DNA of 64,000 nt from Akkermansiaceae bacterium. GTDB taxonomy: Bacteria; Verrucomicrobiota; Verrucomicrobiia; Verrucomicrobiales; Akkermansiaceae. Made by a program: the position numbers and the translations under genes. Within the stretch, counting starts at the first letter, position 1. Every line of letters starts with the position of its first letter. Under the pieces are notes generated by a model. That model made no database searches, was not told the origin of the DNA, and was given only the letters and a program-made list of their open reading frames with translations. Shown one piece after another: positions 1 to 64,000 of this stretch. The DNA lies in contig JAKMGP010000298.1 in the NCBI GenBank assembly GCA_022424905.1, positions 1 to 64,000 of the forward strand. Reading direction: 5' to 3'.

Positions 1-5
1 GTCCA

Positions 6-1919
6 GTGAACCCCGCCACTGCACCCCAGCCGACGCAAACTAAACGCCCTAGGCTAATCATCCCAGAACAGGAGGCAGCACCAGCCCAGCCTGCTCCCGT
101 CGAGCCTGTTCCGGTCCAGCCTGCTCCCGTCGAGCCTGTTCCGGTCCAGCCTGTTCCCGTTCAACTGACACCAGCTCCTGTGCAATCTCCCGCTCTCGAG
201 CCCGCAACAATTCAGCCTAATCTTGGGCAAGTGACGCCAGCTCCTGCTTACGCAGCTCCCGCTCCAGATCAACCCGCTCCCGCAGAGCCAGCTCCGGTTC
301 AACCTCCCGCTCTCGAACCCACGCCAGTAACACCGGCTCCGGTTCAACCGCCCGCTCTCGAGCCCGCGCCAGTGACGCCAGCTCCAATTCAACTGGAGAC
401 AGCAGCACCTGCTCCGGTCCAACCGGCTCCCATCGAGCCTGCTCCGGTCCAACCGGCTCCCATCGAGCCTGCTCCGGTCCAACTGGCTCCCGTCGCGCAA
501 GCACCAGCTCAGCCCGCACCGGTAGAAATGGCGCCCGCTGCACAAGCTCCCGTGCAGCCGGCTCCTGCGCCTCAAATTACGGTCCCTCTCAGTGCAGCAG
601 CCCAAACCCCTCCTGCCATGGCAACTGCCGCACCATTAGGCACCGCGACACAACCCAGAGGAATCCCGGGGCAGCCCCAGCCAGGAGGAGTCGGGATCGG
701 TTCAGTCGCGCCCATGAAAAAACAAGGAGTAAGCAACGCGGTAAAGGGTATGATTGCTATCACTCTCGCGGCGGGGATCATCCTCGCAGGCTTCATCTAT
801 AAAGGGAAATCTGATCAAACCGCCAGAACTGAGCGCATCAACGAGATTGTTGCTTCATTTAGCGACCCCGACAACCTCCCGACCGATATTCCTTTGTCCA
901 CGAGTGATGTCCAACTCCTCTTGGACGAACTTCTTAGCGGCGGAGTCAAAGACACCATGGATCGCCCCACCTACCTACAGGCCCTTAACATAGGTAAGGC
1001 AACCGACGACGTTGACATCAGCGCACAAGTCGCAAACTACGCCCGTGACGTGGAAATGACTGGTGCGCTTCGGGTCAAACTCTTTCAGGTGGTTGGAGCA
1101 CGTGGCGATGACAGTGCCCTTCCGGCATTAATCGAATTTGCCCAAAAGACCGATGACACCGCGGCGGGACAAGGGGCGCTCGATGCTGCTAAGCAAATGG
1201 CCACGACATCTAACTTCGAAAGCTTGCTCACCATTATCACCAACTCGGCAAATGCCTCGATCAAAAACTCAGCTGTCGATGTTTTGAACAAGGTCATCAG
1301 CGCGTCTGAAGATCCAAGCGCCTACTCCAAGGCCATCATGGGGAGCTATAACAATACCGCTGATACCGATGCTAAAACCGCACTCCTTCGACTTATGGGC
1401 TCGGCCGGTGGGGATGAAGCATCTAACCTCGTCTCCAAAACCCTCAATGCCGATGACCCGAAGATGAAAGTTGCCGCCATCTTTGCGCTTCGTAATTGGC
1501 CCGATGACTCCCAATTCGATACCTTGTTTGAATTTGCTTCAGATGAACAAGACGATCGCATCCGCGCCGAAGCCTTCCAGGGACTTGTCTCATTTCTAAA
1601 AGCTCACCCCGAACTCGATGAAGACGACAAGGCCATCTACTGGGAAGACGTTGCTAGCATCGCAACCGGTGAAACGGAGCAACGGATGGTAGTTGACGCC
1701 ATGGTTAGCCAGACCGGGGGCTGGGCTGATGACGTTCTCGATTACTTCATTGAGAGTGGCGACACCGATAAGGTCCAATTTCGCGCCGAGAGAGCCAAAA
1801 TCGCCCTAGCCGATCGCCTAAAACGTGCCAAGCGTGGCGGCGCCTCCGAAGAGGAAGAGGAAGAGGAAGAGGAAGAGGAGGAAGAGGAGGAGGAGGAGGA
1901 GTCTGATACGGACGAATAA
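6..1919 (+). CDS. Pro/Ala-rich single-pass membrane protein with HEAT-like repeats and a poly-Glu tail
   Basis: I do not recognise a named family. The first 240 or so residues are a low-complexity Pro-Ala-Val-Gln-Glu linker built on a 10-residue period (PAPVEPAPVQ type). One hydrophobic segment follows at about residues 248-266. Residues 290-600 are alpha-helical and read like degenerate HEAT repeats (ALPALIEFA, AAIFALRNW, RAEAFQGLV). The protein ends in a run of 18 glutamates (about 615-632) before SDTDE. With one membrane helix, the Pro-rich part and the helical part should lie on opposite sides of the membrane. The start used is GTG at 6, but the frame is open to the window edge (CCA at 3-5), so the true start may lie upstream. 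A strong terminator follows the stop. The role is unknown; the helical repeats suggest protein binding. Confidence 0.7.
   Translation: MNPATAPQPTQTKRPRLIIPEQEAAPAQPAPVEPVPVQPAPVEPVPVQPVPVQLTPAPVQSPALEPATIQPNLGQVTPAPAYAAPAPDQPAPAEPAPVQPPALEPTPVTPAPVQPPALEPAPVTPAPIQLETAAPAPVQPAPIEPAPVQPAPIEPAPVQLAPVAQAPAQPAPVEMAPAAQAPVQPAPAPQITVPLSAAAQTPPAMATAAPLGTATQPRGIPGQPQPGGVGIGSVAPMKKQGVSNAVKGMIAITLAAGIILAGFIYKGKSDQTARTERINEIVASFSDPDNLPTDIPLSTSDVQLLLDELLSGGVKDTMDRPTYLQALNIGKATDDVDISAQVANYARDVEMTGALRVKLFQVVGARGDDSALPALIEFAQKTDDTAAGQGALDAAKQMATTSNFESLLTIITNSANASIKNSAVDVLNKVISASEDPSAYSKAIMGSYNNTADTDAKTALLRLMGSAGGDEASNLVSKTLNADDPKMKVAAIFALRNWPDDSQFDTLFEFASDEQDDRIRAEAFQGLVSFLKAHPELDEDDKAIYWEDVASIATGETEQRMVVDAMVSQTGGWADDVLDYFIESGDTDKVQFRAERAKIALADRLKRAKRGGASEEEEEEEEEEEEEEEEEESDTDE
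91..150. repeat. Perfect 30-bp tandem duplication in the Pro/Ala-rich coding region
   Basis: Bases 91-120 and 121-150 are identical. The unit is in frame with the surrounding gene and encodes ten residues of the PAPVEPVPVQ type. Perfect identity at silent positions points to recent tandem duplication rather than old repeats under selection for composition. Confidence 0.9.
411..470. repeat. Second perfect 30-bp tandem duplication in the same gene
   Basis: Bases 411-440 and 441-470 are identical, and a third unit starting at 471 is partly preserved. The unit is in frame and encodes a PAPIEPAPVQ-type decapeptide. Together with the copy at 91-150 it shows that the linker grows and shrinks in 10-residue steps. 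Confidence 0.9.
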
Positions 1920-1943
1920 AAACACTCATTTTTTATCGATTCC

Positions 1944-1974
1944 AAAAAGGCGACCTTCACCGGTCGCCTTTTTT
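1944..1974 (+). terminator. Rho-independent terminator after the HEAT-repeat gene
   Basis: A 12-bp perfect stem (1944-1955 with 1962-1973, core GGCGACC/GGTCGCC), a 6-nt loop and a T run. It ends only 8 nt before the GTG start of the antiporter gene. That gene therefore needs read-through or a promoter overlapping this hairpin. Confidence 0.85.
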
Positions 1975-1982
1975 CATTTGCT

Positions 1983-3482
1983 GTGCTTCACTCTCGCGTG
2001 GATTTGATCCCTCTCATACCTCCGATCGTCGCCTTGGCTCTCATTCTAATTACGAGACAGGCTGCTCTTTCTTTATTCTCGGCAACTGTCGCCGGGGCAT
2101 TTCTTTTGGCTGGCCCGTCCCCAGTCCTTGCGATGCGCTGCCTCTTTGAAGACCACCTCTTTCCTAAAATCGGTGCCAGCAGCTGGAACCTCAGCGCGAT
2201 TATTTTCACTTTTACGCTCGGAGCATTTGCCACCCTTTTAGAAAAGGGCGGAGGTTTCACCACGATCCTTAACCGACTCCTTGCCAACAAAAGCCAAGAC
2301 CCGAAAAAGAAACTTCTTTTTGGCGTTTATGGCCTCGGGCTTCTCTGCTTCTTCGATGGCCTCGCAAATGCTGTTCTCCTCGGCCGCGTTGCCCGCCCAC
2401 TCACGGATAGTTTACGAATCTCCCGACAATTTCTCGCCTATGTGATTGATTCTACGAGTGCGACGGTCGCTTGTGTCGCTTTCATTTCAACTTGGATTGC
2501 AGCTCAACTTTCTGTCATTAAAGAAAGCTTGGAAACGGCATCGTTCGATGTCAATCCAGCCGCCCTATTTTTTAACTCTATCCCGGCAAATCCCTACTGC
2601 CTCCTCAGCCTTATTCTCATTCCTCTTGTCATTTTTAAAGCATGGCAAATTGGCCCCATGAAAAACGCTCAGCCTGTTCCGCTTGATAAACAGACTGAAA
2701 AGCGTGAAGCCAATTCTCCCTGGCTCGCCTTACTTCCTCTCATCGTGCTAGTCACCACCCTTCCCACTTTCATTTACTTTTGGCAGGACGGCGACACTTG
2801 GTCATGGCGAAACGCTTTCATCTCGGATGGCGTCCCTTACGCCATGGTCGCAGCAGGTTTTGTCGCCCTCACCGCAGCCTATCTTTGCTTTCCTAAAAGT
2901 AAGAGAATGGAAGCACCGCAACACATGCTTGATGGTGCGGCCTCCCTTTTTCCAGCACTTATAATTTTGATCTGCGCTTGGACTCTTGGCAGCATGTTCA
3001 AAAGCCTCGGTACTGCTGATCTTATAAAAACAATGCTCGGTGATCAAATCAGTCCGATGTCCGTCCCTTTGGTGATTTTTCTAATCGGCGCGGTCATGTC
3101 CTTCATGACCGGCACCTCTTGGGGGACCTTCGGGCTTCTTATGCCTATGGCGCTTCCGCTCGTCCTCAAATTTGGAGTCGATCTTCCCGAAGATGAACTC
3201 ATGAGCCTGATCTCAATGACGATTGGGGCGGTCTTTGGAGGCGCTGTCTTTGGTGATCATTGTAGCCCGTTCTCCGACACCACTATCGTATCTGCCCTCG
3301 CTTCCGGATGCTCTCCCACCTCCCACGTGGCAACCCAGCTACCCTATGCTCTTATCGCTGCCACCGGAGCTACCATTGCATACGCGCTAATGTGGGTCGG
3401 GCTACCGGCCTATTTGTCCACAGCAATTCTAGCGGCAGCTCTCGCCTCAATCGTCCTGAGTCGTAAAACAAGCTCCTCTTAA
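1983..3482 (+). CDS. nhaC: NhaC-type Na+/H+ antiporter
   Basis: An inner-membrane sodium/proton (or sodium-coupled organic acid) antiporter of the NhaC family, judged by overall sequence and length (499 aa). There are about 11-12 hydrophobic segments. The C-terminal half has the typical run from [19 protein letters not shown] through [19 protein letters not shown], a Gly/Ser/Asp-rich stretch characteristic of the family and its likely ion path. The start is GTG at 1983; another in-frame GTG at 1998 is as plausible, because neither has a Shine-Dalgarno sequence. The stop overlaps the asnS stop on the other strand by 4 nt (TTAA at 3479-3482). The substrate cannot be fixed from sequence, since NhaC relatives include malate/lactate-coupled carriers. 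Confidence 0.85.
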
Positions 3483-4831
3483 AACTCGCAATTCCCGGGC
3501 GTCCGAGAAAACGGAATGACGTCACGGATATTTTGCATTCCGGTAACATACATAAGGAGGCGTTCAAAACCGGCACCGAAGCCTGCGTGGGGAACAGTCC
3601 CATATTTTCTCAGATCGAGATACCATCCGTAATTTTCAAGATTTAGGTCATTTGCTTCCATCTCAGCTTTCAGCAAATCATATCGCTCTTCACGCTGGCT
3701 TCCACCAATGATCTCACCGACTCCCGGCACTAACACATCCATCGCGGTTACCGTTTTTCCATCGTCATTTGCCCGCATGTAAAAGGGCTTAATTGACTTT
3801 GGATAATTATACACCGTAAGTGGCCCCTTGACGACTTCCTCACAAAGGTAACGTTCATGTTCCGATTGCAAATTAATCCCCCATTCAACCGGGTAATCAA
3901 AGCTCTTACCCGATCCGATTAACTTCTCAACTGCTTCCGTATAGCTCATCCGCTCGAAACCTCCTCCTACCAATCGCTCAAGCCGCTGGAGCAACCCCTT
4001 ATCGACAAATTTCGCAAAAATCTCTAAATCACCCTCGTTGTTATCCAACACATCCTTCACTAGAAATTGAATGAATTCCTCCGCGAGGTCCATATCGCCC
4101 TCGAGATTACAAAAAGCCATCTCCGGCTCAATCATCCAAAACTCCGATGCATGGCGAGAGGTATTCGAATTCTCCGCGCGGAAGGTCGGCCCAAAGGTGT
4201 AAACATTGGAAAGCGCACAAGCAAAGGTCTCCGCCTCTAATTGGCCGCTTACGGTCAAATAACTCTTTTTACCGAAAAAATCTTCCTCTGCTTTGCCAGC
4301 ATCATTGGTTGTCACCTGAAACATCTCACCTGCCCCCTCGCAATCACTCGCGGTAATAACAGGCGTGTGAACATAAGTGAAATCCCGCTCATTAAAAAAT
4401 CGATGCACTGCATAAGCCAATCGGCTCCGCATCCGAAAAGTCGCTCCATAAAGATTTGTCCTCGGACGCAGATGAGCAATGGAGCGCAAAAACTCAGGCG
4501 TGTGGCCCTTCTTTTGAAGAGGAAAATCATCCGGGACTCCGCCCATCAACTCCACCTCGGTCGCACGAACTTCCCAACTCTGTCCCTTCCCCGGACTTTC
4601 CACCAATTCTCCAGCGACTTTTACGGAAGCCCCCGTATTCATTTTCCCAATTTCTCCCGATCCAGGAGTCCCTGAATCGATGATTACCTGAATTCCCTTT
4701 AAACAAGATCCATCATTTAGCTCCATGAAGGAAAAATCCTTTGAATCCCTCCGGGTCCGTACCCAACCCGCTAATTCCACTGAGTCCAGAGCCGTCGCAC
4801 TTTTCAAAAGATTTTTCACTGAAGTTCGCAT
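3479..4831 (-). CDS. asnS: Asparagine--tRNA ligase
   Basis: Charges tRNA-Asn with asparagine in the cytoplasm; class IIb aminoacyl-tRNA synthetase. The N-terminal OB-fold ([23 protein letters not shown]) is the anticodon-binding domain. Class II motif 2 reads [15 protein letters not shown], and motif 3 reads [15 protein letters not shown] near the C-terminus. The length of 450 aa is normal for AsnS. The distinctive [13 protein letters not shown] end separates it from AspS. It has one of the few clear Shine-Dalgarno sequences in the window (AGGAG at 4838-4842, 6 nt before ATG). It stands alone, convergent with the antiporter gene and sharing its last bases. Confidence 0.97.
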
Positions 4832-4837
4832 GAGAAA

Positions 4838-4842
4838 CTCCT
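4838..4842 (-). promoter_or_regulatory. Shine-Dalgarno AGGAG of asnS
   Basis: AGGAG on the minus strand lies 6 nt upstream of the asnS ATG (4831-4829). It fixes that start and contrasts with most genes here, which lack such a motif. Confidence 0.75.
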
Positions 4843-5121
4843 ACCGTCTCGAACGAAGCGAATCGATAGGAATTTGCAGGAAAACTCCCATCCAACCTAA
4901 CCACCTCACTTCACTCCAATCCTCATGGAAAAGGGCTCACCTTTTTGCGAAATAATCGTCAATTCCGCAAAAGGGTGTTTCTTCCCTTAAAATAAGTGTC
5001 CTTCCCTCACACCCGACCTGATCAATTTAAGTGAGCCGATGATCGACATAAGAGAAAAAAGCCTCCGTCACTTCACAAAAAATCTTGCAATCGGCACCGC
5101 GAGCCCTAAAACGCCGCTCCC

Positions 5122-5331
5122 ATGGCCCGCAAAGCTTGCAAGTCCAAAACCAGATCGTCCGTCGCCAAGCGCTTTAAAGTGACTGGCACCGGTAAGATTC
5201 TGCGCCGCAAACAGGGCAAACGTCACATCCTCCAGAAGAAAAACCGGAAACGGAAAAGAATGCTGGGTAAAGCGACGCTTGTCTCCGACGCAGATATTAC
5301 GAATGTGAAGAGAAATCTACTCATGAAGTAA
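5122..5331 (+). CDS. rpmI: Ribosomal protein bL35
   Basis: A small, very basic protein of 69 aa with the bL35 signature: [21 protein letters not shown] near the N-terminus, then [17 protein letters not shown]. It is a component of the 50S subunit. It is followed by rplT after a structured 143-nt spacer, the usual rpmI-rplT order. infC, which often precedes rpmI, is not in the 290-nt region upstream. No Shine-Dalgarno is visible before ATG at 5122. Confidence 0.97.
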
Positions 5332-5338
5332 GTCTTAC

Positions 5339-5408
5339 CGTGCACACGTGCACGATGCCCCCGCCTGCAAAATGGGCGGCCTCTAGATAGCCAGCCTTCT
5401 TCGGAAGG
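5339..5408 (+). promoter_or_regulatory. Three consecutive hairpins in the rpmI-rplT spacer (possible L20 autoregulatory leader)
   Basis: The spacer holds three stem-loops: CGTGCA/TGCACG at 5339-5354 with a 4-nt loop, CCGCC/GGCGG at 5361-5379, and CCTTC-TTCG-GAAGG at 5395-5408, which has the extra-stable UUCG tetraloop. None has a T run, so they are not simple terminators. In other bacteria L20 represses translation of its own operon by binding leader RNA; the same role here is inference from position only. Confidence 0.4.
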
Positions 5409-5474
5409 ACCACGAGCGAGTGAGACTATCGGAGTGAAATTAAAACCCAACGACCCGCTCATCCAAAAGAAACC

Positions 5475-5843
5475 ATGCCAAGAGCAACTAACAGTCCGGC
5501 CAGTAGAAAACGCCGCAAGCGTATTCTTCTCCGAGCCAAAGGATTCCGAGGCTTCCGTTCCAAGCTTTACCGCTACGCAAAGGACGCCGTCTACAAAGCC
5601 CGTCAATACGAGTATCGCGACCGCAAGAAGCGTAAGGGGCAATTCCGCCGCCTCTGGATTCAGCGTATTTCCGCTGCCGTCCGGAACGAAGGATTAACCT
5701 ACTCCCGCTTCATCGAAGGCCTGAAGGCTGCAAACATCGAGCTCGATCGTAAGGTCCTTGCTGACCTCGCTGTCGTCGATGCTGCCGCTTTCTCCGCAAT
5801 CGTGGAACAAGCTAAAGGGGCCCTCGAAAAGAAGGCTGCATAA
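5475..5843 (+). CDS. rplT: Ribosomal protein bL20
   Basis: A 50S assembly protein that binds 23S rRNA. It has the typical basic N-terminal arm ([17 protein letters not shown], then [33 protein letters not shown]) and the globular C-terminal half ([24 protein letters not shown]). The 122 aa are a few more than the common 114-119 because of a short Ala/Lys-rich tail. It is co-directional with rpmI and followed by a strong terminator at 5875-5907, so rpmI-rplT look like one unit separated from pheS. Confidence 0.97.
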
Positions 5844-5874
5844 AATTCGATTAGCTTTAGCTAAAGAAACTTTC

Positions 5875-5907
5875 ATGGCCGTATCCGCAAGGATACGGCC
5901 ATTTTTT
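5875..5907 (+). terminator. Rho-independent terminator between rplT and pheS
   Basis: A perfect 12-bp stem (5875-5886 with 5891-5902, ATGGCCGTATCC/GGATACGGCCAT) closed by a GCAA tetraloop and followed by a run of T. It lies 115 nt before the pheS start, so pheS probably has its own promoter, or the hairpin acts as an attenuator. Confidence 0.9.
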
Positions 5908-6022
5908 AATCAAGAAGGCGAATAATCCCTTTCATAACTCGATCAAATCAACCACATCCAAAGGGTCAAAGCCCAAAGCCATCATTGACCACCACCTTCC
6001 TTTCCCGTAATCCCCCCTCACC

Positions 6023-7039
6023 ATGACCGAGCAAGCCGCCCAAATCCAAACCGACGCCCTCGCCGCAATCGACGCCGCCTCTCACGAAGCTGCTCTCGAA
6101 GAAGCCCGCGTCAAATTCCTCGGTAAAAAATCCCCCCTCAACGCCCTCGCCGCTGAAATGCGCAACTTACCCAACGAAGACAAACCAAAACTCGGGGCTG
6201 CTCTAAACATGGCCCGCCAAGCCATTAGTAATGCTCTCGAAACCAGCAAACAAAAGCTCCAGGACGCCGCTGACGCCACCTCCGTCGAAGGACTAGATGT
6301 CACCATGCCGCCTCGCGAACTCCCAAGTGGATCCCTCCACCCCCTCACGATCGTCAAGGACCGCGCTATTCAAATCCTCCGCCGCCTCGGCTTTGCACTC
6401 GCAGATGGACCGGAGATCGAAACTGAATTCCACTGCTTCGATGCCCTCAATACTCCATTTGACCACCCCGCTAGAAACGACTCCGACACCTTTTACTTTG
6501 ATTCAGGCAAACTCCTCCGCACACACACCTCCTCGGTGCAAGTCCGCACCATGGAAAAGCAGGCTCCGCCTATCAAAATAATCGCTCCTGGCTCCGCCTA
6601 TCGTCGAGACGAAATCGACGCAACTCACCTCTCAGTCTTCAACCAACTTGAAGGCCTTTATGTTGATTCCGACGTTCGCCTCTCTGATCTTAAGGGCACT
6701 TTAGAATTCTTCTACCGCGCTATGTTTGGCGACAAAACCGAAGTCCGATTCCGTCCCCACTTTTTTCCCTTCACCGAGCCTTCCTTCGAAATTGACGTGA
6801 AACTCCAGGTCCGAGGCGAAGAACCAAAATGGATCGAAGTCGCAGGCTGTGGTATGGTTGACCCCGCTGTTTTCAGCGCAATCAATGAAAGCCGAGGTGA
6901 CGATGCCTTTGATCCTAGTAAGCTTACTGGATACGCCTTCGGCATGGGCCTCGACCGCCTCGCTATGATTCAATATGGCATTAGAGACATTCGCTTGCTG
7001 ATTGAGAACGATACTCGTTTTCTCAGCCAATTCGCCTAA
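6023..7039 (+). CDS. pheS: Phenylalanine--tRNA ligase alpha subunit
   Basis: The catalytic subunit of the alpha2-beta2 PheRS, which charges tRNA-Phe. The N-terminal coiled-coil arm (residues 1-90) is followed by the class II core: RTHTSSVQVRTME, then GSAYRRDEIDATHLSVFNQLEG (motif 2 region) and FGMGLDRLAMIQYGIRDIR (motif 3). The 338 aa are normal for bacterial PheS. The partner pheT, usually next, is absent: the next gene is a cytochrome protein after a 256-nt gap. A short inverted repeat overlaps the stop codon (7034-7051). The start ATG is preceded by a pyrimidine-rich leader without Shine-Dalgarno. Confidence 0.97.
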   Translation: MTEQAAQIQTDALAAIDAASHEAALEEARVKFLGKKSPLNALAAEMRNLPNEDKPKLGAALNMARQAISNALETSKQKLQDAADATSVEGLDVTMPPRELPSGSLHPLTIVKDRAIQILRRLGFALADGPEIETEFHCFDALNTPFDHPARNDSDTFYFDSGKLLRTHTSSVQVRTMEKQAPPIKIIAPGSAYRRDEIDATHLSVFNQLEGLYVDSDVRLSDLKGTLEFFYRAMFGDKTEVRFRPHFFPFTEPSFEIDVKLQVRGEEPKWIEVAGCGMVDPAVFSAINESRGDDAFDPSKLTGYAFGMGLDRLAMIQYGIRDIRLLIENDTRFLSQFA

Positions 7040-7058
7040 CTAAGATTAGGCCTACTTT
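7034..7058 (+). terminator. Weak hairpin at the end of pheS, possible terminator
   Basis: GCCTAA (7034-7039) pairs with TTAGGC (7046-7051) across a 6-nt loop, followed by CTACTTTT. The stem includes the TAA stop of pheS. The stem is short and the T run brief, so termination is only a possibility. Confidence 0.4.
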
Positions 7059-7295
7059 TCGTCCTATTCCGACCAGTTCCCTCAAAAGTTGGCCGAAAAG
7101 ATGGAGCTCTAAGGTGAAAATCGCGCCACCGATAGGCATTTCGATAGGAGGCAGCCTAGCTTACAAAAGGCAAAAAAACTTCGTCTTCTTTGCAAGTCAC
7201 GATTTGAAATTGGGTATATGTGTTTGATGATTACAAGTCTCACGAGGTTTTAATAAGCTGAAAGGCCTTAACCTCGTGATCCATTCTTCTGCGCC

Positions 7296-10118
7296 ATGAA
7301 GTTACTGATCACCTTCATTCTTATCACCCATTTCGCTTGGGCCACTACACCAGCGGAACATGCCACGCTCAAGGCCCTCCCCATCCTTTTATCCAAATGC
7401 GCAGCCTGCCACGGCGAGGACCCGGATGATATCGACGGCGAACTTAATCTTCTCACTCGTGAAGGATTCCTCAGAGGAGGCGAATTCATCAAGGACCTCC
7501 TTGTCCCTGGTGATCCCGAGAAATCGTTTCTTATGACCGTCATCAAATGGGAGGACCCTGACTTTGAAATGCCTCCCAAGGAGAACGATCGCCTCACGCT
7601 CAACCAGATCCTTCACATTAAAACCTGGATTGAAAATGGTGCGCCTTGGCCTGATCAAGCGACCCAGAAAAAGATCCTCGCGGACGAAAAAAACAAACGT
7701 GTAACCAGCGAAGGTATCATGATCGAAACTTCCGGTGGCCTCGCGGACGATTGGAACTACCGGCGCTACAAGCCCGAATCTGTCTGGGCATTCCTTCCAA
7801 TCAAAAAACCGATCCCCCCCATCAAAGGAGGGAATCCAATTGACGCCTTTGTTCACGCTAAAATCAAGACCACGAAATACGAACCAGCCCCACGAGCTGA
7901 CCTTCGCACTCTCATTCGTCGTGTTTCCTATGACCTTATCGGCCTCCCACCAACTCCAGCCGAAGTCACTAAATTCAGATCGGCCGCCAACCAGGATTTC
8001 GACAAAGCCTACCTCGCTTTAATTGAACGACTCCTTGCCTCACCTCAACACGGGGAGCGTTGGGCTCAGCACTGGCTTGATGTCACTCGCTACGCCGACA
8101 CCGGAGGGCTCTCTAACGACTACGAACGCTCAAATGCATGGCGCTATCGCGACTACGTCATCCGCGCCTTTAACCAAGATAAACCTTACAACGAGTTCGT
8201 CATGGAGCAAATCGCTGGGGATGAAATGGCCGACCAGTCCCTTCGCAAACGCGTAGGTGATACTGTCAAATATAGAGCTCTTCGCAGAAAAGGTCATTAC
8301 TCGGCGAAAGAAGCCGAACAAATGATCGCTTCTTCCTTCCTTCGTATGGGCCCTTGGGATCCCGCAATGGTAAAAGCACCTGAAGCCCGTCAGCAGTATA
8401 TTGACGATGTCGTCAATGCGGTTGGACAAACTTTCCTTTCCACCACGATGCGCTGCTTCAAGTGTCATGATCACAAATTCGACCCCCTTCCAACCAAAGA
8501 CTACTATCGTATCTATTCCATTTTCGAGGGAACCCAACTCGCCGAACGCTATGTTTCATGGCAGAAGAATGATAACCAGATTGGCTTTGAAGAGGAAAAG
8601 AAACAGGTTGAGGTCCTCCATAATTTTGCTGACTCTGAAGCGAAACGCCTCCAGCAAAAAGCAGAGGGAAAAGCCAAAGAATGGTATGCCAATCACAACT
8701 TGCCCTACAAGAACCTCAAAGACCGAAAAAATGACCCAGTCGACCAAAAACCTCCCCGCCACGTCGGTCTCAACGAAACAGAAAAAGGACAACTAAAAGT
8801 CCGTGAACAAGACGAATGGATCTGGAATCGACGGCGCGAACGATTCCTCCCGATGGTACAGTCGGTCTACAACGGACCAGTTCCAAATTTCCTCAATGCT
8901 CGAAAACTTCGCATGCCCATAAAAGTCGATTCAAAATGGAGGCCCGACTCACATGTTCTCACCGGAGGTTCCCTCGACGCGCCAGGTGAAAAGATTACCC
9001 CAGGCGTTCTTTCCGCTCTAGGTATTCCTGTCAACGGAAGCTCGAAAGACGACCCTTTTGCCACTCCGGAGAGCTTAGATGGGCGCCGCCTCGCACTCGC
9101 TAAATGGATCACTCACCCCAAGAATCCACTCACCGCTCGTTCTATCGTCAATAGGATTTGGCAGTATCATTTTGATAAACCCATTGCCGGCAACCCCAAC
9201 AATTTTGGAATAAAGGGATCGCCTCCTACACACCCAAAACTTATCGACTGGCTCGCTGCTGATTTCGTAGAAAATGGCTGGGGTATCAAACGCCTTCATC
9301 GCCTCATTCTCACCTCAAAAACCTACCAGCAATCAGGACGCCATCCTGAACAAGACAAACTCGCTCAGGAAGACCCCAACAACAATCTCTTCGCTTTCTT
9401 TCCTAACCGGCGGCTCACCGCCGAGGAACTTCGCGACTCAATGCTTCACATCACCGGGGAACTCAACCCACTGGCCGGGGGCCTTCCCATTCGTCCCGAA
9501 ATGAATATGGAGGTCGCCCTGCAACCACGCATGATTCAATTCTCAATCGCCCCAACCTATTTACCAAACAAAACCCCGGAACAACGAAATCGGCGCTCTA
9601 TTTACATTTATCGGATACGTGGGCTCGCCGATCCCTTCCTTGAGACATTTAACCAACCCAACCCAAACGACTCTTGTGAGATTCGGGATTCCGCCTCCGT
9701 CTCCCCACAGGCCTTCACCTTGATGAACAGCGATCTCCTCACAGACCGCTCTATCGCACTAGCTCTTCGCCTGGAAAAGGAGATGGAGACGCTCCCCGAA
9801 CAAATCCAACGGGCTTTCCAGCTCGTCTTCAATCGGAACGCCAGCGAAGAAGAAGAAGCTAAGCTTAATCCCTATGTCAGGGAGATGCGTATCTATCACG
9901 CAGAACACACCCCGAAACCCCGCAAATACCCGACCGAAATCACTCGCTCGCTTGTCGAAGAATTCTCTGGGCAAGCTTTTGATTATCAGGAAATTCTTCC
10001 AGTCTTTAACAACTACGAACGTGACGCACAGGCCTCCAACGTCAGCTCGAAGACACGAGCACTTGCCGACCTCTGCCTCATTCTCTTCAATTCACACGAA
10101 TTCGTACACAGTTACTAA
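7296..10118 (+). CDS. Exported DUF1549/DUF1553 protein with N-terminal planctomycete-type cytochrome c
   Basis: A secreted protein of the PSCyt1-PSCyt2-PSD1 architecture common in Planctomycetota and Verrucomicrobiota. A signal peptide (residues 1-16) leads into a cytochrome domain with a C35-x-x-C38-H39 haem motif and a distal MPP (near EMPPKEND). DUF1549 follows at about 180-410 (YDLIGLPPTPAEV, GERWAQHWLDVTRYADT) and has a second CxxCH (C387-FK-C390-H391, followed by DHKFDP). DUF1553 covers about 590-935 (NPLTARSIVNRIWQYHF, RRLTAEELRDSML). The biochemical role of these proteins is unproven; they often sit beside DUF1501 genes and sulfatases and are thought to act in periplasmic polysaccharide or redox metabolism. 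The next gene is its DUF1501 partner, 39 nt away. Confidence 0.9.
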   Translation: MKLLITFILITHFAWATTPAEHATLKALPILLSKCAACHGEDPDDIDGELNLLTREGFLRGGEFIKDLLVPGDPEKSFLMTVIKWEDPDFEMPPKENDRLTLNQILHIKTWIENGAPWPDQATQKKILADEKNKRVTSEGIMIETSGGLADDWNYRRYKPESVWAFLPIKKPIPPIKGGNPIDAFVHAKIKTTKYEPAPRADLRTLIRRVSYDLIGLPPTPAEVTKFRSAANQDFDKAYLALIERLLASPQHGERWAQHWLDVTRYADTGGLSNDYERSNAWRYRDYVIRAFNQDKPYNEFVMEQIAGDEMADQSLRKRVGDTVKYRALRRKGHYSAKEAEQMIASSFLRMGPWDPAMVKAPEARQQYIDDVVNAVGQTFLSTTMRCFKCHDHKFDPLPTKDYYRIYSIFEGTQLAERYVSWQKNDNQIGFEEEKKQVEVLHNFADSEAKRLQQKAEGKAKEWYANHNLPYKNLKDRKNDPVDQKPPRHVGLNETEKGQLKVREQDEWIWNRRRERFLPMVQSVYNGPVPNFLNARKLRMPIKVDSKWRPDSHVLTGGSLDAPGEKITPGVLSALGIPVNGSSKDDPFATPESLDGRRLALAKWITHPKNPLTARSIVNRIWQYHFDKPIAGNPNNFGIKGSPPTHPKLIDWLAADFVENGWGIKRLHRLILTSKTYQQSGRHPEQDKLAQEDPNNNLFAFFPNRRLTAEELRDSMLHITGELNPLAGGLPIRPEMNMEVALQPRMIQFSIAPTYLPNKTPEQRNRRSIYIYRIRGLADPFLETFNQPNPNDSCEIRDSASVSPQAFTLMNSDLLTDRSIALALRLEKEMETLPEQIQRAFQLVFNRNASEEEEAKLNPYVREMRIYHAEHTPKPRKYPTEITRSLVEEFSGQAFDYQEILPVFNNYERDAQASNVSSKTRALADLCLILFNSHEFVHSY

Positions 10119-10157
10119 GAATGGTATTGACCAATCAATCGAAAGCTCGATCTTCTC

Positions 10158-11576
10158 ATGAAATCCCCCCTCTGTTCCCGCCCCTTGTCCGATGCACATT
10201 CCCGTCGTGAATTTCTCTACGGCCTTGGATCATCAATGGGCTCCGTTGCCTTTTCATCCCTTCTCGCCGAAGAGGTAACTGCCAGCCCCATGGCCCCCAA
10301 GAAGCCCATGACTCCGGCCAAGGCCAAAAATGTCATCATGCTTTTCATGGAAGGAGGACCCGGGCACATGGACACATTCGACCCTAAACCCAAACTTACC
10401 CAGCTCCACAAAACCGAATCTAAAAACGATCGTGGCCTCGCTGCTGGAAACTACCAGTTCTACGTCGGCTCTCCTTTTGAATTCAAAAAAGCCGGACAAT
10501 CCGGAATGGATATGTGTGATCAATGGAAATACATGTCTGATCCCGAAGTGGCTGATGAACTCTGCAACTACCGTGGGTGCCAGGCCGAGTCTCTGAACCA
10601 CCCCGAGGCTCTCTTCCACATGAACACCGGCAGCCGCCTTGGGGCTGACCCTAGCCTTGGCGCCTGGACCACCTATGGCCTTGGATCAGAAAACCAAAAC
10701 CTCCCAGGATACGTCGTCATGACCGAGATGGCCCTGCCGCAAGGTGGTTCAAAAAACTGGTCCAACGGCTTCCTTCCAGCTCACTTTCAGGGAACAGCTC
10801 TCAGACCAAAAGGCTCCCCTCTTTTAAATCTAGAATCACAGCCTTTCAAATCTCGCGCTCACCAACGCGCCGCTTTGGATCAACTTGCCTTTCTTAACGA
10901 TCAACACGCTAAACGACATCCTGAGCACGCCGACCTTACCGCGCGTATGGAATCGTACGAACTCGCCTATCGCATGCAGATGGAAGTTCCCGAAGTTGTC
11001 GACCTTGACGGAGAACCTGAATACATCCGGGAAATGTATGGAATGGACAACAAGGTCACTCATGACTTTGGTCGCCAATGCCTCATGGCTCGGCGGCTCG
11101 TCGAGAAAGGCACACGCTTTGTGCAAATCTTTGCGGGTGGTTGGGACAGCCACGACTACCTTGAACGCGGTCATTCTTCGAGAATTTCCGCTGTCGACAA
11201 ACCATGGGCCGCGCTCATTAAAGATTTAAAGCAACGGGGCATGCTCGACGATACTCTCGTCATTTGGAATGGCGAATTTGGCCGAACCCCCGACAATAAT
11301 ATGCGAGGGGGCGTCTACTCTATTGGCCGCGGCCACAACGCCGACGCCATGACTATCATGATGGCTGGTGGAGGTGTAAAAAAAGGTGCCATCGTTGGAG
11401 CAACAGATGAGATCGGAGCCCGAGCCGTCGAACTGGCCCGCCCCATTCGGGACTTTCATGTCACTCTCCTTCACCTTCTTGGGCTAGACGACAACAAACT
11501 CACCTATTTCCATGCCGGCCGCTATAAACAGCTCTCCCAATTCGGCGGAACTATCATTCAGGAGTTGATTAGCTAA
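10158..11576 (+). CDS. Tat-exported DUF1501 protein
   Basis: 472 aa. A twin-arginine-type N-terminus (SRREFLYGLGSSMG, then a hydrophobic Ala/Ser stretch) suggests export folded through Tat. The DUF1501 core begins at VIMLFMEGGPGHMDTFDPKP and continues with TYGLGSENQNLPGYV, WDSHDYLERGH, LKQRGMLDDTLVIWNGEFGRTP and GRGHN. The metal-ligand-like Asp/His pattern resembles the alkaline phosphatase/sulfatase superfamily, to which DUF1501 is distantly related. It is paired with the preceding DUF1549/1553 gene, as is usual for these families. Substrate unknown. Confidence 0.88.
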   Translation: MKSPLCSRPLSDAHSRREFLYGLGSSMGSVAFSSLLAEEVTASPMAPKKPMTPAKAKNVIMLFMEGGPGHMDTFDPKPKLTQLHKTESKNDRGLAAGNYQFYVGSPFEFKKAGQSGMDMCDQWKYMSDPEVADELCNYRGCQAESLNHPEALFHMNTGSRLGADPSLGAWTTYGLGSENQNLPGYVVMTEMALPQGGSKNWSNGFLPAHFQGTALRPKGSPLLNLESQPFKSRAHQRAALDQLAFLNDQHAKRHPEHADLTARMESYELAYRMQMEVPEVVDLDGEPEYIREMYGMDNKVTHDFGRQCLMARRLVEKGTRFVQIFAGGWDSHDYLERGHSSRISAVDKPWAALIKDLKQRGMLDDTLVIWNGEFGRTPDNNMRGGVYSIGRGHNADAMTIMMAGGGVKKGAIVGATDEIGARAVELARPIRDFHVTLLHLLGLDDNKLTYFHAGRYKQLSQFGGTIIQELIS

Positions 11577-11736
11577 ATTCGTAAAAAAAATCAGGGATTG
11601 AGCCCCATCCCTTAGCCTTTGTCTAATCGACAAACTGTTAAAGCCATGGAATCGGGAAAATCCACTCCTTACCACTTGTCATTTCGCGGTTGAGCCATAG
11701 CCTATTCACAGCGCCCGCCGGGTGCTTCAGTGAACC

Positions 11737-12453
11737 ATGAGTGCTCCTTCCTGCTCCCTGTGTGCCTTCGTAAAATCCTCCATCGGCCGCAAAATCATCG
11801 TGGCGGTTACCGGACTTGCCCTCGTTTTATTTCTGGCCGGTCACCTCACCGGCAATTTGCTTATTTTTGCGGGGAGAGACGCCTTCAATGACTATGCTCA
11901 ATTTCTCCACGAAGTTTTCCATGGCGCGGGAGTGTGGATTGCACGAGTTGGACTGCTAGCCTGCTTTACCGCTCATCTTTGGTTCACGATTCTTCTCACG
12001 AAGGAAAATAAATCCGCCCGCAAAAAATACTCTCATCAGGCGACCGTCCAAGCTCCCAGGTCATCGCTGATCATGATCTGGAGTGGTTTGACGATCTTAG
12101 CCTTCATTATTTTTCACCTCCTTCACTTCACCGTTAAGGCTGGCACAGACTACGCTTCATTGATGCAGGTCATGCCAGATGGATCCGAGCGACACGACGC
12201 CTGGAAAATGGTCATCGTTGGTTTTAGTAATCCTTTCGTTGTGATTTTCTATGTGATTGCCATGACCTTACTGTGCTCGCACCTGGGCCACGGGGTCGCC
12301 TCGATCTTCCAAACTCTTGGTCTACGCACCAAGAAAACCGCGGGACCGATCACCCTACTTTCCAAGGCTTACGCCGTCGTAATCTACCTTGGCTTCATCT
12401 CCATTCCTCTCGCCATCCTTCTTTTCGGCTTCGGCTGTGAAGCTTGTAACTAA
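11737..12453 (+). CDS. sdhC: Succinate dehydrogenase cytochrome b558 subunit
   Basis: The membrane anchor of complex II, of the single-subunit di-haem b558 type (as in Bacillus and Bacteroidota) rather than separate SdhC and SdhD. The 238 aa carry five hydrophobic segments with membrane-embedded histidines (LAGHLTGNLL, FTAHLWFT, FHLLHFTVKAG, CSHLGHGVASIFQ), candidate haem and quinone-site ligands. First gene of sdhCAB; sdhA follows 21 nt later. In organisms with this type the reaction usually passes electrons to menaquinone; that is inference here. Confidence 0.93.
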   Translation: MSAPSCSLCAFVKSSIGRKIIVAVTGLALVLFLAGHLTGNLLIFAGRDAFNDYAQFLHEVFHGAGVWIARVGLLACFTAHLWFTILLTKENKSARKKYSHQATVQAPRSSLIMIWSGLTILAFIIFHLLHFTVKAGTDYASLMQVMPDGSERHDAWKMVIVGFSNPFVVIFYVIAMTLLCSHLGHGVASIFQTLGLRTKKTAGPITLLSKAYAVVIYLGFISIPLAILLFGFGCEACN

Positions 12454-12474
12454 CCACGACCAACTGTTTCACCC

Positions 12475-14445
<1,971 letters not shown>

Positions 14446-14448
14446 ATC

Positions 14449-15210
14449 ATGCCACTCCTTAACCTCACTCTGAAAGTCTGGCGTCAGGAAAACGCCAAAT
14501 CCGAAGGCCGCATTGAGACCTACGAAGCCAAAGAGATCCCCACTTCGGCTTCGTTCCTCGAAATGATCGACATTGTTAACGAACGCCTCATCCAAGATGG
14601 AGAGGAACCTATCCACTTCGACCACGACTGCCGCGAAGGAATTTGTGGCATGTGCTCCATGACGATCAATGGCGTTCCCCATTCCAAGGAGCGCGGCATC
14701 ACGACTTGCCAGCTTCACATGCGAAAGTTTAAAGATGGTGAAACCATCTGTATCGAGCCGTTCCGCGCGAATGCCTTCCCCGTTGTAAAGGATCTGGTGA
14801 CTAACCGGAGCGCTTTCGACCGCATCATTGCTTCCGGTGGTTACATCAGCGTTCGGACTGGCTCAGCGCCAGATGCGCACGCTATTCAGATTCCTAAGGC
14901 TGATGCTGATGCGGCCTTTGATGCAGCAGCCTGCATCGGCTGCGGAGCATGTGTCGCCGCTTGTAAAAACGCCTCAGCTATGCTCTTCGTTTCTGCAAAG
15001 GCCTCGCACCTCAACCATCTCCCGCAGGGCCAGTCTGAGAAGGATCAACGCGTTCTCGGTATGGTTCACCAAATGGACAAGGAAGGATTTGGAAATTGCA
15101 CGAACCAATTCGAGTGCGAGGCGGTTTGTCCAAAGGAGATCAGCGCCAGTCACATCGCAAAGCTGAACCGCGACTACTTAGCCGCCAGCGCTCGCGACTC
15201 AGTATCATAG
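14449..15210 (+). CDS. sdhB: Succinate dehydrogenase iron-sulfur subunit
   Basis: Carries electrons from SdhA to the quinone site in SdhC. The N-terminal [2Fe-2S] ferredoxin motif reads CREGICGMC, completed by the downstream Cys in TTCQLHM. The C-terminal half has [11 protein letters not shown] ([4Fe-4S]) and [15 protein letters not shown] ([3Fe-4S]). The 253 aa are typical of the b558-type complex. Translation is probably coupled to sdhA (3-nt gap). A terminator at 15252-15279 closes the operon. Confidence 0.96.
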
Positions 15211-15251
15211 AAAGCTATTGGTATCTCATCCCTTACCAGACCTCAGAAATT

Positions 15252-15279
15252 AACCGGACCTCCGCGAGGCCCGGTTTTT
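15252..15279 (+). terminator. Rho-independent terminator of sdhCAB
   Basis: AACCGGACCTC (15252-15262) pairs with GAGGCCCGGTT (15266-15276) with one A-C mismatch and a 3-nt loop, followed by T residues. It lies 42 nt after the sdhB stop. Confidence 0.85.
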
Positions 15280-15455
15280 CTACCCCTAGATTTATCCCTC
15301 AAAAAACGATAATTTCTCTCCATCTCTCCCTTTTACACTGTTCGAATATTCGTCAAAGTGGTTTCAGGAGATCGAACGATTTTAATTTCAAAACATACCT
15401 TCACTGAAATGCCTTTCACTCTTGGCTTTTTGAAAAAACGAAGCACGGTTTGCTC

Positions 15456-18400
15456 ATGCTTCTAACGACATGGTCTGCCCCTTCATGGATCCTTTCTCTT
15501 GGACTCCGCATAAACGCAGCCTCAATTATTATAACCTCTCTGCTTACAGGAGGTGTGTCGAACGGTATGGATCAAATCCAACTCCAATCCACCGCAATCA
15601 TTACACCTGATTCTAAGAAACTGGTCTTCGCTTGGGCTGGTGATATTTGGACCAGCTCACTACGGGGGGGCGAAGCGATCCGGCTCACCTACCATCCCGC
15701 GCCCGACGACACACCGAAGGTCTCTAGGGACGGAAAGTTTGTCTTTTTTAACTCCGATCGAACCGGCTCAGAACAAGTCTTCAGAATCCCCATTCAAGGC
15801 GGGACCCCAGAGCAAATCACCTTCCACTCGGAAGGAAGCTCCCTAGAGGATCTCCACCCAACCAAACCGGTAATTCTTGTCCGCGGATACCGCGATCACA
15901 GCGGTCGAAGACCTTATCGCCTTATCGAAAAAAACCTCAATCCAAACAAGGACGAAGAGATCATCTTTGATGCAAATGCTAGATATGGCCGCTATTCCCC
16001 TGACGGGAAAAAACTCCTCATCGTTCGCGATGGTGCACCCACCTACCGAAAGGGATACGAGGGAGCGCAAGCTTCTCGACTTTGGCTTTACGATCTAACA
16101 AAGAAAACCTTCACCGAACCAGTCAAAGACAAGACTGGCTGCCGCTACCCAATCTGGGCTCCGGACGGAAAATCCTTTTACTATGTTACCAGCCGCTCCG
16201 GTGCACATAATATTTGGCACCACCAGTTTGACAAAGAAGGTGATCGTCAAATCACGCAGTATCCGGACGACAGTGTCTTGGCCCCAGCCATCTCAGCTGA
16301 TGGAAAAACCATCGTTTATCGCCACCTTCTCGATCTCCACACAATCTCAACCCAAGGAAAAGCCAACCCACAGAAAATCAATCTTTATCACCGCACAACT
16401 CTTGAACATCCCAAGAGCGAGACCCTCACTTTTCGCACCACTCGTGACGCAACAGTCACCCCGACCGGTCTTGAATGGGCCTTTGAAGCAGGTGGTGAAA
16501 TTTGGGCTATGGACACCGTGCTCAAGGAACCCCATCAATTGACTAATTCTCCCGCTCTTGAATCTGACATCTACTTCGCCAAAAACGGAAAGTACATCTA
16601 CTATAAGAAAGACAATGGCGTCATCATCAACTACTGGCGCATGTCTAAAACCAACTCTAAAGAGTTCTGGTGGAATGCCGAATCGTTCGAGCATGAACCC
16701 ATTACAAAGGGGGCCAAACCAAAATCTAGCTTCTCACTAAGCCCCAACGAAGAACAGATCGCTTACGTAGAATACCCAGGGACCCTTTTCCTTGCAAAGC
16801 CCGATGGCTCGGAGGCCCGAAAGCTCATCGAGGGGTGGGACTCTCCTTCCTACGTCTGGTCACCCGATAGCAAACATATCGCATACGCTGTCGAAGATTA
16901 TAACTACAATAGTGATATCTACATTATCGCTACCGATGGTGAAAGCGAGCCAATCAACGTCTCGCGACATCCTGACAGTGACTACTCACCTGTCTGGTCT
17001 CCGGATGGCAAGATCTTAGCCTTTGCCGGTCGCCGCCATTCCACCCAAACTGATTTGTTCTTCGTTCACCTGAGGCGTGAAACTCACTTTCGCAGCGATC
17101 GCGACGCAAAGATCGAATCGGCCCGTCGGGCCATGTCAAAAGATCCTCAATATAAAGAGGAAAAGAAGGAAGAAACTACGGAAGCCGAAACGAAAAAGCC
17201 CCAAAAAGAAGATGAGGAAAAGATAGATCCTATCGATTTTGAGGATTTACACAAGAGGATCCAACGGATTCCCCTCAACGGAATGAGCCTCTCCCGGCTT
17301 CATTGGATGCCTGATTCCAAAAACCTCACCTTCCAGAGTGGCGGCAGTATTCACCGCGTTGAAGCGAAAGCCGGCGCCAAGCCCGTAGTTATGGCAAAAG
17401 CAAGCGGACCAATCATCCGCTACCGCGACAACGACAAAATCTATTTAGTCGCCAATGGAGTTCCGTCCTTCTTCACCAAAGGTCGTCTTTCCAGCTACTC
17501 TTTCACCATTCCAATGGATCGAGACCGAGCGCAATACCAGCGGATGGGCTTCAAAATAGCGTGGCGGATTTTGCGGGATCGTTTCTATGATGAAAGCCTC
17601 AATAATCGAGACTGGGATAAGATCAGAACAAAATACGAACTGGCGGCCGCAAACGCGCCGACTGCAAACGAATACGCTCGTGTCATGGCTCTTCTCTTAG
17701 GCGAACTCAATGCCTCACACATGGGTTTCTATCCCAACGATTTCCCAAAACAATGGAAGTTCGACGAAGCATGGCGCAGTTTCACCCCGCACCTTGGCGT
17801 TCGCCTCGACAAAAAAAATCAAGTAATCTTCGTGCACCCCAACGGTCCAGCTGACCGACCGGGCAGCCGACTCCACATCGGTGAACGGATCTTAAAAGTT
17901 GATGACCAAGCAATCCGTTCTGATGTTTCACTGACCCGGGCTCTCAACGGAAGACTTGATCGTGACATTCACCTAAGTGTCAAAGGAGAGAATGATGAAG
18001 CACCACGTGAGGTAATCATCCGCCCAATTAGCTACTCCCAAGCCCGGGCCCTTGCCCAATCGGCCCACCTTGACGAACGAAATACCCGCGTGAAAAATGC
18101 CTCAAAGAATAAACTTGGCTACCTTCACGTTGCTCGCATGATGTGGGATGAATTTGAGAAATTTGAACACCATATTTACGAAAGAGGGGCAGGAAAAAAC
18201 GGCCTTATTATCGATGTTCGCGATAACGGAGGCGGCTTTACCTGTGATCACCTGCTCACCGTATTAACCCAACCCCTGCACGCTTATACCGTGGGCCGCA
18301 ACGGCGCGATCGGCTACCCGCAAGATCGCCACGTTTACGCAAGCTGGAACAAGCCTATCGTTGTCATTTGCAATCAGAATTCTTTTTCAAATGCCGAAAT

Positions 18401-18719
18401 CTTTTCCCACGCCATCAAGACTGTCGACCGGGGAAAAATCGTCGGAATCCCGACCGCTGGAGGCGTCATCTCTACTGGCTCTGCGACGATTCTCGAACTC
18501 GGTCGTATGCGTCTACCAGGCCGTGGCTGGTTCCTCCCTCATAATGGCGAAGACATGGAGCTCTACGGCGCAGTTCCCCATTTCATTGTCGACGTGACAC
18601 CGGGAGACCTGAGCTCGGGCAGGGACCCTCAGTTAGACAAAGCCATTGAAGTTCTAAAAAAAGAAGTCAAAGAGAGCAGCCTAAAATTGGCTCCACCAGT
18701 TTACCGGTCCAATCGTTAA
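15456..18719 (+). CDS. Tricorn-like protease (beta-propeller, PDZ, S41 peptidase)
   Basis: A large peptidase of the tricorn/C-terminal-processing family. Residues 40-560 are PD40-type propeller blades (AWAGDIWTSSLRGG, ISADGKTIVYR, WSPDGKILAFAGRR). A Lys/Glu-rich linker follows near 570-600, then a PDZ-like segment around 800 (IFVHPNGPADRPGSRLHIGERIL) and the S41 domain to the end. The putative nucleophile Ser is in NQNSFSNAE, at about 980 counted from TTG 15450, followed by GIPTAGGVISTGS. The start is uncertain. ATG 15456 (or TTG 15450) gives a hydrophobic signal-like N-terminus. ATG 15567, with a perfect AGGAGGTG 11 nt upstream, would give a cytoplasmic protein starting at the propeller. Convergent with the next gene, with 3 nt between stops. 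Confidence 0.88.
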   Translation: MLLTTWSAPSWILSLGLRINAASIIITSLLTGGVSNGMDQIQLQSTAIITPDSKKLVFAWAGDIWTSSLRGGEAIRLTYHPAPDDTPKVSRDGKFVFFNSDRTGSEQVFRIPIQGGTPEQITFHSEGSSLEDLHPTKPVILVRGYRDHSGRRPYRLIEKNLNPNKDEEIIFDANARYGRYSPDGKKLLIVRDGAPTYRKGYEGAQASRLWLYDLTKKTFTEPVKDKTGCRYPIWAPDGKSFYYVTSRSGAHNIWHHQFDKEGDRQITQYPDDSVLAPAISADGKTIVYRHLLDLHTISTQGKANPQKINLYHRTTLEHPKSETLTFRTTRDATVTPTGLEWAFEAGGEIWAMDTVLKEPHQLTNSPALESDIYFAKNGKYIYYKKDNGVIINYWRMSKTNSKEFWWNAESFEHEPITKGAKPKSSFSLSPNEEQIAYVEYPGTLFLAKPDGSEARKLIEGWDSPSYVWSPDSKHIAYAVEDYNYNSDIYIIATDGESEPINVSRHPDSDYSPVWSPDGKILAFAGRRHSTQTDLFFVHLRRETHFRSDRDAKIESARRAMSKDPQYKEEKKEETTEAETKKPQKEDEEKIDPIDFEDLHKRIQRIPLNGMSLSRLHWMPDSKNLTFQSGGSIHRVEAKAGAKPVVMAKASGPIIRYRDNDKIYLVANGVPSFFTKGRLSSYSFTIPMDRDRAQYQRMGFKIAWRILRDRFYDESLNNRDWDKIRTKYELAAANAPTANEYARVMALLLGELNASHMGFYPNDFPKQWKFDEAWRSFTPHLGVRLDKKNQVIFVHPNGPADRPGSRLHIGERILKVDDQAIRSDVSLTRALNGRLDRDIHLSVKGENDEAPREVIIRPISYSQARALAQSAHLDERNTRVKNASKNKLGYLHVARMMWDEFEKFEHHIYERGAGKNGLIIDVRDNGGGFTCDHLLTVLTQPLHAYTVGRNGAIGYPQDRHVYASWNKPIVVICNQNSFSNAEIFSHAIKTVDRGKIVGIPTAGGVISTGSATILELGRMRLPGRGWFLPHNGEDMELYGAVPHFIVDVTPGDLSSGRDPQLDKAIEVLKKEVKESSLKLAPPVYRSNR
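15548..15555 (+). promoter_or_regulatory. Perfect Shine-Dalgarno AGGAGGTG inside the annotated N-terminus of the tricorn-like gene
   Basis: The strongest Shine-Dalgarno match I see in the window lies 11 nt before an in-frame ATG at 15567, residue 38 of the 15456 start. It may mark the real or a second start. It may also be chance, given that few genes here use such a motif. Confidence 0.4.
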
Positions 18720-18722
18720 GCA

Positions 18723-19136
18723 CTATTGGGAAACGGGCCGCAGAAAATCCATTGCCGGGATATTTCTGAGAAGCGTGAATGCGATCAACATCGCTAGAAT
18801 CCACCAAAGGAACCAAAGTCGGAATCGAAAAACTCGCAATGTTTTAACCTCTGGAAATTTTTCTCTCACCACCGACGCCACAACCCAGAATCCACTCAAG
18901 CCAAGGCTGCTTACAAAGAGGACATTATTTCTCATCGCTCCAAACCAATCTCCATTGCTGAGAGCGAGCGCCGACCTCGTCGCACCACAACCAGGGCAAA
19001 AGAGTCCGGTCTTTTCATGAAACAGGCAACTGGGCATTCTTTCACTCAGCCAGGGAGCCATCGCCAAAAGCACGATTGAAAGTGGGATCAATAATACCAA
19101 GCACGGCCACTTTCCTTTAACCTCCGGAGGACTCAT
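18723..19136 (-). CDS. DUF2752 membrane protein
   Basis: 137 aa with three hydrophobic segments and the DUF2752 hallmark FCPGCGATRSALALSNGDWFGAMRNN. Function unknown in all organisms known to me. Last gene of a minus-strand run fabI - GYF/DUF4190 - DUF2752, starting 6 nt after the preceding stop. DUF2752 proteins are often next to small DUF4190-type membrane proteins, as here. Confidence 0.85.
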   Translation of the reverse strand: MSPPEVKGKWPCLVLLIPLSIVLLAMAPWLSERMPSCLFHEKTGLFCPGCGATRSALALSNGDWFGAMRNNVLFVSSLGLSGFWVVASVVREKFPEVKTLRVFRFRLWFLWWILAMLIAFTLLRNIPAMDFLRPVSQ

Positions 19137-19142
19137 CCAGCG

Positions 19143-19835
19143 CTAAATTTCCTGATAACCACTCTCGAAACTATTTCCCAGCATCGTGATAATCAAGAAG
19201 GCGATGCCCAGGTAACCACAAATCAATCCGGCAATCGCCATCCCTCGACCTTGTTGTGAGTTCCCCGGAGCATTCAGCTGATTCAAGCTCAAGTGCCCAC
19301 AAATTACGGCAGGAATCCCAAGAAAAAGTCCCCCGCAAAAACAAAATAAGACTAAGGAAAGAATACCACAAATCATACTCGCAATAGCGAGACCATTAGT
19401 GACCGGTAAAGAAGGTCCCGGGGTGTATGAGGCCCCCTCATCTCCCTCAACTGGGGGGGAATATGGCGACTGGGGAACCTCGTCTACTGAGGCATCGTCT
19501 AGCGCAGAGGCTTCAACCTTGACGGGGGGAAAATATGGTGACTGGGGAACTTCGTCTACTGAGGCATCGTCGAGCGCAGAGGCTTCAACCTCGACGGGGG
19601 GGGAATATGGTGACTGGGAGAGTTCGGGAATTAGGTCTTTCGAATCTTGGCTCTGAGGATGATTCCCACTTGGAGCCAGGTGACGGATTTCTTGCAAAGG
19701 CTTCCAGGAATCCATTCCTTCGTTCCAGACCAAGTCTTGAGGGCCGATCTCACCAGCTGCGATGCGGGCACTCAGAGTGACTTCATCGATCGGGCCGAAC
19801 TGCTGACCTCCTTTACCGTAAAACCATTCAATCAT
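19143..19835 (-). CDS. GYF_2-domain and DUF4190-type membrane protein with tandem repeats
   Basis: 230 aa. Residues 1-50 form a GYF_2 (DUF4339) domain (EWFYGKGGQQFGPIDEV, VWNEGMDSWKPL), a likely peptide-binding module. Residues 65-135 are a Pro/Ser/Asp/Glu-rich linker with two full and one partial copy of a 24-residue repeat (SPYSPPVEVEASALDDASVD type). The C-terminal 85 residues hold two membrane helices of the DUF4190 type (ASMICGILSLVLF and MAIAGLICGYLGIAFLI) with an ICGHLSL turn. The domain order is common in small membrane proteins of this phylum; the role is unknown. It lies 15 nt after fabI and 6 nt before the DUF2752 gene, so the three are probably co-transcribed. Confidence 0.82.
   Translation of the reverse strand: MIEWFYGKGGQQFGPIDEVTLSARIAAGEIGPQDLVWNEGMDSWKPLQEIRHLAPSGNHPQSQDSKDLIPELSQSPYSPPVEVEASALDDASVDEVPQSPYFPPVKVEASALDDASVDEVPQSPYSPPVEGDEGASYTPGPSLPVTNGLAIASMICGILSLVLFCFCGGLFLGIPAVICGHLSLNQLNAPGNSQQGRGMAIAGLICGYLGIAFLIITMLGNSFESGYQEI
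19453..19604. repeat. 72-bp in-frame tandem repeat, two copies plus a partial third
   Basis: The unit recurs at exactly 72-bp spacing (ATATGG at 19461, 19533 and 19605) with only a few substitutions between copies. It encodes the 24-residue linker repeat of the GYF_2/DUF4190 protein. The high identity suggests recent expansion. Confidence 0.88.
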
Positions 19836-19850
19836 AGAACCGTTGGTAGA

Positions 19851-20627
19851 TTACATTCCCATGATCTGGTAACCGCCATCGACGTAAAGCACCTGACCAG
19901 TGATTGATGCTGCGCCCTCACTTGCAAGGAAAACCCCGGTGGCACCCAATTCAGCGGTCGAACAAGAACGCTGCAAGGGAGCGTGCTCTTCATAATGCTT
20001 AATCATAGTGCCAAATCCGGAAATCCCACGCGCAGCCAATGTTTGGACCGGCCCAGCACTAATACAATTTACTCGAATTTTTTTCGGGCCCAGGTCGTAA
20101 GCTAGGTAACGGGTCGAAGCCTCAAGGCTCGCCTTGGCAACTCCCATCACATTGTAGTTCGGAACAACCTTGGCTGCACCGTAATAACTCATCGCCACGA
20201 TACTGCCGCCATTCGTCATCATCGGAGCAGCTCTCTGTGCCAAAGCGACCAGTGAATAAGCGCTAATGTCGTGGGAAGTCTTGAAAGCGTCACGCGTGGT
20301 GGTGAGAAAATCACCTTCAAGCGCCTCTTTCGGAGCAAACGCAACCGAGTGTAATACCAGATCGATAGTGTCCGTGTGCTCCTGCACTTTCTTGAAAAAC
20401 TCATCAAGTTCCTCGTCGCTCGTGACGTCACAAGGATAGAGGGGAACATCGTCACCAAAAGTAGCAGCCAATTGCTCCACGTTATCTTTTAGGCGCTCGC
20501 CTTGGTAATTAAAAATCAAATTTGCTCCGGCATCCGCCCATGCCTTGGCAATCGCCCAAGCTATGCTCCGCTTGTTTGCAACTCCAAATACAACTGCTGT
20601 CTTTCCACTCAATGGCTTGTCGCTCAT
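19851..20627 (-). CDS. fabI: Enoyl-[acyl-carrier-protein] reductase (NADH)
   Basis: Last reduction step of fatty-acid elongation in the cytoplasm. A short-chain dehydrogenase fold of 258 aa with the FabI-type cofactor motif GVANKRSIAWAIAKA. The active site has Tyr and Lys six residues apart (NYNVMGVAKASLEA), the Y-x6-K spacing of FabI rather than the Y-x3-K of ordinary SDRs. VNCISAGPVQTLAARGI is also diagnostic. First gene of a three-gene minus-strand run. ATG at 20627 is preceded by GAGAGAG, a modest ribosome-binding signal. Confidence 0.96.
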   Translation of the reverse strand: MSDKPLSGKTAVVFGVANKRSIAWAIAKAWADAGANLIFNYQGERLKDNVEQLAATFGDDVPLYPCDVTSDEELDEFFKKVQEHTDTIDLVLHSVAFAPKEALEGDFLTTTRDAFKTSHDISAYSLVALAQRAAPMMTNGGSIVAMSYYGAAKVVPNYNVMGVAKASLEASTRYLAYDLGPKKIRVNCISAGPVQTLAARGISGFGTMIKHYEEHAPLQRSCSTAELGATGVFLASEGAASITGQVLYVDGGYQIMGM

Positions 20628-20936
20628 ACGCGCTACTCTCTCTCAAATCACTTGCAAAAGCAATGATTTTGCAAAGGTAGGATGTGCTCTCAGTATTAAA
20701 GGTCATTCAAAATTTCACTCTCAAGGGGCCACCAGCCATCAAACATCATAAGTCGTCTCATCTTTGTGGAAAAACCGAGACCTCAATCTACTGTCGTCCA
20801 CTTTGGACCCTGCCGGTTTGATAAATGAATAATCCCATTCTAACTTGCGATAGGAACCTTTAACACTAAGCATCCTACATCCTCTCAATTATATCCCGAC
20901 CTGAAAGACATCGATCTATCACTCGGTAAATCCGCT
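20628..20936. other. Divergent intergenic region between fabI and the second DUF1549 gene
   Basis: 309 bp between divergent genes, so it must hold promoters for both. I see no long hairpin, repeat or recognisable operator. The stretch next to the DUF1549 start is AT-rich (about 20820-20900), but I could not place convincing -35/-10 boxes. No coding sequence. Confidence 0.6.
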
Positions 20937-23348
20937 ATGCTCCACTTCGTTTCCATCCTCCTTTGCCTCACAGGCTTTTTGGCTCATGGTTTCGAAAATT
21001 CACCCACACCTCAGAAGCGGCCTCCTCACGGAGAACACTGGGCCTTCAAGATGCCAGTCGCTAACGAAGATTCAATTGACCGATTGATCAATGCAAAGCT
21101 TACCAAGGTAAAGCTTGCAGCTGTTCCAAAGGCCCCTCGCGAAGTTCTCATTCGCCGTACTTTCCACGTCATCACTGGACTCTTACCAACCCCAAAAGAA
21201 AAGGCTCGGTGGATCGCCGATACTCGCGCTAATTGGCTCGCTCATCTCACTGAAGAACTTTTGGATCGCTCAAGCTTTGGCGAAAAATGGGGTCGTCATT
21301 GGCTGGACATAGCTCGCTATGCCGACACCCGTGGCGCTGCCCTGACAGACAATGAAGACTTTCCTTACGCTTTTACTTATCGCGACTGGGTCATTCGTGC
21401 CTTCAATGAATCTCTTCCCTACGATCAATTTCTCCATTACCAGATTGCAGCCGACTTAATGGATCTTCCGCGTGAGGAACTCGCTGCCCTGGGATTTCTG
21501 ACCGTTGGCCGCGCCTATCAGGGGGGGCAAAACCACCTCGTCATCGCTGATCGGATCGATGTCGCCACCCGGAGCACAATGGGCCTCACCGTCGCCTGTG
21601 CACGCTGCCACGATCACAAAACTGATCCTATTCCCACCGCAGATTACTATGCCCTCTATGGCGTTTTTAATAGCTCTCTCATTCCTAAAGAGCTTCCAGT
21701 CATCGCCGAACCTTCGCAGGAACCCGGAGCAATTGCTTACCGCTCAGAATTAAAGAAAAAAGCCCTAGCGGTGCACCAACACGTTAAGAAATGCGTTCCC
21801 AGTTACAAAACACCCACAAATTACCTAAATTTCAACCTACCTTCAGGCACCAAGTTAAACCAAACACAACGCGATCGGTTCCGTAAGCTTACTGGTATTG
21901 TAACCCGCTTTCAAGCCAACTCCCCCTTTGCAATTCCGCGGGCCATGGTACTCAGGGAAAAACCGCACCCAGTTAACCCACGCATCCACGAACGGGGAAA
22001 CCCCCGCACGCAAGGCAAGTCCGTTCCTCGAGCCTTTCTTTCTATCTTCCGCAAAAAAGACCAACACTTCACCAAAGGGTCAGGCCGCCTTGAGTTTGCG
22101 CATCGGCTCACCGACAACCAGAACCCCCTTACTTCACGTGTCTGGGCAAATCGCGTCTGGATGCACCTCACCGGCTCACCCATCGTTAATTCACCAGGCG
22201 ACTTCGGAACACAAACCGAAAGACCCATTCAAATAGAACTTCTCGATTCCCTCGCTCTTTTTCTCACGAATAACGAGTGGTCCACCAAGGCGCTCATTAA
22301 ATACATTATTACTTCGGAAACATTTCAAAGATCTAGCCAAACCACCCCCGAACTTCGAGAGAAAGACCCCTCAAACATCTACTACGCCCGAGCCAATCGT
22401 CAGCGAAAGGATCTGGAAGCCTGGCGCGACTCAGCCCTTCAGGTCAGTGGCCGCCTAGTGCGCAAAATGGGAGGTAAGCCTTTCAATCTTGACGAGCCAC
22501 CGTATGAGGGACGTCGGACTATTTACGCTAAGACACGGCGCGGTTTTCTTCCCTCAATCATGCGGGCCTTTGATTTCCCCGGCTCTGAGGAAGCCCTGAT
22601 GAAGCGCACGACCACCACCACACCAACTCAGGCTCTCTATCTTATGAACAGCCCATTTCTTCTCGGAGAAGCACGAGCCATTGCCAAGAAAACCTCCTCA
22701 ATCAAGGAAATCTACCGAACCATCCTCCAACGTGATCCAACCACGATTGAAATTAATTCAACGGAGGCATGGCTTGGCAGAGCCCATAGCAGCCGCACCT
22801 CAGGAGCCTGGGATTACGGATACCTACAAAAGGGCTCCCTTTCATTCAAACCCCTTCCTCACTTCGAAGAGGGTCAATGGAGAGGAACACAGGAACTTCC
22901 CGATCAAACCCTTGGCTGGCTCAATTGGACTTCAAACGGCGGACACCCCGAGACCGATAAACATGCCACGCTTAAATGGACCGCAATAGAAAGTGGGAAA
23001 GTCAACATCACGGGAAGTTTTGTCGCACCAAGTAAAAAAGGGAATGGCCTCATTGCCCGCATCATGAAACCAGACGGAGAAATTCTTGGAGAATGGACCC
23101 TTAATCCAACCGAAGGCATTCCTACCAAACTTAAAGGGATCGAAGTAAAATCAGGTGACGAATTATGGTTTGTCGCCGATAGTCGGGGCGAGGTTGCGTT
23201 TGATTCCTTTCGCTGGGCACCAAAAATATCTGATCTAAAGGGCCTCATCTCCGATGCTAAAAATGATTTCTCTGGTCCCGGCCTTGCTCCCCAAGCCCAA
23301 CTTGCACAAGCGCTGCTTTTGAGTAACGAATTCTTCTATATTGATTGA
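20937..23348 (+). CDS. Exported DUF1549/DUF1553 protein with an inserted beta-sandwich domain
   Basis: 803 aa with a signal peptide (residues 1-18). Unlike the first paralogue it lacks the N-terminal cytochrome domain. DUF1549 runs from about 45 (GEKWGRHWLDIARYADTRGA) and holds a CxxCH (C221-AR-C224-H225, followed by DHKTDPIP). DUF1553 starts near 380 (NPLTSRVWANRVWMHL, RKDLEAWRDSALQVSGRL). A beta-rich segment at about 623-765 (NWTSNGG, VNITGSFVAP, ELWFVADSRG, FDSFRWAP) interrupts DUF1553 before its terminal ALLLSNEFFYID. The insert looks like a carbohydrate-binding jelly roll, which is inference. It is followed 3 nt later by its DUF1501 partner. Confidence 0.88.
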   Translation: MLHFVSILLCLTGFLAHGFENSPTPQKRPPHGEHWAFKMPVANEDSIDRLINAKLTKVKLAAVPKAPREVLIRRTFHVITGLLPTPKEKARWIADTRANWLAHLTEELLDRSSFGEKWGRHWLDIARYADTRGAALTDNEDFPYAFTYRDWVIRAFNESLPYDQFLHYQIAADLMDLPREELAALGFLTVGRAYQGGQNHLVIADRIDVATRSTMGLTVACARCHDHKTDPIPTADYYALYGVFNSSLIPKELPVIAEPSQEPGAIAYRSELKKKALAVHQHVKKCVPSYKTPTNYLNFNLPSGTKLNQTQRDRFRKLTGIVTRFQANSPFAIPRAMVLREKPHPVNPRIHERGNPRTQGKSVPRAFLSIFRKKDQHFTKGSGRLEFAHRLTDNQNPLTSRVWANRVWMHLTGSPIVNSPGDFGTQTERPIQIELLDSLALFLTNNEWSTKALIKYIITSETFQRSSQTTPELREKDPSNIYYARANRQRKDLEAWRDSALQVSGRLVRKMGGKPFNLDEPPYEGRRTIYAKTRRGFLPSIMRAFDFPGSEEALMKRTTTTTPTQALYLMNSPFLLGEARAIAKKTSSIKEIYRTILQRDPTTIEINSTEAWLGRAHSSRTSGAWDYGYLQKGSLSFKPLPHFEEGQWRGTQELPDQTLGWLNWTSNGGHPETDKHATLKWTAIESGKVNITGSFVAPSKKGNGLIARIMKPDGEILGEWTLNPTEGIPTKLKGIEVKSGDELWFVADSRGEVAFDSFRWAPKISDLKGLISDAKNDFSGPGLAPQAQLAQALLLSNEFFYID

Positions 23349-23351
23349 ACT

Positions 23352-24770
23352 ATGAGTGGACATCATTCCTTCGGACACGGTGGCTTCGTCACTTCGCGGC
23401 GCGATTTTCTTCAGCGCTGCGGAATGGGCCTCGGCGCCCTCGCCGTCCCCACACTCAACGGCCAATCGATCAGCCCGCTTGTGCCCCGCCAATCACAGAC
23501 CGAAGGAAAAGCAAAGGCCGTCATTCATCTCTTCATGAATGGAGGCCCATCTCAAGTTGACACTTTTGATCCCAAACCCGAGCTCACCAAATACCACAAC
23601 AAAAAGATTCCTCTTGAGCTCAAGACCGAGCGACCCACCGGCGTCGCCTTGGGCTCACCCTTTAAATTCAAAAAGCACGGGGAATCCGGCCTGGAAATCT
23701 CTGAACTTTTCCCAAATGTTGCCAAGTCGGCGGACGAGCTTTGCGTCATACGCTCAATGCATGCCGATGTCCCTAATCACGAACCGTCCTTACTCCTGAT
23801 GAATTGTGGCGATTCACGACTATCACGCCCAAGCGTCGGTTCATGGGTGACCTATGGTCTAGGAACCGAAAACCAAAATCTCCCCGGATTCGTAACAATG
23901 TGCCCTGGCGGATATCCCATCTCCCGCACTCAAAACTGGCAATCCGGATTCCTTCCCGCGGCCTACCAAGGAACCTACGTCGACTCCAAGACCACTGACC
24001 CTCGGAAACTCATTGATCATGTCACTCCGACCCACCTGTCCCGCAAACGGCAGCGCGATCAACTGGATTTCCTACGCCACTTGAACGAGGTCCACTCCAA
24101 GAAACGGGACTCTGATTCCGATCTTGAGGCGCGCCTCGAGAGCTTTGAACTCGCCTACCGTATGCAACTTGAAGCAACCGATGCCTTCGACGTCAGCCTC
24201 GAACCGAAATATATCCGCGAACTTTATGGCGACACCTTGCAAGGGCGCCAAATGCTAATCACCCGTCGGCTGGTTGAACGCGGGGTTCGCTTCGTGCAAG
24301 TTTGGCATGGCGCGGGTCAGCCCTGGGATAATCACGATGACCTTGAAAAGAACCATCGCCGGCTGGCTAAAGAATGTGATCAGGCTATTGGGGCTCTCTT
24401 AATTGATCTTAAACAACGTGGAATGCTCGACGAAACCCTCGTCCTCTGGGGGGGAGAATTTGGCCGAACTCCGGTCGTCGAAATGCCAAAGGAGGGAACC
24501 AATGCCGGCAAGATCAACGGGCGCGACCACAATCACTATGGCTTTACCACCTGGATGGCAGGTGGCGGCGTCAAAGGAGGATATGTTCACGGCGCTACCG
24601 ATGACTTCGGTTTTCAAGCCGTGAAAGACAAGGTCCATGTGCACGACCTCCACGCCACCATGCTCCATCAACTCGGCTTCAATCACGAAAAACTCACCTA
24701 TCGTTACAGCGGTCGAGATTTTCGCTTAACCGACGTCCACGGAGAAATCATTCATGCCTTACTTGCTTAG
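23352..24770 (+). CDS. Tat-exported DUF1501 protein, second copy
   Basis: 472 aa, a paralogue of the product of 10158-11576. The Tat signal is SRRDFLQRCGMGLGALAVP. The DUF1501 core reads VIHLFMNGGPSQVDTFDPKPELTKYH, then HADVPNHEPS, TYGLGTENQNLPGFV, WDNHDDLEKNH, LKQRGMLDETLVLWGGEFGRTP and GRDHNHYGFT. It starts 3 nt after the DUF1549/1553 stop, so translation is probably coupled. The two copies keep the same length and motifs but differ through most of the sequence, which points to an old duplication of the pair. Confidence 0.9.
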   Translation: MSGHHSFGHGGFVTSRRDFLQRCGMGLGALAVPTLNGQSISPLVPRQSQTEGKAKAVIHLFMNGGPSQVDTFDPKPELTKYHNKKIPLELKTERPTGVALGSPFKFKKHGESGLEISELFPNVAKSADELCVIRSMHADVPNHEPSLLLMNCGDSRLSRPSVGSWVTYGLGTENQNLPGFVTMCPGGYPISRTQNWQSGFLPAAYQGTYVDSKTTDPRKLIDHVTPTHLSRKRQRDQLDFLRHLNEVHSKKRDSDSDLEARLESFELAYRMQLEATDAFDVSLEPKYIRELYGDTLQGRQMLITRRLVERGVRFVQVWHGAGQPWDNHDDLEKNHRRLAKECDQAIGALLIDLKQRGMLDETLVLWGGEFGRTPVVEMPKEGTNAGKINGRDHNHYGFTTWMAGGGVKGGYVHGATDDFGFQAVKDKVHVHDLHATMLHQLGFNHEKLTYRYSGRDFRLTDVHGEIIHALLA

Positions 24771-24988
24771 AATGATGGGATTGTTTCCCCCACAAAGACC
24801 GCGATTATGACGCGCTCACCAATCCACAAAAATCCCTTCACCGACAATTACCGCCACAAAAATCAGAGCGAAACCCGATAATTGAGGATGGGTGAAGTAT
24901 AATTTTAGGAGAATTCTTCGAAAAGTAGATCAATCAGTCCGCTTTTTTTGTTGGAGTAGCCTCCCCCCTTTACGCTTGAATCAATTTA

Positions 24989-25930
24989 GTGACTCAGGAA
25001 CGGCAGGATCAACTCGCAGATGGCTCTTATGAGTTCCTCGCAATTTTTTTGGAGGGGCTTCCTTTCATCTTCCTTGGCACCCTCGTCAGCGGATTCCTCG
25101 GTACCTATTTACCACGTGGGGCCTTTGAGAAAATCCTCCCTAAGAATAACACCCTCGCTGTTCTGATAAGCGGACTTCTGGGTGCTGTTTTTCCAGTCTG
25201 CGAATGCGCGGTCGTGCCAGTAATCCGTCGGCTTGTGAAAAATGGGCTCCCGGTCTCCTGTGCACTCGCCTATATGCTAGCTGCTCCAATCTTTAATCCT
25301 GTCACAGCAATCAGTACCTATAAGGCATTTAACAATTCACCAGAGATCACAATTTCGAGACTCGCCATGGGCTATATGATTGCGGTCTTCATTGCCTTAA
25401 TTGTTGCACGCAAGACTCACAGTTTTTTCCTCAAGGCATCTGTCAAAACGGAGAATGGTAATGACCATCACCACCCACGAAATCTTAACGCCGCGCTCAA
25501 TAATTCGCTGCGAGACCTCATGGATGTGGGACTCTACTTCTGCATCGGTGTTGTCCTAACCGCTATTTTAAAAACCACTGTCATCGACCCCACTGATGAC
25601 TTCTGGAAGGAGCTCGCTAATAATTCGATCGTAGGATCGATCGGCATGATGTTCCTAGCTTTCGTGCTTTCACTTTGCTCAACTTCGGACGCTTTCATCG
25701 CCGCGAATTTTCATAACTTTAAATACGGCCCCAAACTCGCATTCATGGTTTTTGGCCCTATGATGGACGCCAAGTTAATCTTTCTTTACTCTACGGTCTT
25801 CAAGTGGAAGTTTATTCTTTTCCTCTTCGTCGCTATCTTCATTTTGACTGGAGCATTGAGTATTCTCTTTGAGACAAAACTTCTTCCTGGTTGGATGTCT
25901 CAACAAACAGAAATCCCCTTGGCTCCATGA
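24989..25930 (+). CDS. UPF0718/ArsP-family permease
   Basis: 313 aa with about eight membrane segments. The family motif GAVFPVCECAVVPVIRRLVKNGLP (Cys-x-Cys in a helix end) and its C-terminal counterpart LSLCSTSDAFIAANF are clear. The family includes ArsP organoarsenical efflux permeases and YcgR-type proteins of unknown substrate. A His cluster (DHHHP) in the central loop hints at metal binding. The start is GTG at 24989 without a Shine-Dalgarno. The stop overlaps the next ATG (ATGA at 25927-25930), so the two genes are translationally coupled. No regulator gene lies nearby. Confidence 0.85.
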   Translation: MTQERQDQLADGSYEFLAIFLEGLPFIFLGTLVSGFLGTYLPRGAFEKILPKNNTLAVLISGLLGAVFPVCECAVVPVIRRLVKNGLPVSCALAYMLAAPIFNPVTAISTYKAFNNSPEITISRLAMGYMIAVFIALIVARKTHSFFLKASVKTENGNDHHHPRNLNAALNNSLRDLMDVGLYFCIGVVLTAILKTTVIDPTDDFWKELANNSIVGSIGMMFLAFVLSLCSTSDAFIAANFHNFKYGPKLAFMVFGPMMDAKLIFLYSTVFKWKFILFLFVAIFILTGALSILFETKLLPGWMSQQTEIPLAP

Positions 25931-26796
25931 CTTCTCTAGACACCCGTCTCTTCGGATTCCTCGCCTGCCTCTGGGGTGGTCTCCTAATCTATTTTTATCA
26001 TTCAACCCGAATCCGTGACTACCTTGATATCGGCTTTCACCATTTCATTATGATCGGTGGGATTGGCATGTTGATTCTCGGAGCGTACTCGCTCATCAAT
26101 CCAAAATCGAAATCTAATAAAACTGAAAATTTAAAGTCATGTTGCCATGACCATGGGGATCATGATGATGAGCAACATTCCCACGATCATAACGACTGCC
26201 ATGACCACGGGGATCATTGCCATCATGATCACGATGAGGGACATGGCCCCTTCATTACTATTTTCCTAACCCTTACCCCCCTCATCTTGGCGATGACTCA
26301 CACCCAAGACAAACTTTCCAACGGTGGAATGGCAAAAAAAGGACTTTATGAAAAACCGGCTCTCACCAGCGCCAATCTCCCTCCCTTCACCCGGCAGGAC
26401 CTTGAAAAGAATGTCCCAAAAAACGAACATGGCGAATTCCAACTTCGGATGATCTCTGCTTACTACGCTGCTGGAGATCTCGAAATTCAGGATATCTTTG
26501 AGGGACTCCCAGTCGAACTTGAAGGAAGAATCGCACCCGAAAAAATAAATAATGCATCCGGTAATCGTCTCCGTATTTTCCGGTCCATCATCACCTGCTG
26601 CGCAGCCGATCTTCAAATCGTTGGCGTCTCTCTGGAATTCCCGGAAGAGGCCAACCGTCCTCAAGTTGAAGACTGGGTGAAAGCCAGTGGCACGCTAACT
26701 TTTGAAACGGTAGAGGACGATGTCCTCCCACTCCTTAAAATCCGCGAAGTCATTCCGGCTGAAGAGCCCTATTCGGAATTCCGCCGCCGTCAATAA
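25927..26796 (+). CDS. TIGR03943/DUF1980-type protein with a His-rich loop, partner of the permease
   Basis: 289 aa. Two N-terminal membrane segments and one after the His-rich stretch surround a loop with dozens of His, Asp and Cys (CCHDHGDHDDEQHSHDH, then CHDHGDHCHHDHDEGHG), a strong candidate for binding Zn or other divalent metals. The C-terminal half is soluble (FEGLPVELEGRIA, IITCCAADLQIVGVSLEF) and matches the DUF1980/YcgQ-type domain; the CC pair may also bind metal. I chose ATG 25927, which overlaps the permease stop, over a longer frame starting at 25891. The permease plus DUF1980 pairing recurs in bacteria and suggests one membrane complex. Its substrate is not established here. 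Confidence 0.82.
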   Translation: MTSLDTRLFGFLACLWGGLLIYFYHSTRIRDYLDIGFHHFIMIGGIGMLILGAYSLINPKSKSNKTENLKSCCHDHGDHDDEQHSHDHNDCHDHGDHCHHDHDEGHGPFITIFLTLTPLILAMTHTQDKLSNGGMAKKGLYEKPALTSANLPPFTRQDLEKNVPKNEHGEFQLRMISAYYAAGDLEIQDIFEGLPVELEGRIAPEKINNASGNRLRIFRSIITCCAADLQIVGVSLEFPEEANRPQVEDWVKASGTLTFETVEDDVLPLLKIREVIPAEEPYSEFRRRQ

Positions 26797-26802
26797 AGCC
26801 CT

Positions 26803-27705
26803 ATGCCCCTTAAAGCCCTCCGTAACGAGCTACTCGGAACAGTCCTTGGATCCAGAGAAGCTGTGGATCTTCTCCTCACCTCGCTTCTAGCCAATGGGCA
26901 TGCCTTGGTTACCGGCCCTCCAGGGATTGGGAAGACTACCCTTGCCCAGACTCTTGCAACTCTTTTTAGTGGAAGCTATCGCCGCATTCAATTTACCCCA
27001 GATTTACTTCCCTCTGACATTCTCGGCTACCAACTCTATCGACCTCAAAACGGCGAATTCGAATTTATCGCAGGCCCTATTTTTGCGAACTTTGTGCTGG
27101 CAGACGAAATCAACCGAGCTTCACCCCGCACCCAATCGTCCCTGCTCGAGGCCATGAACGAGCAACAAGTCACCATCGATGGCTCAACCCGTAAACTTGC
27201 TGATCCATTTCTTGTTATTGCGACTCAAAACGACACCTCCTCAACCGGCACCTTTCCACTTCCCGAGCCACAACTCGATCGATTCCTGCTCTCAATCCCA
27301 ATGGGCCTTCCAGATGACCAAACTCAATTAGAAATCTTACGCTTTCATGCAGGAGGAAAATCCACCCAAGCTTCGGAGCCCGTCATTTCGTTAGAGCAAC
27401 TAATCCAGCTCCAAGCCAGAACCTCAAAGATTTCCGTATCGGACACTTTGCAACGATACCTTCTTGCCCTTTGTCAAACAACCCGGTCGTTAATTGGTCA
27501 AGATCATGCTGTGTCAACTCGAGCCACGCTTGCTCTTCAAAAAGCAGCTCAAGCTGCTGCCCTCCTTGACAATCAAGAATCAATCCATCCAGATCACGTT
27601 CAGAAAATCTTTCCCCACGTTTTACGCCATCGCCTTCTCACCGAAGACGCTCCCGATCGCGATCACCTCCTTCAGGCAGTTCTAGAACAGACACCTGTCC
27701 CTTGA
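26803..27705 (+). CDS. moxR: MoxR-family AAA+ ATPase
   Basis: 300 aa. Walker A GPPGIGKTT lies near residue 38, Walker B is FVLADEINRA, sensor 1 is VIATQND, followed by EPQLDRFLLSIPMGLPD, the usual MoxR pattern; a helical lid lies at the C-terminus. MoxR ATPases act as chaperones that mature partner proteins or insert metals, usually with DUF58 and von Willebrand-domain partners encoded alongside. None is present here. The gene lies 6 nt after the His-rich protein gene, so a link to that module is possible but unproven. Confidence 0.9.
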   Translation: MPLKALRNELLGTVLGSREAVDLLLTSLLANGHALVTGPPGIGKTTLAQTLATLFSGSYRRIQFTPDLLPSDILGYQLYRPQNGEFEFIAGPIFANFVLADEINRASPRTQSSLLEAMNEQQVTIDGSTRKLADPFLVIATQNDTSSTGTFPLPEPQLDRFLLSIPMGLPDDQTQLEILRFHAGGKSTQASEPVISLEQLIQLQARTSKISVSDTLQRYLLALCQTTRSLIGQDHAVSTRATLALQKAAQAAALLDNQESIHPDHVQKIFPHVLRHRLLTEDAPDRDHLLQAVLEQTPVP

Positions 27706-27749
27706 TTCAAGCATTGAGCACATTTTTAATTCAGCATAACCTGTAATTA

Positions 27750-30242
27750 ATGATCCGAACTATCCGCGTTGCTCGAACCGCACTCCTGCTCTCGTTTACG
27801 CTGATCGGTCTGACAATCATAGGTGGCTTAATCTACCTTAATCAAGTAGGCTTTCCCGGTCGCTACGGTGATTGGCTAAAAAATGAACTCGCCAACAAAG
27901 GAGTTCACCTCTCGTTTAAAACTCTTCGCTTTGACTTCAAGCAAGGATTGGTTGCAACAGACGTTTCATTCTACAGTGATGAAGGGCAATCAGTTCCACT
28001 TCTTGAGGGTAGCGAAATGGCCCTAGATCTTGATAAAACCAAGGCACTTCGAGGGAAGTTCAAACTCCACAGCCTAATGATTATCGACGGAACCGCCCAT
28101 ATTCCAATTGATCAGGACGGGCGAAACGTAATTGCTCGAGACATCCATGGAAAAGTAAAGATCACCGAAAGTGGGCGCATCATCGTTGACGGCGCAAGCG
28201 GGTTAATTGAGGGACTACGGGTCAACCTTTCCTCCGACCTTCGTATCTCAAAAATCAAAACAAAAAATGATGAGCCCAAGCCCACGGAAACTCTTAAGTC
28301 GAACCACGTCCTCAGAAAAGTGCTCGACGAATTGGCTCTCTGGACTTTTTCAGCAGAAGACCCACCGAAACTAGCATTCAAGATCAAAGGAGACTTAGGT
28401 TCCCCCGAGCAGCTTCAAACTTCATTTCAGTTAGATGCCGTTCAATTAAAACGAGGCCAATATAAAGTCAGAAAACTCCTCATAGCGGGCGATCTGCAGG
28501 CCCAAATTGTAACCCTTGATAAAATATTACTGCAGGACGAAAGTGGTTCTGCCTCTGGCCAAGCTGATTGGTGCATCTCCAGCAACGACGGACGCTTTGA
28601 TTTAAACTCAGATCTCCATGTCCAAGATTTTCTGAATAATTGTTTTGATGTGAAGGTTCTCAAAGATCTCACAATCAACGGATCTCCACCGATTTTAAAA
28701 ATCAATGGCTCCTTCTCTTCCGGGGAGAAAGGTGGGTTTTTAGTCACCGCTAACGGCCACGGAGACATCAATGAATTCTCTTTCCTTGAAACCGACTTCG
28801 ACAAATTATCTTCTGAATTCTCATGGAAAGATGGTGATCTATATCTTCGAGATCTGGAGATTGTTCGCAATGGCGATCATCTGAACGGCAATATTATGAG
28901 ACAGGGTGATCAAGTTCGATTTGATTTGTTGTCGTCGCTCCCCTTGGAGGCCTTCAAGCCATTTATCAAAAAAGACGGCCCTCTCGAACAAGCGCTTGCG
29001 CACATTACTTTCTCCAAAAACTCAACGATTGATCTCGACGTAATTGGCACTCTGAATTTAGGTGATCGCACCGATTGGTCCGCCACCGGTAAAATCTTGC
29101 TAAACGACCTCACATACAAAGGAACAAGATTTCATCACCTCGCTACCAGTTATCAAATCGAACCCGATAAAGCTGAATTTTTTGAGGTCGAAGGACTTCT
29201 TAATGATGACGAAGAAAGTATCCGCCTTCGGCATAAGGGCGCCGCATCTGATTCTATTTATGTCGAACGGATACTCCATGATCCCGAAAAGAATCTTATC
29301 ACGATACAAAATCTTCGAGGCAAAGCTTGGGCTACTCCGATCGTAAGAATCTTTGCCCCAAACACTGCCACACATATCGAAGAGACTTATCGCTTTCATA
29401 ACCCCCCGCGCCTTACCCTGAACGGAACTTTCGCTGAAAAAAAAGGAGAGAGCGATAAGAGTTCTTTTATCGTGGAAGTCAGGACCGAAGGGCAAACCGA
29501 TTACCCCTTTCTTGGATCTAATCTTCCTCTTCAAAATCTAAAGGCAGATCTCACGATTCGGGGAACCGGAATTACCGTGCAAAACCTCACTTGCGGCACC
29601 TTGAACGGAAACATCGCAGGCTCAGTTTTTTGCGATGTCACCCCAGGGCAAAAAACAAAGTATCGTGGCGCCGTAAAATGGGATGACCTTTCATTCCGGC
29701 AGCTTTCTCAGGTCTACAAATTTAAGGAAGAAGAGAAAGGAACTCTTACTGGAAGTATCGATTTCCGAGGTAACTCCGATGGATTAAGTGGCTTCAATGC
29801 AGAGGGGCTCCTCGTAATCAATCAGGGCAATCTAGTTTCACTTCCCATTCTCGGCCCACTCTCCCCAATCATCTCTGGATTACTTGGTGATAAAGGAGTG
29901 GGATATGAGCGAGCGAAAGATGCTTACGCCAAGTTTAATGTAACCAACGGAGTTCTCACAACCAAAGACTTTATTGCCATCTCCACTAATGTCATTCTTA
30001 CCGGAGAAGGGGGGATTGACCTCCTCTCCGAAAAACTAGATATGACCATACGGGTGAATGCCCGTGGCCTCTTAGGATTCATCACCCTTCCCCTCCAACC
30101 CTTAAAAGGTATTTTTCAATTTCGGGGAACTGGAACTTATGAGAAACCAAAATGGCGAAGCTCTCCTTTTACGCGACCAGAAAAAGGGAAAAACGACCCG
30201 ATCTACCAGAAGACCGGAAAAGCTCAGATTATTCGCGAATAA
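27750..30242 (+). CDS. AsmA-like membrane-anchored protein
   Basis: 830 aa. One N-terminal membrane helix (about 10-32, LLLSFTLIGLTIIGGLIYL) is followed by a long periplasmic beta-rich region. The C-terminal part (FRGNSDGLSGFNAEGLLVINQGNL, LPILGPLSPIISGLLGDKG, FITLPLQPLKGIFQFRGTGTYEKPKW) is typical of the AsmA C-terminal domain found in AsmA/YhdP/TamB-type proteins, which are proposed to bridge the periplasm and move phospholipids to the outer membrane. It follows moxR by 44 nt in the same direction and is convergent with avtA. The N-terminal two thirds are too divergent for me to divide further. Confidence 0.75.
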   Translation: MIRTIRVARTALLLSFTLIGLTIIGGLIYLNQVGFPGRYGDWLKNELANKGVHLSFKTLRFDFKQGLVATDVSFYSDEGQSVPLLEGSEMALDLDKTKALRGKFKLHSLMIIDGTAHIPIDQDGRNVIARDIHGKVKITESGRIIVDGASGLIEGLRVNLSSDLRISKIKTKNDEPKPTETLKSNHVLRKVLDELALWTFSAEDPPKLAFKIKGDLGSPEQLQTSFQLDAVQLKRGQYKVRKLLIAGDLQAQIVTLDKILLQDESGSASGQADWCISSNDGRFDLNSDLHVQDFLNNCFDVKVLKDLTINGSPPILKINGSFSSGEKGGFLVTANGHGDINEFSFLETDFDKLSSEFSWKDGDLYLRDLEIVRNGDHLNGNIMRQGDQVRFDLLSSLPLEAFKPFIKKDGPLEQALAHITFSKNSTIDLDVIGTLNLGDRTDWSATGKILLNDLTYKGTRFHHLATSYQIEPDKAEFFEVEGLLNDDEESIRLRHKGAASDSIYVERILHDPEKNLITIQNLRGKAWATPIVRIFAPNTATHIEETYRFHNPPRLTLNGTFAEKKGESDKSSFIVEVRTEGQTDYPFLGSNLPLQNLKADLTIRGTGITVQNLTCGTLNGNIAGSVFCDVTPGQKTKYRGAVKWDDLSFRQLSQVYKFKEEEKGTLTGSIDFRGNSDGLSGFNAEGLLVINQGNLVSLPILGPLSPIISGLLGDKGVGYERAKDAYAKFNVTNGVLTTKDFIAISTNVILTGEGGIDLLSEKLDMTIRVNARGLLGFITLPLQPLKGIFQFRGTGTYEKPKWRSSPFTRPEKGKNDPIYQKTGKAQIIRE

Positions 30243-30310
30243 GCCACTCTATTCACCCGAAGCTCCGAGTCTCCTTTGAGAGGACATTCGCAGATCGACC
30301 CACTTTCTGA

Positions 30311-31582
30311 CTAAAGGACTTTAAAAAGGCGGTTCACTTCATCCGCTATCACCTTGATTCCGGACTCCACCGTCTCAGCATCCATCGTGTAACTCACCCT
30401 GATGCACTCGCTCGTGTGTTTCCAATTGGAATTTTTCGGCAACCCAAAGAAAAAGTACTCGCTCGGAACGATCAAAACTCCACGACTTTTCAGGCGTTGG
30501 TAAAGTTCCTTTGCCGTGATGGGAAGACCTTCAAACCAAAGCCAGAGAAACAACGCCCCTTCACTTCGATGAATGAAATATGGAACGGAATCATCAAGTT
30601 CCCTCGTGAAAAGACTCTGTGCCATTTTAGACCGTTTCTCATAAAACGGCTTCACTTCTTCGCTACTCAAGCGCAAGATTTCCCCGTTTTCCACTAGCGG
30701 ACGCAAGATCTCTTGGCCGATATTCGCATTAGCCAACCCGACAATCGAGGTCATCGACGACACCTGCCGGCAAACTTCTTTGCATGCCACAACGATCCCA
30801 GTGCGGGTTCCCGGCAAACCAATCTTGGAAAGGCTCAATGTTAAAATCATTCCTTCATCCCACACTGGTGTTACATCAGAAAAGATAACGTTGGGAAAAG
30901 GAGCTCCGTATGCATTGTCGATGATAAGTGGAATATTCTTCTCTCTTGCGATTACCCTAAGCCTCTCAATCTCATCATCAGTTAGAACATTGCCTGAGGG
31001 GTTAGTCGGCCGAGAAACGCAAATCGCCGCAATACTATCACCGGGATTCACAGCATCGAAGTCAACCCTATACTTGAACTCATGTGGCCCTGTTTTTTCA
31101 ATGCGCGCCGGAAGTGCTTCAAAAAATTCCGGGCCTACTGATTGATTTGCATAGCCAATATATTCCGGAACTAACGGCAGCAAAATTTTCTTTCGGGAAC
31201 CGTCACGAAATGTTCCGGCCAAAGCGTTGAATAAAAAGAAAAACGCAGTCTGCCCTCCCATCGTAACCGCGAAATTCTCATGAGTGACTTCCCAACCAAA
31301 TTCCTTTTGAAAGAGTTTAGCCAGAGCCTTTCGAAACAGCTCACTTCCCGCCGGAACGTCATAGTTTCCAATCATTTTTTCAAGCCCTCCGGGATCGCTC
31401 ATGATCTCTTGCATTCGATCACGCCAAACGGCATCAATTTCTGGAATATGAGCCGGCTGACCACCACCCAACATCTTAACATCACCACCAGCAGCGAGTG
31501 CCTCACCCAAATCATCCATCAATTCTCCGATGCCACTCCCCTCGCAGAGATTTTCCCCAAATTTTGAAAGCCTCCAAGTCAC
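30311..31582 (-). CDS. avtA: Valine--pyruvate aminotransferase
   Basis: A fold type I PLP aminotransferase of 423 aa whose beginning (LSKFGENLCEGSGIGELMDDLGEAL, then MLGGGQPAHIP) is distinctive for AvtA. The PLP lysine lies in SLSKIGLPGTRTG; the cofactor-binding SRPTNPSGNVL and DNAYGAPFP are also clear. It makes alanine from pyruvate at the expense of valine, in the cytoplasm. A single-gene unit between two plus-strand genes: convergent with the AsmA-like gene, divergent from the FAD oxidoreductase. Confidence 0.92.
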   Translation of the reverse strand: MTWRLSKFGENLCEGSGIGELMDDLGEALAAGGDVKMLGGGQPAHIPEIDAVWRDRMQEIMSDPGGLEKMIGNYDVPAGSELFRKALAKLFQKEFGWEVTHENFAVTMGGQTAFFFLFNALAGTFRDGSRKKILLPLVPEYIGYANQSVGPEFFEALPARIEKTGPHEFKYRVDFDAVNPGDSIAAICVSRPTNPSGNVLTDDEIERLRVIAREKNIPLIIDNAYGAPFPNVIFSDVTPVWDEGMILTLSLSKIGLPGTRTGIVVACKEVCRQVSSMTSIVGLANANIGQEILRPLVENGEILRLSSEEVKPFYEKRSKMAQSLFTRELDDSVPYFIHRSEGALFLWLWFEGLPITAKELYQRLKSRGVLIVPSEYFFFGLPKNSNWKHTSECIRVSYTMDAETVESGIKVIADEVNRLFKVL

Positions 31583-31675
31583 AGCGCAATCATCCTTTCC
31601 TCAGCGTCATTTGTCACTGAAATCTCTCTACCTAGAAGAAAAAATAGTTACACTTACGCCGTAATACCTTCTGAA

Positions 31676-33928
31676 ATGTTAAAACCTGTCCTCATTGCAC
31701 TGCTTACAACTTCTCTCCACGGCTCTGAGTCTCTTTTTGTGGAAGCCGAAGCCTTCTCAGATCGCGGAGGATGGTCCGTCGACTCCCAGTTTATTCTCAA
31801 TATGGGATCCGCCTACCTCATGGCACACGGCCTAGGGACTCCGGTGGCCGACGCCACAACCGAAGTCACATTCCCTTCAACCGGAACATACCACCTCCAT
31901 GTCCGCACCAAAGACTGGGTTGCCAAATGGAACGCACCTGGCGCGCCTGGAAAATTCGCTGTCAGTATTGGTGGGAAACGAGATGCCACCACTTTCGGAA
32001 CTGAAGGAGCTGACTGGCAATGGCAGAGCGGAGGGACAGTTAAAATCACCTCAAAAAAAACAATTCTAAAGCTGATAGATCTCGCTGGATTCAATGGAAG
32101 GTGTGACGCACTCTACTTCACCAAAGATGCCAAAGACATCCCCCCGACTAAAGGCCCAGACCTTTTCGAATTTCGTAGAAAAGCTCTCAAACTTCCCCCC
32201 ATCCCGCCCACCAAAAACGGTTATGACCTTGTCGTGATCGGAGGTGGTTACTCTGGACTTAGCGCAGCTATTTCGGCGGCTCGCCACGGATTGAAAGTCG
32301 CTCTCATTCACGATCGAGCCGTTCTCGGCGGCAATGGATCATCAGAAGTTCAAGTCTGGGCGATGGGCGGGACCCAACTCGGAAGATTCCCCCACCTTGG
32401 CGAAATCGTGAACGAATTTTCTGACTTCTCCCGTGACTCACCAGGATTGATCCATGAGTTTGTCGATAACTTGAAAGAGAAGGTCGTTCGCTCTGAAGAC
32501 AATATTGACCTTTACCTCAATCACTTTGCCTTCCGCACTAATACCAAGAACAACCTAATCGAATCCGTAGACGCGGTGGACACCACCACCGGAGCTTTCA
32601 CCCGTATTGCAGGATCTCTCTTCTGCGATTCCACGGGGCATGGCACTATTGGAGCACAAGCTGGGGCCGACTTTATGATGGCTGAAAAAGGCCATATGGG
32701 AATGTCGAATATGTGGTCGGTAAAAGACACCGGCGAAAAAATTGAATGGCCAAAAACGCCGTGGGCGCTGCCGCTCGGCAAGGGCGATTACCCCTCTCTT
32801 CACGGTTCGCGCGGACCTTATCAGAAATTCAAAAAAGCCGAATGGTTCTGGGAAGGCGGCTACGACAAACACCCGATCAATGATCTTGAAGAAATCCGCG
32901 ACTGGAATCTTCGCGCAAACTTCGGAGCCTTTGCCCACATCAAACAATCCGATAGTGGCGCTAAAATCATGTGGATGGCATTTGTTGGAGGTAACCGCGA
33001 ATCTCGGCGAATCGAAGGAGATATTATCCTCACCGGAGATGATATCGCCGCCAAAAAGGAATTCCCCGATGCAAGTGTCCCCACCACTTGGTCAATTGAT
33101 CTTCACTATCCAAAAAAGGAATTCCAAAAGGGAGTCGCAAAAGAGAACCCTTTCATTTCGATTGCGGTGCACGATCGTAAGGTTGATCGTAAATCCGGTT
33201 ACAATATTCCTTACCGTTGCTTCTACTCCAAGAATATTAACAATCTCTTCATGGCAGGTCGCTGTATTTCGGTGGACCGTCGCGCCCTCGGCACTACCCG
33301 TGTCATGCGCACCTGTGGGATGATGGGGGAAGTGGTCGGAAAGGCCGCCTGGATTGCTACCAATCGTAAAACCTCTCCCCGCGGAGTTTACCAAAACTAC
33401 CTCCCCCTCTTGATCGACCTAATGGAGAAGCCAGGCCGCGCCCGCAGGCAAAGCCTCAATGCGCCACTGACCGTCCCACCAATTCCCAGGGGCGGCCTCA
33501 GAGGCAGACCACAGAAACGGAATATCATCAACCTAAAGGGACTCGTTTTTGACGACGTTAAAGCAAAGCTCAAAGGCTCTTGGAACAAGGGCAATGGTCT
33601 CAAGCCAAATCATGGACTGGGTTACCAATATGCTCCCTATCCAGCATCGGCCACCTACAACATTCGGGTTAAAGATTCCGGAAAGTACGAGGTGCGGGTT
33701 CACTGGCTCAATCACAATAACCGCACAACTGCAGCCGAGCTCGTCCTTACTCATGCTAAGGGAACTGAGACCATCATTCTTGATCAAACTAAAATGCCAG
33801 CCCAGAAAACTTACACTTCCCTTGGGTCCTTCGATTTTGTCGATGTCCTTCCTGCTATGTTCAGGATCACCTCAAAAGCAGCCGGCAATCTTCATATTGA
33901 TGCCATTCAACTTCTCAAATCAAAGTAA
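31676..33928 (+). CDS. Secreted FAD-dependent oxidoreductase flanked by beta-sandwich domains
   Basis: 750 aa. A short signal peptide (residues 1-17) is followed by a beta-sandwich at about 20-150 (FVEAEAFSDRGGWSVD, TYHLHVRTKDW). The FAD_oxidored core starts at about 183 with VVIGGGYSGLSAAISAARHG and LGGNGSSEVQVW and ends near NNLFMAGRCISVDRRALGTTRVMRT. A C-terminal golvesin-like beta-sandwich (about 620-748) includes SGKYEVRVHWLNHN and IDAIQLL. Related proteins are often annotated as xanthan lyase or FAD-dependent oxidoreductase in PVC and Bacteroidota genomes; the substrate is unproven, and carbohydrate is a reasonable guess from the flanking domains. The stop is 9 nt before a NosR-like gene, which suggests an electron-transfer partner. 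Confidence 0.83.
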   Translation: MLKPVLIALLTTSLHGSESLFVEAEAFSDRGGWSVDSQFILNMGSAYLMAHGLGTPVADATTEVTFPSTGTYHLHVRTKDWVAKWNAPGAPGKFAVSIGGKRDATTFGTEGADWQWQSGGTVKITSKKTILKLIDLAGFNGRCDALYFTKDAKDIPPTKGPDLFEFRRKALKLPPIPPTKNGYDLVVIGGGYSGLSAAISAARHGLKVALIHDRAVLGGNGSSEVQVWAMGGTQLGRFPHLGEIVNEFSDFSRDSPGLIHEFVDNLKEKVVRSEDNIDLYLNHFAFRTNTKNNLIESVDAVDTTTGAFTRIAGSLFCDSTGHGTIGAQAGADFMMAEKGHMGMSNMWSVKDTGEKIEWPKTPWALPLGKGDYPSLHGSRGPYQKFKKAEWFWEGGYDKHPINDLEEIRDWNLRANFGAFAHIKQSDSGAKIMWMAFVGGNRESRRIEGDIILTGDDIAAKKEFPDASVPTTWSIDLHYPKKEFQKGVAKENPFISIAVHDRKVDRKSGYNIPYRCFYSKNINNLFMAGRCISVDRRALGTTRVMRTCGMMGEVVGKAAWIATNRKTSPRGVYQNYLPLLIDLMEKPGRARRQSLNAPLTVPPIPRGGLRGRPQKRNIINLKGLVFDDVKAKLKGSWNKGNGLKPNHGLGYQYAPYPASATYNIRVKDSGKYEVRVHWLNHNNRTTAAELVLTHAKGTETIILDQTKMPAQKTYTSLGSFDFVDVLPAMFRITSKAAGNLHIDAIQLLKSK

Positions 33929-33937
33929 CTCGACAAG

Positions 33938-35533
33938 ATGTTAGAAGGGACAGAGCTCTGGGTTCGGCTCTACCGGCTTCTGATTGTGGTGGTAATCTCT
34001 TGGCTAATCTTTGCAAAATCGAATCGTGCCACATCCTACTCAGAAGAAAATTTCACCTTCCTCTTCCCCGAGGCAGTCTGTATTGAGAACGATGAAGTCT
34101 TCGATCAAGACGGCCGCTCTCTTGGCTACTTCCTGACCACTTCACCACAGTGCGATCACCTTAAGGGATATTCGGGCCCCACGAACCTTGCTCTGGCCCT
34201 CGATAAAACCGGAAGACTGATCGAAGCTAAGATCATTGAGTCATCCGACACTCCAGATCATGTTCAATCTGTAGTGGGCGATCCTAACTTTTGGAAAGCC
34301 CATCTCGGTCTTAGACTTGGCTCTCCCGGTCACCCCAAAATTGATGCCATTACGGGGTCAACTCTCACCAGTTCAGCAATTTCAAGAAGTATCATTGAGC
34401 GCCTTGGCGGGCTCACCACTTCACGCCTTTTCCCCACCGAAATCCTGGCAGCTGAAATACCCGAGGCAGACACCATCGAAAAGCACCCCGATTGGCCAGG
34501 TGTTCTATACATTTACAACGAAGACCTTAACATTGTTGGCTACGCACTTCGCACAGCCCCCTCACAAGAATACCTTCATGGATACCAGGGACCAACCGAC
34601 ATCCTGATAGTGCTTGATCGGGAGGCTAAGAAAGTGACTCGAATTCGTTTTCGCAAAAGTTACGATAACGAGGAATACTACGAACGAATTCTCGATAACC
34701 CGGACTGGCTTAACCTCTACAAGGGTATGACCATCGAAGAGATACTTGCGATCGACCAGGCAAAAATCGAGGGGATTAGCGGAGCAACGCACACATCTTG
34801 GGCAATTGCCGATAGCGTGGCTCGCCGTCTCGCAAGATTTGAATCAGATCGCGAATCTCCCCCCCGTGAAATTCCTTGGCGTAATATCGCCCTCGTAACT
34901 CTTACAATGGGCGCCACCCTCTTTTCCTTTACACGCCTTCGAGGGAATCCTTGGGCCCGTGTTCTCTGGCAAATCATCGTTGTGGTCTTTCTAGGAATCA
35001 TTCTCGGGGACCTTCTCTCCCAAGCTCTTCTCCTCGGCTGGGCAAGACATGGGCTTCCCTTTAGCGACTCTTGGGGACTCCTCTTTCTTGCCGCCGCAGC
35101 CCTCCTGACTCCCTGGGCAACAGGACATGAACTCTACTGCCACCAGCTTTGCCCCCATGGCTTCCTGCAAAGATGGCTTGGGAAACTCCCAGTAAAGCCA
35201 ATCAAGCTCCCGGCAAGGTTACATAAATTTCTTTCCACCTTGCCTGCTCTCTTCCTCCTCATTTTGGTGGCTTCAACTATCATCGGAGCCTCGTTGAATC
35301 TAGCAGACTGGGAAGGCTTTGATGCCTGGCTCTGGCGTTCGGCCGGCTTCGCCACGATTACAATCGCCGTGGCAGGGCTTGCCGCATCAATCTTCAGCCC
35401 ATTGGCATACTGTAAATTTGGTTGCCCTACCGGAGCGCTCTTTAAATTCCTTAGAAAATCATCAGGAGCAAAACACTTGAGCCTTCGGGATTTGATCGCC
35501 GGACTTCTCTGCTTAGCCGCTTTTTTTTCCTAA
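33938..35533 (+). CDS. NosR/NapH-like membrane protein with two FMN-binding domains and CxxxCP motifs
   Basis: 531 aa. One N-terminal membrane helix (about 11-27) precedes two tandem FMN-binding domains, with attachment motifs D136-AITGST142-LTS and ISGAT284-HTS. Thr142 and Thr284 are candidate sites for covalent FMN added by ApbE. About five further helices follow, with CHQLCPHG (C401, C405) and CKFGCPTG (C492, C496), the CxxxCP pairs seen in NosR and NapH. The C-terminal ferredoxin domain of full NosR is absent. Such proteins move electrons between the quinol pool or cytoplasm and periplasmic acceptors. No nitrous-oxide reductase gene is present. It sits between the FAD oxidoreductase (9 nt) and a methyltransferase (3 nt), so an operon is likely. 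Confidence 0.82.
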   Translation: MLEGTELWVRLYRLLIVVVISWLIFAKSNRATSYSEENFTFLFPEAVCIENDEVFDQDGRSLGYFLTTSPQCDHLKGYSGPTNLALALDKTGRLIEAKIIESSDTPDHVQSVVGDPNFWKAHLGLRLGSPGHPKIDAITGSTLTSSAISRSIIERLGGLTTSRLFPTEILAAEIPEADTIEKHPDWPGVLYIYNEDLNIVGYALRTAPSQEYLHGYQGPTDILIVLDREAKKVTRIRFRKSYDNEEYYERILDNPDWLNLYKGMTIEEILAIDQAKIEGISGATHTSWAIADSVARRLARFESDRESPPREIPWRNIALVTLTMGATLFSFTRLRGNPWARVLWQIIVVVFLGIILGDLLSQALLLGWARHGLPFSDSWGLLFLAAAALLTPWATGHELYCHQLCPHGFLQRWLGKLPVKPIKLPARLHKFLSTLPALFLLILVASTIIGASLNLADWEGFDAWLWRSAGFATITIAVAGLAASIFSPLAYCKFGCPTGALFKFLRKSSGAKHLSLRDLIAGLLCLAAFFS

Positions 35534-35536
35534 TCG

Positions 35537-36307
35537 ATGGCGACGAATCTATATGATGATCTTGACCTTCTCTACCGTGAGATTTGGGGACGTTCTCTTC
35601 ACCATGGTGCTTGGGTCACAGGTTATGAGTCGATTGAAGAAGCGAGAGAGAAACTTATCGATCTCGCTTTAAAGCAATTGGATCCAAAAGGGACTATCGC
35701 CGATATCGGATGTGGTTATGGAATTCTCGCACACAAAATCTTGGATCAATTCCATTGTGAGGTACTAGCAAATACGAACTCGGAGAGGCAAGCTTCGCAA
35801 ATCACTCCTCGTTCCGGATTAACAATTCTTCAAGGGGATTGGCTTCAACAACAACTCAAGCCTAAATCACTTTCAGGGATTATTGCGGTCGAAAGCCTCT
35901 CACACTTCGATTCCTTTGAAGATTTTCTTAAACACACGCTCCCCGCACTAAAACCGGGTGGGCGCATCGTGATCTGCGATTGGTTCTCTGAGACAGGCTC
36001 TCACTTTTTTCTCCGTCACCTCGCAACAACCGGTGATATTCCACCGTGGCGTTCCTTCTTTTCACTTTCCTCCAACACAAAAGATCTTCAAAAAGTCCAT
36101 TCACAGGATCTTTCAAGAGAAGTCGCCCCGACTTGGTCGGCAATCTTCTGGAGGTCGATCCAACTTCCTCTTCGAAAACCATACCTACTCGTTACCTTGT
36201 TGAAAAAAGTGATCAAGAGACCTTCCCTGTTATTAGCATTTCCATTAATTCGGTTAGCCTATCATACCCGAGATCTCGAATATCGAGTGATTGCCTACGA
36301 AAAGTAG
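35537..36307 (+). CDS. Class I SAM-dependent methyltransferase, tocopherol-methyltransferase-like
   Basis: 256 aa. The SAM-binding motif I is TIADIGCGYGILAHKIL; LKPGGRIVICDW is a later motif. The N-terminus (YDDLDLLYREIWGRSLHHGAW) resembles the substrate-side region of gamma-tocopherol and related prenyl-quinol or terpenoid C-methyltransferases. The actual substrate is not known; a quinone or lipid would fit that resemblance. It begins 3 nt after the NosR-like gene, so coupled expression is likely. Confidence 0.78.
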   Translation: MATNLYDDLDLLYREIWGRSLHHGAWVTGYESIEEAREKLIDLALKQLDPKGTIADIGCGYGILAHKILDQFHCEVLANTNSERQASQITPRSGLTILQGDWLQQQLKPKSLSGIIAVESLSHFDSFEDFLKHTLPALKPGGRIVICDWFSETGSHFFLRHLATTGDIPPWRSFFSLSSNTKDLQKVHSQDLSREVAPTWSAIFWRSIQLPLRKPYLLVTLLKKVIKRPSLLLAFPLIRLAYHTRDLEYRVIAYEK

Positions 36308-36361
36308 CTTATTCTTTACACTCGCGATTACTCTAGAGATCTAGTATTCTTCTTCAAGCCT

Positions 36362-36970
36362 ATGAGAAAAGCAAAATACCCCCGCTCCATTATCCTTGCG
36401 GTTGCGCTTTATCTGGTCGCTGCCATCAGTGCCGCAGTGACACAACAAAATTGGGAATTCCTCAAAGTTTACATTCCTTTTTTTGTCATTGTCGCAGGTG
36501 TTGTAGCCCTAATGCATGCGCGCGTTAATTTCTCCAACTTTCTCCTTTGGTGCTTCGCTTTTTGGGGAGCAGTGCACTTTGCCGGCGGGCTAGTCCGCCT
36601 ACCAGATGGATGGGATTTTGATGGCGAAAACCAAGTCCTCTATTCTTGGTGGGTAGCAGGACAATGGCTTAAATATGATCACTGCGTCCATACCTTTGGG
36701 TTCGGAGCCTGCACCTGGCTCACATGGGAAGCTCTGCGAGCAAGCGTGCAGCAGCGCTTAGGTCGAAAGCTCTTTCCTTCCTTGGGTATGATCGCCCTTT
36801 GTATTTTTGCTGGAATGGGGCTTGGAGCATTAAATGAAATTATTGAGTTCATTGCTGTTCTCATAATCCCAGAGACAAACGTAGGCGGATATGTCAATAC
36901 CGGCTGGGACCTTGTGGCAAATCTCACAGGTTGCCTTTTTGCCGGGATCCTTATTCTCTTTCGCGGCTAA
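36362..36970 (+). CDS. DUF2238 integral membrane protein
   Basis: 202 aa with about five membrane helices. The C-terminal signature GLGALNEIIEFIAVL followed by VGGYVNTGWDLVANLTG is typical of DUF2238 (YjdF-like) proteins. Conserved His and Asp in KYDHCVHTFGFG could be functional. No established role. It lies 54 nt after the methyltransferase and 16 nt before the pseudouridine synthase gene. Confidence 0.8.
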   Translation: MRKAKYPRSIILAVALYLVAAISAAVTQQNWEFLKVYIPFFVIVAGVVALMHARVNFSNFLLWCFAFWGAVHFAGGLVRLPDGWDFDGENQVLYSWWVAGQWLKYDHCVHTFGFGACTWLTWEALRASVQQRLGRKLFPSLGMIALCIFAGMGLGALNEIIEFIAVLIIPETNVGGYVNTGWDLVANLTGCLFAGILILFRG

Positions 36971-36986
36971 GAACCCTTCTGTTGTA

Positions 36987-37952
36987 ATGACGCTTAAGGT
37001 CTCGGATGGGGATGGCAAACGGCTTGATGCCTTTCTTGCTTTAGCACTACCGGAACTATCGCGCTCACGTATTCAAAGCTTGATCAAGGAAGGGCACATC
37101 CTCCTGAACTGCACCCAAGTAAAAGCTCGTGCTTCCGTAAGCTTAGGTGATTCAATCTCCATTCACATTCCGGAAGCGACACCACGTGAGCCCCAACCCC
37201 AGAATATTCCTCTCTCGGTTCTTTACGAAGATGACGACCTTATCGTAGTGAACAAGGCAACCGGCATGGTGGTTCATCCTGCTGCCGGAAACGAAGACAG
37301 AACATTGGTAAACGCGTTACTTCATCACTGCTCGGGTAAACTTGCGCAAGAAGGGGGAGATAACCGGCCAGGCATTGTTCATCGCCTAGACAAGGATACA
37401 TCCGGGTGCCTTGTCGCCGCGAAAACTAATTCCGCACTTAAACATTTGATTCAACAATTCGCCGAGCGCACAACCACAAAACTCTACCTCTGCGTCGCAC
37501 AATCAGAACCTAAAGTGATCCACCAAACTGTTTCCAATAATATCGCACGCCATCCTGTTCACCGTCAGAGAATGGATGTCTGTAATCCGCGGACCGGAAA
37601 ACCCGCAATCACTGACCTTCATCGACTTCATACTGCGAAGGATGGGACCTCACTCATTCTTTGTGCATTGCATACTGGCCGGACGCATCAGATCCGGGTT
37701 CACAATCGTGTTCTTGGGCATCCCCTGCTTGGTGATCCCATTTACAGCAAACCAGTCCGCCAACCTTTTAGGGCCTCTAGGCTTATGCTTCATGCTTGGC
37801 GCTTGGGAATTACTCATCCCAAAACTGGCGAGTGGATCCAAAAAGAAGCTCCCATCCCAGAAGAATTCCAGCCCTGGTGCGATGAAGCAACAGAATACCT
37901 GGAGCGAATTCGTTTGAGTAAAAATAGCAAGGAGTTTAGTGCTCTTTGGTAG
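36987..37952 (+). CDS. rluD: RluA/RluD-family 23S rRNA pseudouridine synthase
   Basis: 321 aa. The N-terminal S4 RNA-binding domain (KRLDAFLALALPELSRSRIQ) is followed by the RluA catalytic domain, with the catalytic Asp in HRLDKDTSGCLV and the downstream LHTGRTHQIRVH and GHPLLGDPIY. The S4-plus-catalytic layout matches RluD, which modifies helix 69 of 23S rRNA; the exact uridines are inferred. I chose ATG 36987, where the S4 homology begins; a longer frame from 36891 overlaps the DUF2238 gene. Confidence 0.92.
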   Translation: MTLKVSDGDGKRLDAFLALALPELSRSRIQSLIKEGHILLNCTQVKARASVSLGDSISIHIPEATPREPQPQNIPLSVLYEDDDLIVVNKATGMVVHPAAGNEDRTLVNALLHHCSGKLAQEGGDNRPGIVHRLDKDTSGCLVAAKTNSALKHLIQQFAERTTTKLYLCVAQSEPKVIHQTVSNNIARHPVHRQRMDVCNPRTGKPAITDLHRLHTAKDGTSLILCALHTGRTHQIRVHNRVLGHPLLGDPIYSKPVRQPFRASRLMLHAWRLGITHPKTGEWIQKEAPIPEEFQPWCDEATEYLERIRLSKNSKEFSALW

Positions 37953-37997
37953 GCCTCCTTCTCGTTTCATATTTATCAAAGTCATCCTCTACCATTC

Positions 37998-38612
37998 ATG
38001 ACCTCAGGGCTGAAACGTCGCTATCTTCGAATTGTCCGGAAAAGCTACCGCTTTCTGAGAAGTCCGGGGATGCGTCGACGCATCTGGCTTCAGAGGACAA
38101 TTTTACCAATGTTCGAAAGAGATCTTTGGCACCCTTGCCGCGATTCCGTGGCGAGCGGCCTAGCAATTGGTCTTTTTGCTTCCCAACTTCCAATTCCAGG
38201 TCAAATGCTTTTGGCCGGAATTTGGGCGGTTCCATTTCGTGCCAATATCCCAATTGCTTTAGCCGCTTGCTGGGTCACCAATCCTGTCACCCAGATCCCT
38301 ATCGTTCTTTTTCAGGAAAATTTTGGCGACTTCCTCCGGGGATCTTTGCACATTCCTATCCCTCCCCTTCTCGAGAAAATTCAAATTCCACTCAGTATTT
38401 TCCCCGGGATGGAGGGAGAGTATCTCAACGGCGGGAGTTTCATTCTTGGGTTTCTTTCCTTAGGGATACTCCTTTTCATTTTAGCCTATCCGTTCGTCTA
38501 TATTCTCTCGGCTTTAATGCCAAAGATTCTTCCTAAGACCCGATATCAAAGAGCTAAAGCTAAAGTTATCGCACGTCAGCTCAAGGAACAAAGACGGCCT
38601 GAAAAAACCTAA
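37998..38612 (+). CDS. DUF2062 membrane protein
   Basis: 204 aa. A basic N-terminus is followed by the DUF2062 core (SGLAIGLFASQLPIPGQMLLAGIWAVPFRANIPIA, then WVTNPVTQIPI) and two more hydrophobic stretches. Function unknown; the family is sometimes found near lipid or cell-envelope genes. The stop shares 4 nt (CTAA at 38609-38612) with the lspA stop on the opposite strand. Confidence 0.85.
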   Translation: MTSGLKRRYLRIVRKSYRFLRSPGMRRRIWLQRTILPMFERDLWHPCRDSVASGLAIGLFASQLPIPGQMLLAGIWAVPFRANIPIALAACWVTNPVTQIPIVLFQENFGDFLRGSLHIPIPPLLEKIQIPLSIFPGMEGEYLNGGSFILGFLSLGILLFILAYPFVYILSALMPKILPKTRYQRAKAKVIARQLKEQRRPEKT

Positions 38613-39220
38613 CTTCCAGACAAGCCCTCTGTCTCTTTCTTGGATCCTTCCGGACGAAATGCCGAAAGAAAGAGTAAAACGGCTGCTACTGAAATACAGG
38701 AATCAGCAACATTAAAAGTTGGGAAGAAGCCCCGGCTCGCCGGAGAAATCTTCTCGTAACCCGGTAATTTCACGCGAATAAAATCAACGACGTAGCCCTT
38801 CGAGAGTCTCGTTACAAAAGACTTTTCCGTATGCTTCTCCAGCCAAAACCCCTGTAATAATCGATCCGTCAAATTGCCTAGAACACCTGCAACCAAGAGT
38901 GCCGCAGCCAATCTCGCCGATCTATTAGCAAAGGCACCCTTCCTCCAAAAAACAAAAATAAGGACCAAGGCAACAATTAAAACTAGAAGGAAAACAAATG
39001 GAGCCCACGAAGTCCCATTTCCTAAACCAAAGGCAGCCCCTTGATTATGAATTCGCCACCACCAAAGAAAACCGTCAATTACTGCCACATGCTCATCGGG
39101 AGTGTGGAAGTCATTCGATAGCGGCTCGCGAAACCGAAAGACTACCCACCACTTCGTCACCTGATCGAGAAGGTAAAGAGGGAGGCTAAGAACAATGAAT
39201 ATGATAGGGAGACGTTTCAT
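38609..39220 (-). CDS. lspA: Lipoprotein signal peptidase (signal peptidase II)
   Basis: Cleaves prolipoprotein signal peptides in the inner membrane after lipidation. 203 aa with four membrane helices. The catalytic aspartates are in the GNLTDRL/GYVVDFI region and in FNVADSCIS; the N-terminal LLDQVTKWWVV and NQGAAFGL are also standard. About 25 residues (WLEKHTEKSFVTRLS) separate GNLTDRL from GYVVDFI, more than in E. coli LspA. Last gene of nrnA-truB-lspA, 36 nt after truB. Confidence 0.94.
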   Translation of the reverse strand: MKRLPIIFIVLSLPLYLLDQVTKWWVVFRFREPLSNDFHTPDEHVAVIDGFLWWWRIHNQGAAFGLGNGTSWAPFVFLLVLIVALVLIFVFWRKGAFANRSARLAAALLVAGVLGNLTDRLLQGFWLEKHTEKSFVTRLSKGYVVDFIRVKLPGYEKISPASRGFFPTFNVADSCISVAAVLLFLSAFRPEGSKKETEGLSGS

Positions 39221-39256
39221 ACTGAGATCAAGCTACAATCCAAAAATCGCGAGAAA

Positions 39257-39985
39257 TCAAGCCCCACGCATCAGAGAAATTTCAGCAAGACTAATAAACG
39301 AGTTCACAAGATCTTCCGAGCTCGCTTCCTTCAATACAGCCACTGGCACAGCACGCTCGAGAGTAAACTTTCCAGAACGAGTTCGGCGGAGCGCACTTAA
39401 ATGAGCTCCACACCCCAGATCCTGCCCAATATCATGAGCATAAGTTCGAACATAAAACCCCTTCGAACAATCCACCACAAAATCAACATTTGGCACATCA
39501 ATTTTGGTGAGATCGTAATTCTTCACATAGACGGAACGTGGCTTTCGCTCGACCACTTGGCCTTTCCGTGCTAATTTATATAATGGCACTCCGTCCTTTT
39601 TTATAGCCGATACCATTGGAGGAATCTGCTCAAAGTCACCGGTATATTTATCGAAAGCAGCTGAGACCTGCTCGGCATTTAGATCAGGAACATCTTTCTC
39701 GACCTCAATTTCACCTTCCTTGTCCTGCGTCGAAGTCGTTGCTCCAAGAGTGAGCGTCCCAGCGTAGGTTTTGTCCTCACTCATTAAAAGATCCTGAATC
39801 TTTGTGGCACGATTTATGACCAGCATTAGGAGTCCGGTGGCCATCGGATCAAGTGTCCCACAGTGGCCAATCTTTTTCATATTGAGCTGGCGGCGAGCGA
39901 TCGCAACCACATCGTGAGAAGTCATTCCAGGAGCCTTGTCAATCAAGAGCACGCCACTTGGCAGATCGTTAGAATTTTGCATCAA
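39257..39985 (-). CDS. truB: tRNA pseudouridine-55 synthase
   Basis: 242 aa. Isomerises U55 in the T loop of tRNAs. The catalytic motif reads GHCGTLDPMATGLL (Asp in TLDP); GVLLIDKAPGMTSHDVV starts the protein and KGFYVRTYAHDIGQDLG lies near the end. It lacks a long C-terminal PUA domain, as in shorter TruB forms. It starts 9 nt after nrnA. Confidence 0.95.
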   Translation of the reverse strand: MMQNSNDLPSGVLLIDKAPGMTSHDVVAIARRQLNMKKIGHCGTLDPMATGLLMLVINRATKIQDLLMSEDKTYAGTLTLGATTSTQDKEGEIEVEKDVPDLNAEQVSAAFDKYTGDFEQIPPMVSAIKKDGVPLYKLARKGQVVERKPRSVYVKNYDLTKIDVPNVDFVVDCSKGFYVRTYAHDIGQDLGCGAHLSALRRTRSGKFTLERAVPVAVLKEASSEDLVNSFISLAEISLMRGA

Positions 39986-39994
39986 ATCAGTTCA

Positions 39995-40990
39995 CTATGA
40001 GATTCCGGCCCGCTTTATCGATTCGCGAATTTCCACCAAAACTTTCTCTCGGGCACCCTCCAAGGGCCCCGCCATCCGAATTCCAGCTGCAAGCGAATGG
40101 CCACCACCACCGAAAACTCCACAGATTTCGCTAGCATTCACACGTGAATCCTTTGAGCGCATCGAAACGCGCACTTTGCCATCTTCTAGATCTTCAAAGA
40201 AGACCGCAACCACTACCCCCTGGACTGAACGAATGAAGTCAATCATTCCCTCAGTATCATCATCTACTAAACCCAATTTGGTTTTAGTTTCCATCTGGAG
40301 ATCCCACCATACGAGTAATCCGTCTTGGCTCCGATCGAGGCTATTTAAAAGAGCCCTCATCAGCTCGACTTTCCGATAAGGTTGGTTATCGTAAGTCAAT
40401 TGATTGATTTCTCCCACATTCAATCCCCGCCCTACCAAATCCGCGGCCATTTCATAAGTTCTTTGAGTAGTGCCAGGATATTGAAACGACCCAGTGTCTG
40501 TAGAGACTGCCACATAAATCGAGTCTCGTGAGATCTCTGAAATCGGAAGCTTAAGTGCGATTAATAACTCGTAGATAATCTGACCAGTGGCCGGGCTTTC
40601 TGAATCGATATAATTCAAATCCCCATAGCCTGGATTGGAAATATGATGATCGATATTAATCAAAAGCTTTGTATTTTTAATCGCCTCGAGACTCCCCTCG
40701 CCAATCCGCGTATGAGCTGCCGTATCCAAAGTGAACGCGACTTCGACATCCAAAACCCCGACCTCTTTGGAAACCTCGACCTTCTCCGAACCTGGCAAAA
40801 ACTTCAAACTTGGAGGACATCCATCATTATTTAGATAACGCACCGATTTACCCAATTTTTCCAAGGCGTGACCAAGTGCCAGAATTGATCCTATAGCATC
40901 TCCATCCGGGCGAACGTGACTGACGACAACAAACGAATTATGATCTTCGATAGCCTTTCCGATTTCGATAAATGTGGTGTTCTCTGGCAT
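39995..40990 (-). CDS. nrnA: DHH-family oligoribonuclease/pAp phosphatase
   Basis: 331 aa. N-terminal DHH domain with HVRPDGDAIGS and NIDHHISN as Mn-binding motifs; C-terminal DHHA1 domain with FGGGGHSLAAG. NrnA proteins degrade nanoRNAs and dephosphorylate pAp. The neighbouring truB fits the common nrnA-truB order of bacterial translation operons. First gene of the minus-strand nrnA-truB-lspA run. Confidence 0.92.
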   Translation of the reverse strand: MPENTTFIEIGKAIEDHNSFVVVSHVRPDGDAIGSILALGHALEKLGKSVRYLNNDGCPPSLKFLPGSEKVEVSKEVGVLDVEVAFTLDTAAHTRIGEGSLEAIKNTKLLINIDHHISNPGYGDLNYIDSESPATGQIIYELLIALKLPISEISRDSIYVAVSTDTGSFQYPGTTQRTYEMAADLVGRGLNVGEINQLTYDNQPYRKVELMRALLNSLDRSQDGLLVWWDLQMETKTKLGLVDDDTEGMIDFIRSVQGVVVAVFFEDLEDGKVRVSMRSKDSRVNASEICGVFGGGGHSLAAGIRMAGPLEGAREKVLVEIRESIKRAGIS

Positions 40991-41062
40991 GAATGCAGGT
41001 GCGTAGGCTTTCCCACATTCCCCAATCGTTCAAGTATTGATCGAAATAATCGTAGTTCTAAA

Positions 41063-41099
41063 ATTTGAGGTTCCGTTTAAAAACGGGCCCCTCTCAAAT
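41063..41099. repeat. Nested inverted repeat upstream of nrnA
   Basis: The outer arms (41063-41069 and 41093-41099) and inner arms (41073-41078 and 41081-41086) pair perfectly with a 2-nt loop, giving a hairpin with an internal bulge. It could be a protein-binding site or a processing or termination hairpin. On the minus strand it is followed by a short T run. Confidence 0.6.
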
Positions 41100-41371
41100 C
41101 TTGGGATTTCGGTAAGAAGCCGTCAAAATATAATGCTTTTCATCATAGAAGATTCGCTTGCAAGCTTGCCTTTCCTCGAAGAACAGGAATCACCCACACT
41201 CTTAATAACGAGATCTTCCACCAAGCTCAGTTGACCTCAAACTCGTCTGCCAAAAGCCTATTCTCTATAGCCACAGCGCTTCGATGATCCCATCTATGAT
41301 TATTCCGATCAGATCTAAAATCTCGTGCTAAATTCAAGACTGTGACGAGCATTTGAGTCACCTCCACCGTG

Positions 41372-41410
41372 AAAAAAAAATCCCACGAGTCACATGAGAC
41401 TCGCAGGATC
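41372..41410 (-). terminator. Rho-independent terminator of recA
   Basis: On the minus strand ATCC-TG-CGAGTC pairs with GACTCG-T-GGGAT around a 6-nt loop, followed by nine T residues (plus strand 41372-41380). It lies 30 nt after the recA stop. Confidence 0.88.
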
Positions 41411-41440
41411 AAAACAGTGAAACCTTTAAATTTTGCTGAT

Positions 41441-42520
41441 TTATGATTTCGCCATCGCCGACTTCACCTTCTCCTCAATCTCGGTATAAAGAGCCTCATT
41501 TTCTTTAAGCGCAGTCTTAGTTGCATCGCGTCCTTGGCCCAGCTGCGAACCATCATAGCTAAACCAACTTCCACGCTTCTGGATAATTTCGAATTCCTGA
41601 GCGAGATCTATCAAGGACCCAACCGAGGAGATTCCTTCATTATACATGATGTCGAATTCCGCATCTGTAAACGGAGGAGCGACCTTGTTCTTTACGATCT
41701 TCACTTTGGTCCGACTGCCCTGAACGGTTCCATCAGTCGCTTTAATTTGACCAATTCGGCGAATATCAACTCGAATAGAAGCGAAAAACTTGAGTGCCCG
41801 TCCGCCCGGGGTCGTCTCGGGACTCCCAAACATCACGCCAATTTTCTCACGAATCTGGTTTGTGAAGATACAGGTCGTACGTGCTTTAGAAATAAAGCCA
41901 GTTAGCTTCCGCATTGCTGCACTCATAAGACGAGCTTGTGTTCCCACGGTCGAATCTCCGATTTCTCCAGAGAGTTCTTGTTTGGTTACCAACGCCGCCA
42001 CTGAATCTAGAACAACTACGTCGATAGCATTGGAGCGAACAAGAGTCTCAACAATTTGAAGCGCTTCCTCTCCAGAGGAAGGTTGCGAGACCAAGAGGTC
42101 ATCCAAATTCACGCCAAGACGACGAGCATACTGAGGGTCAAGAGCGTGCTCAACATCAATGAAAGCTGCGAGCCCCCCAGCCTTCTGTGCCTGAGCAATT
42201 GCGGTTAAAGTTAGCGTGGTTTTACCGGACGATTCTGGTCCAAAAATCTCAACGATCCGACCCCGTGGGAAACCACCCACCCCGAGAGCCCGGTCGATGA
42301 CGAGATTCCCAGTTGGAATGGCTTCCACATCCATTCGCCGATCATCCCCCAAGCGCATGATAGCAGCTTCACCAAAATCTTTTTGAATCTGGGTGATCGC
42401 AAGATCGAGGTTTTTCTTACGAGCGGCAACAAGCTTTTCATCTCCTTTTGCTACAGCAGCAGCGGGCACTTTCTCCTTCTTCTCGGACATATCAGTATTT
42501 TTAACGGTAGTAGAACTCAT
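41441..42520 (-). CDS. recA: RecA recombinase
   Basis: 359 aa. Central protein of homologous recombination and of SOS signalling (co-protease for LexA). Walker [11 protein letters not shown], Walker [11 protein letters not shown], the L2 loop region around [21 protein letters not shown], and the C-terminal domain are all present. The N-terminal extension with Lys/Glu/Ala (about 30 residues) is slightly longer than in E. coli. A dyad TGAAC-AGT-GTTCA lies 42-54 nt upstream of the ATG. Monocistronic, with its own terminator. Confidence 0.98.
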
Positions 42521-42561
42521 GACAATGTTAGGTGTAACTAAACTAGGAGGAATAAATCATA

Positions 42562-42574
42562 TGAACAGTGTTCA
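42562..42574 (-). promoter_or_regulatory. Dyad TGAAC-N3-GTTCA upstream of recA, candidate LexA operator
   Basis: A perfect 5+5 dyad with a 3-nt spacer lies in the short AT-rich region upstream of recA, where a LexA site would be expected. The half-sites GAAC/GTTC match those of several LexA boxes, but the spacing must be compared with the operator known for this phylum. No LexA gene is in the window. Confidence 0.45.
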
Positions 42575-42721
42575 AAAAAGCAAAAACTTCAAAAAATTTG
42601 AATTTCTGCACCGCGAGTGAATTGGGCCCTTCTATTTAAAGAGAATCGCTAACCTGAGAGACTCCCTCTTCACTCCCCTAACCTCATCGCTTTCTCCGTA
42701 ATGTTAGAGCTACGAGGTGAG

Positions 42722-42968
42722 CGGAGTCTTGAAAACTCCGAAAGAAGATCAGATGATCAAAGAATCTCTGAAATTTCAAAAGAGATTCCGGTAGTTTAAC
42801 TCAACCGTAATAACAAAAAGCCCATGAAAATACTCAAAGCTAAGGTAACTTTCAACTTGCCTTAACCTGCGTATCTCTTATTCTGTTAGACGAACGTAAA
42901 ACTTTAAACGTTGCGTTCACGCAGTAAATCCAAGTGAGGGTAAAGGTCCAAATCCTTTGCCCTCATTT
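42722..42968 (+). ncRNA. Candidate structured RNA (series of stem-loops, strand uncertain)
   Basis: Stems seen in order: CGGAGT/ACTCCG (42722-42740), GATC/GATC (42747-42758), GAATCTCT/AGAGATTC (42762-42788), CGGT/ACCG (42789-42807), TAAGGTAA/TTGCCTTA (42841-42864, one G-T pair), GAACG/CGTTC (42892-42918), and a long 15-bp stem (42932-42946 with 42954-42968, two wobble pairs, 7-nt loop). On the plus strand the last stem is followed by a T-rich stretch (TTTACTTTAATT), so it could end a plus-strand RNA; on the minus strand it could end the Dabb transcript. I do not recognise a known RNA class. Confidence 0.28.
42932..42968. terminator. Strong 15-bp stem-loop, possibly a bidirectional terminator
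   Basis: AAGTGAGGGTAAAGG pairs with CCTTTGCCCTCATTT (two G-T pairs) across TCCAAAT, 15 nt beyond the Dabb gene stop. The U tract is imperfect in both directions. It is the likely 3' end of the Dabb transcript on the minus strand. Confidence 0.5.
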
Positions 42969-42983
42969 ACTTTAATTCCTTTT

Positions 42984-43286
42984 CTAAGCAAGATCCATCA
43001 CAAGGACCTTACTCCACCACTCCTTGAATCCGGAAATGAATTCATCGTGGATTGAATCTCTCTCTTGGTAGGCATTATGACTCTCCATCGAATCAAATTT
43101 TAGCGAAATCGCATAATCAAACGAATGATCGGTTACCGTTCGTTCTGCAGTTGCAGCTGGCTTCCCCCAATGGCCCGAGGCGACATTTGGGGACAGCAAA
43201 AGCGCTTCAATCCCTTTTTCAAAAAAAAGGCGATCGTTATCGTTTTGCCGATCTTCCTTCAGCCAGAAATAAACATGATGTTCCAT
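42984..43286 (-). CDS. Dabb (stress-responsive A/B barrel) domain protein
   Basis: About 100 aa, the normal length of a single Dabb domain, a dimeric alpha/beta-barrel ferredoxin-like fold. Visible features: MEHHVYFWLKEDRQNDNDRLFFEKGIEAL at the start, then SFDYAISLKFDSMESHNAYQ and HDEFISGFKEWWSKVLVMD. The beginning H-x-V-x-F-W-L-K is typical. I chose ATG 43286 because the domain starts there; longer frames reach 43316 or 43421 without domain support. Dabb proteins include oxygenases, cyclases and stress proteins; no specific activity can be assigned. Divergent from the TPR gene. Confidence 0.75.
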   Translation of the reverse strand: MEHHVYFWLKEDRQNDNDRLFFEKGIEALLLSPNVASGHWGKPAATAERTVTDHSFDYAISLKFDSMESHNAYQERDSIHDEFISGFKEWWSKVLVMDLA

Positions 43287-43414
43287 AGCCAAATTAATAG
43301 CGAAGTAGAACACCATGGACAAGCCAACTCCCAACCTACCTGAGGTTGATTTCCCCGTCAGATTGTGAGAGTTTCGGAGCGCGAGCGACCATCTCGCAAC
43401 CACAATATCGCGCC

Positions 43415-45823
43415 ATGGCAATCTCCCACTCGATAAGGCATACGTTCATCACTCTCATCTTTAGCTATTTCGCTTTCTCTCCAGCGATCGCGCAGAGCAG
43501 AAAAGAAGAGCGCGCTTTTCAGGAAGCCGAACGATATTACGAAGCTGGGATTAGGCAGTCCGACAACCTTCAAAAGCAGCGCTATACAACCTACGCGATT
43601 GGACTCTATACCAAGTATCTCAGATCTCATTCTGGATCCAAAAACGAGTCAGCGGCCCGATTCCACCTTGGTTTTGCGCGCCAAACCCTTGGGCAAATTG
43701 AAGAGGCAAAAAACACTTACCGTTTTTTGGTCGAACGCCATCGCAGGGGGCCTTATGTAGGACAAGCTTCTCGGCAGATAGCGTATCTCGCTATCGGTGA
43801 GACAGATTGGGAAGAGGCTGCAAAATATTTTCAGATCGCCTCACAGAACCTCTCCGAAAAAAATCTACGCTTTAGCGCGATGACCAAGCAGGCCGAATGC
43901 CTCTTCAAACTGGATCGCCAAGCTGAAGCCACCGTCGCTCTTCGCCGTATTATCGATACCGAAAAACATCCACATAAGGATTGGGCTAGCTTCATGCTCG
44001 CCTTCCAATATTTCGAAAAAGACGATTTCAAAACTACTATTCAACTCCTGAAAACACTCGTCACATCGGCACAACGCAGCCAATACCATTCTCAGGCTGT
44101 TTTCTATACCAGCCTGGCCTCGGCTGAACTGGCGCTAGAAGACACCAACGATTCACACTTGAAGATGATTCTAGGCATGTCAAGTAACACCCCCTCGCTC
44201 ACGCCTGACCAGCGACGAAACCTTGCCACCAACAAAGCCCGCGCTCAGACATCACTGATGGGGCTCTATTCGAAGAAAAAAGATTGGGACACTGTCATCA
44301 TTCTTTATGAAAAAGGCGACTTTGGAGCCACTGGTAAACTTGAAGCCCGCCGTTGCGAGCGAGCCGGCCTAGCGTACCTCTTCAAGCAAGATTACCGAAA
44401 TGCCCGGGCTTGCTACCGGAGGGTTGATCGAGCCCTTCCAAAAAGCCACAAAGCTTTCGAAGCCTCCTACAAGTGCCTTAAATGTGATTACTGCCTCAAA
44501 AATCCGGATTTCAGTGAGCGTGTAGACCTCTTTTTTGAACTCTACGCCCAAAAATATCCAAATCACGAATACCTTCATTCTGCACGGTTTCTGCAAGCCG
44601 AAACTCTTTACAATCGCAAGGAACTGGAAGACGCAGCTCTGATTTTTGCCAATATCGACCGAAGCTCTCTTGATACTAAAATGCAACGTGAGCTCCTCTT
44701 TAAACATGGATGGTGCCTAAGCGAATCTGGCCAGTTCGACGGAGCCACCAGGAGTTTTTCACGTTTTCTTGCCGAGTTCCCAGAGGATCCTCGAGCCGCA
44801 GAGGTTCACAACAAACGAGCTGAGGCTCATCTGTCGCTTGGCGATTACACATCGGCTTTAAAGGATTTCGAAAGCGCCCTTGCTCTCAACCCTGCACCAA
44901 CCCATACCGCTTTCGCTCTTCAAGGCAGCGCTCGCGTGCTTCGCCAAGAGAAGCAATTTGGGAGTATGATCGCCCGATATCGCCGGATCTTAAGCGAGTT
45001 TCAAAATCTACCCGTCGACACCATTGCTAATTCAAACTACTGGGTTGGGTGGGGATATTACAAACTTGCAAAATATAACGAAGCCCCTCCCTATCTTCGT
45101 AAGGCTAGAGAACTAGTCCCAGAATTTTACAATCAACCCGTGGGTGACCTTCTCATTTTGAGCTCCTTCAACTCCCGTAATAAGATGGCGCTGCACACAG
45201 TTCTCCAAGAAATCTACGCTAGAACCCCAGCTAAAAAAGTCCCCCAAAACATGCTTTCATGGCTAGGCGTTCAGATGTTTCACGATGGCCAGATCGAAGA
45301 ATCTGCCAACTACCTTGAAAGAGCCACTAATTTGGAAAACCCGAAAGCAACCGAACTCGGAGTTTGGAGAATTTTATCCAAGGCACAAAACCGTTCAGGC
45401 CACTTTTCCGCGGCCCAGAAAACAAGCCTTCTTTTACTTGAGCAAAAACAAGAGGTCCGTTGGCAAGCAGATGCTTATCTTGATCTTGCCGAATCTCGCC
45501 TCGGACTCAGACTTTACCCTGAGGCTCTTGACGCAATAGCCAAAGGCCTCGCTATCAATGCCCCCGGACCTCATGTCGCCGGCCTTCATATCGTAGGCGG
45601 CGAAATTGCCCTGCTACAAGGTCAGTGGCTAAAAGCTCTTGAAGAATTTCGCGTCGCCATCCCCACGGTTCCAGACGACCCCCTTTTACAACCTCGGGCT
45701 CTTCACGGAGTGTATCTAGCCGCCAAAAACTACGGCAACAAAAACCTCGCCGATAAATATCAAGGGAAGCTTGCATCAAGATTCCCTAACTGGAAGCCAA
45801 CCCTGAAAGTCAAACCAGAGTAG
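43415..45823 (+). CDS. Exported tetratricopeptide-repeat protein
   Basis: 802 aa. A signal peptide (HTFITLIFSYFAFSPAIAQS) ends near residue 28. The rest is alpha-helical with many TPR-like units, for example YYEAGIRQSDNLQKQRYTTYAIGLYTKYL, ESAARFHLGFARQTLGQIEEAKNTY, AEVHNKRAEAHLSLGDYTSALKDF and QADAYLDLAESRLGLRLYPEALDAI. Such proteins serve as periplasmic or outer-membrane scaffolds. I chose ATG 43415, just before the signal peptide, rather than an upstream frame at 43346 that would add 23 unrelated residues. Convergent with the antiporter gene at 8 nt. Confidence 0.8.
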   Translation: MAISHSIRHTFITLIFSYFAFSPAIAQSRKEERAFQEAERYYEAGIRQSDNLQKQRYTTYAIGLYTKYLRSHSGSKNESAARFHLGFARQTLGQIEEAKNTYRFLVERHRRGPYVGQASRQIAYLAIGETDWEEAAKYFQIASQNLSEKNLRFSAMTKQAECLFKLDRQAEATVALRRIIDTEKHPHKDWASFMLAFQYFEKDDFKTTIQLLKTLVTSAQRSQYHSQAVFYTSLASAELALEDTNDSHLKMILGMSSNTPSLTPDQRRNLATNKARAQTSLMGLYSKKKDWDTVIILYEKGDFGATGKLEARRCERAGLAYLFKQDYRNARACYRRVDRALPKSHKAFEASYKCLKCDYCLKNPDFSERVDLFFELYAQKYPNHEYLHSARFLQAETLYNRKELEDAALIFANIDRSSLDTKMQRELLFKHGWCLSESGQFDGATRSFSRFLAEFPEDPRAAEVHNKRAEAHLSLGDYTSALKDFESALALNPAPTHTAFALQGSARVLRQEKQFGSMIARYRRILSEFQNLPVDTIANSNYWVGWGYYKLAKYNEAPPYLRKARELVPEFYNQPVGDLLILSSFNSRNKMALHTVLQEIYARTPAKKVPQNMLSWLGVQMFHDGQIEESANYLERATNLENPKATELGVWRILSKAQNRSGHFSAAQKTSLLLLEQKQEVRWQADAYLDLAESRLGLRLYPEALDAIAKGLAINAPGPHVAGLHIVGGEIALLQGQWLKALEEFRVAIPTVPDDPLLQPRALHGVYLAAKNYGNKNLADKYQGKLASRFPNWKPTLKVKPE

Positions 45824-45831
45824 CGGCCTCG

Positions 45832-47100
45832 TTATTTTTTCTTAAGGTCCAAATTCTCCTGCGCAAGCAGACGTGAAATAAGCGGCTTCAGCGTCAATCC
45901 CTGCACCGCAATCGAAAAGATCACCACGAGGTAAGTCGCCATCAAGATTGCCTGTCTAGATTCCATATCCAGACTCCCATCTCTCGGCAAGGCGAGTGCC
46001 AAAGCCACCGAAATCCCGCCTCGCAGACCACCCCACGTCAGTATTCGGATAATTCCCGGTGAAAACGTGCGAGCTTTCTTAAGCACCACAACTGGTAGAG
46101 AGACAGCGATAATTCGTGAAGCCAAGACCACGACGATTAGAACCAAGCCAGCGAAAAAAGCCTGACCACTCCAAGTCAGCACAAAAATTTCTAGCCCAAT
46201 AAGAAGAAACAAAAGTGCATTTAAAATCTCGTCGACCAACTCCCAAAAAAGATCTAGATGATCGCGGGTCGTATCACTCATTGCCATCAGGCGCCCATGA
46301 TTTCCAATCATCAACCCTGCAACCACCATCGCCAACGGCCCACTCAAATGCCAGCTTGCTGCTAACTGATAGCCCCCCGTCACGAGAGCCAAAGTAATCA
46401 GGATTTCAACCTGATAATTATCGATTGTCTTCAGCATCCAGTAGGCAACATAACCGATGGCTCCTCCCAGAAAAATTCCGCCGCCCACCTCAACAATAAA
46501 CAACTTGCCTACCGATATTACCGAGGCATCTGCCTGACCCGCAGCTAAGCCAACTAATACCAAATAAACGACCACCCCGACTCCATCGTTAAAAAGAGAT
46601 TCACCAGTAATTTTGGTTTCTAGCGACTTTGGTGCCCCAACCTTCTTTAGAATACCAAGAACCGCTACCGGATCAGTTGGCGAAATCAACGCTCCAAACA
46701 CAAAGCACCAAAGAAAAGGAACATCCAGCCCAACCCACGAAAAAACGAAATAGGAGACCACTCCAATTAGAAAGGTGGAAACCAACAAGCCCGCACTTGC
46801 TAAAATTGCAACTACCCATTTTTGATCACGAAGGTCACCAAGATTAACGTGCAAAGCTCCTGCAAAAAGAAGGAAGCTCAACATCACATTCATGACCGTC
46901 TCATTGAAGTCGATTCGTGTCACAAATTTATCTGCACTCTCCTTCATTGCGTCCCCGCCAAAGAGTAAAAGTAGCATGCTAAGAACTAAGCCAATCAAGA
47001 GAATCCCGATACTTGTGGGCAACTTAAAAAAGCGATGATTAATATAGCCAAAAACAGCAGTAAGGGTCAGCAAGACAGCAGCAGTATCTAAAATGTTCAT
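45832..47100 (-). CDS. CPA1-family Na+/H+ (or K+/H+) antiporter, NhaP-like
   Basis: 422 aa with about 12 membrane helices. Family markers are FFKLPTSIGILLIGL at the N-terminus, ALISPTDPVAVLGILKKVG (including the ion-site Asp), GESLFNDGVGVVVYLVLVG and TWGGLRGGISVALALALP. A short cytoplasmic tail ends in Lys. I chose ATG 47100, 1 nt after the lipoprotein stop; an upstream frame to 47166 would overlap that gene. Last gene of a tightly packed five-gene unit with a penicillin-binding protein. Ion specificity cannot be read from sequence. Confidence 0.9.
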   Translation of the reverse strand: MNILDTAAVLLTLTAVFGYINHRFFKLPTSIGILLIGLVLSMLLLLFGGDAMKESADKFVTRIDFNETVMNVMLSFLLFAGALHVNLGDLRDQKWVVAILASAGLLVSTFLIGVVSYFVFSWVGLDVPFLWCFVFGALISPTDPVAVLGILKKVGAPKSLETKITGESLFNDGVGVVVYLVLVGLAAGQADASVISVGKLFIVEVGGGIFLGGAIGYVAYWMLKTIDNYQVEILITLALVTGGYQLAASWHLSGPLAMVVAGLMIGNHGRLMAMSDTTRDHLDLFWELVDEILNALLFLLIGLEIFVLTWSGQAFFAGLVLIVVVLASRIIAVSLPVVVLKKARTFSPGIIRILTWGGLRGGISVALALALPRDGSLDMESRQAILMATYLVVIFSIAVQGLTLKPLISRLLAQENLDLKKK

Positions 47101-47101
47101 A

Positions 47102-47497
47102 TCAGGAATTTGGTTGAATTGAATGAAGATGAAAAAAAATAGCGCTTCTCCATTTATCTTCAACATCGCGCCTTCTCCGACTCCAAAAGAGGCCTTTCCG
47201 ATAGGCTCTTAACTTTAAATTTGAACGCTCCCCCTGTCTCTTAGACACTACCCTTACCGCCACTCTTAGGGGGAAAACAACATTGGGCTTATCCCACTTG
47301 GAGCCGTCACAAAAGTGGAAATCAATTTGATTTTCTTTTTTGCGTTTCTCTAAACCAAACAAGTATTGCGGCGACTTCGACTCTAGAAAAGAGGTAGTTT
47401 TTCGGACTGCTGTGAAATAAGGCTGGCCCGTTGGAGTGGAGCATGAACTCACGATCAAAGGCAGCATCAACAAAACCATGAAATCGAGTCGAATCAT
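47102..47497 (-). CDS. Small putative lipoprotein
   Basis: 131 aa. The N-terminal hydrophobic stretch MIRLDFMVLLMLPLIVSSC ends in a lipobox (V-S-S-C, Cys19), so it is a likely lipoprotein substrate of Lgt and LspA. The mature part is basic (RKKENQIDFHFCDG, RVVSKRQGERSNLKLRAYRKGLFWSRRRRD) with no family I recognise. ATG 47497 overlaps the stop of the upstream gene by one base (TAATG), which supports this start over the one 21 nt upstream. The next gene starts 1 nt after its stop. Confidence 0.62.
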   Translation of the reverse strand: MIRLDFMVLLMLPLIVSSCSTPTGQPYFTAVRKTTSFLESKSPQYLFGLEKRKKENQIDFHFCDGSKWDKPNVVFPLRVAVRVVSKRQGERSNLKLRAYRKGLFWSRRRRDVEDKWRSAIFFHLHSIQPNS

Positions 47498-48894
47498 TAC
47501 AGATTTCTGAGATGACATTTCACCAAAGCACGCGCTTCTTTAGGAACCCATTCTTCCCAGTCTTCGCCATTAGCAGCCGCCCTCAAGAGACTGCGCCCAG
47601 TTTTCTCAAGAAGCTTATCATCACCACAACCAATGTCCGTAATCATGCCATTTTCAATAAAATGCTCATAGAGCTTTTTCCATCCCTCGGGCGCACGAAA
47701 GTTATCTGCGGTAACATATTCCCCATCTTTACCATTCCGCCATGGATAAACCATTAGCGAGAGTTTACTCTTAAATAAGCGCCCGAATGACTCCAAGATT
47801 CCTCCCTCCAACGAATCAGACCACTTCTCTTTAAACAACTCGTTTAAAAGTCCAATCGATAGAATCATACCGATGGGTTCTCTTGTAAACCTTCTCAGCA
47901 ATGCAGCCACCCGGTGAAATTCCGGACAATTGGAAACCATAACAACCTTACCCATCGCTTGTAAGGCATCAGCACGATCCAAAAATGATACCAAGTCGAC
48001 TTCCCCATTACGTAGAAGATTACTGAGTGAAACCTCACAGACTTCCTGGCACGGTCGAGCTTCCTGAGAAACCCCAGTTGGCGGGAAAATTTTGCCAGCT
48101 TGATTCAACATATCTAAATGTAAATTTGTAACTGGCAAAAAACTTCCCCGCAGAATTAAAAGCGGAGTTTTGTAAAATGCTTCAGCGGCTTGCACAACTT
48201 CGCCATTCGGCAGAAATACGGTAGCCGAAGACATACCCTGTCTCACGAGCTCGAGCGCACAAATACGATTATCGACCATCTTGAAGGGCTCCCCCTCAAA
48301 TCTCAGCATATCGATTTCAATCCGACCCGGCGCGATAAATTCTGTGAGTGAGCTAACGAACTCTCTGAGATTTCCACCCTGATGATAGGCCGCATCAATA
48401 AAATTGACTCCTAAAATCCCAAGAGCTTCCATTTGATCAACATTCTCATCATCGAGAAGATTGACGTGAAGAACAATCGTTCCAGACGGTCTGCCTGGTT
48501 GACCCTGAAAACGGATCGCTAACCATCCATGACACTCGGCGGTATCCTGATACCCCCTTGCTCTTACCGTATTCGCAAAGGCAAAAAAACGCGACTCCCT
48601 CCCTCTCGTTTCACTGAGACGCTTTTCAAGCAACTCATACTCATAATTGACCATGTCCACCACTCGCTCCTGAGATACATAGCGCTTACTCTTTCCGTAT
48701 AGCGCATCGCTGATTGTCATGTCATAAGCTGAGATTGACTTAGCAACCGTGCCGGCAGTCGCCGAAGCCCTGAAAAACCAATTAGCCACTTCCTGCCCTG
48801 CTCCAATCTCAGCAAAGGTCCCATAGATTGAAGAATCGAGATTCATCTTCAGCGCCTTGTCTTCAGGCGTCTTAAAAGATTCAATCATCCTCAT
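47497..48894 (-). CDS. Conserved protein of unknown function (about 465 aa)
   Basis: A recognisable family without a known role. It begins ESFKTPEDKALKMNLDSSIYGTFAEIGAGQEVANWFF, then AGTVAKSISAYDMTISDALYG and RYVSQERVVDMVNYEYELLEKRL. Relatives in databases carry misleading names such as TonB-dependent receptor or nicotinate-nucleotide adenylyltransferase, but I see neither a beta-barrel and plug nor a nucleotidyltransferase HxGH motif. No signal peptide, so probably cytoplasmic. A Met cluster at the start (48894, 48888) leaves the exact start open; both overlap the end of the zinc-ribbon gene. Third gene of the five-gene unit. Confidence 0.78.
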   Translation of the reverse strand: MRMIESFKTPEDKALKMNLDSSIYGTFAEIGAGQEVANWFFRASATAGTVAKSISAYDMTISDALYGKSKRYVSQERVVDMVNYEYELLEKRLSETRGRESRFFAFANTVRARGYQDTAECHGWLAIRFQGQPGRPSGTIVLHVNLLDDENVDQMEALGILGVNFIDAAYHQGGNLREFVSSLTEFIAPGRIEIDMLRFEGEPFKMVDNRICALELVRQGMSSATVFLPNGEVVQAAEAFYKTPLLILRGSFLPVTNLHLDMLNQAGKIFPPTGVSQEARPCQEVCEVSLSNLLRNGEVDLVSFLDRADALQAMGKVVMVSNCPEFHRVAALLRRFTREPIGMILSIGLLNELFKEKWSDSLEGGILESFGRLFKSKLSLMVYPWRNGKDGEYVTADNFRAPEGWKKLYEHFIENGMITDIGCGDDKLLEKTGRSLLRAAANGEDWEEWVPKEARALVKCHLRNL

Positions 48895-50107
48895 TGTCTT
48901 TACTGAGATTTTGCAACCAGCCACTTCCTACAATCTCAAGAATTTCAACCTGATCCTTGGAGCGTGATCCAGTGGGGTAAGCAACTCTGACCATGCAGGC
49001 AACCACTTGCCCGCCCTTCATCATAACACGAAACTTTTTGTCCTGCTCTGAGTCTCTCTCAACATAGCCGAGGAAGGAATGGATCGAATCCTTTAATTCC
49101 AACCCCAACGACCTCCATTTTCCATCTTCAGAAAAATCGTAATTATAATAATTCGCGGGTTTAACAATAACCCTCATAAGAAATGGCTTGTCCGGCTTTT
49201 CCGCCCTCATTTGCTCGGGAGTATAATCGCAATAACCAACCCAACTTTCCCAATCAATCTGATAGCTTTCTTCCTCCCCATCAACAACTCGTTCAACCGC
49301 AATAGGTGAGGATAAGAAATCAGCTTTTTGCACCAACATCGTGACAACGTCTCCGTTATACTTCATTTGCGACATATCCAATGCTTCGAATCCCTCTGCC
49401 TCATAAACCTCTCTCTCGTAATAACGATCTAGCAAAGGACCCACACGTTCGGAATTCCTAATATACTTTTTTAACTCGGCAGGAGATTCGGCCGTCACAA
49501 AGTTCCTGATGGCTTTTTCTACCTTAGCATTATCAAATTTCTCAAAATCATCCACATCCTTCGCAGCCATCTCTCCCTCTTCAATTTTTTTGGTGTTCCG
49601 ATCTGCTTTCTCAATATCATCGAGCCAGGAATCAGCTTGTTCGCGATTAATTTCAGGCTTGGTGGAACCAGCCAAGGGGTTAATTCCCGAATTTTTATAG
49701 TAGACAAGACTCAGGGCCAAAAGGACGAATGCTGATAGCACAATACTCACAACCACCTTCCAAGACACGTTATCAGAGGCTTCCTCTCGTTCCCAGGCCA
49801 TTCCTCCCGCCGCCTCTCCGACATACTGACGGCGACGACCTCTCATACTGCTCTCTGCCTTTCTAAGCTGCTCGGAAGTCATTTCCTGTGCCACGGTCAC
49901 CCTCGCAAGAAGGTTTTTATTATCAATAGTCGATGAAGCCTCTTGATTCAAAACGCCCAAATTTTCACTTTCGCTCGATTGCACCGCTGCATTACAAACC
50001 GGACAACGGCCTGTTTGCCCAACTTGACTTTTCTTGATCCTAAAAAGACCGAAACATGTTGGGCATTGGAACGGAATCCATCGATTAGAGGAGGCGGTTT
50101 CACTCAT
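48881..50107 (-). CDS. Zinc-ribbon single-pass membrane protein
   Basis: 408 aa. An N-terminal zinc ribbon (C15-PT-C18 and C35-PV-C38) and a Gln/Arg-rich linker lead to one membrane helix at about 115-137 (WKVVVSIVLSAFVLLALSLVYY). The rest is a soluble domain of about 265 residues on the far side (ESPAELKKYIRNSERVGPLLDRYY, MKYNGDVVTMLVQKADFLSSP, SGWLQNLSKDNEDD). The zinc ribbon should face the cytoplasm. Similar layouts occur in hypothetical proteins of Verrucomicrobiota; I do not know a function. It starts 8 nt after the penicillin-binding protein stop and overlaps the next gene. Confidence 0.72.
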   Translation of the reverse strand: MSETASSNRWIPFQCPTCFGLFRIKKSQVGQTGRCPVCNAAVQSSESENLGVLNQEASSTIDNKNLLARVTVAQEMTSEQLRKAESSMRGRRRQYVGEAAGGMAWEREEASDNVSWKVVVSIVLSAFVLLALSLVYYKNSGINPLAGSTKPEINREQADSWLDDIEKADRNTKKIEEGEMAAKDVDDFEKFDNAKVEKAIRNFVTAESPAELKKYIRNSERVGPLLDRYYEREVYEAEGFEALDMSQMKYNGDVVTMLVQKADFLSSPIAVERVVDGEEESYQIDWESWVGYCDYTPEQMRAEKPDKPFLMRVIVKPANYYNYDFSEDGKWRSLGLELKDSIHSFLGYVERDSEQDKKFRVMMKGGQVVACMVRVAYPTGSRSKDQVEILEIVGSGWLQNLSKDNEDD

Positions 50108-50115
50108 TACTATGA

Positions 50116-52611
50116 TTAATTATTGTTCAGGGTCTCAAAATCTAGTGGAGGCAGTTCAAAACGCGGAGGCTTCGGCAATCCCAACGCAGCCTCAAGCTCT
50201 CCCCGCACGCGATCCTCCACAATCAGAACCTCGTCCTCTGAAATCCAAGCCTCGGCGCTATCATCTTTTATTCCCAGGGTTGGCGTCTCACTATTATAAG
50301 GGTCAAACCCAAGGAGGAGAGGCACCTTGGCCTTGATAGGAATGGAATTCATTGCATCACTCACTTGAGCTTGATTAGCCAGTGCCTCAATATCGAGACC
50401 TCCTCCGTGAATCGCACAAATCCCTATTTCATGTCCCTTTTGTAAATACTCCTGATAACTGGTTGTAGGAAAGCTGATTTTACCCGTCACAGGGTCTACA
50501 AAAGATTCGTTACAATAACGAGTCGGACGCATTCCAGACACACGACAAATTGAGACTTTCTCCACCGAATCTGGAGGTAAGAGCTCCGGCCCTACGAACG
50601 CTGGTTGGGAGGCGTTCATCATATCTTCCCAAATCGGATAAGCCAAATTCTTGGCAAAAGCTGTCTCGTGGATTGCCTGCCGGTCTCCTTCATAAAACCC
50701 CACCCACACTGCACAAGTAATCCGACTATTATAGCCCACCATCCACGCATCTGTTAGGCCATAAGGAGTTCCACTCTTACCGCCCCCCAGTAGCAGACTC
50801 GACTTTAGTCCTTTTGAAGACTCAGCGAGATTCCCCTTTCTTAAAACATCGTTAAGAACGCTATGAACTTGAAAGGCAACAGCATCCGAACAAACCTCCT
50901 GACTCTCCAGCACCGGGCCATTTCCATTTAGCGGGTAGACGGTCTTCCCATCGATATCCTGAATCTCCAAGATATAGTGCCTCGCAGTAATCCGGCTTCC
51001 TCCCCGCGGAAAGGCCGAGTAGGCGGAAACAACTTCAGGCATGCTCACGTTGTCGAAGCCAACAATCATCCGATTTAAAAGCTTTTCCGAAGGAAGCTTG
51101 AGTCCAAAATTTTCTGAAACCGCGTGCACATTTGAAAGACCAATTTCCTGGCCGAGCTCAACTGTTGCTGCAATTTTGGACATTGCGAGGGCTCGACGCG
51201 AGGTGATCTTCCCTTCATATCCCGGATTGGCCACTTCCATTCCCCACTCACCAGCGACTCCTTCCAGTCCGCCGACCTGAAGCTTACGAAGATCCATCTG
51301 CTCATCGGTTAACATGGTTGCTGGATGTTTCCCTCTTTCAAAACCAGTAGCATAGACGAAAGGGAAAAAGGCTGTCCCAAGTGGGCGGCTACCATTCTCA
51401 ATAAAATCATACTGTGAGTGCGCAAAGTTGCGGCCGCCTACATGAGCGATCACTTCACCGTTCTCATGATCCATCATTAACGTCGCACCTTGAAGATATT
51501 TCGGTGGTCCATTCGACTTCTTGTATTCCGAATACCTTGGATGTTTATATCCGTCCTGGTTCTCAACCTGTAAAAGTTGGCTCGCCATTTTTTGTTCGGC
51601 GGCCCATTGAACAGATGCATCAATGGTAGTTCGAATCGTGTAACCTCCTCGTGAAAGAGCCTCTTCTCCCACCAAATCCCGAGCTTGCTCAGCAACGATT
51701 TCATAAAGGAATGTTTTACCACGGCGAATCGGATTAGGATTCAACACCACTGGATCAGAGATCATTTTGTCACGATCTGATCTGGAAATCATACCCTCCA
51801 AAGCCATCCGATTGATGACCATGTCACGATTTTTTTTGTTCTCATCTAGATTATTGAGCGGCGAAATCCGCTGTGGATTCTTCAAACAGGCCACGATAGA
51901 AGCCGACTCTGAAATAGTAAGGTCCTCTGGTTCTTTACCAAAGTATCCAAGCGAGGCAGAACGCACCCCGTAGAACCCCGAACCAAATGGCACTAGGTTT
52001 AAATACATCTCAAGAATGTCTTCCTTCGCCGCTTTCTTGCGGGCCTCTTGATCGTTGGGATACTCGGACTCCAATTTTCTCTGGAAATGCTCCTCGATTC
52101 TCAGCGCAACGAATGCCTCCACCACCTTTCGCTCATACCCCGTCCACTCACGACGCCTTTTTTCACCGAGCAGATCGAAGGATTTCCGCGCCAGCTGCAT
52201 CGTAATCGTCCCAGCTCCCTGCGTGATTGAACCGCTCTGAAAATTTAGCCAAGCCGCACGAGCCACGCCAACCCAATCAACCCCATCATGGGCATAAAAC
52301 CGTTGATCCTCCTGCGCCAGAACCGCGTCTACAAAAACCGGGGGAATTTCCTCCAGCGGAAGAGAAAAACGATTCTCTACAAACATTGTGCCTATCTCAA
52401 CGCCCCCACGGTCATGGATAAAGCTCATCTCCTCCTTCTCTCCAACCCGCTCCAAGTTATACTCCATTGCAATCTCACGATAAGGATTCAGTTTTCTATC
52501 CCCAAAGCGCGCCGCAAAACCAACTGCGATCAAGCACAACAGGCAAAAGAGCCAAAAACCCTTTCGCTTGAAAAACCCGCGCCTTGCCCTCTTGTTCCTT
52601 ATCCCATACAT
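50116..52611 (-). CDS. Class A penicillin-binding protein with degenerate transpeptidase site
   Basis: 831 aa. One N-terminal membrane helix (about 18-36) precedes a glycosyltransferase 51 domain (about 65-260) with its motifs intact: catalytic E101 in AQEDQRFYAHDGVD, QGAGTITMQLARK, and DILEMYLNLVPFGSGFYGV. The transpeptidase domain (about 330-640) aligns with class A enzymes, but the nucleophile motif SxxK is T413-A-F-F416 (RPLGTAFFPFVY) and the SxN motif is S478-K-I480; only the KTG-type motif survives (K612-S-G-T). It should therefore polymerise glycan but not cross-link peptides, unless it binds a partner enzyme. First gene of a five-gene unit. Its ATG overlaps the divergent methyltransferase start (CATG at 52609-52612). 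Confidence 0.9.
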   Translation of the reverse strand: MYGIRNKRARRGFFKRKGFWLFCLLCLIAVGFAARFGDRKLNPYREIAMEYNLERVGEKEEMSFIHDRGGVEIGTMFVENRFSLPLEEIPPVFVDAVLAQEDQRFYAHDGVDWVGVARAAWLNFQSGSITQGAGTITMQLARKSFDLLGEKRRREWTGYERKVVEAFVALRIEEHFQRKLESEYPNDQEARKKAAKEDILEMYLNLVPFGSGFYGVRSASLGYFGKEPEDLTISESASIVACLKNPQRISPLNNLDENKKNRDMVINRMALEGMISRSDRDKMISDPVVLNPNPIRRGKTFLYEIVAEQARDLVGEEALSRGGYTIRTTIDASVQWAAEQKMASQLLQVENQDGYKHPRYSEYKKSNGPPKYLQGATLMMDHENGEVIAHVGGRNFAHSQYDFIENGSRPLGTAFFPFVYATGFERGKHPATMLTDEQMDLRKLQVGGLEGVAGEWGMEVANPGYEGKITSRRALAMSKIAATVELGQEIGLSNVHAVSENFGLKLPSEKLLNRMIVGFDNVSMPEVVSAYSAFPRGGSRITARHYILEIQDIDGKTVYPLNGNGPVLESQEVCSDAVAFQVHSVLNDVLRKGNLAESSKGLKSSLLLGGGKSGTPYGLTDAWMVGYNSRITCAVWVGFYEGDRQAIHETAFAKNLAYPIWEDMMNASQPAFVGPELLPPDSVEKVSICRVSGMRPTRYCNESFVDPVTGKISFPTTSYQEYLQKGHEIGICAIHGGGLDIEALANQAQVSDAMNSIPIKAKVPLLLGFDPYNSETPTLGIKDDSAEAWISEDEVLIVEDRVRGELEAALGLPKPPRFELPPLDFETLNNN

Positions 52612-53734
52612 GATGTCTCGCGAAACCGTCGATTTAACTGGCCTCCAACATGCATTTCCTTACCCCCGATCCGCCACGGGGGCAATCACTGACTTGGGTC
52701 GGCTTATCCTTGCTAGAGTCGAAGAATCTGGTCCCATTTCCTTTGCTGATTACATGGCGCAGTGCCTCTACCACCCCGAACTAGGCTACTACGCCCGCCC
52801 GGGAAAGCCCACCGTCTCAAAAAAGGGTGATTTCATTACGAGCGTTTCTGTCGGGTCGGTCTTCGGAAAACTCCTCGCTCACCGGCTTTATAAGTTTTGG
52901 TGCGCCAATGGGTCACCCAAAACCTTCACAATCCTTGAACCCGGTGCTCACGATGGCTCCCTCTGCCTCGATATCCTCGAAGCCATAAGCAACCTCGCTC
53001 CTGAATTCCGGAGTGCCGTCGACTACCTTGTTCATGAACCTCTCTCGGTTCGCCGCAAATCACTTCAGGCCAAACTCCAAGGTAAAGCTTGCGTTATCGC
53101 TACGCCAGACGATTGCCATGCAAAAATCGGAGCCCTGATCGCTAACGAAATACTCGATGCCCTCCCGGTGCCTCTCTATTTAAGGTCAAATGATCAATGG
53201 CACGAAATACTGGTAACATCAAATGCTGGCTCGCTTGACTGGGACAGCCGGCCCGCCAAACCTGATCTCCCCACAAACTTACCGGAAGGCTACGTCACCG
53301 AAGGGCCTCCCGAACTCTCTTCATTCATGACGCCACCCGCCAGAATGCTCGAAAATGCCCTATTTATTTGGATCGATTACGGTCTCGATGAAGAAGCACT
53401 TTATCACCCAGCCCGAACAGCCGGAACTCTTCGTTGCTACTTTAAACACAAAACCTGCGCTCACCCCCTTGAGAATCCCGGAGAGCAGGATCTCACTGCA
53501 GACGTTAACTTTACCGCTGTTGAAAAAATCGCTTCCTCACTGGGTTTCCAAATACACCCTGCCATGAACCAAAGCCGCTATTTAACCTACTGTGGAAAGG
53601 AGTGGCTTCTCTCTAACCCATCACCAAAGGAAATTAGTCAGTTCCAAACCCTGATTCACCCCACGCAGTTTGGCGGCCGGTTCTATGCCCTTGAGATGAC
53701 CAAAGGTAATGTCAATCCCGCATCCCTTATTTAG
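52610..53734 (+). CDS. MidA/NDUFAF7-like SAM-dependent methyltransferase
   Basis: 374 aa. A bacterial relative of the protein arginine methyltransferase NDUFAF7 (family PF02636). Markers: ISFADYMAQCLYHPELGYYARPG, GDFITSVSVGSVFGKLLA, TILEPGAHDGSLCLDIL (SAM motif I), LIANEILDALPVPLY and ADVNFTAVEKIASSLGF. In eukaryotes the enzyme acts on a complex I subunit; the bacterial substrate is not settled. Two adjacent ATGs (52610, 52613) are possible. The first overlaps the start codon of the divergent penicillin-binding protein gene, so a promoter must lie inside that gene. Confidence 0.87.
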   Translation: MMSRETVDLTGLQHAFPYPRSATGAITDLGRLILARVEESGPISFADYMAQCLYHPELGYYARPGKPTVSKKGDFITSVSVGSVFGKLLAHRLYKFWCANGSPKTFTILEPGAHDGSLCLDILEAISNLAPEFRSAVDYLVHEPLSVRRKSLQAKLQGKACVIATPDDCHAKIGALIANEILDALPVPLYLRSNDQWHEILVTSNAGSLDWDSRPAKPDLPTNLPEGYVTEGPPELSSFMTPPARMLENALFIWIDYGLDEEALYHPARTAGTLRCYFKHKTCAHPLENPGEQDLTADVNFTAVEKIASSLGFQIHPAMNQSRYLTYCGKEWLLSNPSPKEISQFQTLIHPTQFGGRFYALEMTKGNVNPASLI

Positions 53735-53789
53735 AAAGGTAAAAGGCGGCGATTCACTCAGAACACGACCTCCAATTTGGGGGGATTTA

Positions 53790-55451
53790 TTACTCCACCC
53801 CGAAAACGACCTCCAAGCCGGGAAGGTCTGCCTTTAAGGTCTTTGCTCCTTCGGCTGTCGCCTTAGATTGCCAAAGGTAGATTTTCTGTAAATCACCCAA
53901 CCCTTTGAGCTTCATGAGCCCAGCATCGGTCACTTGAGTCCCGTATAGGTTCAACCACTCAAGCCCTTCCAGCTGCGCAACAGCATCAAGCACAGCGTCG
54001 CCTACCTGGGTCTGACTAAGATCGAGCTTTATAAGGTTTTTCATCTTAGGTAACTCGGTTGCCAAAGTCTCTTCCGTAATCGAAGCAGACCCAAGCTTGA
54101 CGCTTGTGAGATATGTCGAAACCGAAGCCAATTTAAGAAAAGTCGTATCGTCCAACTTTCCGCGCAGACTCACTGCCGTAAATTCGAGGTCGTTGGAATC
54201 CTGAGATGTATAATTCAGGGACGTTTTAAAAGCGGGATCCTGCTTCAGAGCGTCAAGGGCATTTTGGAGAGCCTCCCTTTTGGCAATTTTTTCCTGCTCG
54301 ACCTTATCTTTAGCGGCTTGTGCAGCCTCTTCCATTCGCTTGCGATCCTCGGGGCTCAACAACTTTTCAGCCGCCTCGATGATCTCAGGCGGTGCTCCCA
54401 TTTCTTCGAGGGTCTTATCCACCAAAGTTTCGCTGCTCGGAATATTGTCAACCCACCAAGTGAGGAGCTTGACCTCATGCTCTTCCATCTGCTTCTTTTT
54501 AGGGGGAGGCATGTGCATATCATCATCCTTTGGAAGGACCATAACCTCGATCATATAGCTTTGCTTAGAATCCCCAGGAACAAGTGTACGATACTCGTCA
54601 CCATCCAGACTATCTCCACCAATTAAAAGGTTCTCATAGGTGTCCATCAACAGCCCTCCCTTACTCTTTCCAGCTTCCTCCGAGTGGCAGTAGAGACACT
54701 TGTCATCCATGATTGGATAAACAACATCAGCAAACGCGAGACGATCCTTCGCCAGCTTTTTCACAGGTAAAGCAGGCTCTTGACCATTTGCATCCTCTTT
54801 ACCAGCCCACTGCTTAAAAATTGGAACGTTCTCTGTAAGACCGCCCCACGTATTCGCAACAGGGTCAGATCCGTGGGTGGCCAAACCTCCAAAGTGAGCC
54901 CCGTATCCCATGGCTCCACCTGCGACGAGAAGAAGAATGCCATAAACCGGGCCACGCGATCCACTTCGACTCCCCCAAATTTTCGCTAAGAATGTAAGAC
55001 CAAGCACTCCTACAAAACCGATCCCGACCCACATGTGCTTAAACATATCGTCCTCCCACTCCTCGGCTTTCCAGCCTTCAACACTCAGATCAAAAACACC
55101 CGTAAGACAGGCGATTATGCCCGTAAGGAACGCTAGAAAAAGACCCACTGCCGTCCGCGGACGGTATTTCCCAAAGGAAAACCAACTACAAACCTCCATC
55201 GCCAGAGTGAGAAAGACAATTCCAATTGGGAGATGCAAGATTAGCGGATGATATTCACCGACATTCGAAACCCACCACTGCCCGGAATTCAAGATCTCCA
55301 ACATCGGGTCCTGCTCCATGTAAAATGGCAGATAAATCAGGCCTCCAGTGACAGCAAGAACGAAGAAAGTCAGAAAAATCGGGCCAACGGCGCTGCCTTC
55401 TTCGACATCTTCAATCTCAAACTTTTCCGGTGAATTAGTTTCCTTGTCCAT
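53790..55451 (-). CDS. DUF2231-cytochrome c-leucine-rich-repeat fusion protein
   Basis: 553 aa. The N-terminal half has about five membrane helices with a DUF2231-like layout (HPLILHLPIGIVFLTLAMEV, HMWVGIGFVGVLG). A planctomycete-type cytochrome domain follows at about 245-345, with haem motif CLYCH and distal Met in DDMHMPPPKKKQ. An acidic/basic coiled stretch (about 365-400) and a leucine-rich repeat region (MKNLIKLDLSQTQVGDAVLDAVAQLEGLEWLNLYGTQVTDAGL) end the protein. Such fusions occur in Verrucomicrobiota and Bacteroidota. A role in membrane-linked electron transfer is likely, but the partners are unknown. Convergent with the MidA-like gene. Confidence 0.85.
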   Translation of the reverse strand: MDKETNSPEKFEIEDVEEGSAVGPIFLTFFVLAVTGGLIYLPFYMEQDPMLEILNSGQWWVSNVGEYHPLILHLPIGIVFLTLAMEVCSWFSFGKYRPRTAVGLFLAFLTGIIACLTGVFDLSVEGWKAEEWEDDMFKHMWVGIGFVGVLGLTFLAKIWGSRSGSRGPVYGILLLVAGGAMGYGAHFGGLATHGSDPVANTWGGLTENVPIFKQWAGKEDANGQEPALPVKKLAKDRLAFADVVYPIMDDKCLYCHSEEAGKSKGGLLMDTYENLLIGGDSLDGDEYRTLVPGDSKQSYMIEVMVLPKDDDMHMPPPKKKQMEEHEVKLLTWWVDNIPSSETLVDKTLEEMGAPPEIIEAAEKLLSPEDRKRMEEAAQAAKDKVEQEKIAKREALQNALDALKQDPAFKTSLNYTSQDSNDLEFTAVSLRGKLDDTTFLKLASVSTYLTSVKLGSASITEETLATELPKMKNLIKLDLSQTQVGDAVLDAVAQLEGLEWLNLYGTQVTDAGLMKLKGLGDLQKIYLWQSKATAEGAKTLKADLPGLEVVFGVE

Positions 55452-55620
55452 GATGTTAGTTAGTCTTGCTACGATTCGTGCTCGAATAGTCTTTCGGTTC
55501 AGAGAACTTAATCAATTTAAAAAAAAAAAACGATCACAACGCAATTATAGCCCTGATCGCTCATCAGAATCCGTTCCAAAAAACGTTGTATTTAGTAACA
55601 GCCCCCAGCCATTCTTTGGC

Positions 55621-56160
55621 ATGAGCGAAATTCCCAAAATCTTTCATTCGCTTGAGTATGATGGCCCTTTCAAGAGCTGCCTTACCTGCGATAGACAGTT
55701 CGAGAAAATTGATGAGCCCTATATTATTAATAAGGTATTCCAGGGTCCCGAGTGCGTCTTTGAATTCGCTATTTGCCAGACCTGCCGAGAAGAGACGATA
55801 GAATCCTTCTCGGAAGAATCAAAAACACGCCTCCGCAAAATGGCGGAAGAGAATCCTATTCTCCAAAAGCGAAGCGAACGCTTCACAGACAGTGAGGATC
55901 ATGAGGAATGGACCTCGGAGTGCGCCCATTGCGCGGCTCCAGCTTCAGAAATCGAAAACTTTACCACCGAATGCCTCAGCTTCGGAGGCTACATGGTCTA
56001 CGACCCCTACCCAATTTTAGTCTGCGACTCATGCATCGAGAAGAATCAAAAGCTGCTCTCTAAAGCCACTCAAGACCAATGGAATAAGTTTATTCTCGAT
56101 AACTTTGAAGGCCCGCCTGCCGACGCCCTCAAACCAGACAAGGTTCCGGTTCTTGTCTAG
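55621..56160 (+). CDS. Protein with four CxxC pairs
   Basis: 179 aa, no named family. Four CxxC pairs (C20/C23, C52/C55, C101/C104, C135/C138) suggest two zinc-binding ribbons of similar design: CLTC...AICQTC and CAHC...VCDSC. Acidic overall, no signal peptide, so cytoplasmic. I chose ATG 55621; the frame is open far upstream (to 55348), but that part is antisense to the cytochrome gene and low-complexity. It precedes dus by 13 nt, so the two are probably co-transcribed. Confidence 0.72.
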   Translation: MSEIPKIFHSLEYDGPFKSCLTCDRQFEKIDEPYIINKVFQGPECVFEFAICQTCREETIESFSEESKTRLRKMAEENPILQKRSERFTDSEDHEEWTSECAHCAAPASEIENFTTECLSFGGYMVYDPYPILVCDSCIEKNQKLLSKATQDQWNKFILDNFEGPPADALKPDKVPVLV

Positions 56161-56173
56161 AACCACCCACACC

Positions 56174-57193
56174 ATGCTCCCCACCGACCGCCCTGCTCTT
56201 TTTCTCGCGCCCATGCAGGACGTGACCGATCTGCCTTTCCTGCGGACCATCGCGTCCTTCGGCGGGGCCGATCTCTACGTCACAGAGTATTTCAGGGTGC
56301 ATATTCACTCCCAGCTTGACCCTTACATCTTACGCTCGATCATCGAAAACCCGACCGAAAGACCCATCATTGCTCAACTGATCGGTCAGGATGCCGCCGA
56401 GTTAGCCCGCACCGTGTCAAACCTCAAACAATATCCCATTTCGGGAGTAGATCTTAACCTTGGCTGCCCAGCCCCCGTCGTTTATCGCAAGAACGCCGGC
56501 GGTGGACTGCTACGCCACCCGGATCAGATCCATACTATCTTGGGCCGCCTTCGTGAGGCCTGTGGGGCGACCCCATTTACCGTCAAAACCCGAGTAGGTT
56601 TTGAATCAGAAGAAGAATTTGATCAACTTCTTGGAATCTTCCAAAGCCACGCAATCGACCTTCTCACGATCCATGGGCGAACCGTGAAGGAACGGTATCA
56701 AACGCCCGTTCACGATGATCGCGTCGCACAGGCCGTTCGAACCCTCAACTGTCCAGTGATTGCCAATGGCAATGTCGTCAACAGCAAAACCGGGCTTAGT
56801 TATCTTGGGTCAACCGGAGCCGCCGGGCTCATGATAGGCCGTGGCGCGATCCGTAATCCGTGGATTTTTGAGCAGCTCCGTTGCGCGACATCGAAACAAG
56901 AAATCCCGCAGGTCACCGGGCGAATGATTCTCGAATACATCACGAAGCTCTACGATGAGACGGCACATGAAATCTCCGAATTCATAGAAGACCGGCACGT
57001 GCAAAAAATGAAAAAATATCTTGTCTATATCACCCAAGGGCATCATGCCGACTTCGAACACCAAATCCGAAGAGTCAAAAACAAGACCGAATTTTTTGAC
57101 ACCTGCATTCGTTTCCTGGATCATAAGGACCATGCGCCTGACCTTCCTTCGGAAAACTCGCGACTTTTTTGCGGCTTCTCACAATTTCTCTGA
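56174..57193 (+). CDS. dus: tRNA-dihydrouridine synthase
   Basis: 339 aa. A flavin-dependent TIM barrel reducing uridines in tRNA. Markers: FLAPMQDVTDLPFLR, ISGVDLNLGCPAPVVYRKNAGGGLL, FTVKTRVGFESEEEF, LTIHGRTVKERYQTPV, VIANGNV and GLMIGRGAIRNPWIFEQL. The C-terminal helical RNA-binding domain is present (HHADFEHQIRRVKNKTEFF). The subfamily (DusB-like or other) is not certain. I chose ATG 56174, where the barrel starts; a longer frame reaching 56105 overlaps the upstream gene. Confidence 0.93.
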   Translation: MLPTDRPALFLAPMQDVTDLPFLRTIASFGGADLYVTEYFRVHIHSQLDPYILRSIIENPTERPIIAQLIGQDAAELARTVSNLKQYPISGVDLNLGCPAPVVYRKNAGGGLLRHPDQIHTILGRLREACGATPFTVKTRVGFESEEEFDQLLGIFQSHAIDLLTIHGRTVKERYQTPVHDDRVAQAVRTLNCPVIANGNVVNSKTGLSYLGSTGAAGLMIGRGAIRNPWIFEQLRCATSKQEIPQVTGRMILEYITKLYDETAHEISEFIEDRHVQKMKKYLVYITQGHHADFEHQIRRVKNKTEFFDTCIRFLDHKDHAPDLPSENSRLFCGFSQFL

Positions 57194-57243
57194 ATAACTT
57201 TCACGTTGACTTTGTCCGGTCTCCTGTGAAATCTCTCCGTGCA

Positions 57244-57459
57244 ATGGCCATGAATCAGGAAGTGCTCCATACTGAGAAGATCCTCGCAGACCGCAAAATC
57301 TTCTTTCTAGACCTTAAGGAAAATGCCCGAGGACGGGTGGTCAAAATCACAGAAGATGTGAGTGGAAATCGCGACACCATTATGGTGCCCGCTGAAATTC
57401 TCGGAGACTTCATCGAAGCTCTTACCGACATCAAAGAGACTGCCGATCAGCAGGACTAA
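57244..57459 (+). CDS. PUR-domain (DUF3276-type) nucleic-acid-binding protein
   Basis: 71 aa. The single domain TEKILADRKIFFLDLKENARGRVVKITED, followed by DTIMVPAEILGDFIEALTDI, has the strand and helix pattern of the PUR repeat (PurA/DUF3276), a single-strand nucleic-acid-binding fold that dimerises in bacteria. Probably cytoplasmic; its RNA or DNA target is unknown. Start ATG 57244 or 57250; no Shine-Dalgarno. It lies 50 nt after dus and before a terminator-like hairpin. Confidence 0.78.
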   Translation: MAMNQEVLHTEKILADRKIFFLDLKENARGRVVKITEDVSGNRDTIMVPAEILGDFIEALTDIKETADQQD

Positions 57460-57490
57460 ATCTCCGGAAAGGGTCTCGAATCGCTGCGGA

Positions 57491-57514
57491 AGCGGGAATA
57501 CCCGCTCGGTTTTC
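57491..57514 (+). terminator. Hairpin after the PUR-domain gene, probable terminator
   Basis: AGCGGG (57491-57496) pairs with CCCGCT (57501-57506) over an AATA loop, followed by CGGTTTT. A short but GC-rich stem, 32 nt after the stop. Confidence 0.55.
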
Positions 57515-57515
57515 G

Positions 57516-57624
57516 GTGGAATCTTGTGTGGAAAAGCTGCCCCCGGGGACAGCTTAGATTACCCTGCAACTTCTAGGCGGGACCCGGCCGCCATCATCGG
57601 CGCGATCGACTGCAGGTCAATCTA
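57516..57624 (+). ncRNA. Candidate folded RNA element upstream of the sulfatase gene
   Basis: Two adjacent stem-loops. The first, AAGCTG/CAGCTT, extends through CCCC/GGGG (57534-57555). The second is a long helix, TAGATT/AATCTA (57555-57560 with 57619-57624), continued by CCTGCA/TGCAGG (57563-57568 with 57611-57616) across a 2x2 internal loop, enclosing GGCGG/CCGCC (57576-57580 with 57588-57592). The element ends 70 nt before the sulfatase ATG. It is more GC-rich than other spacers here. I do not match it to a known riboswitch or small RNA. Confidence 0.3.
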
Positions 57625-57693
57625 CCACATGTCACCCTTCTCTAGATGGCTCATACTCCTCTGACCCAATCAAGAATTTCACCCCCCATTTTA

Positions 57694-59163
57694 ATGTCGA
57701 ATTGCAAACGAAGGAAAGAAGCGTCACTTTTTTATATGCATCTGTTCCTTCTCCTTTTTATTGGGATCCTTCCTCTACAAGCCAAACAACCTAATATCCT
57801 AATGATTCTAGCCGATGACATGGGCTACGGAGATCTTGGCTGTTACGGGTCCCGGCAAATCGAGACCCCATTTCTCGACCAACTCGCCACAGCAGGAATC
57901 CGCTGCACCGATGGTTACGTTTGTGCAAACGTCTGCGCCCCCTCCCGCGCAGGACTCCTTACCGGTCGCCATCCCCAACGTTTCGGGTTTGAGCACAACT
58001 TGAACAAATCCTTCCCCACCCTACCTGAACGGCTTGGTATTCCGGTCGAACAAAAAACGATCGCCGACCATCTCAAGAAAGCAGGTTACCGCACCTCCTT
58101 GATAGGTAAATGGCACGTCGGCGATTCAGTTCCCGGGATGCTACCAAACGCTCGTGGTTTCGACTATTTTTTTGGAATGCACTCTGGGAGTCATGACTAT
58201 TTTCCAAAGGCTGAGAAAAATAAGCTCTTCAGAAACAAAAGCCCGATCAAGAAAATCGAGTATCCCTATTTGACCGATTGGTTCACCCATGAAGCGATCG
58301 GCCAAATGACCGTCGCCGAGAAACCCTTTTTTTGTTTCCTCTCACTCAACACGCCTCACACCCCCATGCAAGCGAAGGAGGGAGACTTAGCCAGGTTTTC
58401 TCACATAAAAGGCAAGCGCCGCCAAATCTACGCGGCGATGCAATGGTGCATGGACCTCAATATTGGAAAGATTCTCGCTCACCTCAAAACAACCAAACAA
58501 ATCGAAAACACTCTCATCGTATTTTACTCCGACAACGGAGGGAGTGTCACCGCCTCACATGCTTGTAATGCTCCCCTAAATGGAATGAAGGGATCATTTC
58601 TCGAAGGAGGAATTCGCGTCCCTTTCATCTTCCACTGGCCCAAAGGTCTACCTTCGGGAAGGGTCTTCAAACATCCGTTCACATCGCTCGATCTTCTTCC
58701 TACCTTCGTAGCTGCAGCCGAAAAAAACCTTCCTCCTAGAATCACCAAAAAGGGCCGCAAAAAAATCATCAATTATGACGGCCATAACTTACTCCCTTTC
58801 CTGCGCGGCGATATTACCAAAGCTCCCCACGAAGCTCTTTTCTGGCGCATGACGATGCGAGGTGCTGCAATCCGTGAAGGAAACTGGAAACTTCTCGTTA
58901 ACGTTCATACTCCACCAGCACTTTACAATCTAGCAGAAGACATTTCTGAACAGCACGATCTCTACCAAAAAATGCCGGGAAAAGTTACGGATCTCTGGCT
59001 CAAACTAAATGAATGGCAAGAGTCCCTTGAAGACACTCCACACTGGCAAGAGGATCCCTACTGGCAGGGCTACAATCGCAAACTTTATTCTCACGATTAC
59101 TGGCTTACCCAACCCACCAAAAACGAAGAGTATTACGGCGTCCGTAGAATTGGGCGACGATAA
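57694..59163 (+). CDS. Secreted arylsulfatase
   Basis: 489 aa. A type I sulfatase that hydrolyses sulfate esters. N-terminal signal (SLFYMHLFLLLFIGILPLQA) followed by NILMILADDMGYGDLGCYG (metal-binding Asp pair). The formylglycine motif C-x-P-S-R is CAPSRAGLLTG, and GKWHVGD and FYSDNGG supply further active-site residues. The Cys must be converted to formylglycine by a maturase not found in the window. Likely substrates are sulfated polysaccharides, as for many Verrucomicrobiota sulfatases; that is inference. I chose ATG 57694, with basic residues before the hydrophobic core; ATG 57736 is an alternative. Confidence 0.93.
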   Translation: MSNCKRRKEASLFYMHLFLLLFIGILPLQAKQPNILMILADDMGYGDLGCYGSRQIETPFLDQLATAGIRCTDGYVCANVCAPSRAGLLTGRHPQRFGFEHNLNKSFPTLPERLGIPVEQKTIADHLKKAGYRTSLIGKWHVGDSVPGMLPNARGFDYFFGMHSGSHDYFPKAEKNKLFRNKSPIKKIEYPYLTDWFTHEAIGQMTVAEKPFFCFLSLNTPHTPMQAKEGDLARFSHIKGKRRQIYAAMQWCMDLNIGKILAHLKTTKQIENTLIVFYSDNGGSVTASHACNAPLNGMKGSFLEGGIRVPFIFHWPKGLPSGRVFKHPFTSLDLLPTFVAAAEKNLPPRITKKGRKKIINYDGHNLLPFLRGDITKAPHEALFWRMTMRGAAIREGNWKLLVNVHTPPALYNLAEDISEQHDLYQKMPGKVTDLWLKLNEWQESLEDTPHWQEDPYWQGYNRKLYSHDYWLTQPTKNEEYYGVRRIGRR

Positions 59164-59257
59164 TAGGAGTGGTAAAAAGCTAACTTAGAAAATAACTTTT
59201 GCGTGTTTCTTCTTCATCCTCTCGGAAACCTCATGTGTGTTCCGGGAATACCATCAA

Positions 59258-60514
59258 CTATCGCTTTAGCCGAATCCGACGATATTCCATCTGCCCACGA
59301 TCTCCTTCCAATCCGATCGGGCCACTTTTTGGGAGTTTGAATTCTTCTTCAAGGACTTCGCCATTGCAGGTGCAGCGCGCGATTCTCCCTTTCACCACAA
59401 CAATAATTTCATTCCAATCAGCCGGCTTATAACTCTTCAGATCTTTATAAGGCCCGGCAACCAAATAGTCACGACACTGCAGCTGAGGACGACGAATAAA
59501 GACCCCGCTGTCAGCGTTTGCATTAGCACGGAATTCGAGCTTCAACGTGAAGTCTCTGTCAAACTCCTCTACCGTCCAAAGCTGGGTGAAACTTCGGCCC
59601 TCCGGCGGAGTGGTTACGACAAGACGACCATGCTTAGCATGATAGCGCCCCTCGCTGCTCGTCGCCATCCCATCAAAGTTTTCTATCTCAGTAAGAGTCT
59701 TCTTATTTCGGTATCCCCACCCACTTAAATCTTTTCCATTGAAAAGAAGTTCATATCCTTCTTCGCATTTAAAATTTTCCACGGGAACTTCAACAAGATC
59801 CATCAATTCAAGAACAGGACGCAGAGTCCTTCCCCACATTTTATACCCTACCGCATTAGGATGTAGGAGATCAGGAAACTCCGCTTTTTTTGCATTGCCA
59901 TTCTCATTGGCAAACATCGACCAAGTGTCGATCAAAGTAACCTGTTTATCCCCCTTTACCGCCTCAGCGTAGAGAGCATTAATTTTCTTAATTTGCTCTG
60001 CCGAACGTCTCTTTGATTCATGACTCGGAAAAACATTGCAAAGAATAATCGGCATCTCTTCGCTTGATGCCTTCAATTTTTTGATGATAAGAGCCAGATT
60101 ACCTGCAATCACCTCCGGGCTTGCACCTTCCTCGAGGTCATTTGTTCCCATCAAAAGCACCACACCAGTAGGATTCAGTGCCAGAACATCTTCCGGTATC
60201 CGGTAAAGCATTCCCCGCGTGGTATCTCCGCTAATTCCGCGGTTTGCGACTTTCGTTTCACCAAACGCCCCTTTCAAATCATCACCCCAGCTCTGGGTAA
60301 TAGAGTCCCCCAGAAATACCAGCGCTCCCTGCTTGGCCTCAACTTCTTTTGCCCAAGCCGTGCGCTTATTTTTCCAGAGGTTACGGAACCATTCGTATCG
60401 CCGGACCGGGCCCTCGCCCGAAATTTCGGAATCCGGAGGAATTACTGCCACCGGTTCACGGGCCGTAAGCGAAGCAACGGTAAGAACAACAAATAAGAAA
60501 ATAAACGCACGCAT
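59258..60514 (-). CDS. Secreted SGNH hydrolase fused to DUF1080
   Basis: 418 aa. A signal peptide (MRAFIFLFVVLTVASLTA) is followed by an SGNH/GDSL esterase domain (about 30-235): block I ALVFLGDSITQSW, block II RGISGDTTRG, block III GTNDLEEGA, and block V DLLHPNAVGYKMWG with the catalytic Asp and His. The C-terminal 175 residues are a DUF1080 (3-keto-disaccharide hydrolase/concanavalin-like) domain: LFNGKDLSGWGYR, LKLEFRANANADSGVFIRR, PADWNEIIVVVKG. The pairing suggests deacylation of a carbohydrate. Convergent with the sulfatase gene. Start ATG 60514; a Met four residues upstream (60526) is possible. Confidence 0.9.
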   Translation of the reverse strand: MRAFIFLFVVLTVASLTAREPVAVIPPDSEISGEGPVRRYEWFRNLWKNKRTAWAKEVEAKQGALVFLGDSITQSWGDDLKGAFGETKVANRGISGDTTRGMLYRIPEDVLALNPTGVVLLMGTNDLEEGASPEVIAGNLALIIKKLKASSEEMPIILCNVFPSHESKRRSAEQIKKINALYAEAVKGDKQVTLIDTWSMFANENGNAKKAEFPDLLHPNAVGYKMWGRTLRPVLELMDLVEVPVENFKCEEGYELLFNGKDLSGWGYRNKKTLTEIENFDGMATSSEGRYHAKHGRLVVTTPPEGRSFTQLWTVEEFDRDFTLKLEFRANANADSGVFIRRPQLQCRDYLVAGPYKDLKSYKPADWNEIIVVVKGRIARCTCNGEVLEEEFKLPKSGPIGLEGDRGQMEYRRIRLKR

Positions 60515-60568
60515 GCCAAAGAACATGTGAGAATTTCAGCGCTCTGACGAGAATGGATTACTCACAAA

Positions 60569-61567
60569 TTATCGACGTCTTCCCCGGAAGCGATCACGCG
60601 GATCGTCTCCCTTTTCTTCCTCGTCTTTGTAACCCAAAATCCCACCTTTTTTGAGATTGCGGACAAAGTCCTTCATATCGCTTTTAAGTTGCTCGTCGGA
60701 AACCAAAGCTCCCAGCGCGCCTTTCCGGTCATCAACTTTCTCGAGTGCTGCCGTTGCAGTACTAGCAGTGCGCTCAATAGAAGTTAAAACACGCGGCACA
60801 TCTTCCAACGCCGGGCTCACCCGCTGGAGGACAGCTTGCGCCGTCTGATTTGTCTCTCGGACCTCGTTAATCGCGAGATTGAAATCACCAATCGCGGGAT
60901 CGAGTTTCTCGCCCAATTTCACGAATGATGCTGAAGCTTTTTCAAGATTCTCAAGCGTCCCATCGAACCGTTTGATATTTTCAGCGGCAAGCACTTCTCC
61001 GTTTATCTTGTCCATCGTCTCTGAAAGCTTGGACGCCACACTTTTAACCTCATCAACCGATTCCCCAATTTTCAGAAGCGCTTTCTCTGCTTGCTCGATC
61101 ACCTCCCGAGTACTTCCCGCAATCAACTCCGCTTCACTTTGGAGAAGATCCAAGCCGCCAGGTCCAGCACCCATGACAGTCTCTCCTTGCTCGATAAAAT
61201 CATCAGTCCCCACCGAAGGTGGAGTAATTAAAATTTCTTTATCTCCCAAAAGACTCGCCTGACTGATTCTCATAAATGCCCCCTTTTCGATCCGGTGATC
61301 TTCATCAATCGCTAGGACAACTTGGATTTTTGAACCATCAACAAGCTTGGGTTTTTCTGCCACTTCTCCAATCTTGGCACCTCGCAGACGCACCGTGCTC
61401 CCCTTAATGATCCCTGGGGCCTCCTTGAAGCTGACCTTTATCTCATAGCGCTTCTTGAATAGATCACCAATATTCCCAAAAAGGAGGATGATTGCTCCAA
61501 GCATCGCAAGCCCGAGAAATAGAAAGACCCCAACAAGCGTCTCGGTTTTTTTGGAATTAGTCGCCAT
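60569..61567 (-). CDS. mlaD: MlaD-family (MCE domain) protein
   Basis: 332 aa. One N-terminal membrane helix (ETLVGVFLFLGLAMLGAIILLFG) precedes a single MCE domain (about 35-125: VSFKEAPGIIKGSTVRLRGAKIGEV, ISQASLLGDKEILITPP) that binds phospholipid in the periplasm. A long helical tail follows (EQAEKALLKIGESVDEVKSVASKLSETMDKI), then a basic C-terminus (RDRFRGRRR). The tail is longer than in E. coli MlaD. It lies 29 nt after mlaF. The permease gene mlaE is not adjacent. Confidence 0.9.
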   Translation of the reverse strand: MATNSKKTETLVGVFLFLGLAMLGAIILLFGNIGDLFKKRYEIKVSFKEAPGIIKGSTVRLRGAKIGEVAEKPKLVDGSKIQVVLAIDEDHRIEKGAFMRISQASLLGDKEILITPPSVGTDDFIEQGETVMGAGPGGLDLLQSEAELIAGSTREVIEQAEKALLKIGESVDEVKSVASKLSETMDKINGEVLAAENIKRFDGTLENLEKASASFVKLGEKLDPAIGDFNLAINEVRETNQTAQAVLQRVSPALEDVPRVLTSIERTASTATAALEKVDDRKGALGALVSDEQLKSDMKDFVRNLKKGGILGYKDEEEKGDDPRDRFRGRRR

Positions 61568-61596
61568 AACGTTAGTATGCCTGCCCGAAGGCAAAA

Positions 61597-62352
61597 TCAC
61601 AAATCCGAATCCTGAGAACGCCCTTCAACGAAATTTACCAAGACAGGATCCTTACTATCCTTCAATTCGTCTGGAGTCCCTTCCCAGTAGACTAAACCAT
61701 CCTTCATGAAGACCAAACGGTCTGCGATCCGGAACGCACTGCGCATCTCATGAGTGATGACGACATTGGTGATACCATGCTCGTCTGCAAGATCCTTAAT
61801 CAATCGGTCAATCGAATCCCCTGTCACCGGGTCTAGTCCTGCATGAGGCTCATCGTAAAGCACGCAACACGGCTCTTCTACCACCGCGCGGGCCAGAGCC
61901 ACCCGCTTACGCATTCCACCCGAAAGGGTTGCTGGCATTTTATCCTCCTGACCTTCAAGGTGCACGATTTTCAGAGCCTCACTTACCCGACGAGAAAGTT
62001 CATCGCGATCACGGAGGCCAGCCTCCTGCATCGGAAACGCAACATTCTCTGCCACCGTCATCGAGTCAAACAAAGCCCCACTTTGAAACATCATGCTAAT
62101 TTTCTTTCGAGCCCAACTTAGGTCCCGCTCCGATAGATCAGAAATAACCTTTCCTTCCAAAGTCACCGTTCCCTCATCCGGCTGTAGCAAGCCTACCATA
62201 TGCTTCATCAGGACCGATTTTCCACCACCCGACCCACCGAGCAAAACCAAAACCTCCCCTCTCCTAACATCAAGATCCACCCCTCGAAGCACCACTTGGT
62301 CACCAAAACTCTTCTTAATGCCCCGCATCTCGAGGAAAATCTCACCTTTCAT
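61597..62352 (-). CDS. mlaF: MlaF-type ABC transporter ATP-binding protein
   Basis: 251 aa. The ATPase of a retrograde or anterograde phospholipid transporter. Walker A GGSGGGKSVL, signature LSGGMRKRVALARA, Walker B CCVLYDEPHAGLDPVT, His switch VITHEM. IFLEMRGIKKSFGDQVVLRGVDL and FMKDGLVYWEGTPDEL are typical of the MlaF subgroup. Upstream on this strand is a divergent flavoprotein gene, so no mlaE precedes it as in many genomes. Confidence 0.92.
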   Translation of the reverse strand: MKGEIFLEMRGIKKSFGDQVVLRGVDLDVRRGEVLVLLGGSGGGKSVLMKHMVGLLQPDEGTVTLEGKVISDLSERDLSWARKKISMMFQSGALFDSMTVAENVAFPMQEAGLRDRDELSRRVSEALKIVHLEGQEDKMPATLSGGMRKRVALARAVVEEPCCVLYDEPHAGLDPVTGDSIDRLIKDLADEHGITNVVITHEMRSAFRIADRLVFMKDGLVYWEGTPDELKDSKDPVLVNFVEGRSQDSDL

Positions 62353-62416
62353 ATCCCTTTTCTAAGCCCTTGAATGAAGAATTGCACTCCGGGAAATTTA
62401 CGATTTGCTCCCAGAG

Positions 62417-63676
62417 ATGAGTTCCCTGCAAAATCCCCACAACTTGATCGTGATCGGAGGCGGTGCAGCAGGCTTTTTTGGAGCCATCTCCGCGGCCCAA
62501 GCTGGGCTTCAAAACATCCTCATTCTAGAACGTGGACCAGAAATCCTAACCAAAGTCCGTATCTCTGGCGGTGGCCGATGTAATGTGACCCATAACTGCT
62601 ACGAACCCCGCGAACTCGTCGAAAACTATCCCCGTGGAATCAAAAATCTCATGGGCGCTTTTCATCGATTCCAACCAGCCGATACCATCACCTGGTTCGA
62701 AGGCCAAGGCGTTGAGATCAAAGTCGAAGCGGACGGCCGCATGTTCCCCACTACTGACAAGTCCGAAACCGTCATCAACGCCCTCACTTCCGCCGCCCGA
62801 GAAAATAACGTGGCATGGCACACCCGCTGCGGAGTGGAAAAGGTTCGTAAGAGCAACGATCTCTTCGAACTTAAAACAACTAATGGCCTAACCTACTTCA
62901 CGAAGTCACTTCTCGTCGCCACTGGCGGGATTCGTAGTGAGCACGCCCGCATTCCAGCCGAAGACCTTGGGCACAAATTGAGCGATCCTGTCCCCTCACT
63001 CTTCACCTTCAAGATCGAAGACTATCGCCTTCACGGACTCCCCGGAGTCTCCGTGCCTAACGCTTCGCTCCGAACCGGAAAAATTGAAACGCAAGGACCT
63101 CTCCTCATCACCCATTGGGGCCTCAGCGGTCCAGCCACTTTAAAAGCCTCAGCCTGGGGAGCGCGTGAACTCTCAAAAAGCGACTACCACTTCACTCTCG
63201 AAATCAATTGGACTGGAAACGAAACCCCTGATTCCCTTGAGAGTAAATTTGACGAGCAACGTCGTGAATACGGAAAACGAAAAGTCGCAAAACGCAGTAT
63301 TATTGACGGCATTACCCACCGTCTCTGGCAACGCCTAACCGAAACAGCGAAGATCACCGAGGCGACAACTTGGGCCAACCTCACCCGAGATCAGTCGAGC
63401 CAGCTCGCTCGCGAATTAGCCGCTGCAAAATTCAAAGTCACCGGAAAAAGCCTCAATAAAGAAGAATTTGTGACCTGCGGCGGAGTCTCGCTCGATGACC
63501 TGAACTTAAAAACGATGGAAAGCAAATCTGTTCCAAACCTTTACTTTTCCGGTGAAGTTCTCGATATCGACGGAGTTACCGGCGGTTTCAATTTTCAGTC
63601 CGCCTGGACCACTGGGCATCTCGCAGGTCTCGCTATCAATGAACGCCTGCATTGCAATTCCAGCGGGATGGTCTAA
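62417..63676 (+). CDS. HI0933/YhiN-family flavoprotein
   Basis: 419 aa. A Rossmann FAD-binding motif at the start (LIVIGGGAAGFFGAISAAQAG), the family-specific RISGGGRCNVTHNCYEP, GRMFPTTDKSETVINAL, LLVATGGIR, and a C-terminal EFVTCGGVSLDDLNLKTMESK followed by GEVLDIDGVTGGFNFQSAW. The family is annotated as putative NAD(P)/FAD oxidoreductase (BaiN-like in some gut bacteria); the reaction is unknown for most members. ATG 62417 is chosen over TTG 62405. Confidence 0.9.
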   Translation: MSSLQNPHNLIVIGGGAAGFFGAISAAQAGLQNILILERGPEILTKVRISGGGRCNVTHNCYEPRELVENYPRGIKNLMGAFHRFQPADTITWFEGQGVEIKVEADGRMFPTTDKSETVINALTSAARENNVAWHTRCGVEKVRKSNDLFELKTTNGLTYFTKSLLVATGGIRSEHARIPAEDLGHKLSDPVPSLFTFKIEDYRLHGLPGVSVPNASLRTGKIETQGPLLITHWGLSGPATLKASAWGARELSKSDYHFTLEINWTGNETPDSLESKFDEQRREYGKRKVAKRSIIDGITHRLWQRLTETAKITEATTWANLTRDQSSQLARELAAAKFKVTGKSLNKEEFVTCGGVSLDDLNLKTMESKSVPNLYFSGEVLDIDGVTGGFNFQSAWTTGHLAGLAINERLHCNSSGMV

Positions 63677-63685
63677 ATCATCGCC

Positions 63686-64000
63686 ATGAGTAATTCGAAC
63701 CCCTTTCTTAGCCAAGATTTCAAAATCAAATGGTCGACCCTGACTCCCGATCAGATTAAAGCCGGCGTCACCAAAGCTATTGAAATCGGCAAAAACAACA
63801 TCAATGCCGTTAAAACGATCACGCCTGACGAAGCCAGCTTTGAAAATACTTTTGGCGCCCTAGAGTCTGCCACCGACGATCTAGACCGTTCCTGGGGCCG
63901 CGTGAACCATCTCGATTCCGTCGCCAACTCCGATGAACTCCGTGAGGCTCTCAACGAAATGCTTCCAATCGTCTCGGAATTCTCTTCATCCATCTCGCTC
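63686..64000 (+). CDS. M3-family oligopeptidase, N-terminal part
   Basis: The first 105 residues of a gene running off the window. SNPFLSQDFKIKWSTLTPDQIKAGVTKAIE, then FENTFGALESATDDLDRSWGRVNHLDSVANSDELREALNEMLPIVSEFSSS, match the N-terminal helical region of oligopeptidase A (PrlC)-type M3 metallopeptidases. The catalytic HExxH would lie beyond the window end. ATG at 63686, 9 nt after the preceding stop, so the two genes may be co-transcribed. Confidence 0.8.
   Translation, partial: MSNSNPFLSQDFKIKWSTLTPDQIKAGVTKAIEIGKNNINAVKTITPDEASFENTFGALESATDDLDRSWGRVNHLDSVANSDELREALNEMLPIVSEFSSSISL

Follow-up and report, generated by a model that had tools for sequence, protein, structure and literature searches.

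The window, that is, the whole stretch of 64,000 nucleotides that was analyzed, carries a class A penicillin-binding protein (PBP) gene on its minus strand. The product has the architecture of a class A enzyme, in which a transmembrane (TM) anchor is followed by a GT51 glycosyltransferase (GT) domain and then a transpeptidase (TP) domain (Table 1). However, the Pfam match of the TP domain is marginal (24.9 bits against a cut-off of 22.1). The protein scores 377.3 bits with TIGR02074, the curated PBP1A family, under the cut-off of 508.75, and it falls far under the cut-off of TIGR02070, the family of monofunctional glycosyltransferases. Among the signatures of a bifunctional enzyme, K(T/S)G is present, whereas SxxK and SxN are absent. 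The initial annotation had placed a class A PBP here without giving a strand; it had described the GT motifs as intact, the nucleophile motif as replaced, the SxN motif as altered and the KTG motif as kept. When the sequence was re-read, the coordinates, residues and codons were all borne out, and the GT motifs E101, QGAGTITMQLAR and ERKVVE (E165) were present.

Table 1. Features of the PBP locus, with the short class A paralogs of the source genome.
Feature	Position	Strand	Basis or remark
Class A PBP-type gene	50116..52611	-	ORF runs 52611->50116, ATG start, 831 aa; TM anchor, GT51, pseudo-transpeptidase domain, C-terminal tail; orthologs, Pfam, model
N-terminal hydrophobic helix, residues 17-40, predicted membrane anchor	52492..52563	-	Hydrophobic sequence; model helix 17-49
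GT51 peptidoglycan glycosyltransferase domain, residues 75-269	51805..52389	-	Pfam PF00912 (Transgly) 5.8e-51; genome-wide GT51 search gives the same span
GT catalytic Glu E101	52309..52311	-	Invariant, 167/167 full-length ortholog rows
Second GT catalytic Glu E165 (RKxxE; ERKVVE)	52117..52119	-	Invariant, 167/167 full-length ortholog rows
Pseudo-transpeptidase domain, residues 375-629	50725..51489	-	Pfam PF00905 1.4e-5; fold like class A PBPs
Former SxxK, now T413-A-F-F416	51364..51375	-	Direct reading: codon 413 ACA (51373-51375), codon 416 TTC (51364-51366)
Former SxN, now S478-K479-I480	51172..51180	-	Motif reading, ortholog comparison
KTG motif kept as K612-S-G-T615	50767..50778	-	Motif reading, ortholog comparison
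Zinc ribbon + TM + periplasmic domain protein, 408 aa	48881..50107	-	Downstream of PBP, co-directional, 8-bp gap
SAM-dependent methyltransferase (PF02636)	52568..53734	+	Divergent upstream neighbour of PBP
Short class A family in source genome	G000:C85 about 10026-11642 (L070); G000:C325 (L071)		

The gene for the 408-aa zinc-ribbon protein lies beside the PBP gene in 53 of the 80 family loci, and the protein evolves fast. It is a possible partner of the PBP. It belongs to no Pfam family, and a fold search bearing on a possible role as an LpoB-like activator returned no match at E<0.001. The methyltransferase gene is syntenic with the PBP gene in 77/80 family loci, and this synteny supports orthology only. 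The putative methyltransferase ATG (52610) overlaps the ATG of the PBP on the opposite strand (CATG, 52609-52612). If the methyltransferase does start at 52610, there is no intergenic space for a promoter. A further gene (47497-48924) encodes a 475-aa protein without a Pfam match, which is highly conserved (54-98%) next to the operon in many loci.

An ortholog was matched in all 58 nearest genomes (58/58). The family set comprised 80 named loci from Akkermansiaceae/Verrucomicrobiales, including Luteolibacter, Roseibacillus, Haloferula, Persicirhabdus and many MAGs, and with the window it numbered 81. All 81 orthologs, the window counted, have Thr at the nucleophile position and Phe, Leu, Tyr or His at the Lys position, and all 81 have Ile, Val or Leu in place of the SxN Asn and keep both GT glutamates. 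Because the same losses are shared by orthologs from independent assemblies, sequencing or assembly error was rejected as an explanation, as was chance. One ortholog (L161:1203-3596) has an in-frame stop near its N-terminus, at residue 68 of the aligned region, which is possibly an assembly error.

Wider surveys covered 114 genomes at the order level and 237 at the class level. After the class-wide set had been thinned to no more than 70% identity, 84 orthologs were left. The nucleophile position is Thr in 82 of these and Ser in 2; the Lys of SxxK is lost in 72 and kept in 12, SxN is not intact in 63 and kept in 21, and the KTG Lys is kept in 82. The unthinned set of 167 full-length rows, in which at least 6 loci are included twice, has both GT glutamates in every row, Thr at the nucleophile position in 162 and the Lys in 22. 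The putative Akkermansia muciniphila BAA-835 ortholog (L182 in G087, at about 2584485-2586926) reads GTAILPF, SKI and KTGT, and that of the putative Verrucomicrobium spinosum DSM 4136 (L212 in G080) reads GTAFLPF, SRT and KTGT. A general looseness of verrucomicrobial class A PBPs does not account for this pattern: S-x-x-K, S-x-N and K-T-G are kept in every C46-type class A paralog sampled from these genomes and in 11 further class A PBPs from the phylum. Alignment with verrucomicrobial class A PBPs, the check proposed in the initial annotation, found the loss to be class-wide and conserved and the other class A PBPs to be canonical.

The group is not uniform. The intact set of Ser, Lys, SxN and KTG is found in a few orthologs (L053, L239, L240, L286 and L287), of which the first three come from the order and the last two from another family of the class. 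These five could be retentions or reversions. Another minority keeps TxxK together with SxN, and these proteins, judged by their motifs, could be threonine-nucleophile intermediates. Since both minorities exist, some members of the ortholog group may still be active or may be active again.

The AlphaFold model, built from 50 orthologs, has a mean pLDDT of 81.8 and a pTM of 0.68, with pLDDT values of about 93-97 in the motif blocks. It places T413 (pLDDT about 97) in the first turn of helix 412-425, where the nucleophile normally sits, and SKI in the turn preceding helix 480-490. KSG lies where strand 610-614 ends. The best structural matches are class A PBPs (Foldseek, VIA-align), namely Acinetobacter baumannii PBP1a with a Z score of 44.9 and Escherichia coli PBP1b with about 42. 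The predicted fold is otherwise aligned, as the initial annotation had held, and because the motifs occupy their classical positions in the model, an alignment slip is unlikely to be the source of the apparent loss. A scan of residues 372-670, which take in the TP domain, for a substitute SxxK at the nucleophile position yielded no [STC]xxK, which excludes a register shift or a nearby SxxK.

Purifying selection on the TP domain is strong: comparisons of close relatives give a dN/dS of 0.02-0.09 for this domain and of 0.03-0.08 for the GT domain. The ratio of TP to GT distances over seven genomes is 1.26 in the PBP against 0.95 in the canonical paralog, which is a mild relaxation and not decay. 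The former Lys and Asn sites change in coordination, as far as can be read from the aligned motifs: a hydrophobic residue 480 accompanies a hydrophobic residue 416 in 72 of 74 rows, and the form with Gly478 carries mostly Thr416 among the full-length rows, both being descriptive observations on rows that share ancestry. The losses of Lys and SxN went in the same direction in independent pairs (about 3.4 vs 0.1), with too few pairs for significance. On a tree computed with the motif columns removed, parsimony required at least 3 changes at the nucleophile position, 8 at the Lys and 14 at SxN. A clean order of loss (Ser, then Lys) was not established, because the deep branches of this tree are weakly supported.

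The source genome is a MAG (92.8% complete, 5.3% contaminated) with five GT51 loci: the PBP, two canonical class A proteins (C46 and C220), and two copies, 96% identical, of a shorter class A protein. It also contains three class B-type transpeptidase hits, YkuD-type L,D-transpeptidase hits and two SEDS proteins. With canonical class A, class B-type and YkuD-type matches in the genome, alternative cross-linkers exist. Members of the short class A family (about 540-613 aa) have an intact GT51 domain, while their SxxK is replaced (GPLMIEP, GDLFTP and others), their SxN region is deleted and KTG is absent. Relatives of the short family are L074, L075, L077, L078, L079 and L080, together with L293, L296, L298 and L301 of Akkermansia-type genomes, and in G027, G032, G033 and G034 the short gene adjoins a canonical class A PBP. 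The putative A. muciniphila BAA-835 genome has three GT51 proteins: a canonical one (L295), the dead-site ortholog (L182) and a pruned short one (L296). Judged by sequence, the same cells seem to have arrived at GT-only class A PBPs along two routes.

We consider it likely that the PBP polymerizes glycan, that its TP domain is a pseudo-transpeptidase, and that other enzymes cross-link its strands. Anchored in the membrane, it would act as a glycan-strand polymerase only, and its GT51 domain, to judge from the motifs, would polymerize lipid II. The TP domain is predicted to keep its fold and the KTG strand, but the Ser nucleophile, the Lys general base and the Asn of SxN are gone. Since these three residues are lost, the domain would form no acyl-enzyme, and neither cross-linking nor acylation by beta-lactams is expected. 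The strands would instead be cross-linked by the canonical class A PBPs, class B PBPs and L,D-transpeptidases, to which they would be handed over. The dead domain probably persists as a pseudoenzyme module that has a role in structure, in partner docking or in regulation. The conservation of KTG and its Lys counts against a polymerase-only protein.

This conservation is part of the argument for a weakly active TP site, in which Thr413 would serve as the nucleophile and Lys612 of KSG or Lys479 as the base. The Thr is near-fixed at the nucleophile position rather than random (162/167 rows), and some orthologs combine it with an intact Lys and SxN. However, the Lys of SxxK has been replaced by Phe or Leu here and family-wide, and the SxN Asn by Ile, Val or Leu. 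By the established enzymology of penicillin-interacting serine enzymes, a site missing three catalytic residues is not expected to acylate, and we regard residual activity as very unlikely. It is also very unlikely that the PBP is enzymatically inactive throughout and serves purely as a scaffold for other wall enzymes. Such a role would fit a TP domain that is dead by sequence and yet conserved without catalysis, but no full-length ortholog departs from either GT catalytic glutamate or from the GT51 motifs around them, and constraint on the GT domain is at least as strong as on the TP domain.

Decay of the TP domain under relaxed selection, without a present role, would be consistent with its somewhat faster change relative to the GT domain than in the active paralog and with the repeated changes of Lys and SxN on the tree. 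We find this most unlikely in view of the low dN/dS of the domain and of residues fixed family-wide, such as T413, P417, K479, K612 and G614. Moreover, the reading frames are open almost everywhere and the replacements are coordinated rather than random. The second class A family of the same genomes has lost large pieces of its TP domain, so deletion is possible in these cells, yet the TP domain of the PBP is undeleted.

Beyond the polymerase with a pseudo-transpeptidase domain, we put forward, tentatively, a broader reading. An ancient, Verrucomicrobiia-wide class A lineage may have turned its TP domain into a conserved pseudoenzyme with a non-catalytic job of its own. That job could be, for instance, to sense stem peptides or to dock class B PBPs or L,D-transpeptidases, and so to couple polymerization to cross-linking in trans. 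Together with the second, independently pruned family, this would leave cells such as A. muciniphila with a majority of GT-only enzymes among their GT51 proteins.

On the usual view, a bifunctional PBP joins the synthesis of strands to their cross-linking in one molecule. A natural, conserved uncoupling that extends across a class and includes cultivable organisms (putatively A. muciniphila BAA-835 and V. spinosum DSM 4136) makes it possible to test directly what the TP domain does besides catalysis and also allows the cross-linking of glycan strands in trans to be studied. To annotate these genes as encoding a "penicillin-binding protein" is misleading, and the polymerase is expected to be unaffected by beta-lactams. 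A literature search restricted to open-licence papers found no description of a natural TP-dead class A PBP.

The closest known relatives are the class A PBPs of the PBP1A type (TIGR02074; PF00912 + PF00905), which have the same domain order, TM anchor, GT51 motifs, TP fold and KTG, and PBP1A and PBP1B are the best structural matches. The PBP differs from this type in lacking the nucleophile and the Lys of SxxK as well as the Asn of SxN, and in scoring below the TIGR02074 cut-off. PBP1C of E. coli, the subject of Schiffer and Holtje in 1999, is a comparable case: reportedly, this class A PBP is often viewed as acting chiefly as a transglycosylase. However, the PBP1C-type proteins found here keep SxxK, SxN and KTG (L072 reads GSTLKPF, SLN and KTGT), unlike the PBP with its lost SxxK and SxN. 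The role of E. coli PBP1C has been described as unclear (PMC6456298). The monofunctional glycosyltransferases MtgA and SgtB share the predicted activity, polymerization of lipid II without cross-linking, whereas the PBP still has a full-length, conserved TP domain attached, which is predicted to be folded.

GT activity without TP activity is likewise found in class A PBPs inactivated in the laboratory, namely the E. coli PBP1A S473 and PBP1B S510 mutants and pneumococcal PBP2A with an inactive TP. PBP1A and PBP1B of E. coli polymerize even when the TP is inactivated, and pneumococcal class B PBPs are active alongside a class A PBP with an active GT and an inactive TP and cross-link its strands (PMC4632607). 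Contrary to a simple hand-over, E. coli PBP2 left the strands of TP-dead PBP1A un-cross-linked (PMC4632607). These laboratory proteins are engineered point mutants, whereas in the PBP described here several catalytic residues have been lost naturally and across the class.
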